Origin: Hyphomonas sp.
Lineage (GTDB): Bacteria > Pseudomonadota > Alphaproteobacteria > Caulobacterales > Hyphomonadaceae
Direction of reading: 5' to 3'
Assembly: GCA_013791775.1 (NCBI GenBank)
Contig: VMTE01000006.1
Coordinates: 1-64,000 of the forward strand
Length of the DNA: 64,000 bases
Shown: in pieces, positions 1 through 64,000 of the stretch
Layout of the letters: each line of letters opens with the position of its first letter
How positions within the stretch are numbered: the stretch's first letter is position 1
Translations under genes and position numbers: made by a program
The notes under the pieces: model-generated
What the model was told of the DNA's origin: nothing
Database searches by the model: none
What the model saw: the letters and a program-made list of their open reading frames with translations, nothing else

Positions 1-1
1 C

Positions 2-436
2 GGCGCGCTGGGGTGGCTGGCATCGAACTTCTCGCCCGGCTCGTGGCCATACATCATCACCTATTCGGTGTTCGTGATCTTCTTCTCGTTCTTCTACACC
101 TCGATCATGTTCAACCCTCAGGAGACGGCCGACAACCTTCGCAAGTATGGCGGCTTCATTCCGGGCATCCGGCCGGGCTCGAACACGGCGGCCTATATCG
201 ACTACGTGCTGACCCGCCTGACCACCATCGGCTCACTCTACCTGCTCTTCATCTGCATCCTTCCCGAACTCCTGCGCCGCTATTTCCCGCAAATTCCGTT
301 CTACATTGGCGGAACATCCCTGCTTATCGTCGTTTCGGTCACCATGGACACGGTAACGCAGATTCAGTCGCACTTGATTGCGCACCAGTATGAGGGAATG
401 ATCCGGAAATCGAAGCTCGGGGGCAAGCGTAAGTGA
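2..436 (+). CDS. secY: Protein translocase subunit SecY, C-terminal part (truncated by window start)
   Basis: Last 144 residues of SecY, the channel-forming subunit of the Sec translocon in the inner membrane. The frame is open from base 2. It shows the hydrophobic TM segments after FSFFYTSIMFNP, the conserved loop GGFIPGIRPG, a final TM pair around LYLLFICILPELL and VVSVTMDT, and a basic cytosolic tail ending KLGGKRK. The stop overlaps the adk start by 4 bases (GTGA), so the two are probably translationally coupled. This is the usual secY-adk order of the spc operon end. The N-terminus lies outside the window. Confidence 0.96.
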   Translation, partial: GALGWLASNFSPGSWPYIITYSVFVIFFSFFYTSIMFNPQETADNLRKYGGFIPGIRPGSNTAAYIDYVLTRLTTIGSLYLLFICILPELLRRYFPQIPFYIGGTSLLIVVSVTMDTVTQIQSHLIAHQYEGMIRKSKLGGKRK

Positions 437-1002
437 ACTTGATTCTGTTTGGACCGCCGGCGGCCGGTAAGGGCACGCAGGCCAAACGGCTGGTGGAACT
501 GCGCGGTTTCGTGCAGCTTTCAACCGGGGACATGCTCCGCGCCGCCCGGGCCTCCGGGTCGGAGCTCGGCCAGCGGGTCGCCCGGATCATGGATGAAGGC
601 GGCCTCGTCTCCGACCAGATCGTGATCGACCTGATCAACGAACAACTCACCGCCCGCGCCGGTGCGCCGGGCTTCATTTTTGACGGCTTCCCGAGAACCA
701 TCGGGCAGGCCGAGGCCCTGGACAGCCTTCTGCAATCGCGGGGCGAACAGGTGGATCTGGTGATCCGGATGCGGGTGGACGATGAACGTCTGCTCACCCG
801 GGTCACGAAGCGTTTCGAGGAACAGGGACGGGCGGACGACAATCCGGCCACATTCTCCCGCCGCCTTGAGCGTTACTACGAAGATACGGCCCCGCTGGTT
901 CCGCTTTATGCGGAACGCGGCGTACTCGTCGAAGTGGACGGAATGGGCACGGTCGACACCGTGGCTGCGTCAATTGATGCGGCTCTGAAACAATCCGCCT
1001 GA
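433..1002 (+). CDS. adk: Adenylate kinase
   Basis: Cytosolic adenylate kinase (ATP + AMP = 2 ADP), 189 aa. The P-loop GPPAAGKGT is at residues 7-15, the AMP-binding TGDMLRAA at 31-38 and DGFPRT at 84-89. It is the short form with a reduced LID: about 189 residues against about 214 for the E. coli enzyme, with no Cys4 zinc site. The GTG start is chosen because it overlaps the secY stop by 4 bases and places the P-loop at the normal distance from the N-terminus. It belongs to the secY operon; a separate promoter follows before rpsM. Confidence 0.97.
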   Translation: MNLILFGPPAAGKGTQAKRLVELRGFVQLSTGDMLRAARASGSELGQRVARIMDEGGLVSDQIVIDLINEQLTARAGAPGFIFDGFPRTIGQAEALDSLLQSRGEQVDLVIRMRVDDERLLTRVTKRFEEQGRADDNPATFSRRLERYYEDTAPLVPLYAERGVLVEVDGMGTVDTVAASIDAALKQSA

Positions 1003-1019
1003 ACCGCGCAGTTCTTCTG

Positions 1020-1047
1020 TTGACGGGCGAAAAAGCGCGGCTATAAG
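1020..1047 (+). promoter_or_regulatory. Sigma-70-type promoter for the rpsM-rpoA-rplQ group
   Basis: TTGACG at 1020-1025 and TATAAG at 1042-1047 are separated by 16 bases, close to the consensus housekeeping promoter. The site lies in the 148-base gap between adk and rpsM, so the alpha-operon genes can be transcribed independently of secY-adk. Seen in sequence; activity is inferred. Confidence 0.6.
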
Positions 1048-1080
1048 CCTCGTTTCTTAGCTTCAGGCTTAACCGCCGGT

Positions 1081-1113
1081 GCGCGCGACGGGTTCTTTAC
1101 CCGGGTGGCGCGC
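1081..1113 (+). promoter_or_regulatory. Leader hairpin ahead of rpsM
   Basis: Two nested inverted repeats, GCGCGC (1081-1086/1108-1113) and CGGGT/ACCCG (1089-1093/1099-1103), lie in the 5' untranslated region between the promoter and the rpsM ribosome binding site. Ribosomal-protein operons are often autoregulated through such leaders (S4 in the E. coli alpha operon). A similar role here is inference only, and no sequence match to the E. coli leader was recognised. Confidence 0.35.
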
Positions 1114-1150
1114 ATTTCATGTTTGATCATCCGCTTGAGGAGACACGGCC

Positions 1151-1519
1151 TTGGCCCGTATTGCAGGCGTCAACATACCGACTAACAAGCGCGTCGTTAT
1201 CGCGTTGCGTTACATCCATGGCATCGGCCCGTCCTTTGCGAAGGAAATCTGCGAGAGGGTTGGCGTCGAGGAATCGCGCCGCGTGAACCAGCTCACGGAC
1301 GCGGAAGTCATCAAGATCCGTGAAACGATCGACGCTGACTACATGGTCGAAGGCGACCTGCGCCGCGATACGTCGATGAACATCAAGCGCCTGATGGACC
1401 TCGGTTGCTACCGCGGCCTGCGTCACCGCAAGAAGCTGCCCGTCCGCGGCCAGCGCACCCACACCAACGCGCGTACCCGCAAGGGTCCGGCCAAGCCGAT
1501 CGCCGGCAAGAAGAAATAG
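1151..1519 (+). CDS. rpsM: 30S ribosomal protein S13
   Basis: S13 of the small subunit head, 122 aa. It contacts 16S rRNA and the subunit bridge. Typical family sequence [10 protein letters not shown] at the N-terminus, [18 protein letters not shown] in the middle and a lysine-rich tail. The start is TTG at 1151, seven bases after AGGAGA (1138-1143). No ATG fits, because the alignment begins exactly at this codon. First gene after the internal promoter, followed 12 bases later by rpsK. Confidence 0.97.
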
Positions 1520-1531
1520 GACTGAAATCCA

Positions 1532-1921
1532 ATGGCCCGCGAAGCTAACCGTATCCGCCGCCGTGAGCGCAAGAACATTACCTCGGGTATTGTTCACGTG
1601 AACTCGAGCTTCAACAACACGATGGTCACCATCACTGACGCCCAGGGCAATACCATCTCCTGGTCGTCGTCGGGCGTCATGGACTTCAAGGGCTCGCGCA
1701 AATCGACCCCTTACGCTGCCCAGATGGCGGCCGAAGACGCCGCCAAGAAGGCGAAAGAGCACGGCCTCCAGACGGTTGAAGTGCGCGTGCGCGGTCCGGG
1801 TTCGGGCCGTGAGAGCGCGCTGCGCGCCCTGCAAGCCGCTGGCCTCACTGTTACCGCGATCAACGACACGACGCCGATCCCGCACAACGGGTGCCGCCCG
1901 CCGAAGCGCCGCCGCGTCTAG
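1532..1921 (+). CDS. rpsK: 30S ribosomal protein S11
   Basis: S11 of the 30S platform, 129 aa, the usual length. Family segments [21 protein letters not shown] and the C-terminal [16 protein letters not shown] are visible. It starts 12 bases after rpsM and lies 65 bases before rpoA, in the conserved rpsM-rpsK-rpoA-rplQ order. In alphaproteobacteria rpsD is normally not part of this cluster and it is absent here. Confidence 0.97.
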
Positions 1922-1986
1922 TCCGAGATCCCTATCCCCGGCAGCGCCTCGAACGGGCGCTGCTCTTCCTTTTCTGAGGAATGCCG

Positions 1987-3015
1987 ATGACCACCGTGAA
2001 TGACCGCAACTGGAAAGTGCTGATCCGTCCGAACCGTCCTGTCGTCCAGGCCGGCTACGACTCCAAGCGCAAGGCCAAGCTCGTCGTCGAGCCACTCGAG
2101 CGCGGCTATGGCACGACGCTGGGCAACGCCCTGCGCCGCGTGCTGCTGTCCTCGCTGCAGGGCGCCGCCATCATCGGCGTGCAGATCGACGGCGTTGTGC
2201 ACGAGTTCTCGGCGATGCCGGGCGTGCGCGAAGACGTCACAACGATCGTGCTGAACCTGAAACAAGTCGCCATCTTCATGGAATCGGAAACGCCGAAGCG
2301 CATGGTGCTTCGCGCGAAAGGCCCGGGCGAAGTCAAAGCCGGCCAGATCGAAACTTCGGGCGACGTGAAAATCCTGAACCCCGACCACGTGATCTGCACG
2401 CTGGACGGCGGCGCGGAAGTCCGCATGGAATTCACGGTCGCCACGGGCAAGGGCTATGTGGCCGCCGATTCGCACCGTCCGGAAGACGCCCCCATCGGCT
2501 ATATTCCGATTGACGCGATCTATTCGCCGGTCCGCCGGGTCGGCTATCAGGTCGAAGACACGCGCGAAGGCACTGTGCTTGACTATGACAAGCTGACCCT
2601 CGATGTCGAAACCGACGGCTCGGTCTCGCCGGAAGACGCTGTGGCCTATGCCGCGCGGATCCTGCAGGACCAGCTGCAACTCTTCATCAACTTCGAAGAG
2701 CCGACCCTCGAAGCCGGCGCTTCGGCCGACGAGACGGATCTGGGCTTCAACCCGGTTCTGCTCAAGAAGGTCGACGAACTGGAGCTTTCGGTGCGTTCGG
2801 CAAACTGCCTGAAGAACGACAACATCGTTTACATCGGCGACCTCATCCAGAAGTCGGAAGCCGAAATGCTCCGCACGCCGAACTTCGGCCGCAAGTCGCT
2901 GAACGAGATCAAGGAAGTTCTCGCCGGCATGGGCCTGCACCTCGGCATGGAAGTGCCGGACTGGCCGCCTGAGGACATCGAAGGCCTCGCCAAGAAATAC
3001 GACGATCACATCTAG
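1987..3015 (+). CDS. rpoA: DNA-directed RNA polymerase alpha subunit
   Basis: Alpha subunit of RNA polymerase, which nucleates core assembly and contacts activators and UP elements. The N-terminal dimerisation domain spans about residues 1-230. The C-terminal domain carries [12 protein letters not shown], which includes the DNA-contacting arginine equivalent to E. coli R265. Length is 342 aa from this start. There are two in-frame ATGs, at 1981 and 1987. GAGGA (1975-1979) abuts the first but sits 7 bases from the second, so 1987 is preferred. Followed by rplQ after 47 bases. Confidence 0.95.
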
Positions 3016-3062
3016 CCCACGACATATGACCGGGGCCTGACCACCTCGGAAGGAACAACGCC

Positions 3063-3485
3063 ATGCGCCACCAGATTGCACACCGCAAGCTCAACAAAAC
3101 CTCGTCGCACCGCAAGGCGATGTTCGCCAACATGGCGGCCAGCCTGATCGAGCACGAGCAGATCGTCACGACCTTGCCGAAAGCCAAGGAAATGGCACCG
3201 ATCATGGACAAGCTCGTCACCCTCGCCAAGAAGGGTGACCTCGCGGCACGCCGTTCGGCGCTGTCGACCGTCCGCAACGAAGACGCTGTCCGCAAGCTGT
3301 TCGCCGTCATGGGCGAGCGCTACAAGGATCGCAGCGGCGGCTACACCCGCGTTCTGAAAGCCGGCTTCCGCCAGGGCGACAATGCCCCGATTGCCGTGCT
3401 CGAGCTGGTTGACCGTGACGAGTCCGCGAAAGGCGCCGCCGACAAGGCCCGCCACGCCGCCGAACTCGAAGCGATGGACGAGTAG
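3063..3485 (+). CDS. rplQ: 50S ribosomal protein L17
   Basis: L17 of the large subunit, 140 aa. Conserved N-terminus [20 protein letters not shown] and central ITTLPKAKE-like region (here [11 protein letters not shown]). It lies downstream of rpoA with ribosome binding site GGAAGGAA and ends the operon; a strong intrinsic terminator follows 34 bases after the stop. The last 20 residues are alanine- and acid-rich, as is common in alphaproteobacterial L17. Confidence 0.96.
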
Positions 3486-3519
3486 TCCGAACACAGAATT
3501 TTCCGCAAGGAAATCAGAA

Positions 3520-3554
3520 CGCCCCGGAGAAAACCTCCGGGGCGTTTTTGTTTT
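3520..3554 (+). terminator. Rho-independent terminator of the ribosomal-protein operon
   Basis: Ten-base-pair GC-rich stem CGCCCCGGAG / CTCCGGGGCG (3520-3529 with 3535-3544), a 5-base loop, then TTTTTGTTTT. Canonical intrinsic terminator just after rplQ. Confidence 0.92.
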
Positions 3555-3558
3555 CCGC

Positions 3559-3587
3559 TTGACGGGGAATCGCGCCTCCATCATACG
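3559..3587 (+). promoter_or_regulatory. Candidate promoter of the short leader/ncRNA
   Basis: TTGACG (3559-3564), 17 bases, CATACG (3582-3587). It begins directly after the rplQ terminator, so a new transcript is expected to start near 3594. The -10 match is moderate. Transcription is inferred. Confidence 0.4.
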
Positions 3588-3618
3588 GCCCCTCCATTCA
3601 GCAACGGAGCCTGAGCAG

Positions 3619-3705
3619 ATGACCTGTCGGTATCTTGAACAGACGAGGAAGGACGCGGCGCCTGCAGAGGCGCGTGTGTGGATCCGCATGGAGATTGCTG
3701 GATAG
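3619..3705 (+). CDS. Possible 28-aa leader peptide
   Basis: ATG at 3619 follows GGAG (3605-3608, about 10 bases away) and gives a 28-residue peptide starting MTCRYLEQTRK and ending RMEIAG. Its TAG stop touches the first base of the GGGCTGA hairpin, the geometry expected of a leader peptide in an attenuator. Against this, it has no run of one regulatory amino acid (a single Trp, a single Cys), and coding potential cannot be judged at this length. Confidence 0.25.
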   Translation: MTCRYLEQTRKDAAPAEARVWIRMEIAG

Positions 3706-3746
3706 GGCTGACGATCAGCCCGGGGCCCGAAAGGGTCTTTTGCCCG

Positions 3747-3778
3747 CCCTCCGCGCGATTCCGCCCGGAGGGTTTTTT
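3747..3778 (+). terminator. Intrinsic terminator/attenuator upstream of rtcB
   Basis: CCCTCCG (3747-3753) pairs with CGGAGGG (3766-3772), followed by six T (3773-3778). It ends the short transcript 70 bases before the rtcB start, so rtcB needs read-through or its own promoter. A further perfect small hairpin, GTCTGG-CAGA-CCAGAC, lies at 3824-3839 just ahead of the rtcB start. Confidence 0.75.
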
Positions 3779-3848
3779 CTGTCTGGAATCCGATGGGGCC
3801 GCGCGGGGGCTTGATAGAAAGGTGTCTGGCAGACCAGACTGGACGACA

Positions 3849-5060
3849 ATGAGCGAGTTTGAATCCTTCGAAACCTTCGCCGGTGGCCGCATCAAGGCCT
3901 GGGTGAAAGGGGTGCCCGTGGAAACGGCGGCGCGCGCGCAGCTCGAGAATGTGGCCGGCCTGCCCTTCGTGCACTCGCACCTCGCGGTGATGCCTGACGT
4001 GCATTTCGGGCGGGGCGCGACCGTCGGCTCGGTGATTCCGACCCGGGGCGCGATCATCCCGGCCGCCGTGGGGGTCGATATCGGTTGCGGCATGATGGCC
4101 GTGCGCACCAGCCTGATGGCGGAGCATCTGCCCGGCAGCCTGTCGGCAGTGCGCAGCGAGATCGAGCGCAAGGTGCCGGCTGGCAACGGTCCGGCCGGGA
4201 ACCACCGCGACACGCCGGCCCGTGCGGCGACGGCCCTGCGCAGCTCGGGTCTCGACGAGCGGCTGACCCGCATCCTGGGCAAGCACCGGCGCATCCAGCG
4301 CACGGCGTTCGCCAACCAGCTCGGCACGCTTGGCGGCGGCAACCACTTCATCGAGCTCTGCCTCGACGAAGCAGGGCGCGTCTGGGTGATGCTGCACTCG
4401 GGCTCGCGCGGCACCGGCAACATCATAGGCACCTACTTCATCCAGGAGGCCCGCGAGGCGCTGGAGAAGCGGGTGCTCGGCTATCATGTGCCGGACAAGG
4501 ATCTCGCCTTCTTCGTGGAAGGCGAGGAGATGTTCGATGACTATGTCGAGGCTGTCGGCTGGGCGCAGGACTATGCGCGCCTCAACCGCGAAGTGATGAT
4601 GGACCGTGTACTGATGGCCCTGCGTGATCTGCTGCCAGCGTTCACCCTGGAAAAGCACGCGGTCAACTGCCACCACAACTATGTGGAGCGGGAGCATCAC
4701 TACGGCGCCGATGTCTGGGTCACCCGCAAGGGCGCTGTGCGGGCGCGCGCGGGCGAGCTGGGCATCATTCCGGGCTCGATGGGGGCGAAATCCTTTATCG
4801 TGCGCGGCAAGGGCAACGCGGAATCCTTCTGTTCCTGCTCGCACGGGGCGGGGCGCGCGATGAGCCGGGCGGAGGCCAAGCGCGTATTCACGCTGGACGA
4901 TCACGCCGCCGCCACGGCGGGGGTGGAGTGCCGGAAGGACAGCGGTGTCATCGACGAAACGCCGATGGCCTACAAGGACATCGACCTCGTGATGGCGGCG
5001 CAGTCCGATCTGGTGGACGTCGTCCACACGCTGAAGCAGGTGGTTTGCATCAAGGGTTGA
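3849..5060 (+). CDS. rtcB: RNA-splicing ligase RtcB
   Basis: RtcB joins RNA 2',3'-cyclic phosphate (or 3'-phosphate) ends to 5'-OH ends using GTP and Mn2+; cytosolic. The 403-aa length matches the family (about 400). Metal and active-site motifs are intact: GVDIGCG (residues 75-81), GGGNHF (162-167), LHSGSRG (182-188), CHHNY (274-278), and SHGAGR (331-336), whose His332 should be the guanylylated residue. The ATG at 3849 is chosen because the longer frame from 3678 runs through the terminator. No archease or rtcA gene lies next to it. Preceded by the short leader/ncRNA unit. Confidence 0.93.
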   Translation: MSEFESFETFAGGRIKAWVKGVPVETAARAQLENVAGLPFVHSHLAVMPDVHFGRGATVGSVIPTRGAIIPAAVGVDIGCGMMAVRTSLMAEHLPGSLSAVRSEIERKVPAGNGPAGNHRDTPARAATALRSSGLDERLTRILGKHRRIQRTAFANQLGTLGGGNHFIELCLDEAGRVWVMLHSGSRGTGNIIGTYFIQEAREALEKRVLGYHVPDKDLAFFVEGEEMFDDYVEAVGWAQDYARLNREVMMDRVLMALRDLLPAFTLEKHAVNCHHNYVEREHHYGADVWVTRKGAVRARAGELGIIPGSMGAKSFIVRGKGNAESFCSCSHGAGRAMSRAEAKRVFTLDDHAAATAGVECRKDSGVIDETPMAYKDIDLVMAAQSDLVDVVHTLKQVVCIKG

Positions 5061-5098
5061 CACTTTGCCGCACCTCTGACATTACGCCGCCTCCGTTG

Positions 5099-5130
5099 GC
5101 TGATCATCCGTCCGTAAACGGATGGTCAGC
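5099..5130 (+). promoter_or_regulatory. Strong hairpin downstream of rtcB
   Basis: Thirteen-base-pair inverted repeat GCTGATCATCCGT / ACGGATGGTCAGC (one G-U pair), six-base loop, no T tract. It probably protects the rtcB mRNA end or is a weak terminator. The rest of the 257-base gap to the next gene (5061-5317) holds only a doubtful 29-codon ORF starting at 5153. Confidence 0.5.
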
Positions 5131-5317
5131 TGGCAAACAACCGGAACACAACATGAAGCAGTCACATCCAAAGCATGTCTGCTCCTCGCGAAGACGGGGA
5201 GCGTGTCGATCGCTCTCCGCGCGTTTGCCGGTGGGCGTCTGACCTCGCACTGAAACAGTTCAATGCCGCTTGCACGCGCACCCTGTCGCGTGCCCGCGGT
5301 TTGAAAGGAGGTGGATC

Positions 5318-6382
5318 ATGGGCACGCCCATGACCCTGCCGGCTGCTGTGGACGTTCGTTCGGCGCCGGCTGTTACGCCCTTGCTGGATTTCCTTGCCGG
5401 AAGCCACGCAGCGGCGCTTGCCCGCATCTGGCCGTCGCCGCACGGGGATTTCCTCGCGCTGCCGGCGGCGCGGCGCCACGCGGCGGCCATTCTGGCCGGG
5501 CGCAGCGCCAACACCGCTGGGCATGTCCAATGGATGGCGGCGCGGGCCCGCGACGGTGATCTCGCGGCCGAAATCTTCGGTCCCGAGCCGCCGGGTGGGT
5601 TGATGAAAGCGCTCGGCCGCATGGGCGAAGTCCTGTGGCGTACGGAGGATTATGCCCGCTTCCTTGACCTGTTCGGTGAGGCGGCGGCCTGCGGCCTCAT
5701 CCGCCACATGAAAGTGCTGCGGGCAGAGACGCTCGGCTTGGTTTCGGCCTTGCCGGCGGCCTTGCGCCAGGCTTCGATCGTCACCCATCTGGGTACGGAC
5801 GAAGCCGCCGCCGCCGACCTCTCGGCCGCCTGGTCAATTGCCCTCCGTGTCCGGGGCGCTGGCGCGGCCACGGATCTCGCCCAGCGTCTCGGGCGGGCAG
5901 CCGGCCGGGCGGCGCTGTTCGACATGGCCCGCAACGCGGTGCAGCCACTGGCCTTCGGGCCGATGGCGGCGCCGCCGGTCCTGCCGCCTCCCTTCCAACC
6001 GGTGCGGCGCCTGGATGCGCTGACGAGCACCGCGCTCGAATTCCGCAACTGCTTGCGGGATTTCGTGCCGGATCTCGCGTCGGGCCGGATGGCGGTGTTC
6101 GTCTGGCGCGGGGAGGGTGGCCCGGCCGCCGTGGCCTTGCGCCAGGATCCGGCGGGCTGGCGTCTCGCCGAGGCGCGGGGCCGCGACAACGCTGACCTTG
6201 GTGACGATGCCGTGATGGCGATCGTGGCCGGGGTCCGCGAAGCCGGTGTGCGCACGGGCGAATCCTGGGGCTGGCTGCATCGCCGGCTCGAGGACCGCGC
6301 CGACGATACGCCGGCCCATGTTGCCCCGGCCGCTCCGGCGACGTGGCGCGCGCAGCTCGGTCTCGGAAACATCTGGGACTGA
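5318..6382 (+). CDS. Unrecognised protein with PcfJ-like C-terminal segment
   Basis: 354 aa, alanine-rich, no signal peptide or membrane span; probably cytosolic. ATG 5318 is chosen over an upstream in-frame start because AAAGGAGGTG lies a few bases before it. Residues 1-210 look helical. After a proline-rich linker (210-228), residues 233-310 show hydrophobic-x-x-NCL-x-x-F (FRNCLRDF, 242-249), a G-R-M-A-V-F-V-W strand, W-R-L-A-E-A-R-G and a trailing RDN. This order resembles the PcfJ-like domain (CV...Y, G...i..., v.e..G..N), but the usual His before Cys is Asn here. That link is inference and the function is unknown. A terminator-like hairpin follows. Confidence 0.75.
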   Translation: MGTPMTLPAAVDVRSAPAVTPLLDFLAGSHAAALARIWPSPHGDFLALPAARRHAAAILAGRSANTAGHVQWMAARARDGDLAAEIFGPEPPGGLMKALGRMGEVLWRTEDYARFLDLFGEAAACGLIRHMKVLRAETLGLVSALPAALRQASIVTHLGTDEAAAADLSAAWSIALRVRGAGAATDLAQRLGRAAGRAALFDMARNAVQPLAFGPMAAPPVLPPPFQPVRRLDALTSTALEFRNCLRDFVPDLASGRMAVFVWRGEGGPAAVALRQDPAGWRLAEARGRDNADLGDDAVMAIVAGVREAGVRTGESWGWLHRRLEDRADDTPAHVAPAAPATWRAQLGLGNIWD

Positions 6383-6395
6383 TCGGCCGGAACGG

Positions 6396-6431
6396 GGCGC
6401 CCCGGGTTCACCGCCCGGGGCGCCTTGCTTT
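6396..6431 (+). terminator. GC-rich terminator-like hairpin
   Basis: GGCGCCCCGGG (6396-6406) pairs perfectly with CCCGGGGCGCC (6414-6424), seven-base loop, followed by TTGCTTT. Strong stem with a weak U tract, placed between two same-strand genes. Confidence 0.65.
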
Positions 6432-6480
6432 CCAGCGCCGGAGTTCCGGGTTACGCTTCCGCAAAACGGGAGGAGACACC

Positions 6481-7077
6481 ATGGCCGACGGGAACAAGGT
6501 TGGAGACCACGCGAAGTTCCGCGAAATGCTGGAGGGCACCAAGGAAGACTGGGACATCATTGCCGGGCATGCGAAGAGCTTCAACAAGGGCCTCGCCAAA
6601 CGCGTGATCGAACATCTCAAACTGCTGGACGGCGACTATGGCGGCTTTCCGGTCGACCGGCTCACCCATTCGCTGCAGACCGCCACCCGGGCGCACCGGG
6701 ATGGCCGCGACGAGGAATATGTCGTCTGCGCGCTGCTTCACGACATCGGCGACACGCTCGGCAGCTTCAACCATCCGGACGTCGCCGCCGCAATCCTGAA
6801 GCCCTTCGTCTCGGAAGCCAACCTCTGGATGGTCGCCCATCATGGCGCGTTCCAGGGCTATTACTTCTTCCACCACCTGGGCCTTGACCGGAACCTGCGC
6901 GACACGTTCCGCGACAGTCCGCATTTCGAGTACTGCGCCCAGTTCTGCCACCTGTACGACCAGGCCGCGTTCGATCCGGACTATCAGAGCGAACCGCTCG
7001 AGTTCTTCGCGCCGATGGTGGAACGCCTGTTCGCTAGCCCGAAAAACTCCATGTACCTGAAGGTGATGCAGGCTTAA
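6481..7077 (+). CDS. HD-domain metal-dependent protein (PhnZ/MIOX-like ligand pattern)
   Basis: 198 aa, cytosolic. HD-superfamily residues are visible: His63, His87-Asp88 (LLHDIGD), His98, His120-His121 and Asp160. The 24-residue distance from the first His to the HD pair, together with the extra histidines, fits a dinuclear metal site as in PhnZ and myo-inositol oxygenase. No phosphonate or inositol genes are nearby, so the reaction, whether oxygenase or phosphohydrolase, cannot be named. GGAGGAGA precedes the ATG. Followed after 24 bases by a small membrane peptide gene, possibly co-transcribed. Confidence 0.8.
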   Translation: MADGNKVGDHAKFREMLEGTKEDWDIIAGHAKSFNKGLAKRVIEHLKLLDGDYGGFPVDRLTHSLQTATRAHRDGRDEEYVVCALLHDIGDTLGSFNHPDVAAAILKPFVSEANLWMVAHHGAFQGYYFFHHLGLDRNLRDTFRDSPHFEYCAQFCHLYDQAAFDPDYQSEPLEFFAPMVERLFASPKNSMYLKVMQA

Positions 7078-7101
7078 CCTGAACCAAAGCATGAGGTCAG
7101 A

Positions 7102-7362
7102 ATGCTGAAGCTGCTGGTCTTCGTCCTGCTCGTGGCGGCCGTGATTTTCGCGTTGACGCGGCGCGGGCCACCGCACCGGCCGCCGCGCGACCCGTCGCGT
7201 GATGTCGATCCGGCGCCGCTATTGCCGGCAACCTTGATCGGTTCGGATCGCGAAATGAAGCCGGAGCTCGCCGCGACAGGCGGCGAAAACAACGAGATGG
7301 TCACCGGCGAGCTGGGCGACGCCGATGCGGGCAGCGGCGATGGCGGGGACGGCGGCGACTGA
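7102..7362 (+). CDS. Small membrane-anchored protein with acidic Gly/Asp tail
   Basis: 86 aa. The N-terminal hydrophobic segment LLVFVLLVAAVIFAL (residues 4-18) would anchor it in the inner membrane. An Arg/Pro-rich stretch follows, then an acidic low-complexity C-terminus rich in Gly and Asp. Ribosome binding site GAGGT is a few bases upstream. It follows the HD-domain gene on the same strand and ends 9 bases from the convergent EreA-like gene. No family recognised. Confidence 0.6.
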   Translation: MLKLLVFVLLVAAVIFALTRRGPPHRPPRDPSRDVDPAPLLPATLIGSDREMKPELAATGGENNEMVTGELGDADAGSGDGGDGGD

Positions 7363-7371
7363 CCTGCCGGA

Positions 7372-8595
7372 TCAGTGTGCGAGCGGTGTGGCAGGCCGGC
7401 TGCCGCGGGTTGTGACGAGATAGTCGTAGCCCAGAAGCAGGAAGCGGTTATCGTCCGAAAGCGCGGCAAGGCCGCCTTGTTCAAGGCGCAAGCGGATCTC
7501 CTCCAGAGGTATCACCGCATACCCATCGGTTGGGATCGACTCTTCGCGGATGCCGGCCGCGAGGAGCAATGCCGCGATGTCTTCCGATCTGTAATCGACG
7601 ACTTCGAAGACGCTCCTGGCCGTCGGATTCGTGATGGTCTGCTGGCCTTGAAGCGGAATGAACGCGATGTGCAGGACGTCCAGTCCGTTCGCGGCGGCAA
7701 TGCCTTCGGTCAAGGAGCCGAGGTCAAACGTGTTCAGCGGCCCGGTGCCCCGGCCGAGATGGCTCGCGCCAAACTTGAAGAGGGCGCGCGGGGCCGGTCC
7801 GGGCGCGGCGCGATAGGCTTCAAGGAACTGGCGGCGCATCAGCGCTATACGCGCAGCGTTGCTCGCGTAGTTGGCGCCGCTTGCGTAGAGCGCATAGATC
7901 TCGGCGCTGTCAGCGAGATCCGCGATCAGGGCGAGGGCGCCCGGATGGTCGGAGAACGCGTCGCCGAGTTCCCGAAAGTCTTCAGCCGTAGCCGCCATCA
8001 GCATCAGCGCGCCCATGTTGCCTTCCGCGAAGGCCTGTTTCTCAGCATCAAGGCGAGACTGGGCCATGGCCGCAGCGTCCGGCGCCGGGGCCATCGCAAC
8101 CAGCGCGTCCAGATAGATCAGCGTCGATCCGATGAATTCCTGGTCAACGCCCCAAAGTGGTTCGCCGGCGCCTCCGGACTCATCAACAAAGTAATCCGCG
8201 AGCCGCGCATCTTCCGCCATGTTCACGAAGGGCATCGCCAACGGGCGGCGTGCGAGAAAGGTGGCAAGTTCACTTTCGCCGCCGTCTTTCAACATGCCGG
8301 TCAGCAGTGCATCCGTGCGCGGGCCGATCTCCATCGCATGGTGGGTCACGCCGTAGGGGCGGGCCTCGCGGGCAAGGGCGAGGGCAATTTCAGGCGAGTC
8401 TGCGAAGCCATGATCTTCGCCGAACAGGATGAATTGTGCGCCGGGCAATTCCGCGCGGAGCAGATCGGCGCCGTCGCCTTCCAGTTTGCCGTCCTTGAAC
8501 GACATGACGGCCGGACGGGCCGGCGTGTCGGCGATGGCGTGACCGAACCAGAGGGCGATCAGGCCCGCCACGATCCAGATGCTGCGAGTGAACAT
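7372..8595 (-). CDS. Exported EreA/ChaN-like (erythromycin-esterase-like) protein
   Basis: 407 aa with a signal peptide (hydrophobic residues 5-20, likely cleavage near GHAIA-D). The mature part starts with the superfamily signature FGEDHGF (58-64) and HHAMEIG (85-91). The Glu/His positions match those of erythromycin esterase and ChaN/TIKI-type proteins, which use them for hydrolysis or metal binding. A periplasmic hydrolase role is inferred; antibiotic esterase activity is not established by these motifs. GGGGAGAC lies 6 bases before the ATG. Convergent with the small membrane protein gene; the Kazal lipoprotein gene lies upstream on the same strand. Confidence 0.7.
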   Translation of the reverse strand: MFTRSIWIVAGLIALWFGHAIADTPARPAVMSFKDGKLEGDGADLLRAELPGAQFILFGEDHGFADSPEIALALAREARPYGVTHHAMEIGPRTDALLTGMLKDGGESELATFLARRPLAMPFVNMAEDARLADYFVDESGGAGEPLWGVDQEFIGSTLIYLDALVAMAPAPDAAAMAQSRLDAEKQAFAEGNMGALMLMAATAEDFRELGDAFSDHPGALALIADLADSAEIYALYASGANYASNAARIALMRRQFLEAYRAAPGPAPRALFKFGASHLGRGTGPLNTFDLGSLTEGIAAANGLDVLHIAFIPLQGQQTITNPTARSVFEVVDYRSEDIAALLLAAGIREESIPTDGYAVIPLEEIRLRLEQGGLAALSDDNRFLLLGYDYLVTTRGSRPATPLAH

Positions 8596-8738
8596 GCGTG
8601 CGTCTCCCCGGTGCTTTCGCGTTTCACTACCGGGATGCGTTCAGGCCGGGCGCTGGATGCACTTCACCTAAAAAAAGTGAGGCCCGCCCGAACGCGGTGT
8701 CGTGCTTCTTGCCGGAGGCTTCGGATTCTGAAGGGAAA

Positions 8739-9107
8739 TCAGCTGCCGCTGGGCGGACACTCACCGGCATGGTCCACGCTTGCACCAGCGGCGAGCGCTT
8801 CGCACTTGTTGCCATAGGTTTCGCCATCACAGCCGCAGACCGGCCTGTATTCGCGGGTGCAGATGGTGGACGGCGTCTGGCAGGTGCCGGCCGCATCTGA
8901 AGTGGCGTGACAGGTGCCCTCGGCGAATATGCAGGCGAGTCCCTCGGCGCAGGCAATGCCGGCGAGGCCGCTGCACATTTCACCAGCCCCGGCGACGGGC
9001 CGGCTGACACTCGCCGGCTCGGCTTCAGGTGCAACCGCCGCCTGCCTGTTCCAGAGCGCGCAGCCGGAAACGAGGGTCAGGGACAGGGCTAGAAGGGCGA
9101 GTCGCAT
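8739..9107 (-). CDS. Kazal-type protease-inhibitor lipoprotein
   Basis: 122 aa. Lipobox LVSGC with Cys16 as the lipidated residue, so it should be an outer- or inner-membrane lipoprotein. Two cysteine-rich modules follow: residues 45-66 (C45, C53, C59, C66) and a Kazal domain at 76-117 with the diagnostic VCGCDGETYGNKC (90-102) and final C117. Kazal domains inhibit serine proteases; in bacteria they are thought to protect the envelope. AGGAGA precedes the ATG. It is upstream of the EreA-like gene on the same strand (143-base gap). Confidence 0.88.
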   Translation of the reverse strand: MRLALLALSLTLVSGCALWNRQAAVAPEAEPASVSRPVAGAGEMCSGLAGIACAEGLACIFAEGTCHATSDAAGTCQTPSTICTREYRPVCGCDGETYGNKCEALAAGASVDHAGECPPSGS

Positions 9108-9161
9108 GGCAATCTCCTGATTTCAGGAGAGCCTGCAACCCGCACCCCGGTTTGGCAAGCC

Positions 9162-10082
9162 TCAGCCTTTTGCGGCTTCGGCAACCCGCGAGAAGATGTT
9201 CTGCCCATGCTCGGCGCCGGCCTTGAAGGCGGGCTGGGTCTTCGACACGTCCGTGATCTCGTCCCATTTCGCCGCGACTGCTTCGGCGGTGAGGGCCGCG
9301 CCCTGGCCGACATACGCGCCGGCCGTTTCAACGATCCGCGCCATCGAGAAGGCGCCGGCGCCGGCCGACAGGATCATGCCGGTCGGGGCATCTTCCTTGA
9401 CGAGATTGATGACGCCAGGCGTCACGTATTCCGGTTTCAGCGCATCCAGCATCTGCTCGGACATGATGCCGGCCGTCATGCGGGTCGCAGCAATCGGGCA
9501 GACCGCGTTGATCTTGATGTCGTTTTTCGCGCCTTCGATCTTCAGCGTGTTCATCATGCCGACGACGCCGAGCTTGGCCGCGCCGTAGTTTGCCTGGCCG
9601 AAGTTGCCATACAGACCGGTCGAGGAGGTGGTGACGACAAGGCGGCCGTAGTTCTGGGCTTTCATGATGTCCCAGGCGGCGTGGATCGGCAGGAACGAAC
9701 CGCGCAGGTGGACGGCCAGCACGAGGTCGATGTCCTCGACTGTCATTTTCGAGAAGGACTTGTCGCGCAGGATGCCGGCATTGGCGATGAGGATGTCGAT
9801 ACGGCCCCATTTGGCCATCGTGTCGTCGATCATCTTCTTGACGCCCGCGACGTCCGAAACTGACGATCCGTTGGCGATGGCTTCGCCGCCGAACGCTTCG
9901 ATTTCCTTGACCACCGCTTCGGCGGCGGCGGAGTTGCCGCCCGTGCCGTCCATCGTGCCGCCCAGGTCATTGATCACGACCTTGGCGCCGCGGCGGGCGA
10001 GTTCGAGCGCGTGGCAACGGCCAAGACCGCCGCCAGCACCGGTGACAATGGCAACGCGGCCGTCAAAGCGGATCTCGGACAT
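9162..10082 (-). CDS. SDR-family oxidoreductase, (3R)-hydroxyacyl-CoA dehydrogenase-like
   Basis: 306 aa, NAD(P)-dependent. Rossmann motif TGAGGGLG (14-21), NDLGG (38-42), NAG (101-103), Ser153/154 and the catalytic Tyr166-x3-Lys170 (YGAAK). The N-terminus FDGRVAIVTGAGGGLG and INDLGG resemble the dehydrogenase domain of peroxisomal multifunctional enzyme 2, pointing to D-3-hydroxyacyl-CoA substrates; this is family-level inference. ATG at 10082 follows GAGGAG; an upstream in-frame start at 10187 lacks a site. Confidence 0.85.
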   Translation of the reverse strand: MSEIRFDGRVAIVTGAGGGLGRCHALELARRGAKVVINDLGGTMDGTGGNSAAAEAVVKEIEAFGGEAIANGSSVSDVAGVKKMIDDTMAKWGRIDILIANAGILRDKSFSKMTVEDIDLVLAVHLRGSFLPIHAAWDIMKAQNYGRLVVTTSSTGLYGNFGQANYGAAKLGVVGMMNTLKIEGAKNDIKINAVCPIAATRMTAGIMSEQMLDALKPEYVTPGVINLVKEDAPTGMILSAGAGAFSMARIVETAGAYVGQGAALTAEAVAAKWDEITDVSKTQPAFKAGAEHGQNIFSRVAEAAKG

Positions 10083-10276
10083 GGGGGACTCCTCAAGCGG
10101 GTTTGTGATTTGGGCGGTGTCACACCAGACGTTCACGTCAACGTCAAGCACGTCCGCTGCGTCACCTCGACCCGCAGGTTCCTTCAAACCCGCGCGACAT
10201 GCCCTGCCGTCAATCTTGCCAGCCGGAGGGCGCCATGGTTTCCTTGGTTCCGAAACAATACTCAGGAGGAACCATC

Positions 10277-10645
10277 ATGCTGGCTTATGTGACGCTCGGA
10301 ACCAACAACAAGGAAAAGGCTTTGGCCTTCTATGACGCCGTGCTCGGCGAAATGGGTGCAAAGCGGTTCTTCGCCAATGACCGCCTGCAATTCTACGGCG
10401 TCGGCCCCGGCCAGCCGATGATCGGCATCGGCGATCCCTACGACGAGGCTGCGGCCTCCTGCGGCAACGGCGTGATGCCGGCCCTCGCGGCGCCGGACAA
10501 GGAAACCGTGGACCGGGTCTACAACAAGGCCATCGAACTCGGCGCCGCCGACGAAGGCGCGCCGGGCGCCCGGATGCCGACCTTCTACGGCGCCTATTTC
10601 CGCGATCCGGACGGCAACAAGATCTGCGTCTGCAAGCTCGGCTGA
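10277..10645 (+). CDS. VOC-family (glyoxalase/bleomycin-resistance-like) protein
   Basis: 122 aa, one vicinal-oxygen-chelate unit: N-terminal LAYVTLGTNNKEKALAFYDA and C-terminal YFRDPDGNKICVCK. The Asp-Pro-Asp-Gly-Asn-Lys turn and the beta-alpha-beta-beta-beta repeats are typical of dimeric family members. Substrate unknown. ATG 10277 has AGGAGG (10264-10269) at ideal spacing, so the longer frame from 10199 is not used. Divergent from the SDR gene. A bidirectional terminator follows. Confidence 0.87.
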   Translation: MLAYVTLGTNNKEKALAFYDAVLGEMGAKRFFANDRLQFYGVGPGQPMIGIGDPYDEAAASCGNGVMPALAAPDKETVDRVYNKAIELGAADEGAPGARMPTFYGAYFRDPDGNKICVCKLG

Positions 10646-10720
10646 ACCGGCGCGGTGATTAGTGGACCCGGTTTTCGGGAACACGCCGCGACCAACCAGA
10701 CGGCTCAATCAAAGAACGTG

Positions 10721-10752
10721 AATTCCCCCGGTTGATCGCCGGGGGAATTTTG
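10721..10752. terminator. Bidirectional terminator between VOC and S10 genes
   Basis: AATTCCCCCGG (10721-10731) pairs perfectly with CCGGGGGAATT (10739-10749) around a 7-base loop, with TTTTG following on the + strand. Sits between converging genes. Confidence 0.8.
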
Positions 10753-10763
10753 ATTCAGGGCCG

Positions 10764-12314
10764 CTATTGCGGCCGGTCGTCTTCCAGCTTGCCCGTGTAG
10801 AATGTGCGCAAGTCTGCTGCGAGCGCGGCCAGGGCGCCTTCGTTCAGGTACATCATGTGCCCGGCCTGATAGTAGGTCATCGCGACCCGCTCCTGCGGGA
10901 TGCCATAGCGGCCGAACGTGATCTCCGAATCGAAGAAGGGCGTGATCAGGTCGTAATAGCCGCTGGCCACCCAGACTTTCATTCCGGTGTTCTGACGCAT
11001 CGCGGTCGATAGCTTTCGCCCGACATTCACGTAGTGCGGTTCCGCATACTCGCCCTCGGGCGCGTCGCTGAAGTTCCAGTTGTTGCCAGCGTCTTCGCTG
11101 GAAACCATGTAGGGTCGGTCCATCGCGACGCCGAGGTCGGCCGACAGGTACTGGTTCATCAGGGCGGAATAGGCCGACCCGACGGCATAGCTGGCCACGT
11201 CGGACTCCGGCCCTTCGGCGGCGTCATCGGCCTCGTCGCCCATGTAGCGCCCGTCCAGCCGGCCCAGCGCGACGCCCTTGTCGCGCAGCAATTCCTTCTG
11301 GAACCGGTGCATCAGGATGCGCAGGTCGGACGTCTCGATATAGGCGGGGTCGAGTCCGGTGAAGTAGGCGAGGCGGTCGCGGATCCGGGCGCGCTCATCG
11401 GGCGTCAGCTGCGCGCCCTTCAGCAAGGCGGGGCCGTATTCATCGCGGGCGAATGCTCGCGCTTCGGCCAGGAACTGAGCCTGCGCCACACCGGCGCCGG
11501 CCTTGCCATGATATTGCGCGGCTGCGGCCATGCTCGGCAAGTAGGTGATGTAGGAATAGACATTGTCGTGCGCTGACGTGGAGCCTTCATAGTCCAGCGC
11601 CTGCGAAATCATCACGAGGCCGTTCAGCGCGATGTCCACATCGCCGGTGATCATCCGGTGCGCGAGATAAGCTGCGCGCGTCGTGCCGAAGCTCTCGCCG
11701 ATCAGGTATTTCGGCGCGTTCCAGCGCTTGTGGCCGGTGATCCAGATCCGGATGAATTCCGCCAGGGAGCTGCCATCGCCTTCCTCGCTCCAATAGTCCT
11801 TGTCCTCGCCCGTGCCGACGACGCGGCTGTAGCCGGTGCCGACAGGGTCAATGAATACGAGGTCCGTCACGTCGAGGATCGAAAGCGGATTGTCGAGCAG
11901 GGCGTAGGGCGCTGCGCCATCATCGGCATCGGCGTTGCTCGCCACCTGCACACGCTTCGGGCCAAGCAGGCCGAGGTGCAGCCAGACCGAGGCCGAGCCG
12001 GGCCCGCCATTGAAGACGAACGACACCGGCCGTGGCCCGCTGACGTTTTCGCGGATGTAGGAGATGGTGAACAGGCTTGCCGCCGGCTCGCCCTCGGCGT
12101 TCCGGATCTGCGTCTCGCCGGCTTCCACCCGGTAGCTTATCTTCTGTCCGCCGAACACGCCGGTATGCATGCTGGTGAACATCACCGGCTCCGGTACCGG
12201 CATTGCCGGGGCGTCCGTTTCGGTCTTGCCTTCTGCGGCGCTGTTGCTTGGTGCGGCAAATGCCGGCGCCGCACACACCATCACGAGGGCCAAAAACGCT
12301 GTCCGGATCATCAT
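10764..12314 (-). CDS. Exported S10-family serine carboxypeptidase
   Basis: 516 aa with a cleavable signal peptide (hydrophobic core then APAFA-A). S10 hallmarks: oxyanion-hole NGGPGSAS (about residue 102), nucleophile Ser in GESFG (about 208), Asp in YYDLITPF and His in YQAGHMMY near the C-terminus. Removes C-terminal residues from peptides in the periplasm; nutrient peptide breakdown is the likely job. Three start codons are possible (12320, 12314, 12311). AGGA ends 2 bases before the first and 8 bases before 12314, so 12314 is preferred. Confidence 0.9.
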   Translation of the reverse strand: MMIRTAFLALVMVCAAPAFAAPSNSAAEGKTETDAPAMPVPEPVMFTSMHTGVFGGQKISYRVEAGETQIRNAEGEPAASLFTISYIRENVSGPRPVSFVFNGGPGSASVWLHLGLLGPKRVQVASNADADDGAAPYALLDNPLSILDVTDLVFIDPVGTGYSRVVGTGEDKDYWSEEGDGSSLAEFIRIWITGHKRWNAPKYLIGESFGTTRAAYLAHRMITGDVDIALNGLVMISQALDYEGSTSAHDNVYSYITYLPSMAAAAQYHGKAGAGVAQAQFLAEARAFARDEYGPALLKGAQLTPDERARIRDRLAYFTGLDPAYIETSDLRILMHRFQKELLRDKGVALGRLDGRYMGDEADDAAEGPESDVASYAVGSAYSALMNQYLSADLGVAMDRPYMVSSEDAGNNWNFSDAPEGEYAEPHYVNVGRKLSTAMRQNTGMKVWVASGYYDLITPFFDSEITFGRYGIPQERVAMTYYQAGHMMYLNEGALAALAADLRTFYTGKLEDDRPQ

Positions 12315-12576
12315 ATCCATTTTCCTGTCTGACGGGTCTGACTTTGCGCCAAGGGGCTAACCCAGACGCTTGAAATCTAAGCTAAAAACCTAAACTTGCT
12401 TTTCGGGCAGGTCAAACGGCCCGGACGCGGCGCGTCATCGCGCCTCGCGGCCTGCGCGGTGCGCAAGGCGCCGGGTGCCCCGCCAGGGGATTGCATTTGT
12501 CTTTGCCTGCTTTCCAAGGCGCAACCCGGCAGCTAAGCCATGTGCCGGGTTCCAACAAGCGGGAGGTAAAGTGTCC

Positions 12577-13872
12577 ATGCCGGCAGGATATGAATGGGGA
12601 TGGGACAATGGCCGCGCGCTGATCGGCATGGCATTGATCTATGCGATTTGCTGGATCGTTTCAGAGAAGAAGAAGCTCTTCCCCTGGAAGATCGTTCTCG
12701 GCGCCACAGTGATGCAGTTCGCTTTTGCGCTGATCCTGTTCGGTATTCCCCTGGTGCGCGAGGTTCTGTTCAAGGCCAATGACGTGGTCAGCGGCCTGCA
12801 GGCGGCGACCCGCGCCGGCACCAGTTTCGTGTTCGGCTATGTCGGCGACAATGCGGCCGCCAGCGAGCTGATCGGCGGATCGGCGCCCCCGCTGTTTTTC
12901 TTCCAGATCCTGCCCATCATCATCGTGGTCGCGGCGCTCTCCGCCATCCTCTGGCACTGGCGCATCCTGCGCTGGATCACCAACGGCTTTGCCGCCGTCT
13001 TCCGCCGCACGATGGGCCTCGGCGGCGCCACCTCGCTTGCCGTGTCCGCCAACGTGTTCATGGGCATGACCGAGGCGCCGGTGCTGATCCGGCCTTACGT
13101 GAAGGGCATGACGCGCTCTGAACTGCTCATCATGATGACGGCCGGCTTTGCCACCATCGCCGGCTCGGTTCTGGTCGTGTACGGAGCGTTCCTTGAGGGC
13201 AAGATGGCCAATCCGCTGGCCCAGCTGCTGACCGCGTCCATCATGGCGGCGCCTGCCGCCGTGGCCGTGGCACTCACCATGATCCCGGAAACCACGCCCG
13301 CTGACCAGCGCGTCCAGAACCCGGATTTCAACTACGCTTCGACCATGGACGCTTTCTCCACCGGCGCCACCGACGGCCTGAAGATCGTGTTCAACATCGC
13401 CACCATGCTGATCGCCGCGCTCGCGCTGCTCTGGCTGGTCAACGCCGGCCTTGGCGCTTTCCCGGATGTGTTCGGCGCGCCCTTGTCGATCGAGCGCATC
13501 CTCGGCTGGATCTTTGCGCCGCTGATGTACATGGTCGGCGTGCCTTGGGAGGAAGCGGCCCGCTCCGGCTCGCTGATGGGCGTCAAGACCGTGCTTACCG
13601 AGTTCGTCGCTTTCATCCAGCTCGCGGACATTCCGGTCGATGCGATGGACCCGCGCACCCGTATCATCACGGCGCACGCCATCTGCGGTTTTGCCAATTT
13701 CGGCTCGATGGGCATCCTGATCGGCGGCCTGTCCATTGTCGAACCGGAACGCCGCGACGATTTCCTGTCGCTCGCCTGGCGCACGCTGCTGGCAGGCACG
13801 CTGGCCACCTGCCTGTCGGCGGCGGTCGTCGGCGCGCTGCCGTATCAGTTGTTCGCGGGTGTGCAGGGGTGA
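12577..13872 (+). CDS. nupC: Concentrative nucleoside transporter (CNT/NupC family)
   Basis: 431-aa polytopic inner-membrane permease. Family features: GWDNGRALIGMALIY at the N-terminus, the FVFGYVGD and FFFQILPIIIVV segments, GMTEAPVLIRPY (the G-x-x-E-A-P element that lines the nucleoside site), and a C-terminal ICGFANFGSMGI. Couples nucleoside import to Na+ or H+. GGGAGGT (12561-12567) precedes; GTG at 12571 is an alternative start. The stop overlaps the start of a TonB receptor by 4 bases, suggesting a two-membrane uptake pair. Confidence 0.92.
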   Translation: MPAGYEWGWDNGRALIGMALIYAICWIVSEKKKLFPWKIVLGATVMQFAFALILFGIPLVREVLFKANDVVSGLQAATRAGTSFVFGYVGDNAAASELIGGSAPPLFFFQILPIIIVVAALSAILWHWRILRWITNGFAAVFRRTMGLGGATSLAVSANVFMGMTEAPVLIRPYVKGMTRSELLIMMTAGFATIAGSVLVVYGAFLEGKMANPLAQLLTASIMAAPAAVAVALTMIPETTPADQRVQNPDFNYASTMDAFSTGATDGLKIVFNIATMLIAALALLWLVNAGLGAFPDVFGAPLSIERILGWIFAPLMYMVGVPWEEAARSGSLMGVKTVLTEFVAFIQLADIPVDAMDPRTRIITAHAICGFANFGSMGILIGGLSIVEPERRDDFLSLAWRTLLAGTLATCLSAAVVGALPYQLFAGVQG

Positions 13873-15935
13873 GGCGGGCCGGCTGGGTTTCGGGACTCAC
13901 GGCGGCCGTCACGATACTGGCGCCGCAGGCGTTGGCGCAGACCGCGCCGCAACCGGAACGCCCCGGCGCCGTCGCGGTTGATCCCGGCCAGCGCCTGGAG
14001 CCTGTCGAAATCTGGGGCGACCGGAAGCCCCAAGATCCCGGCAGCTTTTCTGCCGCCACCGCCTCCGAAATTGCCGAGACCGCCGCCGACCACCCCGCCG
14101 AAATCCTGAACCAGCTACCCGGCGTCAACATCCAGATGAACTCCGGGCAGGAGCACCTGATCGCCATCCGCTCGCCGGTGCTGACCGGCGGGGCCGGGCA
14201 GGGAAGTTTCCTGATCCTCGAGAACGGCGTTCCCACCCGCTCGCCCGCCTTCGGCAACGTCAATTCGTTGATCGAGCCGCACCACGAAATCTCCGATGCC
14301 ATCGAAGTCGTGCGTGGGCCGGGCAGTGCGAAGTATGGCTCGAACGCCGTGCACGGATTGATCAACGTCATCCTGCCGGAGCCCGGCACCGGCAGCGAAA
14401 TCCGCGCCTCCTACGGCACGCTCGGCCGCTGGCGCACAGATCTGAAGCTCGACGAGGGCAGGCACTGGCTGGTCAATTTTTCCGCCCAGAAGGATGCCGG
14501 CTGGCGCGACAATACCGGCGTTGACCAGCAGAAACTCTCCGTGGTCGGCGCGTTCAATCCCGGGCTCTGGGATGCCGCCGTCTGGCTGTCCGGCCAGAAC
14601 TTGAACCAGGAATCCGGCGGCTTCGTCGTCGGGACGGATGCCTACAAGGACGAGGGCCTCTCCAAAGCCAACGCCAACCCCGACGCCTACCGCGACGCCT
14701 GGTCCGTCCGCCTCGGCGCGCGCCTCGAGCGGCCCCTTTCCGGCGGCACGCTGATCCTGCTGCCCTATGCCCATTCGCAGGCGATGATCTTCTCGCAGCA
14801 CTTCCTGCCCTATGGCGGCGTCGAGAAGAATGCCCATACCGGCGGCGGCCTGATGGCGCGCTACGAGCGGCCGGTCACCTCGGCGCTGACCTGGCGCATC
14901 GGCGCGGATATCGACGCGGCCAGTGGCTATCTGCGCGAAATCCAGGCGCGCCCCACATTCGGTTTCAACCCGGCCAGCAACCAGTTCCCGCAAGGCATTC
15001 ACTACAACTATAGCGTCGATACCGCCGTCGCGGCCTTTTGGAGCGAACTCGAATGGTCGGTGTCGGAGGATGTCCGCATCCTCGCCGGCCTGCGCGGCGA
15101 ACGCCATGACTATGACTACACCACCCGGGCGCCCACCGGCATCACCGGCCGCTTCAACGTGACGGCGGACCGGTCGGACGCCTACGAGTTCCTGACCCCG
15201 AAGCTCGGCGCGGTCTGGTCTGTTGCGCCGGAGATTGATCTCTATGCGAACTATGCCCGCGGCGCCCGCGCGCCGCAGGTCTCGGATCTTTACCGCCTCC
15301 AGAACCTGCAGCTGCCCGGTGAGGTCGAGACCGAAACGCTGGAAAGCGTCGAAGTCGGCGCACGCGGCAGCGCGCTTGCCGGCCGCCTCGTCTTCGATCT
15401 TGCCGCCTACTGGATGGACAAGGAAAACTTCTTCTTCCGCGACTCCAACGGCCTGAACGTCACGGATGGCTCGACGCGGCACACGGGCGCGGAGCTCTCC
15501 GCCGCCTATGATCTTACCGACACGTTGTCGCTCTCCGGCAACGTCTCGTGGTCGGACCAGACCTACACGTTCGACCGGCTGGTCGCTTCGGCGTCCGACA
15601 CGGTGCGTGACGGCAACGCCATCGACACCGCGCCCGAATGGCTGGCCAATGCGCGCCTCGACTGGCAGGCGACAGACCGTCTCGCGCTCTCGCTGAACGT
15701 CGCCCATGTCGGGGAATACTTCCTCGATCCTGCAAACCTCGCCGCCTATCCCGGCCATACGGTGCTGGGCGCCCGCGCGGCGTGGGAATGGCAGGGCGAC
15801 ATGGATCTCTGGATAAATGTCCGTAACCTGACGGATGAACGCTACGCAGACCGGGCGGATGTGTCCTTTGGAAATCCGCGCTACTTTCCCGGCGAGCCCG
15901 CGAACGCGACGTTCGGGCTCACCAAGAAATTCTGA
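13869..15935 (+). CDS. TonB-dependent outer-membrane receptor
   Basis: 688 aa. Signal peptide ends near QALAQ-TAP. Plug domain with AEILNQLPGVNIQ and VVRGPGSAKYGSNAVHGLINVI, then a beta-barrel ending in the aromatic terminus LTKKF. The GTG start at 13869 overlaps the nucleoside-permease stop (GTGA), and the sequence reaches a good signal peptide from that codon. The tight coupling suggests it carries the same substrate as the permease, i.e. nucleosides or nucleotide-derived compounds; this is inference. A GST gene follows after 23 bases. Confidence 0.92.
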   Translation: MRRAGWVSGLTAAVTILAPQALAQTAPQPERPGAVAVDPGQRLEPVEIWGDRKPQDPGSFSAATASEIAETAADHPAEILNQLPGVNIQMNSGQEHLIAIRSPVLTGGAGQGSFLILENGVPTRSPAFGNVNSLIEPHHEISDAIEVVRGPGSAKYGSNAVHGLINVILPEPGTGSEIRASYGTLGRWRTDLKLDEGRHWLVNFSAQKDAGWRDNTGVDQQKLSVVGAFNPGLWDAAVWLSGQNLNQESGGFVVGTDAYKDEGLSKANANPDAYRDAWSVRLGARLERPLSGGTLILLPYAHSQAMIFSQHFLPYGGVEKNAHTGGGLMARYERPVTSALTWRIGADIDAASGYLREIQARPTFGFNPASNQFPQGIHYNYSVDTAVAAFWSELEWSVSEDVRILAGLRGERHDYDYTTRAPTGITGRFNVTADRSDAYEFLTPKLGAVWSVAPEIDLYANYARGARAPQVSDLYRLQNLQLPGEVETETLESVEVGARGSALAGRLVFDLAAYWMDKENFFFRDSNGLNVTDGSTRHTGAELSAAYDLTDTLSLSGNVSWSDQTYTFDRLVASASDTVRDGNAIDTAPEWLANARLDWQATDRLALSLNVAHVGEYFLDPANLAAYPGHTVLGARAAWEWQGDMDLWINVRNLTDERYADRADVSFGNPRYFPGEPANATFGLTKKF

Positions 15936-15958
15936 CAGAAAATTCCAGGAGGACACCG

Positions 15959-16573
15959 ATGAAGCTCTATCACAGCCCGCAGGCGCCGAACCCTGACCGC
16001 GTGGTCTACTTCCTGCGCGCCAAGGGCAAGCTCGATGCGGTGGAACTGCAGGAAGTCTCGATCATGAAGCAGGAGCACAAGCAGCCGGACTACCGCGAAG
16101 TTTCGCCCTTCGCGCAGGTCCCCGCGCTGGTGCTGGATGACGGCACCAACATTACCGAGAGCCGGGCCATCTGCACCTATTTTGAAGGTATCTTCCCGGA
16201 ACCGAACCTGATGGGCCGCGACCCGAAGGAGAAGGCCCTCATCGAGATGTGGGACCGGCGCGTGGAATTGATGTTCTTCGTGCAGTTCGCTGGCTGGTTC
16301 CGCAACGCCCATCCGATGATGGCGCCGCTCGAAGTGCCGCAAAGCGCCGAGACGGCGGCCAAGAGCGAGAAGGCTGCCCGGAAAATGGCCGAACGGCTCG
16401 ACGCACATCTGGCGACGCATGACTTTGTGGCCGCCGACCGCTTCTCGATTGCCGACATCACGCTCTACATCACGTGCGGTTTTGCCCGCGTGATGAAGTG
16501 GTCGCCGCACAACGAGTTGCCCAATCTCGGCCGCTGGCACGCCGCCATGACCGAGCGCGGCTTTGCGGGCTAG
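15959..16573 (+). CDS. Glutathione S-transferase family protein
   Basis: 204 aa. Thioredoxin-like N-terminal half (YHSPQAPNPDRVVYFLRAKG, then QVPALVLDDG and the ITESRAI element that binds the gamma-glutamyl group), followed by an all-helical C-terminal half with FSIADITLYI. Cytosolic, substrate unknown. AGGAGG precedes the ATG. Only 23 bases separate it from the TonB receptor, so it may share that transcript. Confidence 0.9.
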   Translation: MKLYHSPQAPNPDRVVYFLRAKGKLDAVELQEVSIMKQEHKQPDYREVSPFAQVPALVLDDGTNITESRAICTYFEGIFPEPNLMGRDPKEKALIEMWDRRVELMFFVQFAGWFRNAHPMMAPLEVPQSAETAAKSEKAARKMAERLDAHLATHDFVAADRFSIADITLYITCGFARVMKWSPHNELPNLGRWHAAMTERGFAG

Positions 16574-16672
16574 CCCGTCCGCGCGGCACGCGCGGCGCGG
16601 TTCAGCCGCAGGGGTTTCGCGGCGCCGTTGATCCTGTATGCAGAAGTCAGCTTCAATCTCCGGGAGTGGCGT

Positions 16673-19318
16673 ATGATCCGGTCTGGCATTTTCGCGTTTC
16701 TGTTGCTGGCGCTTGCTGCCTGCGCGCAGCGTTCGGGCTGGACGCTGCCCGTCCAGCCTGCCAGTGCCGAGCAACTCGTCCGCGCTGCGCCCACGGGCCG
16801 GTTGTCCGGCGTCGCCGTGCCCGTCGCCTACCGCGCCACGCTCGACCTTGACCCGCGCCTGCCGCGTTTCAACGGCATCGTCGAAATCGACATCACTCTG
16901 GAAGCTCCCGTCACGGGTCTCTGGCTGCACGGTGATGACCTCGATGTCAGCTCGGTCACCGCCGCAGCGGGCGGCGAAACGGTCGAGGCCTCCTGGACCG
17001 AGGTGCTGGAGACCGGGGTGGTCTGGGTCGGCTTCCCGAAACGGCTGGAAGCGCGCAAGCTCACCCTGAAGATCGAATATTCCGCGCCGTTCAATGCCAA
17101 TCTCGCCGGTCTCTTCAAGGTCGAGTCGCAGGGCAAGGTGTATGCCCTCGCCAAGTCCGAGAGCATCGAGGCGCGCCGGTTCATGCCGGGCTTCGACGAG
17201 CCGGGCATCAAGGCCGTTTTCGACATGTCGATCACCGTGCCGGTCGGCATGCGGGCCGTCGCCAACACACCGGAAATCTCGCGCGCGCCGGCCCGGCCGG
17301 GATTCGAAACGATCCGCTTTGCCCCGACCCGTCCGCTGTCGACCTATCTGCTCTCCGCGGCCGTCGGAGACTTCGACCAGGTGGCGCACGCGCCGATGCT
17401 GCCCAACAGCGTTCGCAAGGGCGAGGTTCCGCTGACCGGCTATACCCGGGCCGGCAAGGGTGAGGAGCTCGGTTATGCGCTCTCGCTGACGCCCCGGATT
17501 GTCGGGATCTTCGAGGAGATGCTGCAACAGCCTTATCCCTACGAGAAACTCGATCTCATCGCGGCGCCGCAATGGCCCTCCGGCGCCACCGAGCTTGCAG
17601 GCGCGATCACTTACCGCGAAAGCCGGATTCTCAAGGGGCCGAATGCCGGCCCGGCCTTCATCCGGGCGCTGAAGGAAATCCATACGCACGAGATCGCACA
17701 CATGTGGTTCGGCGATCTCGTCACGCCGCCCTGGTGGGATGACCTCTGGCTGAAGGAAGGCTTTGCCAACTGGAGCGAGACCGCCGTGCTGTCGATCCTC
17801 GAGCCGGACGGCAACCATGAGGTTGCAGCCGTCGCTGACAGCCTTTCCGCGATGGTGCTCGACAGCCTGGCGAGCGCCCGGGCCGTGTCCGGTCCGATTG
17901 TGCGCAATGAGGATATCCGCAACGCCTATGACGCAATCACCTATTCCAAGGGCCAGTCGGTCATCCGCATGGTGGACCACTTCGCCACGCCCGAGCGTTT
18001 CCGCCCGGCGCTTGGCCGCTACATCGCCCGGTATGCGGACGGCGCGGCCAGCAGCGAGGACTTCTTCAACGCGATCAGCCGGGCGACCGGCGATCCGGAA
18101 GTCGGCAACATCTTCCGCAGCTTCATCCTGCAGCAGGGCGTGCCGCTGGTCGAAGCCAGTGTCAGCTGCGGCGCCGGCGCACCAAAACTGACGCTCCGGC
18201 AAAGCCGGTACAAACCGCTCGGCTCCGGGATAGATCCCGGCCGCACCTGGACGATCCCGGTCTGTGTCGCCTGGCAGGACGGCGCCAATACGGGGCGGAC
18301 CTGCACCCTGCTGACTTCGCAGCAATCCGTCACCGATCTGAAGGGCGCCATGTGCCCGTCGGTCATCGTGCCGAACGCCGACGGCGCGGGCTATTACCGC
18401 TTCGGCCTGCCGCCGGAAGGCTGGCGGGCACTTGGCGCGGGCTTCGCCGGCCTTCCGGCCACGGAAGCGCTCGCCAGTCTCGACAGCGCGGAAGCCGCCT
18501 TTGCCGCCGGCGCTCTGTCCGGCGAAGACTGGCTCGGCGTGCTGGTGCCGGCCATGTCGCACCCGGACGCGACGGTGCTCTCGGCCAGCCTGCGCGCCGC
18601 CGACACCCTCTTGCGCCAGCTCGGCGATCATCCGGCTGCGGAGGACCTGCGCGCCCGTGTTTCAGCCACTCTGGCGGCGCGCACGGACGCCGGCGCCGAC
18701 ACCGAAAGCGCGGCGCGCATGCTCAGCTTCCAGGCGCTGACGCTGGACGATCCGGCAGCCCGCGCCGAGCTGCGCGAGCGGCTCGCGCCTGTGCTGGAGG
18801 GTACGGGCGGCCTGACCAGCGACCTCTACGTGCCGGCCCTGCGCGTGACCTTTGCCGAAGGCGGCGCCGAGGCGTTCGACAAAATCCTCGCCGCCCGCGC
18901 GCGGCTGGACGACGCGGTGTTCACGCAGGCCGTCTCGGACGCCGTGGGTTCGGTGGCTGATCCCGGTCTGGCGCGCCGCGCCGAGCAGTTGATGTTTGAC
19001 GGCGCCTTCGGCCCGGCCGCCAGCTCTTCCATCGCGTCCAGCCTGATGGGCAATCCGGCGCACCGGGAAACCACATGGACCCGCCTGACGGCCGAGTTCC
19101 CAGCTTTCCTCAATGCCATCCCGTCCCAGTCGCGCCGCGCCGCGCCGCGCCTTGCCCGGTCCTTCTGCGACCCTGGCCGTATCCCGGAGCTTGAGGTGCT
19201 GCTGGCATCCCAGGGACCGGCCGCCGCCGGCCACGAACAGGCACTCGCCGAAACGAAGGAATACCTGACACTTTGCTCCGTGCAGACCGAAGCGGCCCGC
19301 GCTGCGTTCGGTCTCTAG
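16673..19318 (+). CDS. M1-family metallo-aminopeptidase, lipoprotein
   Basis: 881 aa. Signal with lipobox LALAAC, so probably membrane-anchored in the periplasm. Zinc site HEIAH (339-343) plus the downstream Glu in LKEGFANW gives the M1 gluzincin signature. The exopeptidase GxMEN motif is replaced by GATEL (304-308): its Glu is kept, Met and Asn are not. Large C-terminal helical region (about 560-881). ATG 16673 has GGGAG upstream; the frame opens at 16628 but only the later start gives the lipoprotein signal. Its stop overlaps the stop of the converging SDR gene. Confidence 0.9.
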   Translation: MIRSGIFAFLLLALAACAQRSGWTLPVQPASAEQLVRAAPTGRLSGVAVPVAYRATLDLDPRLPRFNGIVEIDITLEAPVTGLWLHGDDLDVSSVTAAAGGETVEASWTEVLETGVVWVGFPKRLEARKLTLKIEYSAPFNANLAGLFKVESQGKVYALAKSESIEARRFMPGFDEPGIKAVFDMSITVPVGMRAVANTPEISRAPARPGFETIRFAPTRPLSTYLLSAAVGDFDQVAHAPMLPNSVRKGEVPLTGYTRAGKGEELGYALSLTPRIVGIFEEMLQQPYPYEKLDLIAAPQWPSGATELAGAITYRESRILKGPNAGPAFIRALKEIHTHEIAHMWFGDLVTPPWWDDLWLKEGFANWSETAVLSILEPDGNHEVAAVADSLSAMVLDSLASARAVSGPIVRNEDIRNAYDAITYSKGQSVIRMVDHFATPERFRPALGRYIARYADGAASSEDFFNAISRATGDPEVGNIFRSFILQQGVPLVEASVSCGAGAPKLTLRQSRYKPLGSGIDPGRTWTIPVCVAWQDGANTGRTCTLLTSQQSVTDLKGAMCPSVIVPNADGAGYYRFGLPPEGWRALGAGFAGLPATEALASLDSAEAAFAAGALSGEDWLGVLVPAMSHPDATVLSASLRAADTLLRQLGDHPAAEDLRARVSATLAARTDAGADTESAARMLSFQALTLDDPAARAELRERLAPVLEGTGGLTSDLYVPALRVTFAEGGAEAFDKILAARARLDDAVFTQAVSDAVGSVADPGLARRAEQLMFDGAFGPAASSSIASSLMGNPAHRETTWTRLTAEFPAFLNAIPSQSRRAAPRLARSFCDPGRIPELEVLLASQGPAAAGHEQALAETKEYLTLCSVQTEAARAAFGL

Positions 19319-20106
19319 GCGTTCTTGATGTTCATGCCGCCATCGACCGGGATGTGTACGCCGTTCAGGAAACTCGCCGCCGGCAGCACCAGCGACAGCG
19401 TCATGTTGGCGACCTCTTCGGGAATCCCGTACCGGCGCAGCGGCACGCGGCGCTTGGCATAGATTTCCTTGTGCTCGTCCGGAATGCCGGCCGTGATGCC
19501 GGTGATGATCGGGCCGGGGCAGATGCAGTTGACGGTGATGCCTTCGCGGCCGAGGTCCACGGCGAGGCCCCGCGTCAGGCCGATCACGCCGTGCTTGGCC
19601 GCCACATAGGGCGAGTTGCCCGGCGTCGCGCCGAGGCCTTCGGTCGAGGCGATGTTGACAATCCGTCCCCAGCCATTCTTACGCATATAGGGCAGCGCCG
19701 CGCGGATGGCGCGCTGGTGCGAGGTCAGCATCACGTTGAGGCTCGGCCCCCAGCTGTCCTCATAGCTCTCCTCGCCAACCTGCGCCGGAATGGCAAAGCC
19801 GGCATTGTTCACGAGAATGTCGAGGCCGCCGAAATGCGCCGCCGCCTCGTCCACCACACGCTTGATCGCGGCGGCATCGCCGACATCCAGCGCCCAGCCC
19901 TTCACATGGTCGATCCCGGCTGCCTTGATCTCCTCGACGACGATGTCGACATTTTCCTGCTTCAGATCGGTCACAGCCACGTTGGCGCCTTCGCGGGCAA
20001 ACAGGTGGGCAGTCGCCCGGCCCATGCCGCTCGCCGCGCCGGTTATCAGCGCTGTCTTGCCTTTGATCGAGCGGGAAAGTTCCTGGTAAGGGGGCTGCTG
20101 GGTCAT
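19315..20106 (-). CDS. SDR-family oxidoreductase
   Basis: 263 aa. TGAASGMG Rossmann motif near residue 22, NNAG, IVNIAS with catalytic Ser, and YVAAK with catalytic Tyr/Lys, followed by NCICPGPIITG. Classical NAD(P)-dependent dehydrogenase resembling FabG or hydroxyacyl-CoA/hydroxybutyrate dehydrogenases; the substrate is not determined. Its start overlaps the stop of the upstream hotdog thioesterase by 4 bases (ATGA), indicating translational coupling and a fatty-acyl-type pathway. Confidence 0.88.
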   Translation of the reverse strand: MTQQPPYQELSRSIKGKTALITGAASGMGRATAHLFAREGANVAVTDLKQENVDIVVEEIKAAGIDHVKGWALDVGDAAAIKRVVDEAAAHFGGLDILVNNAGFAIPAQVGEESYEDSWGPSLNVMLTSHQRAIRAALPYMRKNGWGRIVNIASTEGLGATPGNSPYVAAKHGVIGLTRGLAVDLGREGITVNCICPGPIITGITAGIPDEHKEIYAKRRVPLRRYGIPEEVANMTLSLVLPAASFLNGVHIPVDGGMNIKNA

Positions 20107-20534
20107 GTCGATTTCCTGCGCTTCTTGATGGTGCCTGAAAAGTTCAGGACGGGACGGCCATCCTCGCCGTGGATGATGCCGCGCACGAAGCTGAGCGATC
20201 CGCCCTTGCGCAACGACTCCCCGCGCGCGGTCAACAATTCGCCCTCGAGCGCGCCGTTGATGAACTCCGCCGTGAAGGTGATGGTGACGCCATAGGCGCC
20301 CTCCATGGCTTCATGCCCGATGGCGAACAGTGCGAAATCTCCGAAGGTCATCAGACAGCCGCCATGCACGACGCCGGCCGCATTCATGTGCTTGCGTTGA
20401 ACGCGAAACGCCGCCACCGGGCCTTTCTCATCGACCTTGTAATAGAAGGGCCCGGCCGTCTCGTACTCGAACGGTTCTTCCTTCCAGGTCGTCCAACCCG
20501 CGAATTCCCCGTCGGTTTCGACAACTGTTGCCAC
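20103..20534 (-). CDS. PaaI-type hotdog-fold thioesterase
   Basis: 143 aa. Core NAAGVVHGGCLMTFGD carries the conserved HGG of the PaaI/acyl-CoA thioesterase family, followed by TITFTAEFINGA. Likely hydrolyses acyl-CoA thioesters in the cytosol. First gene of a two-gene unit with the SDR gene (4-base overlap). Divergent from the acyl-CoA dehydrogenase gene, with a palindrome between them. Confidence 0.87.
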   Translation of the reverse strand: MATVVETDGEFAGWTTWKEEPFEYETAGPFYYKVDEKGPVAAFRVQRKHMNAAGVVHGGCLMTFGDFALFAIGHEAMEGAYGVTITFTAEFINGALEGELLTARGESLRKGGSLSFVRGIIHGEDGRPVLNFSGTIKKRRKST

Positions 20535-20561
20535 GCGCGCCCCCTTTGTCCGGCATTTACG

Positions 20562-20572
20562 GGTATCATACC
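20562..20572. promoter_or_regulatory. Palindromic operator candidate
   Basis: GGTAT-C-ATACC, a perfect 11-base palindrome in the 113-base divergent region between the thioesterase and acyl-CoA dehydrogenase genes. Such a site could bind a dimeric repressor (for example TetR type) controlling both directions, but no regulator gene is adjacent. Inference. Confidence 0.3.
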
Positions 20573-20647
20573 GTTACGGCCCCCTTCGACAAGCGTGCCG
20601 TTGGGGCATAAAGTGGTCTTGGAAACATATTCGGGGAGACGAAAACC

Positions 20648-21808
20648 ATGGCCTTTGACGCCGAAACCCGCGCTGCGCTGATCGAACAGGTGCGCCGCTT
20701 CGTGACCGAGACCTGCGTGCCGGTCGAGGCCCAGGTCGGCGAAGAAGACGCTGTCCCGCAGCATGTGATCGACGAGATGAAGGCGCTCGGCCTGTTCGGC
20801 ATCGCCGTGCCCGAAGAGTATGGCGGGCTCGACCTCGACATGGAAACCGAATGCCTCGTCGCCATGGAACTCGGCAAGACTTCGCCGGCCTTCCGCTCCG
20901 TCGCCGGCACCAATATCGGCATCGGCAGCCAGGCGCTGATCCTGTTCGGCACCGAGGCGCAGAAAGCCAAATGGCTGCCGGGCGTCGCCTCGGGCGACCT
21001 GATCGCCAGCTTCGCGCTGACCGAACCGGAAGCCGGCTCCGACGCCGCAGGTCTCAAGACCCGCGCAACCCGCGACGGCGACCACTACATCCTCAACGGC
21101 ACCAAGCGTTACATCACCAACGCCAACAAGGCGGACCTCTTCACCGTCATGGCCCGGACCAATCCGGATGAACCCGGCGCGAAAGGCGTCTCCGCCTTCA
21201 TCGTCGAGCGGGGTACGCTGGGCCTGTCGGTCGGCAAGCCGGAGAAAAAGATGGGCCAGCAGGGCGCCCACATCTGCGACGTGATTTTCGAGAACGCGCG
21301 CGTTCCGGCGGAAAACCTGATCGCCAAGGAAGGCGAAGGCTTCAAGGTCGCCATGAGCGTGCTGGACAAGGGCAGGCTGCATATCTCCGCCGTCGCTACC
21401 GGCGTCTCCAAACGCCTGATCCGCGAGATGGTCACCTACGCGCTGGAACGCAAGCAGTTCGGCAAGCCGATCTTCGAGCACCAGATGCTTCAGGCCCTGA
21501 TCGCCGACAGCCAGGCTGAAACCTACGCTGCCGAATGCATGATCCTCGACGCCGCCCGCCGCCGCGATGCCGGCGAAGACGTCACCATGCTCGCCTCCTG
21601 CACCAAGCTCTTCGCCACCGAAGCCTGCGGCCGCGTCGCCGACCGCGCCGTGCAGATTTTCGGCGGCGCTGGCTATGTCACCGATTACGGCATCGAGCGC
21701 TTCTACCGCGACGTCCGCATCTTCCGCCTCTACGAAGGCACCAGCCAGATCCAGCAGATCATCATCGCCCGGGAACTCGCCCGGGCGGCGAAGGCGGGTA
21801 TGCTTTGA
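20648..21808 (+). CDS. Acyl-CoA dehydrogenase
   Basis: 386 aa FAD flavoprotein of beta-oxidation or branched-chain degradation. Family signatures: IASFALTEPEAGSDAAG, YITNANKAD, QFGKPIFEHQ, and the C-terminal VQIFGGAGYVTDYGIERFYRD followed by RLYEGTSQIQQ, which contains the catalytic Glu region. Chain-length preference is unknown. GGGGAGACG precedes the ATG. The TGA overlaps a TTG start of the next gene. Confidence 0.93.
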   Translation: MAFDAETRAALIEQVRRFVTETCVPVEAQVGEEDAVPQHVIDEMKALGLFGIAVPEEYGGLDLDMETECLVAMELGKTSPAFRSVAGTNIGIGSQALILFGTEAQKAKWLPGVASGDLIASFALTEPEAGSDAAGLKTRATRDGDHYILNGTKRYITNANKADLFTVMARTNPDEPGAKGVSAFIVERGTLGLSVGKPEKKMGQQGAHICDVIFENARVPAENLIAKEGEGFKVAMSVLDKGRLHISAVATGVSKRLIREMVTYALERKQFGKPIFEHQMLQALIADSQAETYAAECMILDAARRRDAGEDVTMLASCTKLFATEACGRVADRAVQIFGGAGYVTDYGIERFYRDVRIFRLYEGTSQIQQIIIARELARAAKAGML

Positions 21809-22254
21809 TAAGGGCGCTTACCTATCTGGTTTTAGCATGGGCGTTCTCCATTGCAGCGTTTGCCGACACGCAAAGAATCTCTCTCGAGGTTGGTCAGGTC
21901 TGGACAATCAAGGACGCTCCTCGGCCCGAAACACGCGTCGTGATTTCTCTGATAGAACCCTACGACTCCGAGTTATCGGCAGTGCACGTAAGCATGACGG
22001 GCGTAGGATTCGGAAAATCGGCAACAGGCCAAACCTTTGCGGGTGAGATTTCGCATCTGCCATTTGAGCGCGAAGCACTGGAAGCATCCCTTGATAGACT
22101 TGTAGGCAATGCGCGCATTCCGGGTCCCGAATTCCACCAAGGTTATGAAGAGTGGAAAAAAGCCAGCGGGGGCATTTTTACCATCAGCGTCGCCGAAACG
22201 ATCCGCGTCGTTTTCGAAACACTCCAAATCACACATATCGAAGGAAACGAGTAA
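21805..22254 (+). CDS. Secreted protein of unknown function (atypical composition)
   Basis: 149 aa from a TTG at 21805 that overlaps the acyl-CoA dehydrogenase stop by 4 bases; no other start gives the signal peptide. Residues 1-19 form a signal (ALTYLVLAWAFSIAAFA-D). The mature part of about 130 residues shows QVWTIKDAPRPETRVVISLIEP and a Trp/Lys-rich segment EEWKKA. No family recognised. Base use is noticeably more AT-rich than the neighbours (for example 22,160-22,250), suggesting recent acquisition. Followed by the serine hydrolase with a TAATG one-base overlap. Confidence 0.65.
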   Translation: MIRALTYLVLAWAFSIAAFADTQRISLEVGQVWTIKDAPRPETRVVISLIEPYDSELSAVHVSMTGVGFGKSATGQTFAGEISHLPFEREALEASLDRLVGNARIPGPEFHQGYEEWKKASGGIFTISVAETIRVVFETLQITHIEGNE

Positions 22255-23489
22255 TGTTCGACCACGACCCCACAGACCCGCACGAAGTCGGCCTCAATGC
22301 AGACCGCCTCGCGGCGATGCCCGCCTATTTCAAGGAAAACTACATCGACACCGGCAAGCTGCCCTGCATGGGCCTGCTGGTCTCGCGCGGCGGCGAGATC
22401 GCCCATGAAAGCTATACCGGTTCGACCGAGATGGGCGGCAAGGAAGCGATCAGTACAGAGACGATCTTCCGCATCTATTCGATGACCAAGCCAATCACGA
22501 CGCTCGCCATCATGATGCTGCTCGAGGAGTGCAAGATCCGGCTCGACCATCCGGTCAGCCGCTACATTCCGGAATACAAGAACGCGATGGTCTGGGATGG
22601 CGGCACCGCCGCAGCGCCAAAGCTGCGCAAACCGGACCGCGAGATGACCGTGCTGGACCTCGTCACCCACACATCGGGCCTTACCTACGGCTTCCTGATG
22701 CAGGATGAGACCGACGAGATCTACCGCCGCGAAAAGGTCGGCCATCCGAAGGACACCCTGCAGGACATGGCCCGCCAGATCGGCCAGCTGCCGCTCGCCT
22801 TCTCTCCGGGTACGGAATGGCGCTACAGCCATTCCATCGACGTGCTCGGCGCATTGGTGGAAATCATCTCGGGCCAGCCGCTCGACGAATTCTTCCGTGA
22901 GCGCATCTTCGGCCCGCTCGGCATGGACGACACAGACTTCTGGGTACCGCCCGAGAAAATACACCGCCTGATGGCCTGCTACCAGAAAGACGCCAAGACC
23001 GGCGAGACGACGCTGGCCGACCCAGGTGGCGCCGCTTCAAAGCTCTATGCTAAACGCCCGAACCTCCTCAATGCCGGCGGCGGCCTCGCGTCCACCATCC
23101 GCGACTATCACCGTTTCGCCCTGATGCTGCTGCGCGGCGGCACGCTCGATGGCGCCCGCCTGATCAGTCCCAAGACCTGGGAATTCATGCGCCAGAACCA
23201 CCTGCCGGATGGCCAGACCATGCGCGGCATGGGCCGTTCGGCCTTCACCGAGGTGATGGCCGATGGCGTCGGCTTCGGCCTCGGCGGCTCGGTCGTGCAG
23301 GACATCGTCCAGACCCGCCAACCGGGCAGCAACGGCACCTTCAGCTGGGGCGGCCTCGCCTCCACCTTCTTCTGGATCGACCCGGAAGAAGAACTGATCG
23401 CCATCCAGGCGACCCAATTGATGCCATCCTCGACCTATCCGATGCGCATGCAGTACCAGCAGCTCGTCTACGCGGCGATTGACTGGTGA
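22254..23489 (+). CDS. Serine hydrolase of the beta-lactamase/EstB family
   Basis: 411 aa, no signal peptide. Active-site Ser76-M-T-Lys79 in RIYSMTK, and WRYSHSIDVLG supplying the Tyr of the Y-x-N-like motif. This is the class C beta-lactamase/penicillin-binding-protein fold used by EstB-type esterases. A cytosolic location argues for an esterase rather than a beta-lactamase. Start overlaps the previous stop (TAATG) with AAGGAAACGA upstream. Overlaps the DUF3253 gene by 4 bases. Confidence 0.88.
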   Translation: MFDHDPTDPHEVGLNADRLAAMPAYFKENYIDTGKLPCMGLLVSRGGEIAHESYTGSTEMGGKEAISTETIFRIYSMTKPITTLAIMMLLEECKIRLDHPVSRYIPEYKNAMVWDGGTAAAPKLRKPDREMTVLDLVTHTSGLTYGFLMQDETDEIYRREKVGHPKDTLQDMARQIGQLPLAFSPGTEWRYSHSIDVLGALVEIISGQPLDEFFRERIFGPLGMDDTDFWVPPEKIHRLMACYQKDAKTGETTLADPGGAASKLYAKRPNLLNAGGGLASTIRDYHRFALMLLRGGTLDGARLISPKTWEFMRQNHLPDGQTMRGMGRSAFTEVMADGVGFGLGGSVVQDIVQTRQPGSNGTFSWGGLASTFFWIDPEEELIAIQATQLMPSSTYPMRMQYQQLVYAAIDW

Positions 23490-23740
23490 ACGAGGCAGTC
23501 AATCCCGTGCGCGACGCCATCCTCGTGCTGACCGCCGCCAAGGGCGCCGGCAAGACGATTGCGCCGGAGGACGCCGCCAAGGCCGTCAGTCCGGACAACT
23601 TCGTGCGCATGCTGAAGGACGTGCGCGCCGAGGCGATCCGGCTGCACAAGGCCGGAACGGTCCTGATCTATCGCAAGGGCAAACCGGTCGAGGATGCGGA
23701 CACGTTCAAGGGCGTCTATCGGTTGGGGTTGCCGGTTTGA
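23486..23740 (+). CDS. DUF3253 domain protein
   Basis: 84 aa. GTG start at 23486 overlaps the serine-hydrolase stop (GTGA). The pattern AAKGAGKTIAPEDAAKAV, then VRAEAIRLHKAGTVLIYRKGKPV and a terminal YRLGLP, matches the small DUF3253 family, which looks like a winged-helix-type fold. Function unknown. Last gene of the overlapping series; a palindromic element follows. Confidence 0.75.
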   Translation: MNEAVNPVRDAILVLTAAKGAGKTIAPEDAAKAVSPDNFVRMLKDVRAEAIRLHKAGTVLIYRKGKPVEDADTFKGVYRLGLPV

Positions 23741-23769
23741 GGACGCTTGATTGAATACAACAGCAGTTT

Positions 23770-23882
23770 GTCGTCATCCCGGGGATTTGCGTCAGCAAAT
23801 GCCCGGGACCCAGTCCTTCTGGACAGGCGCGGCTAACAGTCTGGGTCCCGGACAAATCCTGCGGATTTTCCGGGATGACGAC
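23770..23882. repeat. 113-bp nested palindromic element
   Basis: Outer arms GTCGTCATCCCGG (23770-23782) and CCGGGATGACGAC (23870-23882) are perfect inverted copies; inner arms CCGGGACCCAG (23803-23813) and CTGGGTCCCGG (23841-23851) are also perfect. Resembles the dispersed GTCATCCCGG-type intergenic palindromes of alphaproteobacteria. Lies between DUF3253 and the tfoX-like gene. A terminator or mRNA-stability role is possible. Confidence 0.8.
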
Positions 23883-23904
23883 ACGGAGAGGATTGTAAGG
23901 ATAC

Positions 23905-24276
23905 ATGGCGAAAGCGCCCGACCCCTTCCACGAGTTCGTGGTCGAGCTCCTCGCCCCCATGGGCTCCGTCAGCATACGGCGCATGTTCGGTGGCGCCGGC
24001 GTGTTCTGCGAAGGTCTGATGATCGCGCTGTTGTTCAGCGACACGATCTTCCTGAAGACCGATCCGCCCCTGCGGGCGCGTCTAGAGGCAGAGGGCGGCG
24101 AGCCTTTCCTCTGGACCAAGCCGAGCACCGGCGAGATCATCGATATGGGCTATGTCAGCCTGCCATCCTCGGCGATGGACGATCCCGATGAAGCCAGTGA
24201 TTGGGGCCGGCAGGCGCTCGCCGTCGCGCGGGCTGCGAAGGCCAGGGCGAAGCCCAGAGCCCGAAAGAAGACGTGA
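23905..24276 (+). CDS. TfoX N-terminal domain protein
   Basis: 123 aa. Starts FHEFVVELLAPMGSVSIRRMFGGAGVFCEGLMIAL, the TfoX/Sxy N-terminal domain (R-R-M-F-G-G-x-G), then a Lys/Arg/Ala-rich tail. Only the N-terminal domain is present, as in the common stand-alone family. A role in competence gene regulation cannot be assumed. AAGGATAC precedes the ATG. The stop abuts, with no gap, the stop of the converging DUF3291 gene. Confidence 0.85.
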   Translation: MAKAPDPFHEFVVELLAPMGSVSIRRMFGGAGVFCEGLMIALLFSDTIFLKTDPPLRARLEAEGGEPFLWTKPSTGEIIDMGYVSLPSSAMDDPDEASDWGRQALAVARAAKARAKPRARKKT

Positions 24277-24765
24277 TCAGGCCACGGCTGGCCGCTTGAC
24301 CGGCTGGTCCAGCGAGAAGGCAAAGTCTGTCGAGCCGTGCGTGCGCAGGTGCTGCAGCCGTTGCCAGCCATCCTCGAGCGTGAACCGTTCGCTGCGCAGC
24401 GCCCACCACATCACGAAACCCGGTCCGTCCGACCGGTCGATCTCGTTGGCAAGCCGGCGCATGCCCGGCGGGTGGGTGCGTCCGGAATGGCTGAACGTCT
24501 TCAGGTCTTCCATCGAGCGCCAGACCGCCAGCGTGGAAATGTCCGGCGCGCTCCATTCCGGCGGATACGGAAAGGCATTGGTGAAGCCCCGCCAGCTGCC
24601 ATCCGGGCAGCGAATGCCATGATCATGGTGGATCAGCCCTTCGAAGGCGTCTCCATCCTTGAAGATACGTGGCAGTAATGCGACAAAAACCTGCACGAAT
24701 TCATTGCTGAAATCGAACTTACCCATAGGTCGTGCGCTGTTGAAGTGCACCAGCCTGAAATCCAT
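24277..24765 (-). CDS. DUF3291 domain protein
   Basis: 162 aa. The segments DISTLAVWRSMEDLKTF, GPGFVMWWALRSE and TLEDGWQRLQHLRTHGST follow the DUF3291 pattern, which has a dimeric alpha/beta-barrel (antibiotic-monooxygenase-like) shape. Enzymatic role unknown. Ends directly against the TfoX-like gene. Probably monocistronic. Confidence 0.75.
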   Translation of the reverse strand: MDFRLVHFNSARPMGKFDFSNEFVQVFVALLPRIFKDGDAFEGLIHHDHGIRCPDGSWRGFTNAFPYPPEWSAPDISTLAVWRSMEDLKTFSHSGRTHPPGMRRLANEIDRSDGPGFVMWWALRSERFTLEDGWQRLQHLRTHGSTDFAFSLDQPVKRPAVA

Positions 24766-24860
24766 AGCGCCCGTCCCGAATTCTCCATCCGGGTGAAACC
24801 TAGCGCCAAATGAGTTTCGTAATCTTTAAGGGAAACAAATTTCCACAGTTCAATCCGGAG

Positions 24861-25661
24861 TTACTTGCCCTTGAACTCGGCGGGACGCTTCTGCAGGAAG
24901 GCCGTCACGCCCTCGCGGAAGTCTTCCGTCCGCCCGGCCGCACGCTGTGCCATCCGCTCTCCGTGCAGTGCGGCGCCAAAATCATCGTCGCACGCCGCCC
25001 AGATCTGCCGCCGTGCCAGCGACAGCGCGACGGTCGGACCGGTGGCCAGTTTCACCGCGAATTCCTTGGCGGTCTTCATCAGGTCCGCGTCGTCTACAAC
25101 CCGGTTCACCAGGCCCCATTCCAGCGCTGTTGCGGCCGGCAGCTTTTCACCCAGAAGTGCCATCTCCATGGCCCGGACGCGTCCGATGGTGCGCGCCAGC
25201 AGGTAAGATGAGCCGCCGTCCGGCACCAGGCCGATCCGGCGGAAGGCCTGCAGGAAATAGGAACTTTTTGCCGCGATCACGAGGTCGCCCATCAGGCCGA
25301 TGGCGCAGCCGACGCCGGCCGCCGCGCCGTTGATGGCCGTGATGACCGGGTGCGGGTGGTTGCGGATCGAGGTGACGAGCGGATTGTAGAAGGCGTCCAG
25401 CGCCTTGCCGGCGTCAGGCACCGAATCCGGGTGGGCAATCTGCGGGCCCGCGCCCATGCCGCCGAGGTTGGCGCCGGAGCAGAAGCCGCGGCCTTTGCCG
25501 GTCAGGATGGTGCAGCGCGCCTCGCCCGCCGCCACTTCAAAGGCGTGCAGCAACTCGATGGCCGTATCGACCCCGCAGGCGTTCAGCGTCTTGTCGTCAT
25601 CAAAGGAGATGATCGCAATATCGCCGTCGCGCTCGTAGGAAATCTTCTCGTACCTGGCCAT
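24861..25661 (-). CDS. Enoyl-CoA hydratase/isomerase family protein
   Basis: 266 aa crotonase-fold enzyme. The CoA-binding/oxyanion elements GRGFCSGANLGGMG and AAAGVGCAIGLMGDLVIAA are typical. The second-half FRRIGLVPDGGSSYLLARTIG carries the family Pro-Asp-Gly-Gly loop, where isomerases and hydratases differ. Resembles PaaG/FadB-type members; exact substrate unknown. Start at 25661 is chosen over the longer frame because MARYEKI begins the family alignment and GGGAGAC lies upstream. Confidence 0.9.
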   Translation of the reverse strand: MARYEKISYERDGDIAIISFDDDKTLNACGVDTAIELLHAFEVAAGEARCTILTGKGRGFCSGANLGGMGAGPQIAHPDSVPDAGKALDAFYNPLVTSIRNHPHPVITAINGAAAGVGCAIGLMGDLVIAAKSSYFLQAFRRIGLVPDGGSSYLLARTIGRVRAMEMALLGEKLPAATALEWGLVNRVVDDADLMKTAKEFAVKLATGPTVALSLARRQIWAACDDDFGAALHGERMAQRAAGRTEDFREGVTAFLQKRPAEFKGK

Positions 25662-25832
25662 CCGGCGGTCTCCCATATCTCTGTCTGGGGCCTGAAATAA
25701 CCCGGTTGCACGGCCCCGTGAACGCCTCACGCCGGGGCAAGGCCTCCGGCGGCCCCTTGGCGATAACGCTGAACGCGCGCTACACTGTTCATGATACAAG
25801 AAGCTCAAACGCTCACTTCGGGAGAATTTGCG

Positions 25833-27269
25833 ATGGCCCTCGATGGAACCCCAGGCACCGGCATGCGCGCCTTGCTCGACCGGCAGAAGGCGGCGCACCT
25901 GCGCGACGGCATTCCGTCGCTCGCCCGGCGCACCGAATGGCTCGACAAGTCAATCGACCTGCTGGCCATGCACGGCGATGCGTTCAATGACGCGATGTGC
26001 CAGGACTTCGGCCATCGCTCGAAGGACCAGTCGAACCTCACCGACATTGCCGGCTCTATCGGCGCGCTGAAATTCGCCAAGGCAAACCTTGCCAAATGGA
26101 TGCGGCCCGAGAAGCGCAAGGTCGAGTTCCCGCTCGGCCTGCTCGGCTCGAAGGCCGAACTGCAATACCAGCCGAAAGGCGTCATCGGCGTCCTGTCGCC
26201 CTGGAATTTCCCGGTCAACCTGACCTTCACGCCGCTCGCGGGCATCTTTGCGGCGGGCAACCGCTGCATGATCAAGCCATCCGAATTCACCGAGGCGACC
26301 TCGGAGCTGATGAAGGAGCTGATCGCGAAATACTACAGCCCCGAGGAATGCGTTGTGGTCACCGGCGGCCCCGAGGCCGGCGCCGAGTTCACCAAGCTGC
26401 CGCTCGACCACATCCTCTTCACCGGCGCCACCTCGATTGCCCACCATGTCATGCGCGCGGCGGCCGACAATCTCGTGCCGCTGACGCTGGAACTCGGCGG
26501 CAAGTCGCCGGTCATCCTCGGCCGCTCCGCCGACCTGCAGAAAGCCGCCAGCCGCATCATGGCCGGCAAGACGCTGAATGCCGGCCAGATCTGCCTGGCG
26601 CCGGACTATGCCTTCGTGCCGAAAGACAAGACGCAGGACTTCGTCAACGCCGCCACCCGCGCCGTCGAGGCGATGTATCCGAGCGGCCTGAAAGAAAACG
26701 ACGACTACACCTCGATCATCAACCAGCGCCACTTTGACCGGATCAGCGGATACCTCGACGACGCCCGCGCCAAGGGCGCGCAGGTGATCGAGATCAATCC
26801 GAAGGGCGAGAACTTCTCGCAGCAACCGCACCACAAGATGGCGCCGCACATCATCATCGACCCGACCGACGACATGAAGGTGATGCAGGACGAAATCTTC
26901 GGCCCCATCCTGCCGGTGAAGTCCTATGGTGATGCGAAGGACGCGGTGGCCTATATCAATGCCCACCCGCGCCCGCTCGGCCTCTACTATTTCGGCAATG
27001 ACGCGGCCGAGAAAGACTTTGTACTGAACAACACGACCTCCGGCGGCGTGACGGTGAACGACGTCATCTTCCACGTCGCGCAGGAAGACCTGCCGTTCGG
27101 CGGTGTCGGCCCGTCCGGCATGGGCGCTTATCACGGCCGCGACGGCTTCCTCGAGTTCAGCCACAAGAAGGCGATCTACACGCAGACCAACAACGAGATC
27201 CTCGCGATGATGCGCCCGCCTTACGGTGACAAGTTCCGCGCGCAGGTCAAGGGCCGCCTCAAGAAATAG
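25833..27269 (+). CDS. calB: Coniferyl-aldehyde-dehydrogenase-like aldehyde dehydrogenase
   Basis: 478 aa NAD(P)-dependent aldehyde dehydrogenase of the class 3/CalB type. Key elements: WNFPVNLTFTPLAGIFAAGN, TLELGGKSPVIL (general base Glu), and NAGQICLAPDY with the catalytic Cys. Ends GDKFRAQVKGRLKK. CalB-type enzymes oxidise coniferyl and other aromatic or long-chain aldehydes; substrate here is inferred. GGGAGAA precedes the ATG 25833, preferred over upstream 25791. A terminator follows. Confidence 0.87.
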   Translation: MALDGTPGTGMRALLDRQKAAHLRDGIPSLARRTEWLDKSIDLLAMHGDAFNDAMCQDFGHRSKDQSNLTDIAGSIGALKFAKANLAKWMRPEKRKVEFPLGLLGSKAELQYQPKGVIGVLSPWNFPVNLTFTPLAGIFAAGNRCMIKPSEFTEATSELMKELIAKYYSPEECVVVTGGPEAGAEFTKLPLDHILFTGATSIAHHVMRAAADNLVPLTLELGGKSPVILGRSADLQKAASRIMAGKTLNAGQICLAPDYAFVPKDKTQDFVNAATRAVEAMYPSGLKENDDYTSIINQRHFDRISGYLDDARAKGAQVIEINPKGENFSQQPHHKMAPHIIIDPTDDMKVMQDEIFGPILPVKSYGDAKDAVAYINAHPRPLGLYYFGNDAAEKDFVLNNTTSGGVTVNDVIFHVAQEDLPFGGVGPSGMGAYHGRDGFLEFSHKKAIYTQTNNEILAMMRPPYGDKFRAQVKGRLKK

Positions 27270-27288
27270 TCCGCAGACGTATCAATAC

Positions 27289-27326
27289 GAGGGCCCCTCC
27301 CCCCGGGGGAGAGGGCCCTCTTTTTT
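27289..27326 (+). terminator. Rho-independent terminator after the aldehyde dehydrogenase gene
   Basis: GAGGGCCCCTCCCCC (27289-27303) pairs with GGGGGAGAGGGCCCTC (27305-27320; one bulged A), followed by six T (27321-27326). It sits between converging genes. Confidence 0.9.
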
Positions 27327-27328
27327 GA

Positions 27329-27715
27329 TCAGTCTCCGGAAGGGGGCTCCCACAGTTCGATGGGATTACCTTCAGGGTCATGGATGCGCGCAAACCGTCC
27401 GGTCTCGGGCGCGTCCCATTCGGCGCGCGTCTCGACGCCGATGCCGGCCGCGCGCAGGGACGAGAGCAGGGCATCGAGCCCCGAAACGCGGAAGTTCAAC
27501 ATGAACGCCTTGTCCGCCGGCCAGTAATCCGTTGCCGCCTTGAACGGCGCAAACACCACCGGCCCGGCCTGCACCTTCCAGACCCACTCGCCCTCGGTCT
27601 TCACGCCCGATCCATCATGCCCGGCCCCGACACCAAGGTGGCGATCATACCAGTCCGACAGGGCTTCCGGGTCTGCGGCGCGAAAGAACACGCCGCCAAT
27701 TCCAAGCACGGGCAT
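27329..27715 (-). CDS. VOC-family protein
   Basis: 128 aa. VLGIGGVFFRAADPEALSDWY at the N-terminus and RFARIHDPEGNPIELWEP at the C-terminus give the paired vicinal-oxygen-chelate motifs, with Glu in IELWEP as a probable metal ligand. Substrate unknown. Its ATG lies one base after the S9 peptidase stop, with GGGAGG inside the end of that gene, so the two are co-translated. Confidence 0.87.
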   Translation of the reverse strand: MPVLGIGGVFFRAADPEALSDWYDRHLGVGAGHDGSGVKTEGEWVWKVQAGPVVFAPFKAATDYWPADKAFMLNFRVSGLDALLSSLRAAGIGVETRAEWDAPETGRFARIHDPEGNPIELWEPPSGD

Positions 27716-27716
27716 T

Positions 27717-29699
27717 TTACCGGGCCTCCCTGCCGACTTCGTTCACTGCCGGTGCGACCGGCAAATGAATCTTCAGGAAGGCTTCGAGCGCTGTCAACAT
27801 CTGGAGCCTCGTTTCGGGCACGGACATCCAGTGATCCTCGCCCTTCAGCCGGACAAACTCGACCGGCTTTCCGGCGCGTTTCAACGCCCGCTCCATCCGC
27901 TCACTCTGCGAGATCGGCACGACGGTATCATCCTCGCCATGGATCAGCAGAACCGGCGCGCGAACCCGGTCTGCCGCGTTGATCGGCGAGGCGTCCTTGA
28001 GCCTTTGCCGGCGTGCATCGCCGTCGGCCATGATGCCTTCCCAATAGCTGATCACCCAATGATCGCGCCCGTAGCGCATGCGTTCCTCGCTCAACATCGC
28101 CGAAAGATCCGCCACCGGAGCAATCGCCGCGCTGCACCGGTAAACCTCCGGCGTGAAGGCTGCGCCCGCCAGCGCGGCATAGCCGCCATAGCTGGCGCCG
28201 ACGATGCACACCTGCGCGGGATCGATCATTCCGATCTGTGACAGGGCGGCAACGCCGTCCGTCAGGTCATGCTGCATCTTGCCGCCCCATTCGCCGCGCC
28301 CGGCATCCTCAAACTCCTCGCCGAAACCGCTCGATCCACGGAAATTCGGTTGCAGCACGACATACCCACGGCTCGCCACGAACTGGGCCATCCAGTCGAA
28401 GTCGACCCGGTCATACGTCGCCGGGCCGCCGTGCGGCATGACGATCAGCGGGCGCTTGATGTTGTCCTGAATGTCTGCTCCAGGCGGCAATGTCACAACC
28501 GCCGGAATGGTCAGTCCGTCGCGCGCCTTGTATTCGATGGTGACAATCATCCCGGTCTGGTCTGCGGAAATGGCCTTGCGGTTCTTCGCGATCAGCTCTG
28601 GCTGGGGCTTGTCTACGTCATTCACGATCCAGACATCGCCCAGAGACGGGTCGAACATGTTGTAGAGCACCGCCCTACGATCATCCGACCAGGAGTCGAT
28701 GTAGATCGTCGCATCCGGGAAACGCGCGGAGAAGGACTCAAAATTGGCTTTCAGGCCGGGGTCCAGGAACTCGTAGTCCGGCAGCATTCCGGTATAGCGT
28801 ACACCGAGCACGCGGCGTGCATCATCCGTATAGATACTTTCGATCTCCTTGCCGCGCCGGCCGAGAATGGGCCCGGAAACCTTGCCATCGAAGCCCAGCA
28901 CCATCAGGCCATCATGTACCTCGCCATCGCCCGAGGCTACGTAGATCAATCCTGATCCATCCGGCATGAGCCCGGTAATCGTGAACGGCAATGTCTCGGC
29001 ATCCTCCCGCTTGTAGATGGAGGTCCAGCTGTTGCCGCTGCGGATTTCGATCTCGTAGACATCGCGCGAATTGTTGTAGCGCTCGCGCGCGATAACCTTG
29101 CCGGTTGCATCCGCAAACCAGTCAATTGTATCCGCAGTGCCCTTCATCTCGATCCCGCCGCGCCCATCTTTCAGGTCGACATGCAGCAGGTCGAATTTTG
29201 GCGACTGATGGGATTCACCCATGAAAGCCGGCATCAGCACCCGGCCGGGCTCGTCAGCCCGCCCGATGATCCGCCCCAGGCCGGTCTGGGCCGGGAACAA
29301 TCCATCGGTCCGTTTCAGCAAGCCGACCGGTGCGCCGCCTTCGACATTGATCGCGAAGGCGCCTGAGGCCTCGTACCGGCCGGCAAAGCCGTAGGTCTGG
29401 GTCGTCTTGGAGAGAAGGGCGATGACATGATTATTGTCGAAGAACTGAATGTCGCGCGGCTTGATGTCTTCGACGCCGATCTGGCGAATCACTTTGCCGT
29501 CGCGGCCCAGCACCACGATACGCGGGCCGCTCGGCAGATTGGCAATCGTGGCAATGCGACTGCCATCCGGCGACAATTCGGCGTCGGAAAAGAGAGGCAG
29601 TTCTCCGTAGGCTTCAATCGGTGGCGGCGCGATCTGTGCTGTGGCCGGAGCCGCGGCGGCCACCAGAAGCGCGGTGGCCAGAATCGAGTGCAAACGCAT
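27717..29699 (-). CDS. Exported S9-family (prolyl-oligopeptidase-type) peptidase
   Basis: 660 aa. Signal peptide ends near APATAQ. The N-terminal beta-propeller-like region (about 30-390) is followed by an alpha/beta-hydrolase domain with MPHGGPATYDR (421-431), nucleophile Ser503 in GASYGG, Asp591 in HGEDDTVVP and His623 in GEDHWMS. Acts on short peptides as an acylaminoacyl or dipeptidyl peptidase in the periplasm. GAGAGGGAAC precedes the ATG, with a strong hairpin just upstream. Followed by the VOC gene. Confidence 0.92.
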   Translation of the reverse strand: MRLHSILATALLVAAAAPATAQIAPPPIEAYGELPLFSDAELSPDGSRIATIANLPSGPRIVVLGRDGKVIRQIGVEDIKPRDIQFFDNNHVIALLSKTTQTYGFAGRYEASGAFAINVEGGAPVGLLKRTDGLFPAQTGLGRIIGRADEPGRVLMPAFMGESHQSPKFDLLHVDLKDGRGGIEMKGTADTIDWFADATGKVIARERYNNSRDVYEIEIRSGNSWTSIYKREDAETLPFTITGLMPDGSGLIYVASGDGEVHDGLMVLGFDGKVSGPILGRRGKEIESIYTDDARRVLGVRYTGMLPDYEFLDPGLKANFESFSARFPDATIYIDSWSDDRRAVLYNMFDPSLGDVWIVNDVDKPQPELIAKNRKAISADQTGMIVTIEYKARDGLTIPAVVTLPPGADIQDNIKRPLIVMPHGGPATYDRVDFDWMAQFVASRGYVVLQPNFRGSSGFGEEFEDAGRGEWGGKMQHDLTDGVAALSQIGMIDPAQVCIVGASYGGYAALAGAAFTPEVYRCSAAIAPVADLSAMLSEERMRYGRDHWVISYWEGIMADGDARRQRLKDASPINAADRVRAPVLLIHGEDDTVVPISQSERMERALKRAGKPVEFVRLKGEDHWMSVPETRLQMLTALEAFLKIHLPVAPAVNEVGREAR

Positions 29700-29708
29700 G
29701 TTCCCTCT

Positions 29709-29742
29709 CTGTCAGGGCGCGGGCCTGGCGGCGCCCTGACAG
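29709..29742. promoter_or_regulatory. Hairpin in the 5' region of the S9 peptidase gene
   Basis: CTGTCAGGGCG (29709-29719) and CGCCCTGACAG (29732-29742) form an 11-bp perfect stem immediately upstream of the S9 ribosome binding site on the minus strand. It could cap or attenuate the mRNA or be a protein-binding site; no T tract, so a terminator is less likely. Confidence 0.4.
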
Positions 29743-29888
29743 ATTTAAACCTTGGCTTGTCCGGATTGGCAACCCGGATCCGGCGATTGGCAATTCAACC
29801 GGCCAGGCCGGCTTGCGCGGCATCCCGGGCGGCATGCAGGCTGGACGTGAAGCCGCTCGCCCGTGGCAAGCGGCGATCCCGCGTTGCC

Positions 29889-31511
29889 TCAGCGTTTCTT
29901 CAGGAAGGACGGGATGTCGTTTCCGAAACCGCGCACCTTGTCCGGTGCCGGCTCAAGGATGAGGTCGTCATCCTTGCGCTTGTAATCGCGGCTCGGACGT
30001 TCGCGCTTGTCGCTGGTACGATCCGTGCGCTCGGTGCGTTCCGTGTGATCGGCGCGGGGCGCGTCGGCGCGCTCGGCACGGGGCTTTTCGCTCCGTTCAC
30101 GGCGTTTGTCCGGGCGTGGGCCCCGCTCCCGCCTGGGCGCATCCTCGCGGACGGCGGGGGCTTCGGCAACGATTTCGGTGCGTTCGGCAACATCGCCGGA
30201 CACGGCCTCGGCGGCGACAGGCGCCTCCTCGGTGCGTTCGCGCCGGCGCGGGCTGCGGTCCCGGCTTTCGCCGCGCTCGCTGCGGCCACGCGGGCCCCGG
30301 CTCTGGTCGCGTCCACCTCGGCTGCCGGGGCGGTCACGCTTTTCTTCCGGCGGCAGGTTCGCCAGTTCGTCCAGCAGGCCTTCCGGCATGAAATCCTTCA
30401 CGTCCTGCTTGATCATCTTCAGCACGAAGCCCCAGGACTTGTCGTCCGCCGGGCTGACCAGCGTGTAGCTTTCGCCGGTCCGGCCAGCGCGGCCGGTGCG
30501 GCCGACGCGGTGGATATAGTCTTCGTCCTTCGGCGGCGGGCCGAAGTTGAACACATGGCCGACATCCGGAATGTCGAGCCCGCGCGCGGCGACGTCAGAC
30601 GCCACCAGCAGCTTCAGCGATCCGTCGCGGAACCGCTGCAGCGTTTCGGTGCGCACTGATTGCGGCAGGTCGCCGTGGATCGGCGCGGCGTCGTGGCCAT
30701 GCTTGGTCAGCGAGGCGGCCACCACATCGACTTCGACCTTGCGGTTGCAGAACACGATGCCGTTCTTGACGTTGCAGGATTCGATCACGCGGCGCAGCGC
30801 CGTGCGGCGCGCCTTGCCATCGTTCGTGGGCAGATGAACGACATGCTGGGTGATCGTCAGGGCTGCGTCCGTCGGCCGGGCAACCTCGATCTTCTTCGGA
30901 TCTTTCTGGAAGGTCTTTGCGAGGCGCTGGATGTCGTTCGGGAAGGTTGCCGAGAACAGCAGCGTCTGGCGGGTCGCCGGCAGCTTGGAGCAGATCTTCT
31001 CGATGTCGGGGATGAAGCCCATGTCGAGCATGCGGTCCGCTTCGTCGATGATCAGCGTCTCGACGCCCATCAGCAACATCTTGCCGCGATCGAACTGGTC
31101 CATCAGGCGGCCGGGCGTGGCGATCAGCACATCGACGCCGCGTTGCAGCAGCACTTCCTGTTCCTTGAAGCTCACGCCGCCGATCAGCAGCGCCATGGTG
31201 AGTTTCAGGTACTTGCCATATTTCTCGAAGTTCTCGGCTACCTGCGCAGCCAGTTCGCGTGTCGGGCAGAGGATCAGGCAGCGCGGCATGCGCGCCCGGG
31301 CCCGGCCAGTGGACAGGCGCTGGATCATCGGCAGCACGAAGGCGGCCGTCTTGCCGGTGCCGGTCTGGGCAATGCCGGTCACGTCACCGCCCATCAGGAT
31401 GTGCGGAATGGCTTCGCGCTGGATGGGGGTTGGGATGGTGTAGCCGGCTTCAAGCACGGCTTTGAGGATGTTCTCGGCGAGGCCGAAATCAGCGAAGGTT
31501 GTCTCAGTCAA
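29889..31511 (-). CDS. DEAD-box ATP-dependent RNA helicase (RhlE-like)
   Basis: 540 aa. All core motifs: Q-motif PTPIQREAIP, AQTGTGKT, PTRELAAQ, TPGRLMD, DEAD, SATFP, ARGLDIPDV and HRVGRTGRAG. After about residue 380 comes an Arg/Glu/Asp-rich low-complexity tail typical of RhlE-type helicases that bind rRNA or the degradosome, ending GFGNDIPSFLKKR. The start is taken as TTG at 31511, 9 bases after GGAG, because upstream codons do not resemble the family and carry no site. Confidence 0.9.
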   Translation of the reverse strand: MTETTFADFGLAENILKAVLEAGYTIPTPIQREAIPHILMGGDVTGIAQTGTGKTAAFVLPMIQRLSTGRARARMPRCLILCPTRELAAQVAENFEKYGKYLKLTMALLIGGVSFKEQEVLLQRGVDVLIATPGRLMDQFDRGKMLLMGVETLIIDEADRMLDMGFIPDIEKICSKLPATRQTLLFSATFPNDIQRLAKTFQKDPKKIEVARPTDAALTITQHVVHLPTNDGKARRTALRRVIESCNVKNGIVFCNRKVEVDVVAASLTKHGHDAAPIHGDLPQSVRTETLQRFRDGSLKLLVASDVAARGLDIPDVGHVFNFGPPPKDEDYIHRVGRTGRAGRTGESYTLVSPADDKSWGFVLKMIKQDVKDFMPEGLLDELANLPPEEKRDRPGSRGGRDQSRGPRGRSERGESRDRSPRRRERTEEAPVAAEAVSGDVAERTEIVAEAPAVREDAPRRERGPRPDKRRERSEKPRAERADAPRADHTERTERTDRTSDKRERPSRDYKRKDDDLILEPAPDKVRGFGNDIPSFLKKR

Positions 31512-31686
31512 GGGTAGTGTCTCCGGGATGTCTGGTTGATTGGCCCTGGCCGCCCGAATTGGCAGCGCGCGTCCTGCGTCTTCCGATCCCCATGACCAGA
31601 AGGCTGCAGCCGGGCGAATCCCATGCCCGGAACATTGAGCCGCCCCATACTGCATTTTCACGGCCGCGTACAGTCCCCTGGCGCGC

Positions 31687-32361
31687 TTACGGCTGCAGGC
31701 TGCGATAGTTGAGAATGTCCTGGTGCAACTCCTCCAGCACGCGCTTGGAGCGGCCCCAGTCGGACGACTGCCCCTCGAACACCACAGCGCTGGTCACCAG
31801 CGTGCCTTCGGGCTTGCGCTCAACGGTCAGCGTCAGCTTGCCTTTCCAGGTTGTCAGGCTCGACGGGATTTCCGCCTGCACGACGCAGCCATCGGTGCCT
31901 TCCTCGATGGCGATCAGCGTCTGGCTCCGGCTGGCCAGCGAGCAGAGGATCGCCGCGAGCACCCGCCCGAACGGCGTCGCATAGCCGTTCTTCGCTTCCT
32001 TGCCGGTTTTCACGCCCATCCTGGCGTAGATCGGCGTGGCGATCTCGGCGATCAGCTTCATCGAAACCCCGCCCGCGCCGGCAGCGTTCAGGACAGGCTG
32101 CGCGAGTTTCAGGAATTCCTCGGCCGACATCCCGGCCTTCGTCGCCTTCGAAGCTTCGGCGATCAGCGCCTTCACTTCGGGGTGGCCCAGTACGACGCGG
32201 TAGTTCGTCGTCTCCCGCCAGTCTTCCAGCGGTCCGGCTGGCGCCGCAGCGACGGGGGCAGACAGGACGGCGCCGGATGCAGCTCCGGCAAGCGAGGCGC
32301 CGCAACCGGAACAGAACCTGTGGTCAGGCGCAGCTTGGGCGCCGCATTGCGTGCAGTACAT
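31687..32361 (-). CDS. Zinc-ribbon-domain protein of unknown function
   Basis: 224 aa. N-terminal zinc ribbon MYCTQCGAQ...FCSGCG with Cys3, Cys6, Cys17 and Cys20, a short Ala/Pro linker, then about 175 residues with no recognised family (helical around 55-120, beta-rich near 140-205). No signal or membrane span. Between sodB and the helicase gene on the same strand; 175 bases separate it from the helicase start. Confidence 0.7.
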   Translation of the reverse strand: MYCTQCGAQAAPDHRFCSGCGASLAGAASGAVLSAPVAAAPAGPLEDWRETTNYRVVLGHPEVKALIAEASKATKAGMSAEEFLKLAQPVLNAAGAGGVSMKLIAEIATPIYARMGVKTGKEAKNGYATPFGRVLAAILCSLASRSQTLIAIEEGTDGCVVQAEIPSSLTTWKGKLTLTVERKPEGTLVTSAVVFEGQSSDWGRSKRVLEELHQDILNYRSLQP

Positions 32362-32407
32362 GATCGGGGTGTCCCCTCTCCGGGTCAGAGAGGGGACGTT
32401 AGCCGAA

Positions 32408-33016
32408 TTATGCGCCCGCGTCAGCGAGGTTCTGGTTGGCGAAGTCCCAGTTCACGAGGCTCGACAGGAACGTGTCGATATAGTCGGGGCGGCGATTCTG
32501 GTAGTCCAGGTAATAGGCATGTTCCCAGACATCCATGGTCAGCAGCGGCGCCGTACCGGCCTCGGTCAGCGGGGTTTCGGCATTCGGCGTCTTGGTGATC
32601 GCCAGCTTGCCGCCCTTGTAGACCAGCCAGGCCCAGCCGGAGCCGAACTGCGTGGCACCGGCCGCCTTGAACGCCTTGACGAATTCGTCATAGCCGCCGA
32701 GGTCGCGCTCGATCAGGTCAGCCACCTTGCCGTGCGGCTTGCCGCCGCCGCCGGGCTTCATCGAGTGCCAGTAGAATGTGTGATTCCACACCTGGGCGGA
32801 ATTGTTGAACACGCCGGCTTTCGCCTTGTCGCCGGCGGAATCCTTGATGACCGCTTCCAGCGAGGCGTTCTCGAGCGGGCCGCCTGCGACGAGGCCGTTG
32901 AGGTTCGTCACATAGGCCTGATGGTGCTTGCCATAGTGGAAGTTCAGCGTCTCTTCGGAGATGTGCGGTGCCAGTGCGGTGCGGGCATAGGGCAGGTCGG
33001 GCAGGGTGAAGGCCAT
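32408..33016 (-). CDS. sodB: Superoxide dismutase, Fe-type
   Basis: 202 aa cytosolic SOD (2 O2- + 2 H+ to H2O2 + O2). Metal ligands His27, His79, Asp162 and His166 are in FHYGKHHQAYV, WNHTFYW and DVWEHAYYLDY. The active-site Gln75 in AQVWNHTFYW is in the Fe-SOD position rather than the Mn-SOD position. Start ATG 33016 follows AAAGGACC. Divergent from the NDUFAF6-like gene with 67 bases between. Confidence 0.94.
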   Translation of the reverse strand: MAFTLPDLPYARTALAPHISEETLNFHYGKHHQAYVTNLNGLVAGGPLENASLEAVIKDSAGDKAKAGVFNNSAQVWNHTFYWHSMKPGGGGKPHGKVADLIERDLGGYDEFVKAFKAAGATQFGSGWAWLVYKGGKLAITKTPNAETPLTEAGTAPLLTMDVWEHAYYLDYQNRRPDYIDTFLSSLVNWDFANQNLADAGA

Positions 33017-33083
33017 GCGGAAAGGTCCTTTCTTGCGGTTTTGATGTCTTTCGCTTCGCAGCGGTTTCGCACATATGGGGGCC

Positions 33084-33734
33084 ATGTCAAACGAGACCAG
33101 ACCCCTGACGAGCACGCCCTGGGCCGAGATCGACAAGCGCGTGCGCCGTGTCGATGAGGACCGCTGGATTTCCAGCCGTTTTGCCCCCGCCGCCCAGCGC
33201 CGCGCCCTCACCGCGCTCTACGCCCTGAATTATGAACTCGTCCGCGTGCAGGAAGTCGTCACCGAGGAAACCCTCGGCCTGATCCGCTTCCAGTGGTGGC
33301 GCGAGGCGATCAGCGAAATCGAATCCGGCGGCAAGCCGCGCGGCCATGACGTCTGCCTGGCCATCGCCGAGGAAGCCGCCGCAGGCCGGCTGAAAACCGG
33401 CGCGCTGCAGAAGCTGGTCGATGGCTACCAGACCGCCTTCGTCGATCAGGACCGCACCAAGGAACCGGAAGTCTGGGTCGCGCTGACCGCCGCCAATATC
33501 CTGATCCCCGTGCATAACTGGGCCGAGGAGATTCGCAGCGTGTCCGCCGCCTATGCCGCCGTTCGCCGCAAGGCCGGCCATGCCTTCGGCCCGCACGTCA
33601 CGCCGGCCCCCAAACCCCTGCGCCCCGCGATCGCCCATTTCCGCCTGCGCAAACTCTATTGCGAAGGCAAATCCCCGAACCCGATCTCGAAACGTTTCTC
33701 GATCATGAAGGCAATGAACACCGGCGAAGTGTAG
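33084..33734 (+). CDS. Squalene/phytoene-synthase-fold protein, NDUFAF6-like
   Basis: 216 aa. Sequence WISSRFAPAAQRRALTALYALNYELVRVQEVVTEETLGLIRFQWWREAI fits the trans-isoprenyl-diphosphate-synthase head-to-head fold of the family that includes mitochondrial complex I assembly factor NDUFAF6 (quoted in parts: RFAPAAQRRALTALYALN, QEVVTEETLGLIRFQWWREA). The Asp-rich catalytic motifs of true squalene synthases are missing. A chaperone-like role in respiratory complex assembly is inference. ATG 33084 is chosen over 33075 because of the GGGGG just upstream. A palindromic repeat follows. Confidence 0.72.
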   Translation: MSNETRPLTSTPWAEIDKRVRRVDEDRWISSRFAPAAQRRALTALYALNYELVRVQEVVTEETLGLIRFQWWREAISEIESGGKPRGHDVCLAIAEEAAAGRLKTGALQKLVDGYQTAFVDQDRTKEPEVWVALTAANILIPVHNWAEEIRSVSAAYAAVRRKAGHAFGPHVTPAPKPLRPAIAHFRLRKLYCEGKSPNPISKRFSIMKAMNTGEV

Positions 33735-33780
33735 CGCGCAAAACGGCTCCCGCGCCCCCCCGGCGAACTCATCTCCCACA

Positions 33781-33856
33781 CCGCTCACCCCCGCGAAGGC
33801 GGGGGTCTCGCAAGGTGCCTGCCTCACCCGGCCCCCGCCTGCGCGGGGATGAGCGG
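33781..33856. repeat. Palindromic element, CCGCTCA(T/C)CCCCGCG family (copy 1)
   Basis: Left arm CCGCTCACCCCCGCGAAGG begins at 33781; the right arm ends CGCGGGGATGAGCGG at 33856. Together they form a 27-bp inverted repeat with a few mismatches and a 22-base centre. The same family occurs inside ileS at 59,087-59,157. Lies in the 249-base gap between the NDUFAF6-like gene and the 135-aa ORF; nothing else is evident in that gap. Confidence 0.85.
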
Positions 33857-33983
33857 ATCAACAGGACTTACGCAACAAAATCCGCTCGCCGCCAAAACAA
33901 AATACCCAATCGCCTGAACGCCTTGTAAAATACTTCCATTCCGCGAACGCACCCCCTCCGCAGACGGAGGTATAGTCCCGGGC

Positions 33984-34391
33984 ATGATCCCGCTGCGCGC
34001 CCTTCGAGCCCACCCGCACTATGCTGACCTGTTCCAGCTCGTGCCGCGGCTGCTCTGGCCGATCCTCTGGTGGCAGCTGAACAGGATGATCCGCTGGATG
34101 CAGGCCGAACAGGTCATCGACGTCCTCTTCTCCACCAGTCCCTGGGGCTTGATCACCATCCGCTACGCCGGATACAAGCCGGATCCCGACCTCTACAGGC
34201 CGGCTCCGAGAATCTTCCGTCCCCTGAACGATGCGTCCTGGGCCAGTGCCGTGCCGGTCGAAATCGAGCTGCGCACCCTCAGCGCAGCAACGCGCACCGC
34301 CCTTTTCCTCCCCCGCGAAGCGGGTGGAGGTGGCATTGCGCGCAGCGCAATGACTGAGGGGGCGCTGACCTCGCCGCTGAACACCTCCTAG
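33984..34391 (+). CDS. Hypothetical protein with repeat-derived C-terminus
   Basis: 135 aa. Residues 1-100 are Trp/Leu/Arg-rich (LLWPILWWQLNRMIRWM) and look like an amphipathic or membrane-associated small protein with no family match. From about residue 107 the reading frame enters a palindromic element (34,305-34,361), giving LFLPREAGGGGIARSAM and the rest of the tail. So the natural C-terminus has probably been replaced. No clear ribosome binding site. It may be a decayed gene. Confidence 0.5.
   Translation: MIPLRALRAHPHYADLFQLVPRLLWPILWWQLNRMIRWMQAEQVIDVLFSTSPWGLITIRYAGYKPDPDLYRPAPRIFRPLNDASWASAVPVEIELRTLSAATRTALFLPREAGGGGIARSAMTEGALTSPLNTS
34305..34361. repeat. Palindromic element of the CCTCCCCCGCGAAGCGGG type
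   Basis: CCTCCCCCGC-GAA-GCGGGTGGAGG (34307-34330) followed by CATTGCG/CGCAATG (34334-34340 with 34346-34352) and a closing GAGGGGG. Two stacked hairpins in the style of dispersed GC-rich repeats. Lies inside the end of the 135-aa ORF. Confidence 0.75.
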
Positions 34392-34398
34392 ACATTTC

Positions 34399-34430
34399 CC
34401 GCTCGACCCCTCCGTCGCGGGGATGAGCGG
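34399..34430. repeat. Short palindrome related to the CCGCTC family
   Basis: CCGCTCGACCCC (34399-34410) pairs with GGGGATGAGCGG (34419-34430). It looks like a shortened copy of the 33,781 and 59,087 elements. In the 102-base gap before trmFO; may terminate converging transcripts. Confidence 0.65.
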
Positions 34431-34493
34431 ACTGAAAAGGAACATACACTCAACCGGCCAGCCCCAAGGGCTGCGTCCGGATACGCCCGCAGC

Positions 34494-35897
34494 CTATTCT
34501 GCCGCCACCACCGCCGCGCCCGCCAGCCAGGCATCGAAGTCCTCAAGCGCGCGTACTGCCTGCGCCATCTTCTTCGACTTGCCCTTGTCCTTGCCGCGCA
34601 GGCGTTTGCCGTCCGGGTCGGTCTTCGAATAGTCTTCGATGTCCGGGAACAGGCCGAAGTTGACGTTCATCGGCTGGAAGGTCTGGCCAGCCGCGAGGTG
34701 CCCGCCGGTGATGTGATTGACGAGGGCGCCCATCGCCGTGGTCGGCGGCGGCGGCTCCAGTGTCCGGCCGAGACGCTCGGCAGCCGCAAGCCGGCCCGCG
34801 AGCAGGCCCATCGCGGCGCTCTCGACATAGCCTTCCACGCCGGTGACCTGGCCTGCAAAGCGCAGGCGCGGTATCGTCTTCATACGGAGTTGCCGGTCGA
34901 GCAGCTTTGGCGAGTTGAGGAACGTGTTGCGGTGGATGCCGCCGAGGCGCGCAAACTCGGCCGTCTCGAGGCCGGGGATCATGCGGAAGATTTCCGTCTG
35001 CGCGCCGTATTTCAGCTTGGTCTGGAACCCCACCATATTCCACAGCGTTCCGAGCGCATTGTCCTGGCGCAACTGTACAATGGCGTGCGCCTTTACGGTG
35101 GGATTGTGCGGATTGGTCAGGCCCACCGGTTTCATCGGGCCCCAGCGCAGCGTCTCGCGCCCGCGCTCGGCCATCACTTCGATGGGCAGGCAGCCTTCGA
35201 AATAGGGCGTGTTCTTTTCCCAGTCTTTGAACTCGGTTTTCGGCGCGGCCAGCAGGGCATCGAGGAAGCGGTTATACTCTTCCTCCGTCATCGGACAATT
35301 GATGTACGCTTCGGTGTCGCCACCCGGCCCCGCCTTGTCATAGCGGCTCTGGCGCCAGGCTTTGGTCATGTCCACGGAGTCGAAATACACAATCGGCGCG
35401 ATGGCATCGAAGAAGGCGAGGTCCGTCTCGCCGGTATGCGCGCGGATGGCTTCGGCAAGGTTGATCGAGGTCAGCGGCCCGGTGGCAACGATCACCGAGT
35501 CCCAGTCCTCCGGCGGAATGCCGGCGATCTCCTCGCGCACGATGGTCACCAGCGGATGCGCTTCCAGCTTCGCCGTCACGGCTTCGGCAAAGCCCTCGCG
35601 GTCTACCGCCAGCGCGCTGCCGGCGGGCACCTGATGCGTCTTCGCGGTCGTGATGATCAGCCCGCCCGCGCGGCGCATTTCCTCGTGCAGCACACCGACC
35701 GCGTTGGCCGTGTGGTCGTCCGAGCGGAAGGAGTTCGAGCAGACGAGTTCAGCCAGCTGGTCGGTCTGGTGGGCTTCGGTGCCGCGTGTGCCGCGCATCT
35801 CGTGCAGGACAACGGGTACGCCGGCCTGCGCGATCTGCCAGCTGGCTTCGGAGCCGGCCATGCCGCCGCCGATGACGTGGATGGGTTTCAGGGTCAT
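34494..35897 (-). CDS. trmFO: Methylenetetrahydrofolate-tRNA-(uracil-5-)-methyltransferase
   Basis: 467 aa FAD- and folate-dependent enzyme that methylates U54 of tRNA. N-terminal FAD motif [12 protein letters not shown] (residues 7-18). The conserved Cys53 in [10 protein letters not shown] corresponds in position to the catalytic Cys53 of B. subtilis TrmFO; a second conserved Cys is in YINCPM (201). C-terminal [23 protein letters not shown] is typical. Start 35897 is taken because [12 protein letters not shown] begins the family; no strong ribosome binding site distinguishes it from 35933. Confidence 0.95.
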
Positions 35898-35978
35898 GGG
35901 CTGGACATGGGCCAGACGGGCCGGGCGCGTCAAGATGGCGATTGCCCTTGCGGCGGGGCCGCTTTACCTGTCAGCGCC

Positions 35979-36779
35979 ATGACGGTTCGTATCTCTGCGC
36001 GCAACCTGGTCCGCGAAGGCTGGCAGCACGGCCTCCGGGCGCTCGGGCCAAACCTGCGCTGGCTCGGCCTGCTTGCGCTGGCGGGCGGCGCCTACAGCGT
36101 CAGTCTCCATATGGACGGCAACCTCATCGCGCCGCTCGCGATGGCGATCCTCACCTTCGGCGCGGGGCTGCAATTGTCGCGCGGACTATACCGCAGCCTG
36201 ATCGGGCGCCGGCCGACCGGCCTCCTGCAACTCGCGCATGCCAACCTCGCGGTCTATCTGGCCTTCCTGTTCATCGGCTTCTTCGTCGCCTTCTTCCTTC
36301 TGATGCTGCCCGGCATCCTGATCGAAGCGCAGGGCAAGTATGCGCTCGGCGCCGGCGCGTCGCCGGAACAGGTGCAGCAGGCTTTCCTCGACATGCTGCC
36401 CACAGCATATGGTGCGGTCTACCTGCTGGTCGCCGCAGTGGGGGCGTGGATCCTCAGCTTCTTTGCATTGCGGCTCACTCTCTACGGCGCCGCGACGTTC
36501 GATCAGGGCAAGGCGCTGGTCTTCCAGACCTTTCCCTGGACGCGCAACCACCTGCTGAAACTGGGGCTCGCCGCGCTGGCAACCCATGCCGCGCCGTTCG
36601 CGTTGGGTCTGGCCGCGAATGCAGCGCTGCGAACGGTGCTGCCGGACACGCCCGCCGGGCATGCGGTCCAGGGCGCAGCCGGCATCCTTTTGTTCACGCC
36701 CTTCCTGCTGGCGGGGCACGGCATGGCAGCGGCGGCCTATCGCCGGCTGAAGCCTGCGCCTCCGCCCCCGGTTGATTGA
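35979..36779 (+). CDS. Polytopic membrane protein
   Basis: 266 aa with about six hydrophobic segments (LGLLALAGGAY, PLAMAILTFG, LAFLFIGFFVAFFLLMLPG, YLLVAAVGAWILSFFALRL, LGLAALATHAAPFALGL, GILLFTPFLLAG). Resembles the uncharacterised membrane-domain family related to glycerophosphoryl-diester-phosphodiesterase membrane domains. The second gene after it looks paralogous. Divergent from trmFO (82 bases). Function unknown. Confidence 0.8.
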   Translation: MTVRISARNLVREGWQHGLRALGPNLRWLGLLALAGGAYSVSLHMDGNLIAPLAMAILTFGAGLQLSRGLYRSLIGRRPTGLLQLAHANLAVYLAFLFIGFFVAFFLLMLPGILIEAQGKYALGAGASPEQVQQAFLDMLPTAYGAVYLLVAAVGAWILSFFALRLTLYGAATFDQGKALVFQTFPWTRNHLLKLGLAALATHAAPFALGLAANAALRTVLPDTPAGHAVQGAAGILLFTPFLLAGHGMAAAAYRRLKPAPPPPVD

Positions 36780-36900
36780 GCCCACCAAACCCGGTTAGGC
36801 TCCGGGTCATCGGCGCCGGAGGGGACTGGGCATGATCCGCGCCGGGATCGACGCGCAGACGCAGATCGGAGCCTTTGACTCAGATGCAAGGAGACCTCGC

Positions 36901-37839
36901 ATGAGCCTGGACAAACCCGACCTGAGCGGCGCCGCGACATATTTTCTGCGTACGGAGGGTCCGCGCGGGTTCCTCCTGCGCTTTGCGGCCACCTATGCGG
37001 CGCTTGCCGTGATCCTGCAGGCGGTGAGTCTCTGGGCACAAAGGCCGATCTACGAAATCTACGTGCGCGCCTTTACGGAGAATGGCGGCGACATCACGCC
37101 CTACATGGACGAGCTGAGCGCCATCTCGATGCAGTCCAATCTCGGCTCGCTGCTGATGCTTCCGGTCAGCCTCGGTCTCTGGATCATCTTCGAGGCCGCG
37201 AGCCAGCGGCGCTATATCCGCGCAGAAGGTTTCCGCCTGGCGATCGGCGCCGATGAAGGACGCGTTGCGGTGGTCGGCCTGATCTGGATTGCGCTGCTGA
37301 TCGCGGGATATCTCGGCCTGTTTCTGGCCGCCGGACTGCCGGGTTTGATCGTCGGCTTGGTCGCGGGCGCCGCCGCCGGCGTCGTGACCGGCGGCGCGGC
37401 ACTCCTCGCCGGCCTTGTGGCTGCACTCTGGCTGTTCGCGCGCCTGTCGCCGGCATCGGCTCTGACGATCCACGACCGCCAGATCCGCTTTTTCGAAGCC
37501 TGGCAGCTGACGAAGGGCCAGGGTTGGCGCCTCGCGGGCAGCTACTTCCTGCTGTTCGCGGCCTTCACAGCGCTGTCGCTGATCGTGTACGGTGTCCTGA
37601 TCTTCCTGGCCATCGCGCTGCTGGCGCCGGCCCTTGATGCGAGCGCGGGCGGTGACACCGCAGACGCCGTTCTCGCGCTGATCGCGCAGCCGGTATTCTG
37701 GGCGCCGCTCTCCATCGCGATGTTCCTTGTGCTGATGATGCAGAGCGTGTTTTCCCACGCGCTGGGCGGCCCGGCCGCCCTGATCGTCCGGCGCCGCACG
37801 GCAGAGGGCAGCCTGACGCTGTCGGAAACGTTCGGGTAA
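36901..37839 (+). CDS. Polytopic membrane protein, probable paralogue of the upstream gene
   Basis: 312 aa, about six membrane spans, including LPGLIVGLVAGAAAGVVTGG and FLLFAAFTALSLIVYGVLIF. The segment ARLSPASALTIHD...FFEAWQLTKGQGWRLAG parallels LRLTLYGAATFDQ...VFQTFPWTRNHLLKLG in the preceding protein, suggesting a tandem duplication. AAGGAGA precedes the ATG. The 121-base gap between the two genes shows no terminator, so they may be co-transcribed. Function unknown. Confidence 0.82.
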   Translation: MSLDKPDLSGAATYFLRTEGPRGFLLRFAATYAALAVILQAVSLWAQRPIYEIYVRAFTENGGDITPYMDELSAISMQSNLGSLLMLPVSLGLWIIFEAASQRRYIRAEGFRLAIGADEGRVAVVGLIWIALLIAGYLGLFLAAGLPGLIVGLVAGAAAGVVTGGAALLAGLVAALWLFARLSPASALTIHDRQIRFFEAWQLTKGQGWRLAGSYFLLFAAFTALSLIVYGVLIFLAIALLAPALDASAGGDTADAVLALIAQPVFWAPLSIAMFLVLMMQSVFSHALGGPAALIVRRRTAEGSLTLSETFG

Positions 37840-37869
37840 GCGGCTGAAGCGCTCGCCCGACGCGCAACG

Positions 37870-37897
37870 CTTGTCCTGAGCGAAGTCGAAGGATGAG
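37870..37897. repeat. Short dispersed motif TTGTCCTGAGCGAAGTCGAA
   Basis: TTGTCCTGAGCGAAGTCGAA (37871-37890) followed by GGATGAG is a sequence frequently seen in intergenic repeats of alphaproteobacteria (established knowledge from general familiarity). Single copy seen in this window, in the 82-base convergent gap before the uvrA stop. Confidence 0.5.
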
Positions 37898-37921
37898 TGT
37901 CTGTCCGTTTTGAGAACGCGG

Positions 37922-40894
<2,973 letters not shown>

Positions 40895-40977
40895 GGGCGT
40901 TCGGGCTCGCTCGGGAGGAAGGAGAAGTGGACACTGTGCTTGAAGCTATGTGTGGCGCGAGTCCAGATTGACGACAA

Positions 40978-40992
40978 GAACAAAATATGAAC
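40978..40992. promoter_or_regulatory. LexA (SOS) box between uvrA and ssb
   Basis: GAACAAAATATGAAC is an exact GAAC-N7-GAAC, the direct-repeat LexA operator of alphaproteobacteria (GTTC-N7-GTTC on the other strand). Centre lies about 91 bases before uvrA and about 137 before ssb, so one box can serve both divergent SOS genes. On the uvrA strand it overlaps a plausible -35 region. Confidence 0.85.
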
Positions 40993-41121
40993 ATCTTTAT
41001 CCGGGCTGCTTTTTACAGCGCGCCTGAACCGGTGGAATTCTTCGCCCGTGAGGCGACAGGGCAGACCGGGGAGAGTAATAGAGATCGAATCGAAAGCGAA
41101 ACAGTCGAAACGGAGGTCCTC

Positions 41122-41601
41122 ATGGCGGGCTCAGTGAACAAAGTGATCCTGGTGGGCAATCTGGGGGCGGACCCGGAAGTGCGCCAGTTCCAGAATGGCG
41201 GGCAGGTGTGCAACCTGCGGATCGCAACCTCCGACACCTGGCGCGACAAGGCGACGGGCGAGCGCAAAGAAAAGACCGAGTGGCATGCCGTCGCGATCTT
41301 TTCCGAAGGTCTGATCAAGGTGGCGCAGAGCTACCTGAAGAAAGGCTCCAAGGTTTACCTCGAAGGCAAGCTGCAGACCCGCAAGTGGCAGGACAAGGAC
41401 GGCAATGACCGCTACACGACCGAGATCGTGCTGCAGGGCTTTGACGCGACCCTCGTGATGCTCGACGGGCGCGGCGAAGGCGGCGGCGCGGGCGCCCGCA
41501 GTGGCGGCGAAGCAGGCTATTCGGGCGGCGGCGCAAGCCGTCAGATGAGTGGCCCGAAGGAAAGTTTCAGCCAGGATCTCGACGACGAGATTCCGTTCTG
41601 A
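41122..41601 (+). CDS. ssb: Single-stranded DNA-binding protein
   Basis: 159 aa. N-terminal OB-fold ([44 protein letters not shown]), a Gly/Ser-rich linker at about 116-145, and the conserved acidic tip DLDDEIPF that recruits replication and repair partners. ATG 41122 has CGGAGG upstream; the longer frame from 40987 runs into the LexA-box region and is rejected. Divergent from uvrA. A class D beta-lactamase gene follows 12 bases downstream. Confidence 0.97.
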
Positions 41602-41613
41602 CCGGAGCAGACC

Positions 41614-42465
41614 ATGGCGGGAGTCCTGCGTAACCTGCTGCTGGGGCCGGTGTTGGCCTGGGCGCTGGCGGCGTGTGTCACGCCCGCCCCGGCGCCGGAG
41701 GCTGCGGCCGCAAACCTGCTGGAACAAGCGCTCGTAGCGGAGGGGATCGACCCGGCGGCGGCCGCCTTCGTGGTCTACCGGATCGAGGACGAGAAGACCT
41801 GGATGAGCGGCGGCGCGCGCGTGTTCGAGCGGTTCACGCCGGCTTCGACCTCGAAGGTGGCGCACACGCTGCTGGCGCTGGAGACCGGCGCGGTGAGCGG
41901 GCCGGATGAGCGCTTCACCTGGGACGGCACCAAACGCCGGGTCGAGGGCTGGAACGAGGATCAGGACTTCGCCGCCGCCTTTCAGCGCTCGACGGTGTGG
42001 ATCTACCAGATCGCCGTGCCGAAGATCGGCGCGGAGACGCTGAAGGCCGGATTTGCGGCGTTCGGCTATGGCAACGGCGATATCGGCGGGCCGGAGCAGA
42101 TCACCCGGTACTGGCTGGACGGGCCGCTGGCGATTTCGGCGGCCGAGCAGGTGGCCTTCCTGTCGCGCCTGGCGCGGCGGACGCTGCCGCTGTCGGCGCG
42201 CACCTATGCGCTCGGGGTGCCGATGATGGAGGTGGCGCGCGGCGAGGGCTGGGTGATGTATGCCAAGACGGGGTGGAAATCGGTGCCGGGCGAGACCGAG
42301 ATCGGCTGGTATGTCGGCTGGATCGAGCAGACGGCCGGGCCGGCGCCGGGCACCTATGTGTTCGCGCTGAACATGGACATGGATGGCACAATGGACGACG
42401 CCAACCGCCGCAGGCCGGCGGTGCAGCGCGGCCTTGAAATGATCGGCGCACTGGCGCCCGGCTGA
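41614..42465 (+). CDS. Class D beta-lactamase (OXA-type), lipoprotein
   Basis: 283 aa. Lipobox ALAAC with Cys21. All class D motifs: S78-T-S-K81 (the usual STFK has Phe in third place), S126-T-V128, Y152-G-N154 in FGYGNGDIGG, K218-T-G220, and the WYVGWIE element near 232. FTWDGTKRRVEGWN is also typical. Hydrolyses beta-lactams with a carbamylated Lys81 in the periplasm. 12 bases downstream of ssb with GGAG before the ATG, so it may be partly SOS-linked. Chromosomal; no mobile element nearby. Confidence 0.92.
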   Translation: MAGVLRNLLLGPVLAWALAACVTPAPAPEAAAANLLEQALVAEGIDPAAAAFVVYRIEDEKTWMSGGARVFERFTPASTSKVAHTLLALETGAVSGPDERFTWDGTKRRVEGWNEDQDFAAAFQRSTVWIYQIAVPKIGAETLKAGFAAFGYGNGDIGGPEQITRYWLDGPLAISAAEQVAFLSRLARRTLPLSARTYALGVPMMEVARGEGWVMYAKTGWKSVPGETEIGWYVGWIEQTAGPAPGTYVFALNMDMDGTMDDANRRRPAVQRGLEMIGALAPG

Positions 42466-42611
42466 CCGGCCCGAAAGGCCCGTGACAGCTGCGAAAAAGG
42501 CGCATTCCGGGGTGGCTCCGGGGCGCGTCGGCTGCTAATAAAAAGGTCATAAATCAGGCGATTCGTGCGCAATCCGCGCCGGCGCCGCTGACCCTCTCGA
42601 GAAGGCCTTCC

Positions 42612-45401
<2,790 letters not shown>

Positions 45402-45445
45402 GCGCGGCTGCCGGACAACGGAACGGGCAACAAGGGGACAGGCAT

Positions 45446-45943
45446 ATGCGCCGTATCGGACTTTACCCGGGGACATTTGATCCGCCGACCAATGGCCATA
45501 TCGACATTTTCGGACGGGCGATGAAACTGGTCGATGAGCTGATCATCGGCGTGGCGGTCAACGAGTCGAAGAAGCCGCTGTTCTCGCTGGATGAACGTGT
45601 CGCGATGGTGAAAGCCGAATGCGCGCGCCTGAACGGGCCGGGCCTTGCGGAAATCAAGGTGATGCCGATGCACGGCCTCCTGATGAAATTCGCCGAGGCC
45701 TGCGGCGCGCAGATCATCGTGCGCGGTCTGCGGGCGGTCCAGGACTTCGAATACGAGTTCCAGATGACCGCGATGAACGAGCAACTGAATCCCGACATTG
45801 AAACTGTGTTCCTGATGGCCGATGTTCGTCATCAGGCGGTTGCCTCCCGGCTCGTGAAGGAAATCGCGAGCCTCGGCGGCAACATTACGCCATTTGTCAC
45901 GCCAGACGTGAAGCGGGCGTTGTTGGAGAAGTACGGAAAATGA
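45446..45943 (+). CDS. coaD: Phosphopantetheine adenylyltransferase
   Basis: 165 aa, penultimate CoA-synthesis enzyme (4'-phosphopantetheine + ATP to dephospho-CoA + PPi). Nucleotidyltransferase T/HxxH motif GTFDPPTNGH (9-18), MHGLLMKFAE, IVRGLRAVQDFEYE and the C-terminal HQAVASRLVKEIASLGG. Overlaps by 4 bases the following cyclophilin gene (ATGA). Possible same transcript as gyrA. Confidence 0.97.
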   Translation: MRRIGLYPGTFDPPTNGHIDIFGRAMKLVDELIIGVAVNESKKPLFSLDERVAMVKAECARLNGPGLAEIKVMPMHGLLMKFAEACGAQIIVRGLRAVQDFEYEFQMTAMNEQLNPDIETVFLMADVRHQAVASRLVKEIASLGGNITPFVTPDVKRALLEKYGK

Positions 45944-46821
45944 AACGTGTAGCGTTTGGAATTGCGGCTGGCCTCGTCGGGCTGGCGCTGCCGGCTTGCG
46001 GGGATACTGCGGCCGAGGCGGCCTGGACCCTGGGCGCCGGCGCTTCGGCCGAGGCGCCGGATGCCGCGCTCTGGCGGGCGGTGGACCCGGAGAACCTGTT
46101 CATCTTCGAGACGACCCGGGGCCGTATCCTGATCGAAGCCTTCCCCGGCATAGCGCCGAAGCATTTCGCGCAGTTCACGGCGGTCATCCGGTCCGGCGAC
46201 CTGGACGGCACGACATTCCACCGCGTGATCGACGATTTCATGGCGCAGGGCGGCGACATCTGGGCCAAGACCGGCGCGGATCCGGGCTGGCCGGGCATTC
46301 CGGGCGAATTCACGATCCGGCGCGATGTGGTGGCCATGCCGCTCGACGCGGCGATCGGGCCCGAAGACACGGCCAAGTTCGGCTATATCAAGGGGTTCCC
46401 GATCCTGACGCAGCCGTCCTTCTTTGCGGAAATGTCCGCCGACGGATTTGTGGCGACGTCGATTCCGCACTGCCGGGGCGTCGTGTCGACGGCCCGGACG
46501 GATGATCCGAACTCGGGCGATACCCAGTTCTTCCTGATGCGCGAGCATTCGCCCCATCTCGACAAGAACTACACGGCCTGGGGCCGGGTGATCGAAGGCG
46601 AGGACATCGTCAGATCGCTGAAGAAGGGTGCGCTGCCGAGCGGCGAAGTGAAGGATCCGGACGGGCTGACTTCGGCAAAGGTTGCGGCAGACCTGCCGGA
46701 GACATCGCGTCCGAAAGCCTGGGTGCTGCGCACGGACACCGATGCGTTTGCCGCCGAGCTGGCCACCAGGGGCGAAGTGGACGTGTGCACGCTGCCGTCG
46801 ATTCCGGCGATCGTGAAGTAA
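45940..46821 (+). CDS. Exported peptidyl-prolyl cis-trans isomerase (cyclophilin)
   Basis: 293 aa. N-terminal signal with LPACG lipobox-like end, so likely a periplasmic lipoprotein. The cyclophilin domain appears as FETTRGRILIEAFPGIAPKHFAQF, TTFHRVIDDFMAQGGD (active-site Phe/Arg), SGDTQFFLM and GRVIEGEDIV. An insert of about 45 residues after GGDIWAKTG separates the catalytic halves. Assists envelope protein folding. Start overlaps the coaD stop. Confidence 0.9.
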   Translation: MKRVAFGIAAGLVGLALPACGDTAAEAAWTLGAGASAEAPDAALWRAVDPENLFIFETTRGRILIEAFPGIAPKHFAQFTAVIRSGDLDGTTFHRVIDDFMAQGGDIWAKTGADPGWPGIPGEFTIRRDVVAMPLDAAIGPEDTAKFGYIKGFPILTQPSFFAEMSADGFVATSIPHCRGVVSTARTDDPNSGDTQFFLMREHSPHLDKNYTAWGRVIEGEDIVRSLKKGALPSGEVKDPDGLTSAKVAADLPETSRPKAWVLRTDTDAFAAELATRGEVDVCTLPSIPAIVK

Positions 46822-46841
46822 CCATCGGCGGGCCGGGCGGC

Positions 46842-47345
46842 TCAGGCCGTCCAGGTAAACGCGATCTTGCCACCGACCGGCAGGGCCGCCCATTCGGCCG
46901 ACAGCCGGGCGAGGCGGGCACGGATGCCAGCAACCCCGGCTTCCGTCAGCACGATACGCGGCACGCGCGACTGCGAGAAGGCGGCGTCGGCGACCGACTG
47001 GAGATCGTCCAGCGCGGCCGGGCCGCCCCAGATTTCCGCTTCGAAGCATTCGACCAGACGCTCGGCCTGGATCAGCTCGATGATCGAGGGATCGGGCACC
47101 TCGGCCTTTGACGCGCTGGCATGGCCCAGCGCGGCGGCGAGGGCCTGAATGTCCTCCGGGTGGCGCCCGCCCGCAATGGTGCCCCAGAATCCCTGCTGCA
47201 GCTGCAGAGCCTCCTCGACCACGACATGCACGAGATCGTGCGGGAACGGACCTTTCTTCGGGAAGCGCGTGTCGGCGACTGCGCCATTCGTCCGGGTGAT
47301 CCGGATGAAGTCCTCGGTCTTTCCCTTGGTGATCTCGATCCGCAC
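46842..47345 (-). CDS. Hypothetical protein
   Basis: 167 aa, GTG start at 47345 with CGGAGG 10 bases upstream. Opening MRIEITKGKTEDFIRITRTNG and KKGPFPHDLVHVVVEEAL suggest a small cytosolic alpha/beta protein; no family recognised. It begins 5 bases after the thioesterase-like gene, so the two are co-translated. Converges with the cyclophilin gene. Confidence 0.75.
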   Translation of the reverse strand: MRIEITKGKTEDFIRITRTNGAVADTRFPKKGPFPHDLVHVVVEEALQLQQGFWGTIAGGRHPEDIQALAAALGHASASKAEVPDPSIIELIQAERLVECFEAEIWGGPAALDDLQSVADAAFSQSRVPRIVLTEAGVAGIRARLARLSAEWAALPVGGKIAFTWTA

Positions 47346-47350
47346 GGGGC

Positions 47351-47824
47351 TCAGGCCTCCGGGCGAAGTTCCGCCATGGCACGGATCGCCTTGGCGGCGG
47401 TGATGCGGGCGAGGTGGCGGCCTTTTTCGTCGCGCCAGTCGGCTTCGACGAGGGCGGTGGTCCTGCCCCGGCTGATCAGGCGTCCCTCAATGGTGATCAG
47501 GCCGTTGGGCACCGGGCGCAGGATGCGCGTCTGCAGTTCCATCGTCGTGAACCATTCGCCGTCGTCGAGGGCGCTGGCCATGGTCATCGACACGATATGG
47601 TCCGACAGGCCGGCAACCCAGCCGCCGAACGCGCGGTCCGGCCCGATGTCGCGGTCACCGGTGTTTGGCCACTGATAGAGCACGCGGCCATAGGAGACTT
47701 CCTTCAGCCAGTCCTGCGGCCGGATGCCCATGTTGCGGATGCCGGGCGGCAGCTCCCATTTGCCGGATTTGAGCCGGTCGAAGAAGGCGGTCTGCTGGGG
47801 GGAGAGTTCAGTGCGGGTGGTCAT
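47351..47824 (-). CDS. Hotdog-fold thioesterase-like protein
   Basis: 157 aa. Contains GPDRAFGGWVAGLSDHIVSM, FTTMELQTRILRPVPNG and LVEADWRDEKGRHLARITAAK, the topology of PaaI/4HBT-type acyl-CoA thioesterases with the HGG replaced by FGG. Likely cytosolic acyl-CoA hydrolysis, low certainty on substrate. The upstream in-frame extension to 47932 crosses a palindrome and is rejected. Next gene starts 5 bases on. Confidence 0.8.
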   Translation of the reverse strand: MTTRTELSPQQTAFFDRLKSGKWELPPGIRNMGIRPQDWLKEVSYGRVLYQWPNTGDRDIGPDRAFGGWVAGLSDHIVSMTMASALDDGEWFTTMELQTRILRPVPNGLITIEGRLISRGRTTALVEADWRDEKGRHLARITAAKAIRAMAELRPEA

Positions 47825-47863
47825 GGGATATGCAGTGTTTCCGGATTCAAAAGGACTTTCGAG

Positions 47864-47894
47864 CCCCTTCTCCCCCCGCAAGCGGGGCGAGGGG
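47864..47894. repeat. GC-rich palindrome between SDR and thioesterase genes
   Basis: CCCCTTCTCCCCCCGC-AA-GCGGGGCGAGGGG forms a nearly perfect hairpin in the 82-base gap. Same style as the dispersed repeats elsewhere in the window. Confidence 0.6.
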
Positions 47895-47906
47895 AGCAGA
47901 AATCGA

Positions 47907-48674
47907 TCAGGTGACCGTCGCGCCGCCATCAACGACCAGCATCTGGCCGGTCATGTAGGCGCCGGCTTTCGAGGCGAGATAGACCGCCGCGCCGGCGATC
48001 TCCTCGGGCTCGCCGATGCGCTTCAGCGGTGTGCCGGTGAGGGCGCGTTTGAGGGTTTCCGGATTGTCCCAGAGGGCCTTGGCGAAGTCGGTCTTGATCA
48101 GGCCGGGCGCGATGCAGTTGACGCGGATATTGTCGGGGCCGAATTCGGCCGCGAGGTTGCGGGCGAGCTGGAAGTCGGCGGCTTTCGAGATGTTGTAGGC
48201 GCCGATCACGGGCGAGGCGCGCAGGCCGCCGATGGACGAGACGATGATCACGGCGCCGTCCTTGCGCGCGCGCATCTGGGGCGCGCACATCTGGATCAGC
48301 CAGTGGTTCGAGATGATGTTGTTCTGCAGGATCTTGGTGAAGGCATCGTCCGAGATTCCGGCCATCGGACCGTAATAGGGGTTCGAGGCGGCGTTGCAGA
48401 CGACGATGTCGATCTTGCCGAAGGACTTGTTGGTCTCGTCGACCATTGCCTGCAGGTCTTCCTTGTTGGAAATGTTGGCCGGGATAGCGATGGCCGTGCC
48501 GTCGCCGTGCTTGGCGTTGATCTCGGCGGCGACTTCCTCGCACGGGCCCGGCTTGCGCGAGGAAATCACCACGCGGGCGCCCTGGTCGGCCATGGCTTCG
48601 GCGATAGCCCGGCCGATGCCGCGCGACGAGCCGGTGATGATGGCGGATTTTCCCTTGAGATCGAACAGGCCCAT
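47907..48674 (-). CDS. SDR-family oxidoreductase
   Basis: 255 aa. TGSSRGIG (14-21), NAAS (the NAG position), IVSSIGG with catalytic Ser, YNISK with catalytic Tyr/Lys, and the C-terminal GQMLVVDGGATVT typical of FabG-like dehydrogenases. NAD(P)-dependent; substrate unknown, possibly acyl-CoA-related from its thioesterase neighbour. The 285-base gap upstream (48,675-48,959) contains no gene I can support. Confidence 0.9.
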   Translation of the reverse strand: MGLFDLKGKSAIITGSSRGIGRAIAEAMADQGARVVISSRKPGPCEEVAAEINAKHGDGTAIAIPANISNKEDLQAMVDETNKSFGKIDIVVCNAASNPYYGPMAGISDDAFTKILQNNIISNHWLIQMCAPQMRARKDGAVIIVSSIGGLRASPVIGAYNISKAADFQLARNLAAEFGPDNIRVNCIAPGLIKTDFAKALWDNPETLKRALTGTPLKRIGEPEEIAGAAVYLASKAGAYMTGQMLVVDGGATVT

Positions 48675-48959
48675 GCGGCGCCCTCCCTGCTTGTGGTTTC
48701 TGAAGCTGGCGAACCCTAAGGGAGCCGGCGCGGGTCGGCTAGGGGTGACGTCAGGGGATATTCGCTCTGGCCGCGTTGTGCGCCGTACCGGGCGAGAGGC
48801 CCGCCGTGTCCGGCGGGATCCGCGCGAGGTTCTGATCTATGGCCAGCGCCAGTCGCTCACCGCTCCGGCACCCTGCTTGACACCGGGCGTCACCTCTCTG
48901 GCAGCGCCGGTGGCAGATCTTGCGATCCCAGGAATTCTCCGCCTGCAGCGAACCCGGCC

Positions 48960-50615
48960 CTAAAGTCCCCAGGCGTCGGCGAGGATGCCGGCGAGCTTTT
49001 CGGTCCGCTTGCGGACAATCTCGGGGGTCCAGGCGTCCTGCTCCATCAGGTCGCGCGTCAGGGCGAATTCCTGGCCGCCGCCGCCATTGAAGTAGATTTC
49101 CTTCTTGGCGCGGTAGTCCAGCCGGTCCGCCTTCTGGTTCACCTTGGTGGTCAGCAGGACGAAATTGCCGATCGTGTCGCACTGCTCGCGGCGCTTGGCG
49201 GCGTCCGGCCAGGTGACCAGCCAGTGACTGTCCTCCGGGATCGTCCGGGGAAGGACGTGTTCGACTGTGGCGTCCGACTCCGGCGGAATGGTGCGCCCGC
49301 CGGCCAGTGCGGCGTTGAGGCGAAGCGCAATCGCGCGGCGCTGGCCAAACGTGGCGAAGCGGCCAATCAGGCGTTCGCGCGTCTTGCGGCCCTCTTCGCG
49401 CGAGATGGCGAAGGGCCCGGTTTTGGACAGCAGCACCCGGTCGTTGCGCACGGCTTCGGTGACGCGGGCGAAGCGGCGGCCGCGCTGGTCCCGGTCATGG
49501 ACCAGCAGCTGCATCACATAGGCGAGGCGTTCGAGGTTCTGGAAGAATTCCAGCGCTGCCGGATCATCGGCGCCGCGCTCGGCGAGGAAGTGCAGGGCGG
49601 GTGCCCGCCAGTTCTGCTGCTCCAGCGCGCGCATCTGGTGCAGGCAATTGGCGATCGCTTCGAGGCGCGGGCTTTCGTCCAGCTGCGCCGTCTCGATCTG
49701 GCGATAGCCGCGCACATAGGCAGGCAGGATTTCGTCCAGGAACTTGCGCGCGTCGATCTTGGCGAGGGCGCCCTTCTGGAAAGCGGCGACGATGTCGCCC
49801 TTGGTGCCCCGGTCAAAGATCATCCGGATCTGGCGTAGCAGATCGTCAAAGGCGTTTCCGCCGAGCACGGCCTCGTGATCGGACCAGCGCTCTGCGTAGC
49901 GGGCAGCTTCTGCCGAGGTAAAGCGGGCGCGCTGGAACAGTTCGGTCTTGATGATGTCGTGGGCGCCCGGCTCCTTGCCACGTGTGTTCAGTACGCGGAA
50001 CACCTTGAAGCCCTGATCCTTGTTGTCCACGACGACCCGGACCAGCGCGCATCCCTTCATGGCGATCTCGGCCAGCGCGCGGCGCTGATCGGCGGCAATA
50101 TCGCTCAGCTCCTTGTGGAAGGCGGCGGCGTTCGCCGCCATCCGGCCCTGGCTTTCACTCTCACCGGGATCGGCGTCGAGATCCAGCGTGGCGCCCGGTC
50201 TCTGGATCGTGTCGCGGAAGAAGGCGCCGTCCTGGTAGTTCAGGGCAATGCGCCAGTTGGCGCCTTCGCCGAGGATCGGACGGGGCTCGTCGGCAATCAG
50301 TGCGTGAAGGGCCTGGGCGCGGGCCTTGTCGGTCTCCAGGTCGCGCAGCACACAGAGCAGGATGGTCAGCGTGGTCAGGCGTTGCTGGCCATCGACGATC
50401 TCGAGGATGCCGGGCTCGTCGCCGTGCACGAACACGACGGCGCCGATGAAGTGCGGAATCTGCGCTTCGGTGGCTTCCAGCAGGTCGCCCAGCAGTTCGA
50501 GTGCTTCGGCCTCGCCCCAGGAATAGCTGCGCTGGTAAGGCGGCATGCGCAACCGCTCGCCGGGCGCAAAAACTTCGCTCAATGAGCTTTCCTGCGCACG
50601 GACACCGAGATGCAT
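48960..50615 (-). CDS. DUF262-DUF1524 (GmrSD/SspE-type) nuclease protein
   Basis: 551 aa, cytosolic. DUF262 part: PPYQRSYSW (25-33), DGQQRLTTL (75-83, the nucleotide-hydrolysis motif of GmrS and SspE) and VFRVLNTRGKEPGAHDIIK. DUF1524 part: HNH-type nuclease signature E-H-V-L-P (452-456) with later N in GNFVLL (484) and KVNQK. In known family members (GmrSD, SspE, BrxU) this pairing cuts modified phage DNA. Here it stands alone, without Ssp, BREX or methylase genes. AGGGAAACAGG lies before the ATG. Confidence 0.85.
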   Translation of the reverse strand: MHLGVRAQESSLSEVFAPGERLRMPPYQRSYSWGEAEALELLGDLLEATEAQIPHFIGAVVFVHGDEPGILEIVDGQQRLTTLTILLCVLRDLETDKARAQALHALIADEPRPILGEGANWRIALNYQDGAFFRDTIQRPGATLDLDADPGESESQGRMAANAAAFHKELSDIAADQRRALAEIAMKGCALVRVVVDNKDQGFKVFRVLNTRGKEPGAHDIIKTELFQRARFTSAEAARYAERWSDHEAVLGGNAFDDLLRQIRMIFDRGTKGDIVAAFQKGALAKIDARKFLDEILPAYVRGYRQIETAQLDESPRLEAIANCLHQMRALEQQNWRAPALHFLAERGADDPAALEFFQNLERLAYVMQLLVHDRDQRGRRFARVTEAVRNDRVLLSKTGPFAISREEGRKTRERLIGRFATFGQRRAIALRLNAALAGGRTIPPESDATVEHVLPRTIPEDSHWLVTWPDAAKRREQCDTIGNFVLLTTKVNQKADRLDYRAKKEIYFNGGGGQEFALTRDLMEQDAWTPEIVRKRTEKLAGILADAWGL

Positions 50616-50727
50616 GCCTGTTTCCCTCTACAAGACCCTCTCCCTAGCCCTTGCCAAAGGCGTTCACAACGAGACATGAACGGTCTGCAAGGTAATTCAC
50701 GGTAGGGTGTGACGGGAGAGTAACGCC

Positions 50728-51561
50728 ATGCGTCTGGTGCGGTTTGAACAGGGCGGAGCGGTCTCTTACGGCCGGATGGACGGCGAGACGGTGGTGCCGG
50801 TCAGCGGCGCCACGCTGACCGAGGCATTGGCCGGAAATGCGGCGGGTGCGGGCGTGCCGCTGGCCTCGGTCCGCCTGCTGGCGCCGGTGGCCAGGCCGGG
50901 GAAAATCCTCGGGATCGGCGTCAACTACGCCGCCCACGCCGCCGAGAGCGTCAGCTTCGTCAACACGGCGAAGCCCGAAGTGCAGAAATGGTTCAACAAG
51001 CAGGTGACGGCCACCAATGGTCCGTACGACGCGGTGCATCTGCCGAAGGTTTCGCCCCAGCTGGACTATGAAGGCGAGCTGGTCGTGGTGATCGGCAAGC
51101 CGGGCCGGCATGTGCCGCGCGCGCGGGCGATGGAGATTGTGGCCGGGTTCTGCGTTGGGGGCGACTACTCGGTGCGCGACTGGCAGAAGGCCAGTCAGAC
51201 CATGATCATGGGCAAGGGGTTTGATACGCATGCGGTTTTCGGCCCCGCCATCGTGACGCCGGACGAAGCCGGCGACATTTCGGGCTGCCAGATCCGCACC
51301 TTCGTCAATGGCGAGCTGCGCCAGTCGGCGACGCCGTCGCTGATGATCCACGACATTGCCGCCCAGATCGAACACCTGACGGCCGCGTTCACGCTGGAGC
51401 CGGGAGATGTCATCTATACAGGCACACCGGCAGGTGTCGGGGCCGGGTTTGATCCGCCGAAATGGCTGAAGGCGGGCGACCGGGTGCGGGTCGAGATCGA
51501 CGGTCTCGGGCATATCGAGAACGAAGTTGTGGAAGAACCGGACACCACGCGGATCGGCTAG
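50728..51561 (+). CDS. Fumarylacetoacetate hydrolase family protein
   Basis: 277 aa. N-terminal substrate-entry region, then IGVNYAAHA, LDYEGELVVVIG with metal-binding Glu, GGDYSVRDWQ, and GDVIYTGTPAGVGAG, the FAH catalytic fold. Members hydrolyse or decarboxylate dioxo acids in aromatic-compound catabolism (for example hydratase, acylpyruvase). GGGAGAG precedes the ATG. Divergent from the DUF262 gene. Confidence 0.92.
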   Translation: MRLVRFEQGGAVSYGRMDGETVVPVSGATLTEALAGNAAGAGVPLASVRLLAPVARPGKILGIGVNYAAHAAESVSFVNTAKPEVQKWFNKQVTATNGPYDAVHLPKVSPQLDYEGELVVVIGKPGRHVPRARAMEIVAGFCVGGDYSVRDWQKASQTMIMGKGFDTHAVFGPAIVTPDEAGDISGCQIRTFVNGELRQSATPSLMIHDIAAQIEHLTAAFTLEPGDVIYTGTPAGVGAGFDPPKWLKAGDRVRVEIDGLGHIENEVVEEPDTTRIG

Positions 51562-51587
51562 ACGGCGCTGTCGCCAGTGGAAAGACC

Positions 51588-51614
51588 GGGGCCCGCTTTT
51601 GCAAGCCGGGCCCC
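51588..51614 (+). terminator. Terminator-like hairpin after the FAH gene
   Basis: GGGGCCCGCTT (51588-51598) pairs with AAG-C-CGGGCCCC (51603-51614; one bulge). No long T run follows, so efficiency is uncertain. Confidence 0.55.
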
Positions 51615-51679
51615 TGTCTCCCCCGGGATCGCCCCCGGCCCGGCCAATCCAGGCCATGGACCGGGGGGATCAACGCGGT

Positions 51680-51694
51680 TTAACACTTTGTTAA
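51680..51694 (+). promoter_or_regulatory. CtrA-type binding site upstream of the TipF-like gene
   Basis: TTAACACTTTGTTAA is an exact TTAA-N7-TTAA, the Caulobacterales CtrA consensus. It lies 187 bases before the ATG. Further TTAACC and TTAAGCC half-sites occur at about 51827-51840. CtrA controls flagellar and cell-cycle genes, which fits the TipF-like product. Function inferred. Confidence 0.6.
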
Positions 51695-51881
51695 GCGTCG
51701 CGGCGCGCCGTCGTCCATGCCGGATCGGCCGCCGTTGCAGAAGAAATGGCGGCATGTGGCCGCAAAGCAACGGTCGGCGTCCGGGTTGCGGGCCGGGGCA
51801 AATCAAGCCAATTCCGAGCAATTCGTTAACCAATTAAGCCTTATTTTTAAGATTGATGGGAAATTTCCGGGTGCTGGTTCG

Positions 51882-53111
51882 ATGACGTTCATATTGTTCC
51901 TCCTCTACCTCTCCGCCGGAGCGGGCGTAGGCTATGGACTGTTCAGCTACTCGGCTGTCGGCCTGCCGCTGTCGATCGCCGGCGGCGCGGTGACGTCCGC
52001 GATTCTCGGCCAGATTCACATCCTGGCGCGTGCCGGCGCAGCCACGAAGCGGATCGACGAACGACTGGACACGCTCTCCAGGGATGTGACGGACGTGAAA
52101 CGGGCGCAGAAGGTGACCGATGCGCGGATCGAAGTGGTGGAGCAGACCGTGAAGGTCGAGCTGACCGAGCGGCGAGACGCCCTCGTCAGTGAAATGAAAC
52201 AACTCGAAGGCTTGATCGGCCGGCTGACGCAGAGCTTTGAGGCAAAGCTGGCGGAAACGTCCGGTGCGAAACAGGTGAGCCCGCTGGAAGATGCGGTGCT
52301 GCGCGATGTGCGCGATGCGCTGAAGGACGGCCGCGTCGATCTGCACCTGCAGCCCATCGTGTCGCTGCCGCACCGCCGTGTGTCGTTTTATGAAGGCTTC
52401 ACGCGCCTGCGCCGTCCGGACGGCTCGCTGATCCTGCCGGCTGACTTCCTCGATGCCGGCCGCCGGGCGAACCTGATGGGGATCATCGACAATCTGACCC
52501 TGTTCCGCTGCGTGCAGATCGTTCGCCGCCTGGCAGAGCGGGATCGCCGCGTCGGCGTGTTCTGCAACATCGCGTCGGCGTCGCTCGAAGATCCGGCGCT
52601 GTTTCCGCTGTTTCACGAGTTCATGTCCGAGAACCGCGACCTCTCCGGCGCCGTGATTTTCGAACTGCGCGCCGACAAGTTCGAGCAGCGCTCGCCGGTG
52701 ATGCGGGCGAACATGGAAAAGCTCGCCGCGCTCGGTTTCCGCTTCTCGATCGACCATGCCGACAGTCTCGCGCTCGACCTGTCGCGCCTGCAGGCTGCCG
52801 GCGTGCGCTTCGTGAAGATGAATGGCAGCCAGTTGATCGAACAACTGCGCGACCCGCAAGGGGAACGCCCGGTTTCCAACATCAACAAGCGCCTCGAAGG
52901 CAGCGAAGTGAGCGCCGTGTTCTCGCGCTACGGCATCACGATGATCGCCGAGAAGATCGAGGATGAGGCCAGCGTGCTGGAGATCCTCGAATACGAGATC
53001 GGCTACGGGCAGGGCCATGTGTTCGGCGCACCCAGGCCTATCAAGGCCTCACTGATGGAAGACACCGCGCCCCCCCAGGCCCTGATTGACCGGCTGTCCA
53101 ACTTCGGATGA
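51882..53111 (+). CDS. tipF: TipF-like membrane protein with degenerate EAL domain
   Basis: 409 aa. Two N-terminal hydrophobic segments (residues about 1-45), a coiled-coil stretch (about 52-125, rich in VTDVKRAQKV and VKVELTERRD heptads), then an EAL-fold domain from about 145. The EAL triplet is replaced (YEGF) and other c-di-GMP-hydrolysing residues are not complete, so it is probably a c-di-GMP effector. Architecture matches Caulobacter TipF, which positions the flagellum. ATG 51882 is chosen because the preceding frame is not family-like. A CtrA box lies upstream. No flagellar genes are adjacent. Confidence 0.7.
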   Translation: MTFILFLLYLSAGAGVGYGLFSYSAVGLPLSIAGGAVTSAILGQIHILARAGAATKRIDERLDTLSRDVTDVKRAQKVTDARIEVVEQTVKVELTERRDALVSEMKQLEGLIGRLTQSFEAKLAETSGAKQVSPLEDAVLRDVRDALKDGRVDLHLQPIVSLPHRRVSFYEGFTRLRRPDGSLILPADFLDAGRRANLMGIIDNLTLFRCVQIVRRLAERDRRVGVFCNIASASLEDPALFPLFHEFMSENRDLSGAVIFELRADKFEQRSPVMRANMEKLAALGFRFSIDHADSLALDLSRLQAAGVRFVKMNGSQLIEQLRDPQGERPVSNINKRLEGSEVSAVFSRYGITMIAEKIEDEASVLEILEYEIGYGQGHVFGAPRPIKASLMEDTAPPQALIDRLSNFG

Positions 53112-53180
53112 CCGGTCCCGGCTTGATTTAGCCCGAATTTGCTGGCCTGCTCGGGTTTCCAGTCTCGGAGAGCGGCGCCC

Positions 53181-53747
53181 ATGCATATCGTCAAACTGAT
53201 CCCGGCCAGCCTCGCGGCGGCGCTCGGCGCCTGCGTGATTGCCCCGTTCAGCCCCGAACGGGCGCCGCCGGTCATGGCCGCGCAGGTCACCGTCGTGGAG
53301 GAAGCGCGGATCTCCTTCATCGGCATCACCGGCGAATTGCCGGAAGCCGGCAATGACCTGCCGCCGGCCTTGTTCGATCCGCTGATCGACCTGGTCCCGG
53401 TGCGCCTCGACCTGACCCTCCGGCCGCCGCTGGAACTCAGCCTGATCGGCGAGGACGGGCTCTACGGCCCCCTGCCGGACTGCGGCTTCGGCCCGGTCGA
53501 TGCCAGGGAAGTGGCGGTGCCGACGGGGTCCAACCACATGCTGATGTCGGTGCGGATGGGCTCGCCGGTCGATCATCCGGCGAACCTTCTGAGCTGCGAC
53601 TATGATCCGGCCGAACTCACCGACGAGTCGCCCGGCGTTGTCGTTCGCCTGCGCGGCTGTTTCCTGCCGCAATCGGTGTCGATCCCGACCGCCGTGCAGT
53701 GGGTGCTCAATCCCTTGCCGGCCTCCGCCTGCGGCCTCGGCGATTGA
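53181..53747 (+). CDS. Lipoprotein of unknown function
   Basis: 188 aa. Start ATG 53181 gives the signal IPASLAAALGACV with lipobox Cys15. The mature part has five further cysteines (in PDCGF, LSCDYD, RGCFL, ASACGL), suggesting disulphides in the periplasm. No family recognised. CGGAGAG precedes. Lies 69 bases after the TipF-like gene and 34 bases before the HAD gene. Confidence 0.7.
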   Translation: MHIVKLIPASLAAALGACVIAPFSPERAPPVMAAQVTVVEEARISFIGITGELPEAGNDLPPALFDPLIDLVPVRLDLTLRPPLELSLIGEDGLYGPLPDCGFGPVDAREVAVPTGSNHMLMSVRMGSPVDHPANLLSCDYDPAELTDESPGVVVRLRGCFLPQSVSIPTAVQWVLNPLPASACGLGD

Positions 53748-53781
53748 CCGAGCGGGCCGTCCAGCCTACCTCGCGCCCCGC

Positions 53782-54633
53782 ATGACCGCTCTCCAGTTTC
53801 CCGCCGGCCTTTCGGGCCTTGCAGATCGCTATGACACCATCCTCTGCGATGTGTGGGGCGTGATCCATAACGGCCGCGCGGCCTTTCCCGAGGCGTGTGA
53901 CGCGCTGGTGAAGTTCCGCGCGCAGGGCGGCCAGGTCAGCCTGATCACCAACGCCCCGGTGCCGGAAGCCCAGGTCGTGCGCTATTTCGAACCGCTCGGC
54001 GTGCCGAAGGCGGCGTTCGACGTCTGTGTCTCCTCCGGCGATGCGACGCGGGCCGAACTGGCGGCGCGGCTGGACATGACCGTCTGGCGCATGGGCGGTG
54101 ACGAGGGCTGGGAACACGACCGGTTCCTGTATGACGGCCTTGGCCTCACCCTTATCGACAACGACACGGCAGACCTGCTCTTGTGCATCGGCCTGCGCGA
54201 CCAGGCGAACGACCAGCCGGAGGATTATCGCGCGGAGCTCGCCCGGGCGGTCGCCAAAGGCCTGCCGATGCTGTGCGCGAACCCCGACAAGCAGGTACGC
54301 GTTGGCGGCAAGCTCTACTGGTGCGCCGGCGCGCTTGCCGACATTTACGAGGATCTCGGCGGGCAGGTGATCTATCCCGGCAAGCCCTATGCCCCGATCT
54401 ACCAGCTGGCGATTGCCCGCCTGACCGGCCTGAACGCGCCGCCGCAGCGCATCCTGTGCATCGGCGACAGCCCCGCCACAGACGTGCGCGGCGCCCGGCT
54501 GCAGGGCTTCGACAGCCTGTATGTCGGCACCGGACTCAAACAGCATGGGACCGATTTCGAAGCGGAAGTGACCGATCTGCTCGCCGACTACGGCGAAAGG
54601 GCCACTTACGCGATGACCGGTCTCAGATGGTGA
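53782..54633 (+). CDS. HAD-superfamily class IIA hydrolase
   Basis: 283 aa. Motif I is ILCDVWGVIHNG with Asp23, where the usual second Asp is Trp (the D-x-W-G-V variant of the TIGR01459-type subfamily). Motif II LITNAP, motif III Lys in GKPYAPIY, and motif IV CIGDSPATDVRGA follow. Likely a phosphatase acting on a small metabolite; substrate unknown. ATG 53782 begins the family sequence. MaoC-like gene follows after 58 bases. Confidence 0.87.
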   Translation: MTALQFPAGLSGLADRYDTILCDVWGVIHNGRAAFPEACDALVKFRAQGGQVSLITNAPVPEAQVVRYFEPLGVPKAAFDVCVSSGDATRAELAARLDMTVWRMGGDEGWEHDRFLYDGLGLTLIDNDTADLLLCIGLRDQANDQPEDYRAELARAVAKGLPMLCANPDKQVRVGGKLYWCAGALADIYEDLGGQVIYPGKPYAPIYQLAIARLTGLNAPPQRILCIGDSPATDVRGARLQGFDSLYVGTGLKQHGTDFEAEVTDLLADYGERATYAMTGLRW

Positions 54634-54691
54634 CGCCGCGCACAGCGGCGTGTAACGGAAAATCGCACAGAAATTCAGGAGCCCCGACGGG

Positions 54692-55123
54692 ATGACCCAG
54701 TTTACCGGATACAAGTACGAAGACCTGCACATCGGCCAGTCGCACGAGACGGTCCACACGATCACCGAGAATGACATCCAGCGCTTTGCGGAAGTGTCGG
54801 GCGACTTCAACCCGCTGCATATGTCGGACGAATTTGCGGCCACCACGATCTTCGGCAAGCGGATCGCGCATGGCGCGCTGACCGCAAGCTACATTTCCGG
54901 CATCCTGGGCAACAACCTGCCGGGTCCGGGCGCCATCTTCGTCGGCCTGTCGATGCGCTTCAAGCGCCCGGTCCATATCGGGGACGTCGTCACCGTGCGG
55001 GCCGAAGTGGCCGAGAAGCAGGACCGCGGCAACCGGGTGACGCTGAAGATCGAGTGCATTGTCGAGGGCAAGCGCGTGATCAGCGGTGAAGCCGAAGTGG
55101 TGGCCCCGAGCCGAGGGGCGTGA
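54692..55123 (+). CDS. MaoC/PhaJ-type (R)-enoyl-CoA hydratase
   Basis: 143 aa hotdog-fold hydratase. The hydratase-2 motif Asp-x5-Asn-x4-His is visible as FAEVSGDFNPLHMSDEFAA followed by RIAHGAL. Converts trans-2-enoyl-CoA to (R)-3-hydroxyacyl-CoA, for PHA synthesis or beta-oxidation side steps. AGGAG upstream. Its TGA overlaps the ribF ATG by one base (TGATG). Confidence 0.9.
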   Translation: MTQFTGYKYEDLHIGQSHETVHTITENDIQRFAEVSGDFNPLHMSDEFAATTIFGKRIAHGALTASYISGILGNNLPGPGAIFVGLSMRFKRPVHIGDVVTVRAEVAEKQDRGNRVTLKIECIVEGKRVISGEAEVVAPSRGA

Positions 55124-56049
55124 TGGCGGTTTTCGCGGACTATCGCGGATTGCCGGCCAGCGCCCGGGGCGCCTCCATCGCGCTGGGCAATTTTGACGGT
55201 TTGCATGCCGGCCACCGGGCCGTGATGGAAGCGGCGCGCCTGGCCGGGCACGGTAAGTTCTCGGTGGCCACGTTCGAGCCGCCGCCGCGGGCCTATTTCC
55301 GGCCCGGCGACCCGCCCTTCCGCATTTTCCGCCCCGAGCGGCGCAACGCGGCCATCCTGGCGTCCGGCGCGGCCACCGTGTTCGAGTTGCCGTTCAACGG
55401 CGAAATGGCGTCAATGACCGATGAGGGCTTTGTCCGCACCGTGCTGGTCGATGGGCTCGGCGTGACTCACATCTCGGTCGGTTTCGATTTCCGGTTCGGC
55501 CGGGGGCGCATGGGCCATGCCCAGCGCCTGTCCAGCCTCGGCCGGGCGCTCGGCTTCGGGGTGACCGTCGTTGAGGAAGTGGAAGGCCAGGGCGCCAAGG
55601 CCTCGTCCACGGCGATCCGGCAGGCGCTGATGGCGGGCGAGCCGGAACTGGCCGCCGAAATGCTGGGCGGGCCCTGGGTGGCGGACGGTGTGGTCGAATC
55701 GGGCGAGCGCAACGGGCGCAAGCTCGGCTTTCCGACCGCCAACTTCCAGCTGGGCGAGCTGATCCATCCCAAGCACGGCGTCTATGCGGTGCGCGCGAAG
55801 ATCGAGGGCGAGGCGAACTGGCGACCGGGGGTTGCTAATTTTGGCCGCACTCCGACGACCGGCCTGCGCGATCCGCTGCTGGAGACCCATATCTTCGACT
55901 TTACCGGCGATCTCTACGGCCGGAAGCTGGACGTGCAGATGATCGCCTATCTCCGGCCGGAGCGCCGGTTCGACAGCCTCGAGCTGATGGTGGAACAGAT
56001 GCACAAGGATGCCGCCCGGGCACGCGCAATTCTTGCAACTCCGGGTTGA
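55123..56049 (+). CDS. ribF: Bifunctional riboflavin kinase/FAD synthetase
   Basis: 308 aa. FAD synthetase half: IALGNFDGLHAGHRAV (nucleotidyltransferase), DFRFGRGRMG and STAIRQALMAGE. Riboflavin kinase half: NGRKLGFPTANFQL, HGVYAVRAKI, and VANFGRTPTTGL (the PTT loop), then METHIFDF-like ETHIFDFTGDLYG. Converts riboflavin to FMN and FAD. ATG 55123 overlaps the MaoC stop; GTG at 55120 is an alternative. Confidence 0.96.
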   Translation: MAVFADYRGLPASARGASIALGNFDGLHAGHRAVMEAARLAGHGKFSVATFEPPPRAYFRPGDPPFRIFRPERRNAAILASGAATVFELPFNGEMASMTDEGFVRTVLVDGLGVTHISVGFDFRFGRGRMGHAQRLSSLGRALGFGVTVVEEVEGQGAKASSTAIRQALMAGEPELAAEMLGGPWVADGVVESGERNGRKLGFPTANFQLGELIHPKHGVYAVRAKIEGEANWRPGVANFGRTPTTGLRDPLLETHIFDFTGDLYGRKLDVQMIAYLRPERRFDSLELMVEQMHKDAARARAILATPG

Positions 56050-56147
56050 ATCATAAATTTTCCGCAATCTGGCCGCTTCATCGCTCTTCACAAGCCTGTC
56101 GAACCGGAGGATGTTCGGGGCCAATTCAGCTGCGGGGAGAAAATCGC

Positions 56148-56678
56148 GTGCGCCGGACTCTGACAACTCTTGCCTTCATGGCCGCCCTCGCTGGACCGGC
56201 GCTCGCCGATGACAGCCAACTGGTGACATCTGTAACGCTGGCCGACCTGCAGCGGATTCTGGCCGAGGATGGTTACACCATCAACAGCACCGGCGACGAC
56301 GGCGCCGTCTCCGTCCGCGCCACGGACGAAGCAGGCACCGGACTGATCTTCAACGTGATCGGCACCGCATGTGAGGTGGAGGGCACCGATGGCTGCCTCG
56401 GCATCAACATGCAGGTGCGCTACGACGCCGACGGTCAGGAAACGCTTGAGCTGATCAACGACGCGAACCTGATGTGGGCGGCGACGTCGGCCTGGTATGA
56501 CGATTTCGGCGTGGATGGAAACACGCCGACGGTCGGCATCACGCGCTACGTGATCCTCGACGGCGGCATGACCGTCCGCAATATCAAGGACAACCTCCTG
56601 AACTTGCTGGCGATTGCCCCCCAGGCGGCCGATTATATCTGGCAAGTCGGTGAATGGGCGCCTGAAGAGGCCAATTGA
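56148..56678 (+). CDS. Exported YbjN-domain protein
   Basis: 176 aa. GTG start at 56148 with GGGGAGA 7 bases upstream gives a signal peptide ending PALA-DDSQ. The remainder, VTSVTLADLQRILAEDGYTIN, then NLMWAATSAWYDDF and ITRYVILDGGMTVRNIKDNL, matches the YbjN/sensory-regulator-like fold. Periplasmic; function unknown. Longer upstream starts lack a ribosome binding site. Confidence 0.82.
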   Translation: MRRTLTTLAFMAALAGPALADDSQLVTSVTLADLQRILAEDGYTINSTGDDGAVSVRATDEAGTGLIFNVIGTACEVEGTDGCLGINMQVRYDADGQETLELINDANLMWAATSAWYDDFGVDGNTPTVGITRYVILDGGMTVRNIKDNLLNLLAIAPQAADYIWQVGEWAPEEAN

Positions 56679-56876
56679 GGCCGTCACCAAAGGGGTGACA
56701 GGGCCGGGGCGGGCGTGATAACCGCTGCGCCGATGACCTGTTGCATGGCGATTCCGGCAATTCGAATTAGCGGCCCGGCCGCCGGCTGAAGGTTTTCTTC
56801 AGCGGTTGCCGGGTAAGCCCGTTTGGCCTGAGGCCGCTCGCCCATCCCCGTTTCGCTGACGAAGACCTGACCCAAG

Positions 56877-59800
56877 ATGACCGACACTGCTGCGACTGAA
56901 CGCGATTACCGCGACACGCTGTTCCTGCCCAAGACCGACTTCCCGATGCGCGCCGGACTGCCCAAGGCAGAGCCCGAGTGGATCAAGCGCTGGGACGCGA
57001 TGGGCCTCTACGCCAAGCTTCGGACAAGCGCCCAAGGCCGCACGCCCTTCATCCTGCATGACGGCCCGCCCTACGCCAACGGCCACATCCACCTCGGTAC
57101 GGCGCTCAACAAGATCATCAAGGACATCATCGTCCGCTCGCACCAGATGCAGGGCTTTGACGCTTCCTACCTGCCGGGCTGGGATTGCCACGGCCTGCCC
57201 ATCGAATGGAAGGTGGAGGAGGAGTTCCGCTCCAAGAACCGTCCGAAGGACTCCGTGCCGGCTGACGAATTCCGCGCCGCGTGCCGCGCCTATGCCGAGC
57301 ATTGGGTGAAGGTGCAGGGCAAGGAATTCCGCAGCCTCGGCATCGAGGGCGAATGGGACGATCCCTACCTCACCATGGCCTTCGAGAGCGAGGCGGTGAT
57401 CGTCTCGGAATTCCTCGACATGGCGATGAAGGGCGGCCTCGTGCGCGGCGCCAAACCGATCATGTGGAGCCCCGTCGAACGCACGGCGCTCGCCGAAGCG
57501 GAAGTAGAATACCACGACCGCAAGGTGCCGGTGGTGTGGGTGAAGTTTGGAATCGACTTCAATGCAAAGCCTATCAGAAGCCGTGGCGACTTCTTGGAAA
57601 TCTCCGAGTTGGTGAATGCGAAAGTTGTTATCTGGACGACCACGCCTTGGACAATTCCAGCGAACCAAGCAGTAAGTTTCAATCCGAACATCACTTACGT
57701 CGCTTACGAAGTCGAAGAAGTTGCGACCGAAGCTGAATTGGGTTTTGCACCTTATGCAGCTGTAGGCGATCGACTGGTGCTTGCCGAAAATCTCGCTTCA
57801 GACGTGATGTCGTCAGCGAAAGTGAAGCGCTTCAAGCCGCTTGGAACTGTTGACCCTCACGGTTGGACGCTCGAGCACCCGCTCTACCATGTCGGAGACT
57901 TCTTCCAGCACGCCATCCCGATGCTCGCCGGTGATCACGTCACCGCCGATGCCGGCACCGGCTTCGTCCACACCGCGCCCGCGCACGGTGAGGATGACTT
58001 CAACGTCTGGCTCGCGACGGACCACACGGCGCAGGAAATCCGCCAGATCGTCGACGCCGATGGTCGCTACACGGACGATGTGCCTGAGCCCCTGAAGGGC
58101 CTCGACATCATCGTCACCTCCGGCAAGAAGCGCGGTGAGGCGGGCAAGGCGAACAACGAAGTCATCCGCCTCCTCGCCGAGAGCGGCAACCTGCTGGGGC
58201 GCGGCATCACCACGATCCGCGATGCCCACTCCTGGCGCTCGAAAGCCCCGGTCATCCGCCGCGCCACGCCGCAATGGTTCATCGCGATGGACAAGCCGGT
58301 GCATGCAGGCAAGACGCTACGCGAACTGGCGATGAAGGCCATCTCGGACACCGAGTTCTTCCCGCCCACTGGCCGCAACCGTCTCTCCGCGATGGTCGAG
58401 AGCCGGCCCGACTGGCTGATCTCGCGTCAGCGCAACTGGGGCGTGCCGATCACACTGTTCGTCAACACGAAGGGCGAGCCGCACACCGCCGCGCTGCCGA
58501 AGGATCAGGCCGACAAGCTTAACGCCAACATCAAGGCCGCCATCGAGAAAACCGGCGTGGACGGATGGTTTGCCACGCCGCTCGAATCTTTCTTCGAGGG
58601 CACGGGCGTCTCAGCCGAAGGCTGGGAAAAAGTCACCGACGTGCTCGACGTCTGGTTCGATTCCGGCACAACCCACGCCTTCGCCCTGCGCAAACGCGGC
58701 ATCATCGACAATGCCACGGGGCAGGCGGACGTCTACATGGAAGGCAGCGACCAGCACCGCGGCTGGTTCCAGTCCTCGCTTCTGGAGTCCTGCGCCACGC
58801 GCGGCATGGCGCCTTACAAGCAGGTCGTCACCCACGGCATGGTCGTCGATGCCGAAGGCAAGAAAATGTCGAAATCCATCGGCAACACGATCGAGCCCGA
58901 CGAATTCCAGAAACAGCACGGCATCGAAATCCTCCGCCTCTGGACGGCGTCGGCCGACTACTGGGACGACACCCGCATCTCTGACGAGATCATCAAGGGC
59001 ACCATCGAAACCTACCGCAAACTGCGCAACACGCTGCGCTACCTGCTCGGCGCGCTGGATGGTTTTACACCGGAAGAATCCCTCCTCTCCGCTCATCCCC
59101 GCGAAGGCGGGGATCCAGTGCGGCCCGAGGCCCCCGCCTTCGCGGGGGAGAGCGGAGTTGAGTCGATGCCCGGCCTCGAACGCTTCATCCTCCACCGCCT
59201 CGCTGAACTCGACAGTGAAGTCCGCGCCGCCTTCCAGGTGTTCGACTTCAAACGCGTGATGACCGCCATCGTCAATTTCGTGAACGTCGAACTCTCGGCC
59301 GTCTATTTCGACATCCGCAAGGACGCGCTCTACTGCGACCCGTCCTTCGCGACCTCGAAAGCGTGGGACGAGGAAACCTCCGTACACGGCAATCGCCGCC
59401 GCGCCGTGCGCACGGTGATGGCCGCCGTGATGGAGCGGCTGCTCTGCTGGCTCGCGCCGGTGATGCCGTTCACCACGGACGAGGCCTTCGGCGAAAGCCA
59501 CCTGAAAGGCTCAGCCCCTTCGGTCCACCTGCTGCTCTTCCCGGAAACTCCTGCCGGTTGGCGCGACGCCGCGCTCGCCGCCCGCTGGGAAAAGATCTTC
59601 CGTGTCCGCCGCGTCGTCACCGGCGCCCTCGAAGTCGAACGCCGCGAGAAGCGCATCGGCGCTTCGCTGGAGGCTGCCCCGGACGTGATCATCAGCGACA
59701 AGGCCCTGATCGACGCCTTTGCGGGCGAGGACGCTGCCGACCTGTTCATCACCTCCGGCGCCGTACTGGTCCAGGCCGCGTCTGGCCCTGCCGGTGCCTT

Positions 59801-59969
59801 CGCCCTCGACGACACGCCCGGCATCTGGGTCGTGCCCCGGCTGGCGCCCGGCATCAAATGCCGCCGCAGCTGGAAATACTTCGATCCCGCAACCGCCATG
59901 CCCGGCTTCCCGGACATCACGCCGCGCGACGCGCTGGCGGTGAAGGCCTGGGATGGGGCGGCCGGGTAG
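56877..59969 (+). CDS. ileS: Isoleucyl-tRNA synthetase with in-frame palindromic insertion
   Basis: 1,030 aa class I synthetase charging tRNA-Ile. HIGH-type motif in PYANGHIHLG (65-74), KKMSKS at 662-667, editing-domain T-rich WTTTPWTIPANQA, and the Trp-rich WDCHGLPIEWKVEEEF. Two oddities: codons about 222-321 (57,541-57,840) are about 49 % GC against about 68 % nearby; and residues about 737-761 (SAHPREGGDPVRPEAPAFAG) are encoded by a palindromic element at 59,087-59,157. The catalytic motifs remain intact, so it should be functional. Confidence 0.96.
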   Translation: MTDTAATERDYRDTLFLPKTDFPMRAGLPKAEPEWIKRWDAMGLYAKLRTSAQGRTPFILHDGPPYANGHIHLGTALNKIIKDIIVRSHQMQGFDASYLPGWDCHGLPIEWKVEEEFRSKNRPKDSVPADEFRAACRAYAEHWVKVQGKEFRSLGIEGEWDDPYLTMAFESEAVIVSEFLDMAMKGGLVRGAKPIMWSPVERTALAEAEVEYHDRKVPVVWVKFGIDFNAKPIRSRGDFLEISELVNAKVVIWTTTPWTIPANQAVSFNPNITYVAYEVEEVATEAELGFAPYAAVGDRLVLAENLASDVMSSAKVKRFKPLGTVDPHGWTLEHPLYHVGDFFQHAIPMLAGDHVTADAGTGFVHTAPAHGEDDFNVWLATDHTAQEIRQIVDADGRYTDDVPEPLKGLDIIVTSGKKRGEAGKANNEVIRLLAESGNLLGRGITTIRDAHSWRSKAPVIRRATPQWFIAMDKPVHAGKTLRELAMKAISDTEFFPPTGRNRLSAMVESRPDWLISRQRNWGVPITLFVNTKGEPHTAALPKDQADKLNANIKAAIEKTGVDGWFATPLESFFEGTGVSAEGWEKVTDVLDVWFDSGTTHAFALRKRGIIDNATGQADVYMEGSDQHRGWFQSSLLESCATRGMAPYKQVVTHGMVVDAEGKKMSKSIGNTIEPDEFQKQHGIEILRLWTASADYWDDTRISDEIIKGTIETYRKLRNTLRYLLGALDGFTPEESLLSAHPREGGDPVRPEAPAFAGESGVESMPGLERFILHRLAELDSEVRAAFQVFDFKRVMTAIVNFVNVELSAVYFDIRKDALYCDPSFATSKAWDEETSVHGNRRRAVRTVMAAVMERLLCWLAPVMPFTTDEAFGESHLKGSAPSVHLLLFPETPAGWRDAALAARWEKIFRVRRVVTGALEVERREKRIGASLEAAPDVIISDKALIDAFAGEDAADLFITSGAVLVQAASGPAGAFALDDTPGIWVVPRLAPGIKCRRSWKYFDPATAMPGFPDITPRDALAVKAWDGAAG
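59087..59157. repeat. Palindromic element inside ileS (copy 2 of the CCGCTC family)
   Basis: Left arm CTCCGCTCATCCCCGCGAAG begins at 59087; right arm ends TTCGCGGGGGAGAGCGGAG at 59157. A 71-bp inverted repeat, translated through in frame. The same family lies between genes at 33,781-33,856 and, shortened, at 34,399-34,430. Confidence 0.9.
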
Positions 59970-59981
59970 CGCTGCACAGCC

Positions 59982-60098
59982 CCCTTCTCCCCTGGGAGAA
60001 GGGTTGGGGATGAGGGGGTACAACCGTTCAAGCTCAGGTGACATTGCCGGCGTAGCGCCCCCTCGCCCCCGCCACTCTCCCAAGGGAGAGGGGAGAAG
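59982..60098. repeat. Nested palindromic repeat between ileS and lspA
   Basis: CCCTTCTCCC-CT-GGGAGAAGGG (59982-60003), GGGGATGAGGGGG (60006-60018) with CCCCCTCGCCCC (60058-60069), and CTCTCCC-AA-GGGAGAG (60075-60090). The outer CTTCTCCC (59984-59991) also pairs with GGGAGAAG (60091-60098). A compound fold of the kind seen in dispersed repeats. Nothing else in this 177-base gap. Confidence 0.8.
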
Positions 60099-60146
60099 TG
60101 CACACAAACGCTTGATCCCCCCGCCTCGGTCTGCAATCTCACCCCG

Positions 60147-60665
60147 ATGAAACTGGCGACACAAACGGCCTGGCCCTTCTTCCTGGTACCCCTCGTGGTA
60201 CTGGCGGACCAGCTGTCGAAATGGCGGGTGCTCGACGAGCCGCGCCTGAACGCCGTCAACTGCCTCCATGCCATGGAATATTGCGGGACGATCCCGCTGC
60301 CCGGTCCGCTGGATCTCACGATGACGTGGAACCGGGGCATGAGTTACGGCCTGTTCCAGTCGGAGGGAATCGGACGCTGGATCCTGGCGGGGGTGATGCT
60401 GTCCATCGCGCTCGGCTTCCTCGTCTGGCTGATCCGGGCCGAGGGGCGCTGGCTGAAACTGGCGCTCGCGCTGGTGATCGGCGGGGCGTTCGGCAACCTG
60501 ATCGACCGGGTGCGCTTCGGGGCCGTGGTCGATTTCATCGATGCCAACGGGCTCTTCTTCCCGTGGATCTTCAACGTGGCGGACGCCGCGATCAGTGTCG
60601 GCGCGGTGCTTCTGTTTGTTGACCAGTTCTTACTTTCGCGGCCAAAACAGGCTAACAGCTTGTAA
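60147..60665 (+). CDS. lspA: Lipoprotein signal peptidase (signal peptidase II)
   Basis: 172-aa inner-membrane aspartyl peptidase that cleaves prolipoproteins before the lipidated Cys. Catalytic Asp129 (AVVDFID) and Asp146 (FNVADA) are present, as are GNLIDR (116-121) and the TWNRGMSYGLF element. Four membrane spans. Genes for several lipoproteins, including the next one, lie in this window. No clear ribosome binding site. Often follows ileS, as here. Confidence 0.96.
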   Translation: MKLATQTAWPFFLVPLVVLADQLSKWRVLDEPRLNAVNCLHAMEYCGTIPLPGPLDLTMTWNRGMSYGLFQSEGIGRWILAGVMLSIALGFLVWLIRAEGRWLKLALALVIGGAFGNLIDRVRFGAVVDFIDANGLFFPWIFNVADAAISVGAVLLFVDQFLLSRPKQANSL

Positions 60666-60706
60666 TACAGGCCTTCTGCCCTCCAGAAACGGACCCGCCC
60701 CAGCCC

Positions 60707-61204
60707 ATGAAGAAATCACTTCTCATTCTCGCCGCCGGCGCCGCGCTTGCCGCAACGGCAGCCTGCTCCTCGAACGGGGGCAACAATAACTCAACCCCCA
60801 ACGAGTTCCGCGTTGTCACCAAGGCGCCGCTCAGCGTGCCGCCGGAGTACAGCCTGCGTCCGCCCGGTGCCGGATCGACCACCCCGGCTGAAGTGGAAGC
60901 GGCCAGCACCAACGTCACCACGGCGTTCGGCACGACCATGGGCCAGAATGCCAGCGCCTCCGAGAAGGCGCTTGTCGCTGCGGCCGGCGCCAATGCCGCC
61001 AACCCCGCCGTGCGCGCACAGGTCGATTACGAAGAGTCCCGGACGATCCGCAAATCGTCCAGCATCACTGATCGCGTGATGTTCTGGCGCAAGGACAAGC
61101 CGGAAGACGCCGCCGCTGCCGCGACCGACAATGCGACCGGCGACCAGGCTGTCACGATCGAACGCACCAGCACCGGCCCGCGCATCCGGCTTCCGGGCAC
61201 CTGA
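60707..61204 (+). CDS. DUF3035 lipoprotein, BamF-like
   Basis: 165 aa. Lipobox ATAACS with Cys20. The motif NEFRVVTKAPLSVPPEYSLRPP is the DUF3035 signature; in Caulobacter a DUF3035 lipoprotein (BamF) is part of the outer-membrane beta-barrel assembly machine (established knowledge, from memory). The C-terminal part is Ala/Asn-rich low complexity. 41 bases after lspA, 41 before the M16 gene, so probably one operon. Confidence 0.8.
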   Translation: MKKSLLILAAGAALAATAACSSNGGNNNSTPNEFRVVTKAPLSVPPEYSLRPPGAGSTTPAEVEAASTNVTTAFGTTMGQNASASEKALVAAAGANAANPAVRAQVDYEESRTIRKSSSITDRVMFWRKDKPEDAAAAATDNATGDQAVTIERTSTGPRIRLPGT

Positions 61205-61245
61205 GCCCCGCCAGACCCGAATCCAGCCCCCCACGGAGGACGCCC

Positions 61246-62595
61246 ATGAAACGGACTCTCGCCGCAGGGCTCTTCGCCCTGTTTGCTTCCCATGCCTTCG
61301 CGGAGGAAGCCGTCTGGGCGCCCTCCACCTTCACGCTGAGCAACGGCATGGACGTCGTGGTGATCCCGGATCACCGCGCGCCGGTCGTCACCCACATGGT
61401 CTGGTACAAAGTCGGCGCGGTGGACGAGGCGCCCGGCAAGTCGGGCATCGCGCACCTGTTCGAGCATGTGATGTTCAAGCAGACCAAGAATATCGGCCCG
61501 GAAGAGTTCACCTCGATCGTCCAGCGTTCGGGCGGTCAGCTCAACGCCTTCACCAGCTGGGACTATACCGCCTATTACGAGCGCGTGGCGAAGCCCCAGC
61601 TCGGCAAGATGATGGAACTCGAAGCCGAGCGGATGGTGAACCTTCTGATCGACAACGATCCGAAGGGCCCGTTCATCTCGGAGCGCGACGTCGTCAAGGA
61701 AGAACGCCGCCAGCGGATCGACAACAATCCGAACGTGATTCTCCAGGAAAAGGTGCTCGGCACCTTCTGGAAGGGGCATCCCTACGAAATCACCGTGATC
61801 GGCAAGATGGACGAAGTCGCCGCGCTGACGCCGCAGGACGGCCTGGAATTCTACACCCAGTATTACAGCCCGGAGAATGCGATCCTCGTGGTCGCCGGGG
61901 ATGTGACGCCGGAAGACGTGCGCGCGCTTGCCGAAACCCATTACGGCGTGATCGCGCCGACCGGCACCGCAAAGTCGGAACGCAAATGGCAGCCCGTCGC
62001 TCCGCTGGCCGAAACGCAGCTGATTACCCATACCGATCCGAAGGTGCGCCAGCCCGTCTGGAGCCGCTATTATGTCGGCTATTCGCAAAGCCGGATGCCG
62101 AAAGACGCGCTCGCGCTGGATGTCGGCCTCGAGATCCTCGGCGGCGGCATGACCAGCCGGCTCTACCAGGCGCTGGTCGAGCAGCAGCAGGTCGCCATCT
62201 CCGCCAATGCCTATGCCTGGACAACGCTGCATGACCAGGGACCGGCCGTGCTCAGCGCCAGCCCGGCGCCCGGCGTGGCGCTGGACGCGCTTGAGGCCGC
62301 GATGATGTCCGAAGTCGGGAAAGTGCTCGCCGAAGGCTTCACCGAAGCCGAGGTCGTGCGTGCCCGCAACAAGCTCGCCGCCGACGCCATCTATGCCCGC
62401 GACAGCCAGGCCGGCATGGCCAACCTGTTTGGCGGCTGGCTGGCCATCGGCGGGGCGGTCGATGATATCCTGACTTATCCGGACCAGGTGCGCAGCGTGA
62501 CACCGGACGAGGCGCTCGCCGCCGTGCGGGCCGTCTTCGCGCCGGACAAGCACTATATCGAAGCCCATCTCCTGCCCGCAGAAGGAGACCTCTGA
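61246..62595 (+). CDS. M16-family zinc peptidase (catalytic subunit)
   Basis: 449 aa. Signal peptide ends SHAFA-E. Inverted zinc motif His70-L-F-Glu73-His74 in GIAHLFEHVMF and a third ligand Glu in KEERR near 152. Two M16 halves. Degrades peptides in the periplasm; in this subfamily the active partner works with an inactive one, which is the next gene. GGAGGA precedes the ATG. Overlaps the next start by one base (TGATG). Confidence 0.92.
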   Translation: MKRTLAAGLFALFASHAFAEEAVWAPSTFTLSNGMDVVVIPDHRAPVVTHMVWYKVGAVDEAPGKSGIAHLFEHVMFKQTKNIGPEEFTSIVQRSGGQLNAFTSWDYTAYYERVAKPQLGKMMELEAERMVNLLIDNDPKGPFISERDVVKEERRQRIDNNPNVILQEKVLGTFWKGHPYEITVIGKMDEVAALTPQDGLEFYTQYYSPENAILVVAGDVTPEDVRALAETHYGVIAPTGTAKSERKWQPVAPLAETQLITHTDPKVRQPVWSRYYVGYSQSRMPKDALALDVGLEILGGGMTSRLYQALVEQQQVAISANAYAWTTLHDQGPAVLSASPAPGVALDALEAAMMSEVGKVLAEGFTEAEVVRARNKLAADAIYARDSQAGMANLFGGWLAIGGAVDDILTYPDQVRSVTPDEALAAVRAVFAPDKHYIEAHLLPAEGDL

Positions 62596-64000
62596 TGCGC
62601 ACGGCCAAACTTCTTCTCGGGGCGGTTGCCCTTTCGGCGCTGGCCGGGTGTTCCACCGTTCACGGATGGATCCACAATACGGTCCACAAGCCCGCGCTCA
62701 GCGAGCTCGAAGCCCTTGTTCCGGCCGCGCCGGAGATGGCCGTCACCATCCACGAGGGCGAGTTTGCCCGGATCCAGCAGTTCGTCACGCCCGGCGGCGT
62801 TTCAGTCTGGCTCGTGTCCGAGCCGTCGATCCCGATCCTGGCGGTGCAGATGGCCTGGAAAGGTGGCAGCGCGTCCGATCCGGCGGGATACGAAGGGCTC
62901 GCCCAGGTCGTCACCTACAGCATGAATGAAGGCGCGGGCGATCTGGATTCGCTCGCCTTCCAGACCGCCATGGAAGACCTCAACATGAGTTTCGGCTGCT
63001 CGGCCGAATCGGAGTGGACGAGCTGTTCGGTTTCCACGCTGACGGCCAATGCCGCCGATTCCATGGCGCTGGTCGCCGCCGCCTTCGCCGCGCCGCGCTT
63101 TGATGAAGGCCCGTTCGAACGCTTCCTTCGCGAACAGGAAGTCGGCCTCCAGACGCGCGAAACCAATCCCAACTATCTCGCCTGGCGCGCCGCCTCGCAA
63201 GCTCTGTATCCGGATCATCCGTTCGCGCGGGAAACCACGGCGGCAAGCCTCGCCGCCCTGACGCCGGATATTGCCCGCCAGCAGATGCGCGCGCTGATGA
63301 CCCGCGACCGCCTGATCGTCACGGCGGTCGGGGCGGTCACGCCGGAGGAGCTGGCGCCGCTGATCGACAAGGTGGCGGCCAACCTGCCGGAAACGAGCAC
63401 CGTGCCGGACGTCACGCCCATTGATCTCGCCGCGGCGCCGGTCAGCCAGATCGTCGTCGATCTGCCCCAGCCGCAAAGCCTGGTGAAATTCATGGGCCCC
63501 GGCATCGACCGGGCCGACCCGGATTTCTTCCCGGCCTATGTGCTGAACTACACGTTCGGCGGCGGCGGCTTCGAAAGCCGATTGATGAAAACCCTCCGCG
63601 TCGAGAAGGGTCTCACCTACGGTGTCTCGACAAGCCTTGATCCGAACCCGTCCTTCCTGACCTGGTCGGGCAGCGGTCAGACCAAGAATGAAAGTGCAGG
63701 CGAGTTCATCGCCGGCGTGAAGGCCGAGATGAGCCTGCTGATCGAGGGCGGTGTCACCGAGCAGGAACTCTCTGACGCGAAAGCCTATCTCACCGGGTCC
63801 TACCCGCTGGGATTCGACTCCAACGCAAAGATCGCCGGCCAGATGATGAGCGTCCGCCAGGATGATCTCGGCGTCGATTATTTCGACCGCCGCAACGCGC
63901 TGGTGGAAGCGGTGACCTTCGACGACGTGAACCGTGTCGCCAGGGAATACCTCGACCCCGCACGCTATTCCTTCATCGTCGTGGGCCAGCCGCAGGGCAT
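62595..64000 (+). CDS. M16-family peptidase partner lacking the zinc motif (runs off window)
   Basis: First 468 residues of a lipoprotein (LSALAGC, Cys19), open to the window end. The M16 fold is clear, but the HxxEH position reads Q-V-V-T-Y (residues 104-108 in GLAQVVTYSMNEG), so zinc ligands are missing. The Arg/Tyr substrate-binding pair in RVEKGLTYG is kept. This is the classic non-catalytic M16B subunit. Starts on the preceding gene's stop with GAAGGAGAC. Confidence 0.88.
   Translation, partial: MRTAKLLLGAVALSALAGCSTVHGWIHNTVHKPALSELEALVPAAPEMAVTIHEGEFARIQQFVTPGGVSVWLVSEPSIPILAVQMAWKGGSASDPAGYEGLAQVVTYSMNEGAGDLDSLAFQTAMEDLNMSFGCSAESEWTSCSVSTLTANAADSMALVAAAFAAPRFDEGPFERFLREQEVGLQTRETNPNYLAWRAASQALYPDHPFARETTAASLAALTPDIARQQMRALMTRDRLIVTAVGAVTPEELAPLIDKVAANLPETSTVPDVTPIDLAAAPVSQIVVDLPQPQSLVKFMGPGIDRADPDFFPAYVLNYTFGGGGFESRLMKTLRVEKGLTYGVSTSLDPNPSFLTWSGSGQTKNESAGEFIAGVKAEMSLLIEGGVTEQELSDAKAYLTGSYPLGFDSNAKIAGQMMSVRQDDLGVDYFDRRNALVEAVTFDDVNRVAREYLDPARYSFIVVGQPQG

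Follow-up and report, generated by a model that had tools for sequence, protein, structure and literature searches.

An in-frame palindromic repeat within the isoleucyl-tRNA synthetase gene of Hyphomonas

The palindromic element in ileS

A true palindromic repeat lies in frame within ileS, an essential gene of Hyphomonas sp. encoding isoleucyl-tRNA synthetase (IleRS), and is very likely translated as part of the enzyme. The window analysed here, 64,000 nt of contig VMTE01000006.1, belongs to a genome of 3.93 Mb (G000), and the ileS product encoded in it scored 714.9 bits against TIGR00392 (cut-off 621.4). Three further IleRS matches in the same genome are 28-30% identical pieces of open reading frames of 909 and 876 aa that presumably encode ValRS and LeuRS, and as the full-length IleRS gene is single, ileS is presumably functional. 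Coordinates of the gene, of the element and of two other family copies in the window are given in Table 1.

Table 1. Features of the window (positions within the 64,000 nt)
Feature	Position	Strand	Details
ileS (isoleucyl-tRNA synthetase, 1030 aa)	56877..59969	+	Sole full-length IleRS match in the genome
Palindromic element CCGCTC...GAGCGG, 67 nt	59089..59155		With T59088 and A59156, a 69-nt insertion
First REP-like unit	59095..59117	+	Stem ATCCCCGC, loop GAAG, stem GCGGGGAT, tail CCA
Second REP-like unit	59132..59155	-	CCCCGCCTTCGCGGGG followed by the GAGCGG end; head-to-head with the first unit
Whole inverted repeat in ileS	59082..59162		Arms 59082-59112 and 59132-59162
Family copy, in-gene test failed	33781..33856		Arms 33781-33805 and 33832-33856
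Shortened, degenerate family copy, in-gene test failed	34399..34430		23.4 bits, E 0.068 (weak)

The insertion amounts to 23 codons, leaves the frame open and accounts for residues S738-G760, with the sequence SAHPREGGDPVRPEAPAFAGESG. The 71-bp inverted repeat described in the initial annotation corresponds to this insertion with one extra base on each side, and its proposal that the repeat adds residues to the protein agrees with the open frame, from which the insert would be translated. The arms of the whole inverted repeat are 31 nt long, 87% complementary and separated by 19 nt; folded as RNA, the repeat has an energy of -62.2 kcal/mol (z -6.88), and none of 200 shuffled sequences was equally stable. 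A search of the window against Rfam gave no match at the gathering threshold. Comparison with G037, the IleRS of which is 91% identical, displays a clean insertion of 69 nt (159 vs 90 nt), and no target-site duplication was seen by eye at this one site.

In the protein, the insert is situated between the Pfam domains tRNA-synt_1 (residues 35-702) and Anticodon_1 (residues 769-933), in keeping with the earlier placement between the catalytic core and the anticodon-binding domain, where a loop may be permitted. An AlphaFold model of IleRS (mean pLDDT 86.5, pTM 0.79, alignment of 35 sequences) places it between helices 703-726 and 766-787. Residues 739-754 have pLDDT values below 50 and form the sole internal stretch of more than three residues that low, and the inserted loop before the anticodon-binding domain is predicted to be disordered. 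At the same place the IleRS of 1ffy, which we take to be the solved S. aureus enzyme, is shorter by about the length of the insert.

A dispersed repeat family

The genome contains 18 occurrences of the 16-nt core of the element, CCCCGCGAAGGCGGGG, and 0 of the reversed control sequence. Eleven family copies could be aligned across both arms, with variable middles, and were used to build a covariance model with a 26-bp stem, with which the genome was searched on both strands. The search returned 95 rows at E <= 1, from which 52 distinct places were counted. This is a minimum, since scoring covered only 150 of the 8559 first-look candidates and the core matches C14:36796 and C51:16202 are absent from the count. 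A partial match at C16:261-298 (20.2 bits, E 0.44) was omitted, and three of the places included have best E values of 0.04-0.13. At least 77 nt are covered in 48 of the 52, which fit both halves of the model, and the remaining four are short forms of 42-46 nt. Left ends read CCGCTC in 31 copies, CCG[CT]AG in 13 and TGTC or CGTC in two. The two copies previously named in the window, at 33,781 and, shortened, at 34,399, were both recovered (Table 1). Directly before the short copy, at 34300-34370, lies another palindromic stretch, CCCCCGCGAAGCGGG followed by CATTGCGC...GCGCAATG.

Copies L068 and L070 have 80 nt in common at 97.5% identity, the middle included, from 4 nt before CCGCTC through GAGCGG, and blastn found no other similarity between them in the flanks, which were compared over as much as 700 nt per side. 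We conclude from this that the whole dimer was moved or copied as a unit. Such clean ends are not universal, as L068 and L078 share 137 nt at 83.9%, extending about 50 nt outside the element. Among the 42 genomes of the genus, own genome included, 30 contain matches to the model (E <= 1e-4, with stricter filters). At one site a 42-nt short form in G000 (L100 1533-1574) is orthologous to a full copy of 86 nt in G016 (L257 1468-1553), as if the middle had been deleted.

The IleRS site in related genomes

An IleRS match was obtained in all 42 genus genomes, and the 41 with sequence over the insertion site, own genome included and G018 left out, were aligned. An insert of at least 15 residues is present in six of the 41 (G000, G023, G033, G034, G038 and G010). 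The other 35 have a short loop with an insert never above one residue (one extra residue in G022); in the comparison proposed in the initial annotation, the added residues are thus absent from most of the relatives aligned. G000 and G023 carry the same palindrome in ileS, each as a 77-nt match to the model.

The clade sister to G000 in the IleRS tree (support 95/86) consists of G033, G034 and G038, in which the insert has 15 residues and is no longer palindromic. Over the first 42 nt, 15 of which precede the element, 26-28 positions match G000, while codon shuffles of these inserts gave a mean of 12-13 matches and none of 20,000 reached the observed value. Within the 27 nt inside the element there are 16 matches to G000, a number reached by 32, 82 and 54 of 20,000 shuffles for the three inserts. 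These matches above the shuffled level support, without proving, that the insert of this clade is an eroded copy of the ileS palindrome. G010 and L138 (Hyphomonas polymorpha) have a different 15-residue insert at the same IleRS position, which is not evidently palindromic; that of G010 looks unrelated to the ileS palindrome.

In a survey of the family, 98 of 105 genomes were matched over this stretch (seven gave none), and a net insert of at least 15 residues was found in seven of the 98, namely the six of the genus and G062. Among 80 named loci, five have an insert of at least 15 residues at the IleRS site. One of the loci, from Henriciella sp. OFTM158 (L159), a genome probably identical to G062, carries in this position an insert with two GC-rich hairpins of different sequence, as read by eye, that scored only 15.2 bits (E 0.084) against the covariance model; we take it to be independent of the Hyphomonas element. 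Two side observations were made during these comparisons. Nucleotide identity among congeners is often 0.5-0.8 at ileS codons of about 200-400, against about 0.9 around them, and three Hyphomonas genomes (L115, L116 and L144) are deposited as Candidatus Sulfopaludibacter or Acidobacteria, record names that look wrong.

Copies in other genes

A copy was considered to lie within a gene when open frame extended for 30 codons or more on either side of it, with GC3 > GC1 > GC2 and GC3 > 0.7, a test that copies at contig ends were unable to pass. It was passed by three of the 52 own copies, that in ileS and those at C25:79377-79466 and C25:80836-80929, and failed by 49. The protein containing the former C25 copy has lipoyl and transketolase domains, identifying it as pyruvate dehydrogenase (PDH) E1-beta, and that containing the latter has lipoyl, E3-binding and acyltransferase domains, identifying it as PDH E2. 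Both copies are in frame and lie in the linker that joins the lipoyl domain to the following one. The candidate at C14:247929 was rejected as a fourth case; it is flanked by coding-like stretches, yet the coding frame is not open across it. When the test was applied to 43 copies chosen from the matches listed for 13 other genomes (a set outside which G034, G040, G039 and others with copies fell), two passed, those in ileS and E2 of G023.

The initial annotation had asked whether in-gene copies keep one reading frame, which was ruled out, since each arm is read in two frames among the three genes. Arm 1 is read as A-H/R-PRE-G/S-GDP in ileS and E1-beta and as PLTPAQAGA in E2, and arm 2 as PAFAG in ileS and as PDPRLRG in E1-beta and E2.

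Of the 41 genomes giving a long E1-beta match, 30, own genome among them, contributed E1-beta and E2 sequences for alignment. In E1-beta, REP-like residues were recognised by eye in G000 alone, and the G000 linker, one of five E1-beta linkers tested, folds with a z of -3.23 (0 of 40 codon shuffles). In E2, the model matches G000 (80.4 bits) and G023 (40.1 bits) among the matches listed, while folding against codon shuffles, a test that is blunt in GC-rich E2 linkers, gave z -1.38 for G000 (3 of 40) and z -2.05 for G023 (1 of 40); the two linkers are counted as copies because of their model scores and not their folding. The E2 linker of G038 contains a CGTC-type palindrome with a 12-bp inverted repeat (z -4.84), the exact core of which is at G038:C27:23831. 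Another palindrome, of 14 bp (z -5.34), is found in the E2 linker of G022 (G022:C27:147532); a search with a 21-nt pattern gave no exact sibling and it is therefore not called a repeat. Palindromic DNA of three kinds is thus seen in the E2 linker across Hyphomonas: the ileS type (G000 L073 1501-1594 and G023 L281 3650-3743), the CGTC type (G038) and a third (G022). The E2 linkers of G025, G036 and G034 had also appeared REP-like by eye and were rejected, as they fold no better than shuffles (z -0.83, +1.66 and +1.77, with 40 shuffles each).

Origin and maintenance of the insert

The explanation that we hold to be very probable is that the ileS element is a non-autonomous, CGTC-REP-like head-to-head dimer that persists in genes only at flexible linkers able to accommodate an open frame, and later erodes as coding sequence. 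According to this scheme, a non-autonomous element of two head-to-head stem-loops, about 67-90 bp in length, would have dispersed mainly outside genes, and one copy would have entered ileS or its ancestor with a length and frame that left the gene open. The 23 codons would thereby have been added to the loop between the post-KMSKS helix and the anticodon-binding domain, a place where an unstructured loop would be tolerated, so that the sole IleRS gene would keep working. The same tolerance filter could account for the copies in E1-beta and E2, which likewise occupy linkers between domains. Once in a gene, a copy could cease to be palindromic and evolve like any other coding sequence, as may have happened in G033, G034 and G038. 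The location in an essential gene would be explained because linkers tolerate insertion; mobility of the element, and tolerance without benefit, are what we infer from these patterns. A RAYT transposase was rejected as the mover of the element in G000, since matches to Y1_Tnp (RAYT) number 0 in that genome; Y1_Tnp was found in nine of the 42 genus genomes at E <= 0.001, four above the cut-off.

We consider it improbable that the inserted loop is adaptive, whether as a peptide-coding unit or as a modifier of IleRS acting on tRNA binding or through regulation by an mRNA hairpin, and kept by selection. The same two genes, ileS and E2, carry the element in both G000 and G023, Henriciella uses the same IleRS place, and the inserts of G033 and G034 differ by 4 synonymous and 0 nonsynonymous changes, all of which would suit selection. 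However, G033/G038 and G034/G038 each show 3 nonsynonymous changes, the G000/G023 evidence consists of just 9 changes (5 synonymous and 4 nonsynonymous), the loop is predicted to be disordered, 35 of 41 genus IleRS do without an insert and two reading frames are in use. The initial annotation saw in the element a peptide-coding unit, either favoured by selection or able to insert in that capacity. This is not supported, given that only 3 of 52 copies (the latter a lower bound) are in genes and that two frames, patchy presence and erosion in the sister clade were encountered. An assembly artefact, or a palindrome arisen in place and unrelated to the repeat family, is extremely improbable: certain other copies do lie at contig ends, nothing of the kind applies to ileS, and both versions are contradicted by G023 carrying the same insert and by the 52 places of the family.

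The history of the insert shared by G000 and G023 is a separate matter. Both have the shortened 67-nt form at ileS and are not sisters in the IleRS tree, so that losses or transfer are needed. A single ancestral insertion, precisely lost elsewhere in at least five lineages counted on the IleRS tree, is a serious possibility with chances a little short of even, when set against transfer or two insertions. It is favoured by three G023 copies outside genes that are orthologous to G000 copies (L234/L063, L235/L072 and L240/L065) and by copies being able to shrink, as the short form in L100 indicates. A recombination tract around the G023 insert was sought and none was clear, the informative sites being mixed along the gene, which also favours one insertion. 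Against it, relatives lacking the insert show the short loop with no more than one extra residue, and repeated exact excision is a costly assumption. Some copy sites are also common to G017, G011 and G016; as sites are shared across species, a number of copies are therefore old. Synonymous divergence of the insert between G000 and G023 is about half that of the rest of the gene (5 of 23.7 sites vs 302 of 710), which might reflect constraint or recent sharing. Spacer identity (14/18) was discarded as proof of a common G000/G023 origin, as it is too weak: among 171 pairs of own copies, 14 are as alike, with spacers extractable from just 19 of the 52.

More broadly, and with rather more doubt than belief, we propose that in Hyphomonadaceae several palindromic families repeatedly land in the interdomain linkers of the core enzymes IleRS, E1-beta and E2, where copies inserted in frame would gradually be worn down to new coding sequence under constraint. 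If true, recurrent landing in linkers would be a running source of protein loops, the stages of which could be caught by species comparison. For ileS itself, a free-living genus offers the insertion, the empty site and an apparently eroded state of one in-gene palindrome side by side in one essential gene, making the role of palindromic repeats in protein evolution testable by species comparison and simple enzyme assays.

Comparison with known systems

A 2013 study describes CGTC REPs as mostly alphaproteobacterial, mainly head-to-head dimers and without a dedicated transposase, with in-gene copies that include tRNA synthetases of X. oryzae, E. litoralis and S. alaskensis (PMC3733652); the string 'hyphomon' is absent from its main text. 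Hyphomonas jannaschiana VP2 is listed among REP-rich genomes in another report (PMC12306157). Literature searches on RPEs, alphaproteobacterial REPs and Hyphomonas palindromes yielded, among the matches listed, no Hyphomonas in-gene cases, eroded series or repeated use of the same linkers; among the papers listed for Hyphomonas palindromes, RepRanger alone appeared relevant; a search on palindromic insertions in IleRS yielded nothing relevant, and one on intragenic REPs with Sphingomonas yielded PMC3733652 alone.

The elements resemble MITEs in being inverted repeats that are short, non-autonomous and capable of in-frame fusion, but no target-site duplication was seen by eye at the ileS copy. 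With the GTAG REPs associated with RAYT they have in common short-palindrome dimers that are dispersed largely outside genes; unlike them, the elements have ends that read CCGCTC, CCG[CT]AG or TGTC/CGTC in the copies sorted, and G000 is without a RAYT match. The likeness to CGTC REPs extends to the 8-bp stem starting with AT and the 4-nt loop (ATCCCCGC/GCGGGGAT, 59095-59114), within the stem of 8-9 bp and loop of 4-5 nt of that class, to dispersed head-to-head dimers (48 of 52 places fitting both model halves) and to the lack of a known dedicated transposase and to in-gene copies including tRNA synthetases. A CCA tail follows the first ileS unit (59115-59117) and varies in other copies. The tag of the element is (C)GCTC and not CGTC, TGTC or CCTC, and it is therefore called CGTC-REP-like, strict membership not being claimed.

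The resemblance to Rickettsia palindromic elements (RPEs) noted in the initial annotation appears real, in that RPE-6 and RPE-4 are equated with CGTC-1 and CGTC-4 REPs in PMC3733652. As described for RPEs, palindromic repeats are in frame in genes and are carried as an extra peptide (ileS, E1-beta and E2). In-frame RPEs are summarised in PMC10969869, according to which nearly half of the R. conorii RPEs are in genes, compared with 3 of 52 copies in Hyphomonas, a free-living host. The kind of element is already known from Rickettsia and other bacteria, and the ileS case is a clean new example of it.
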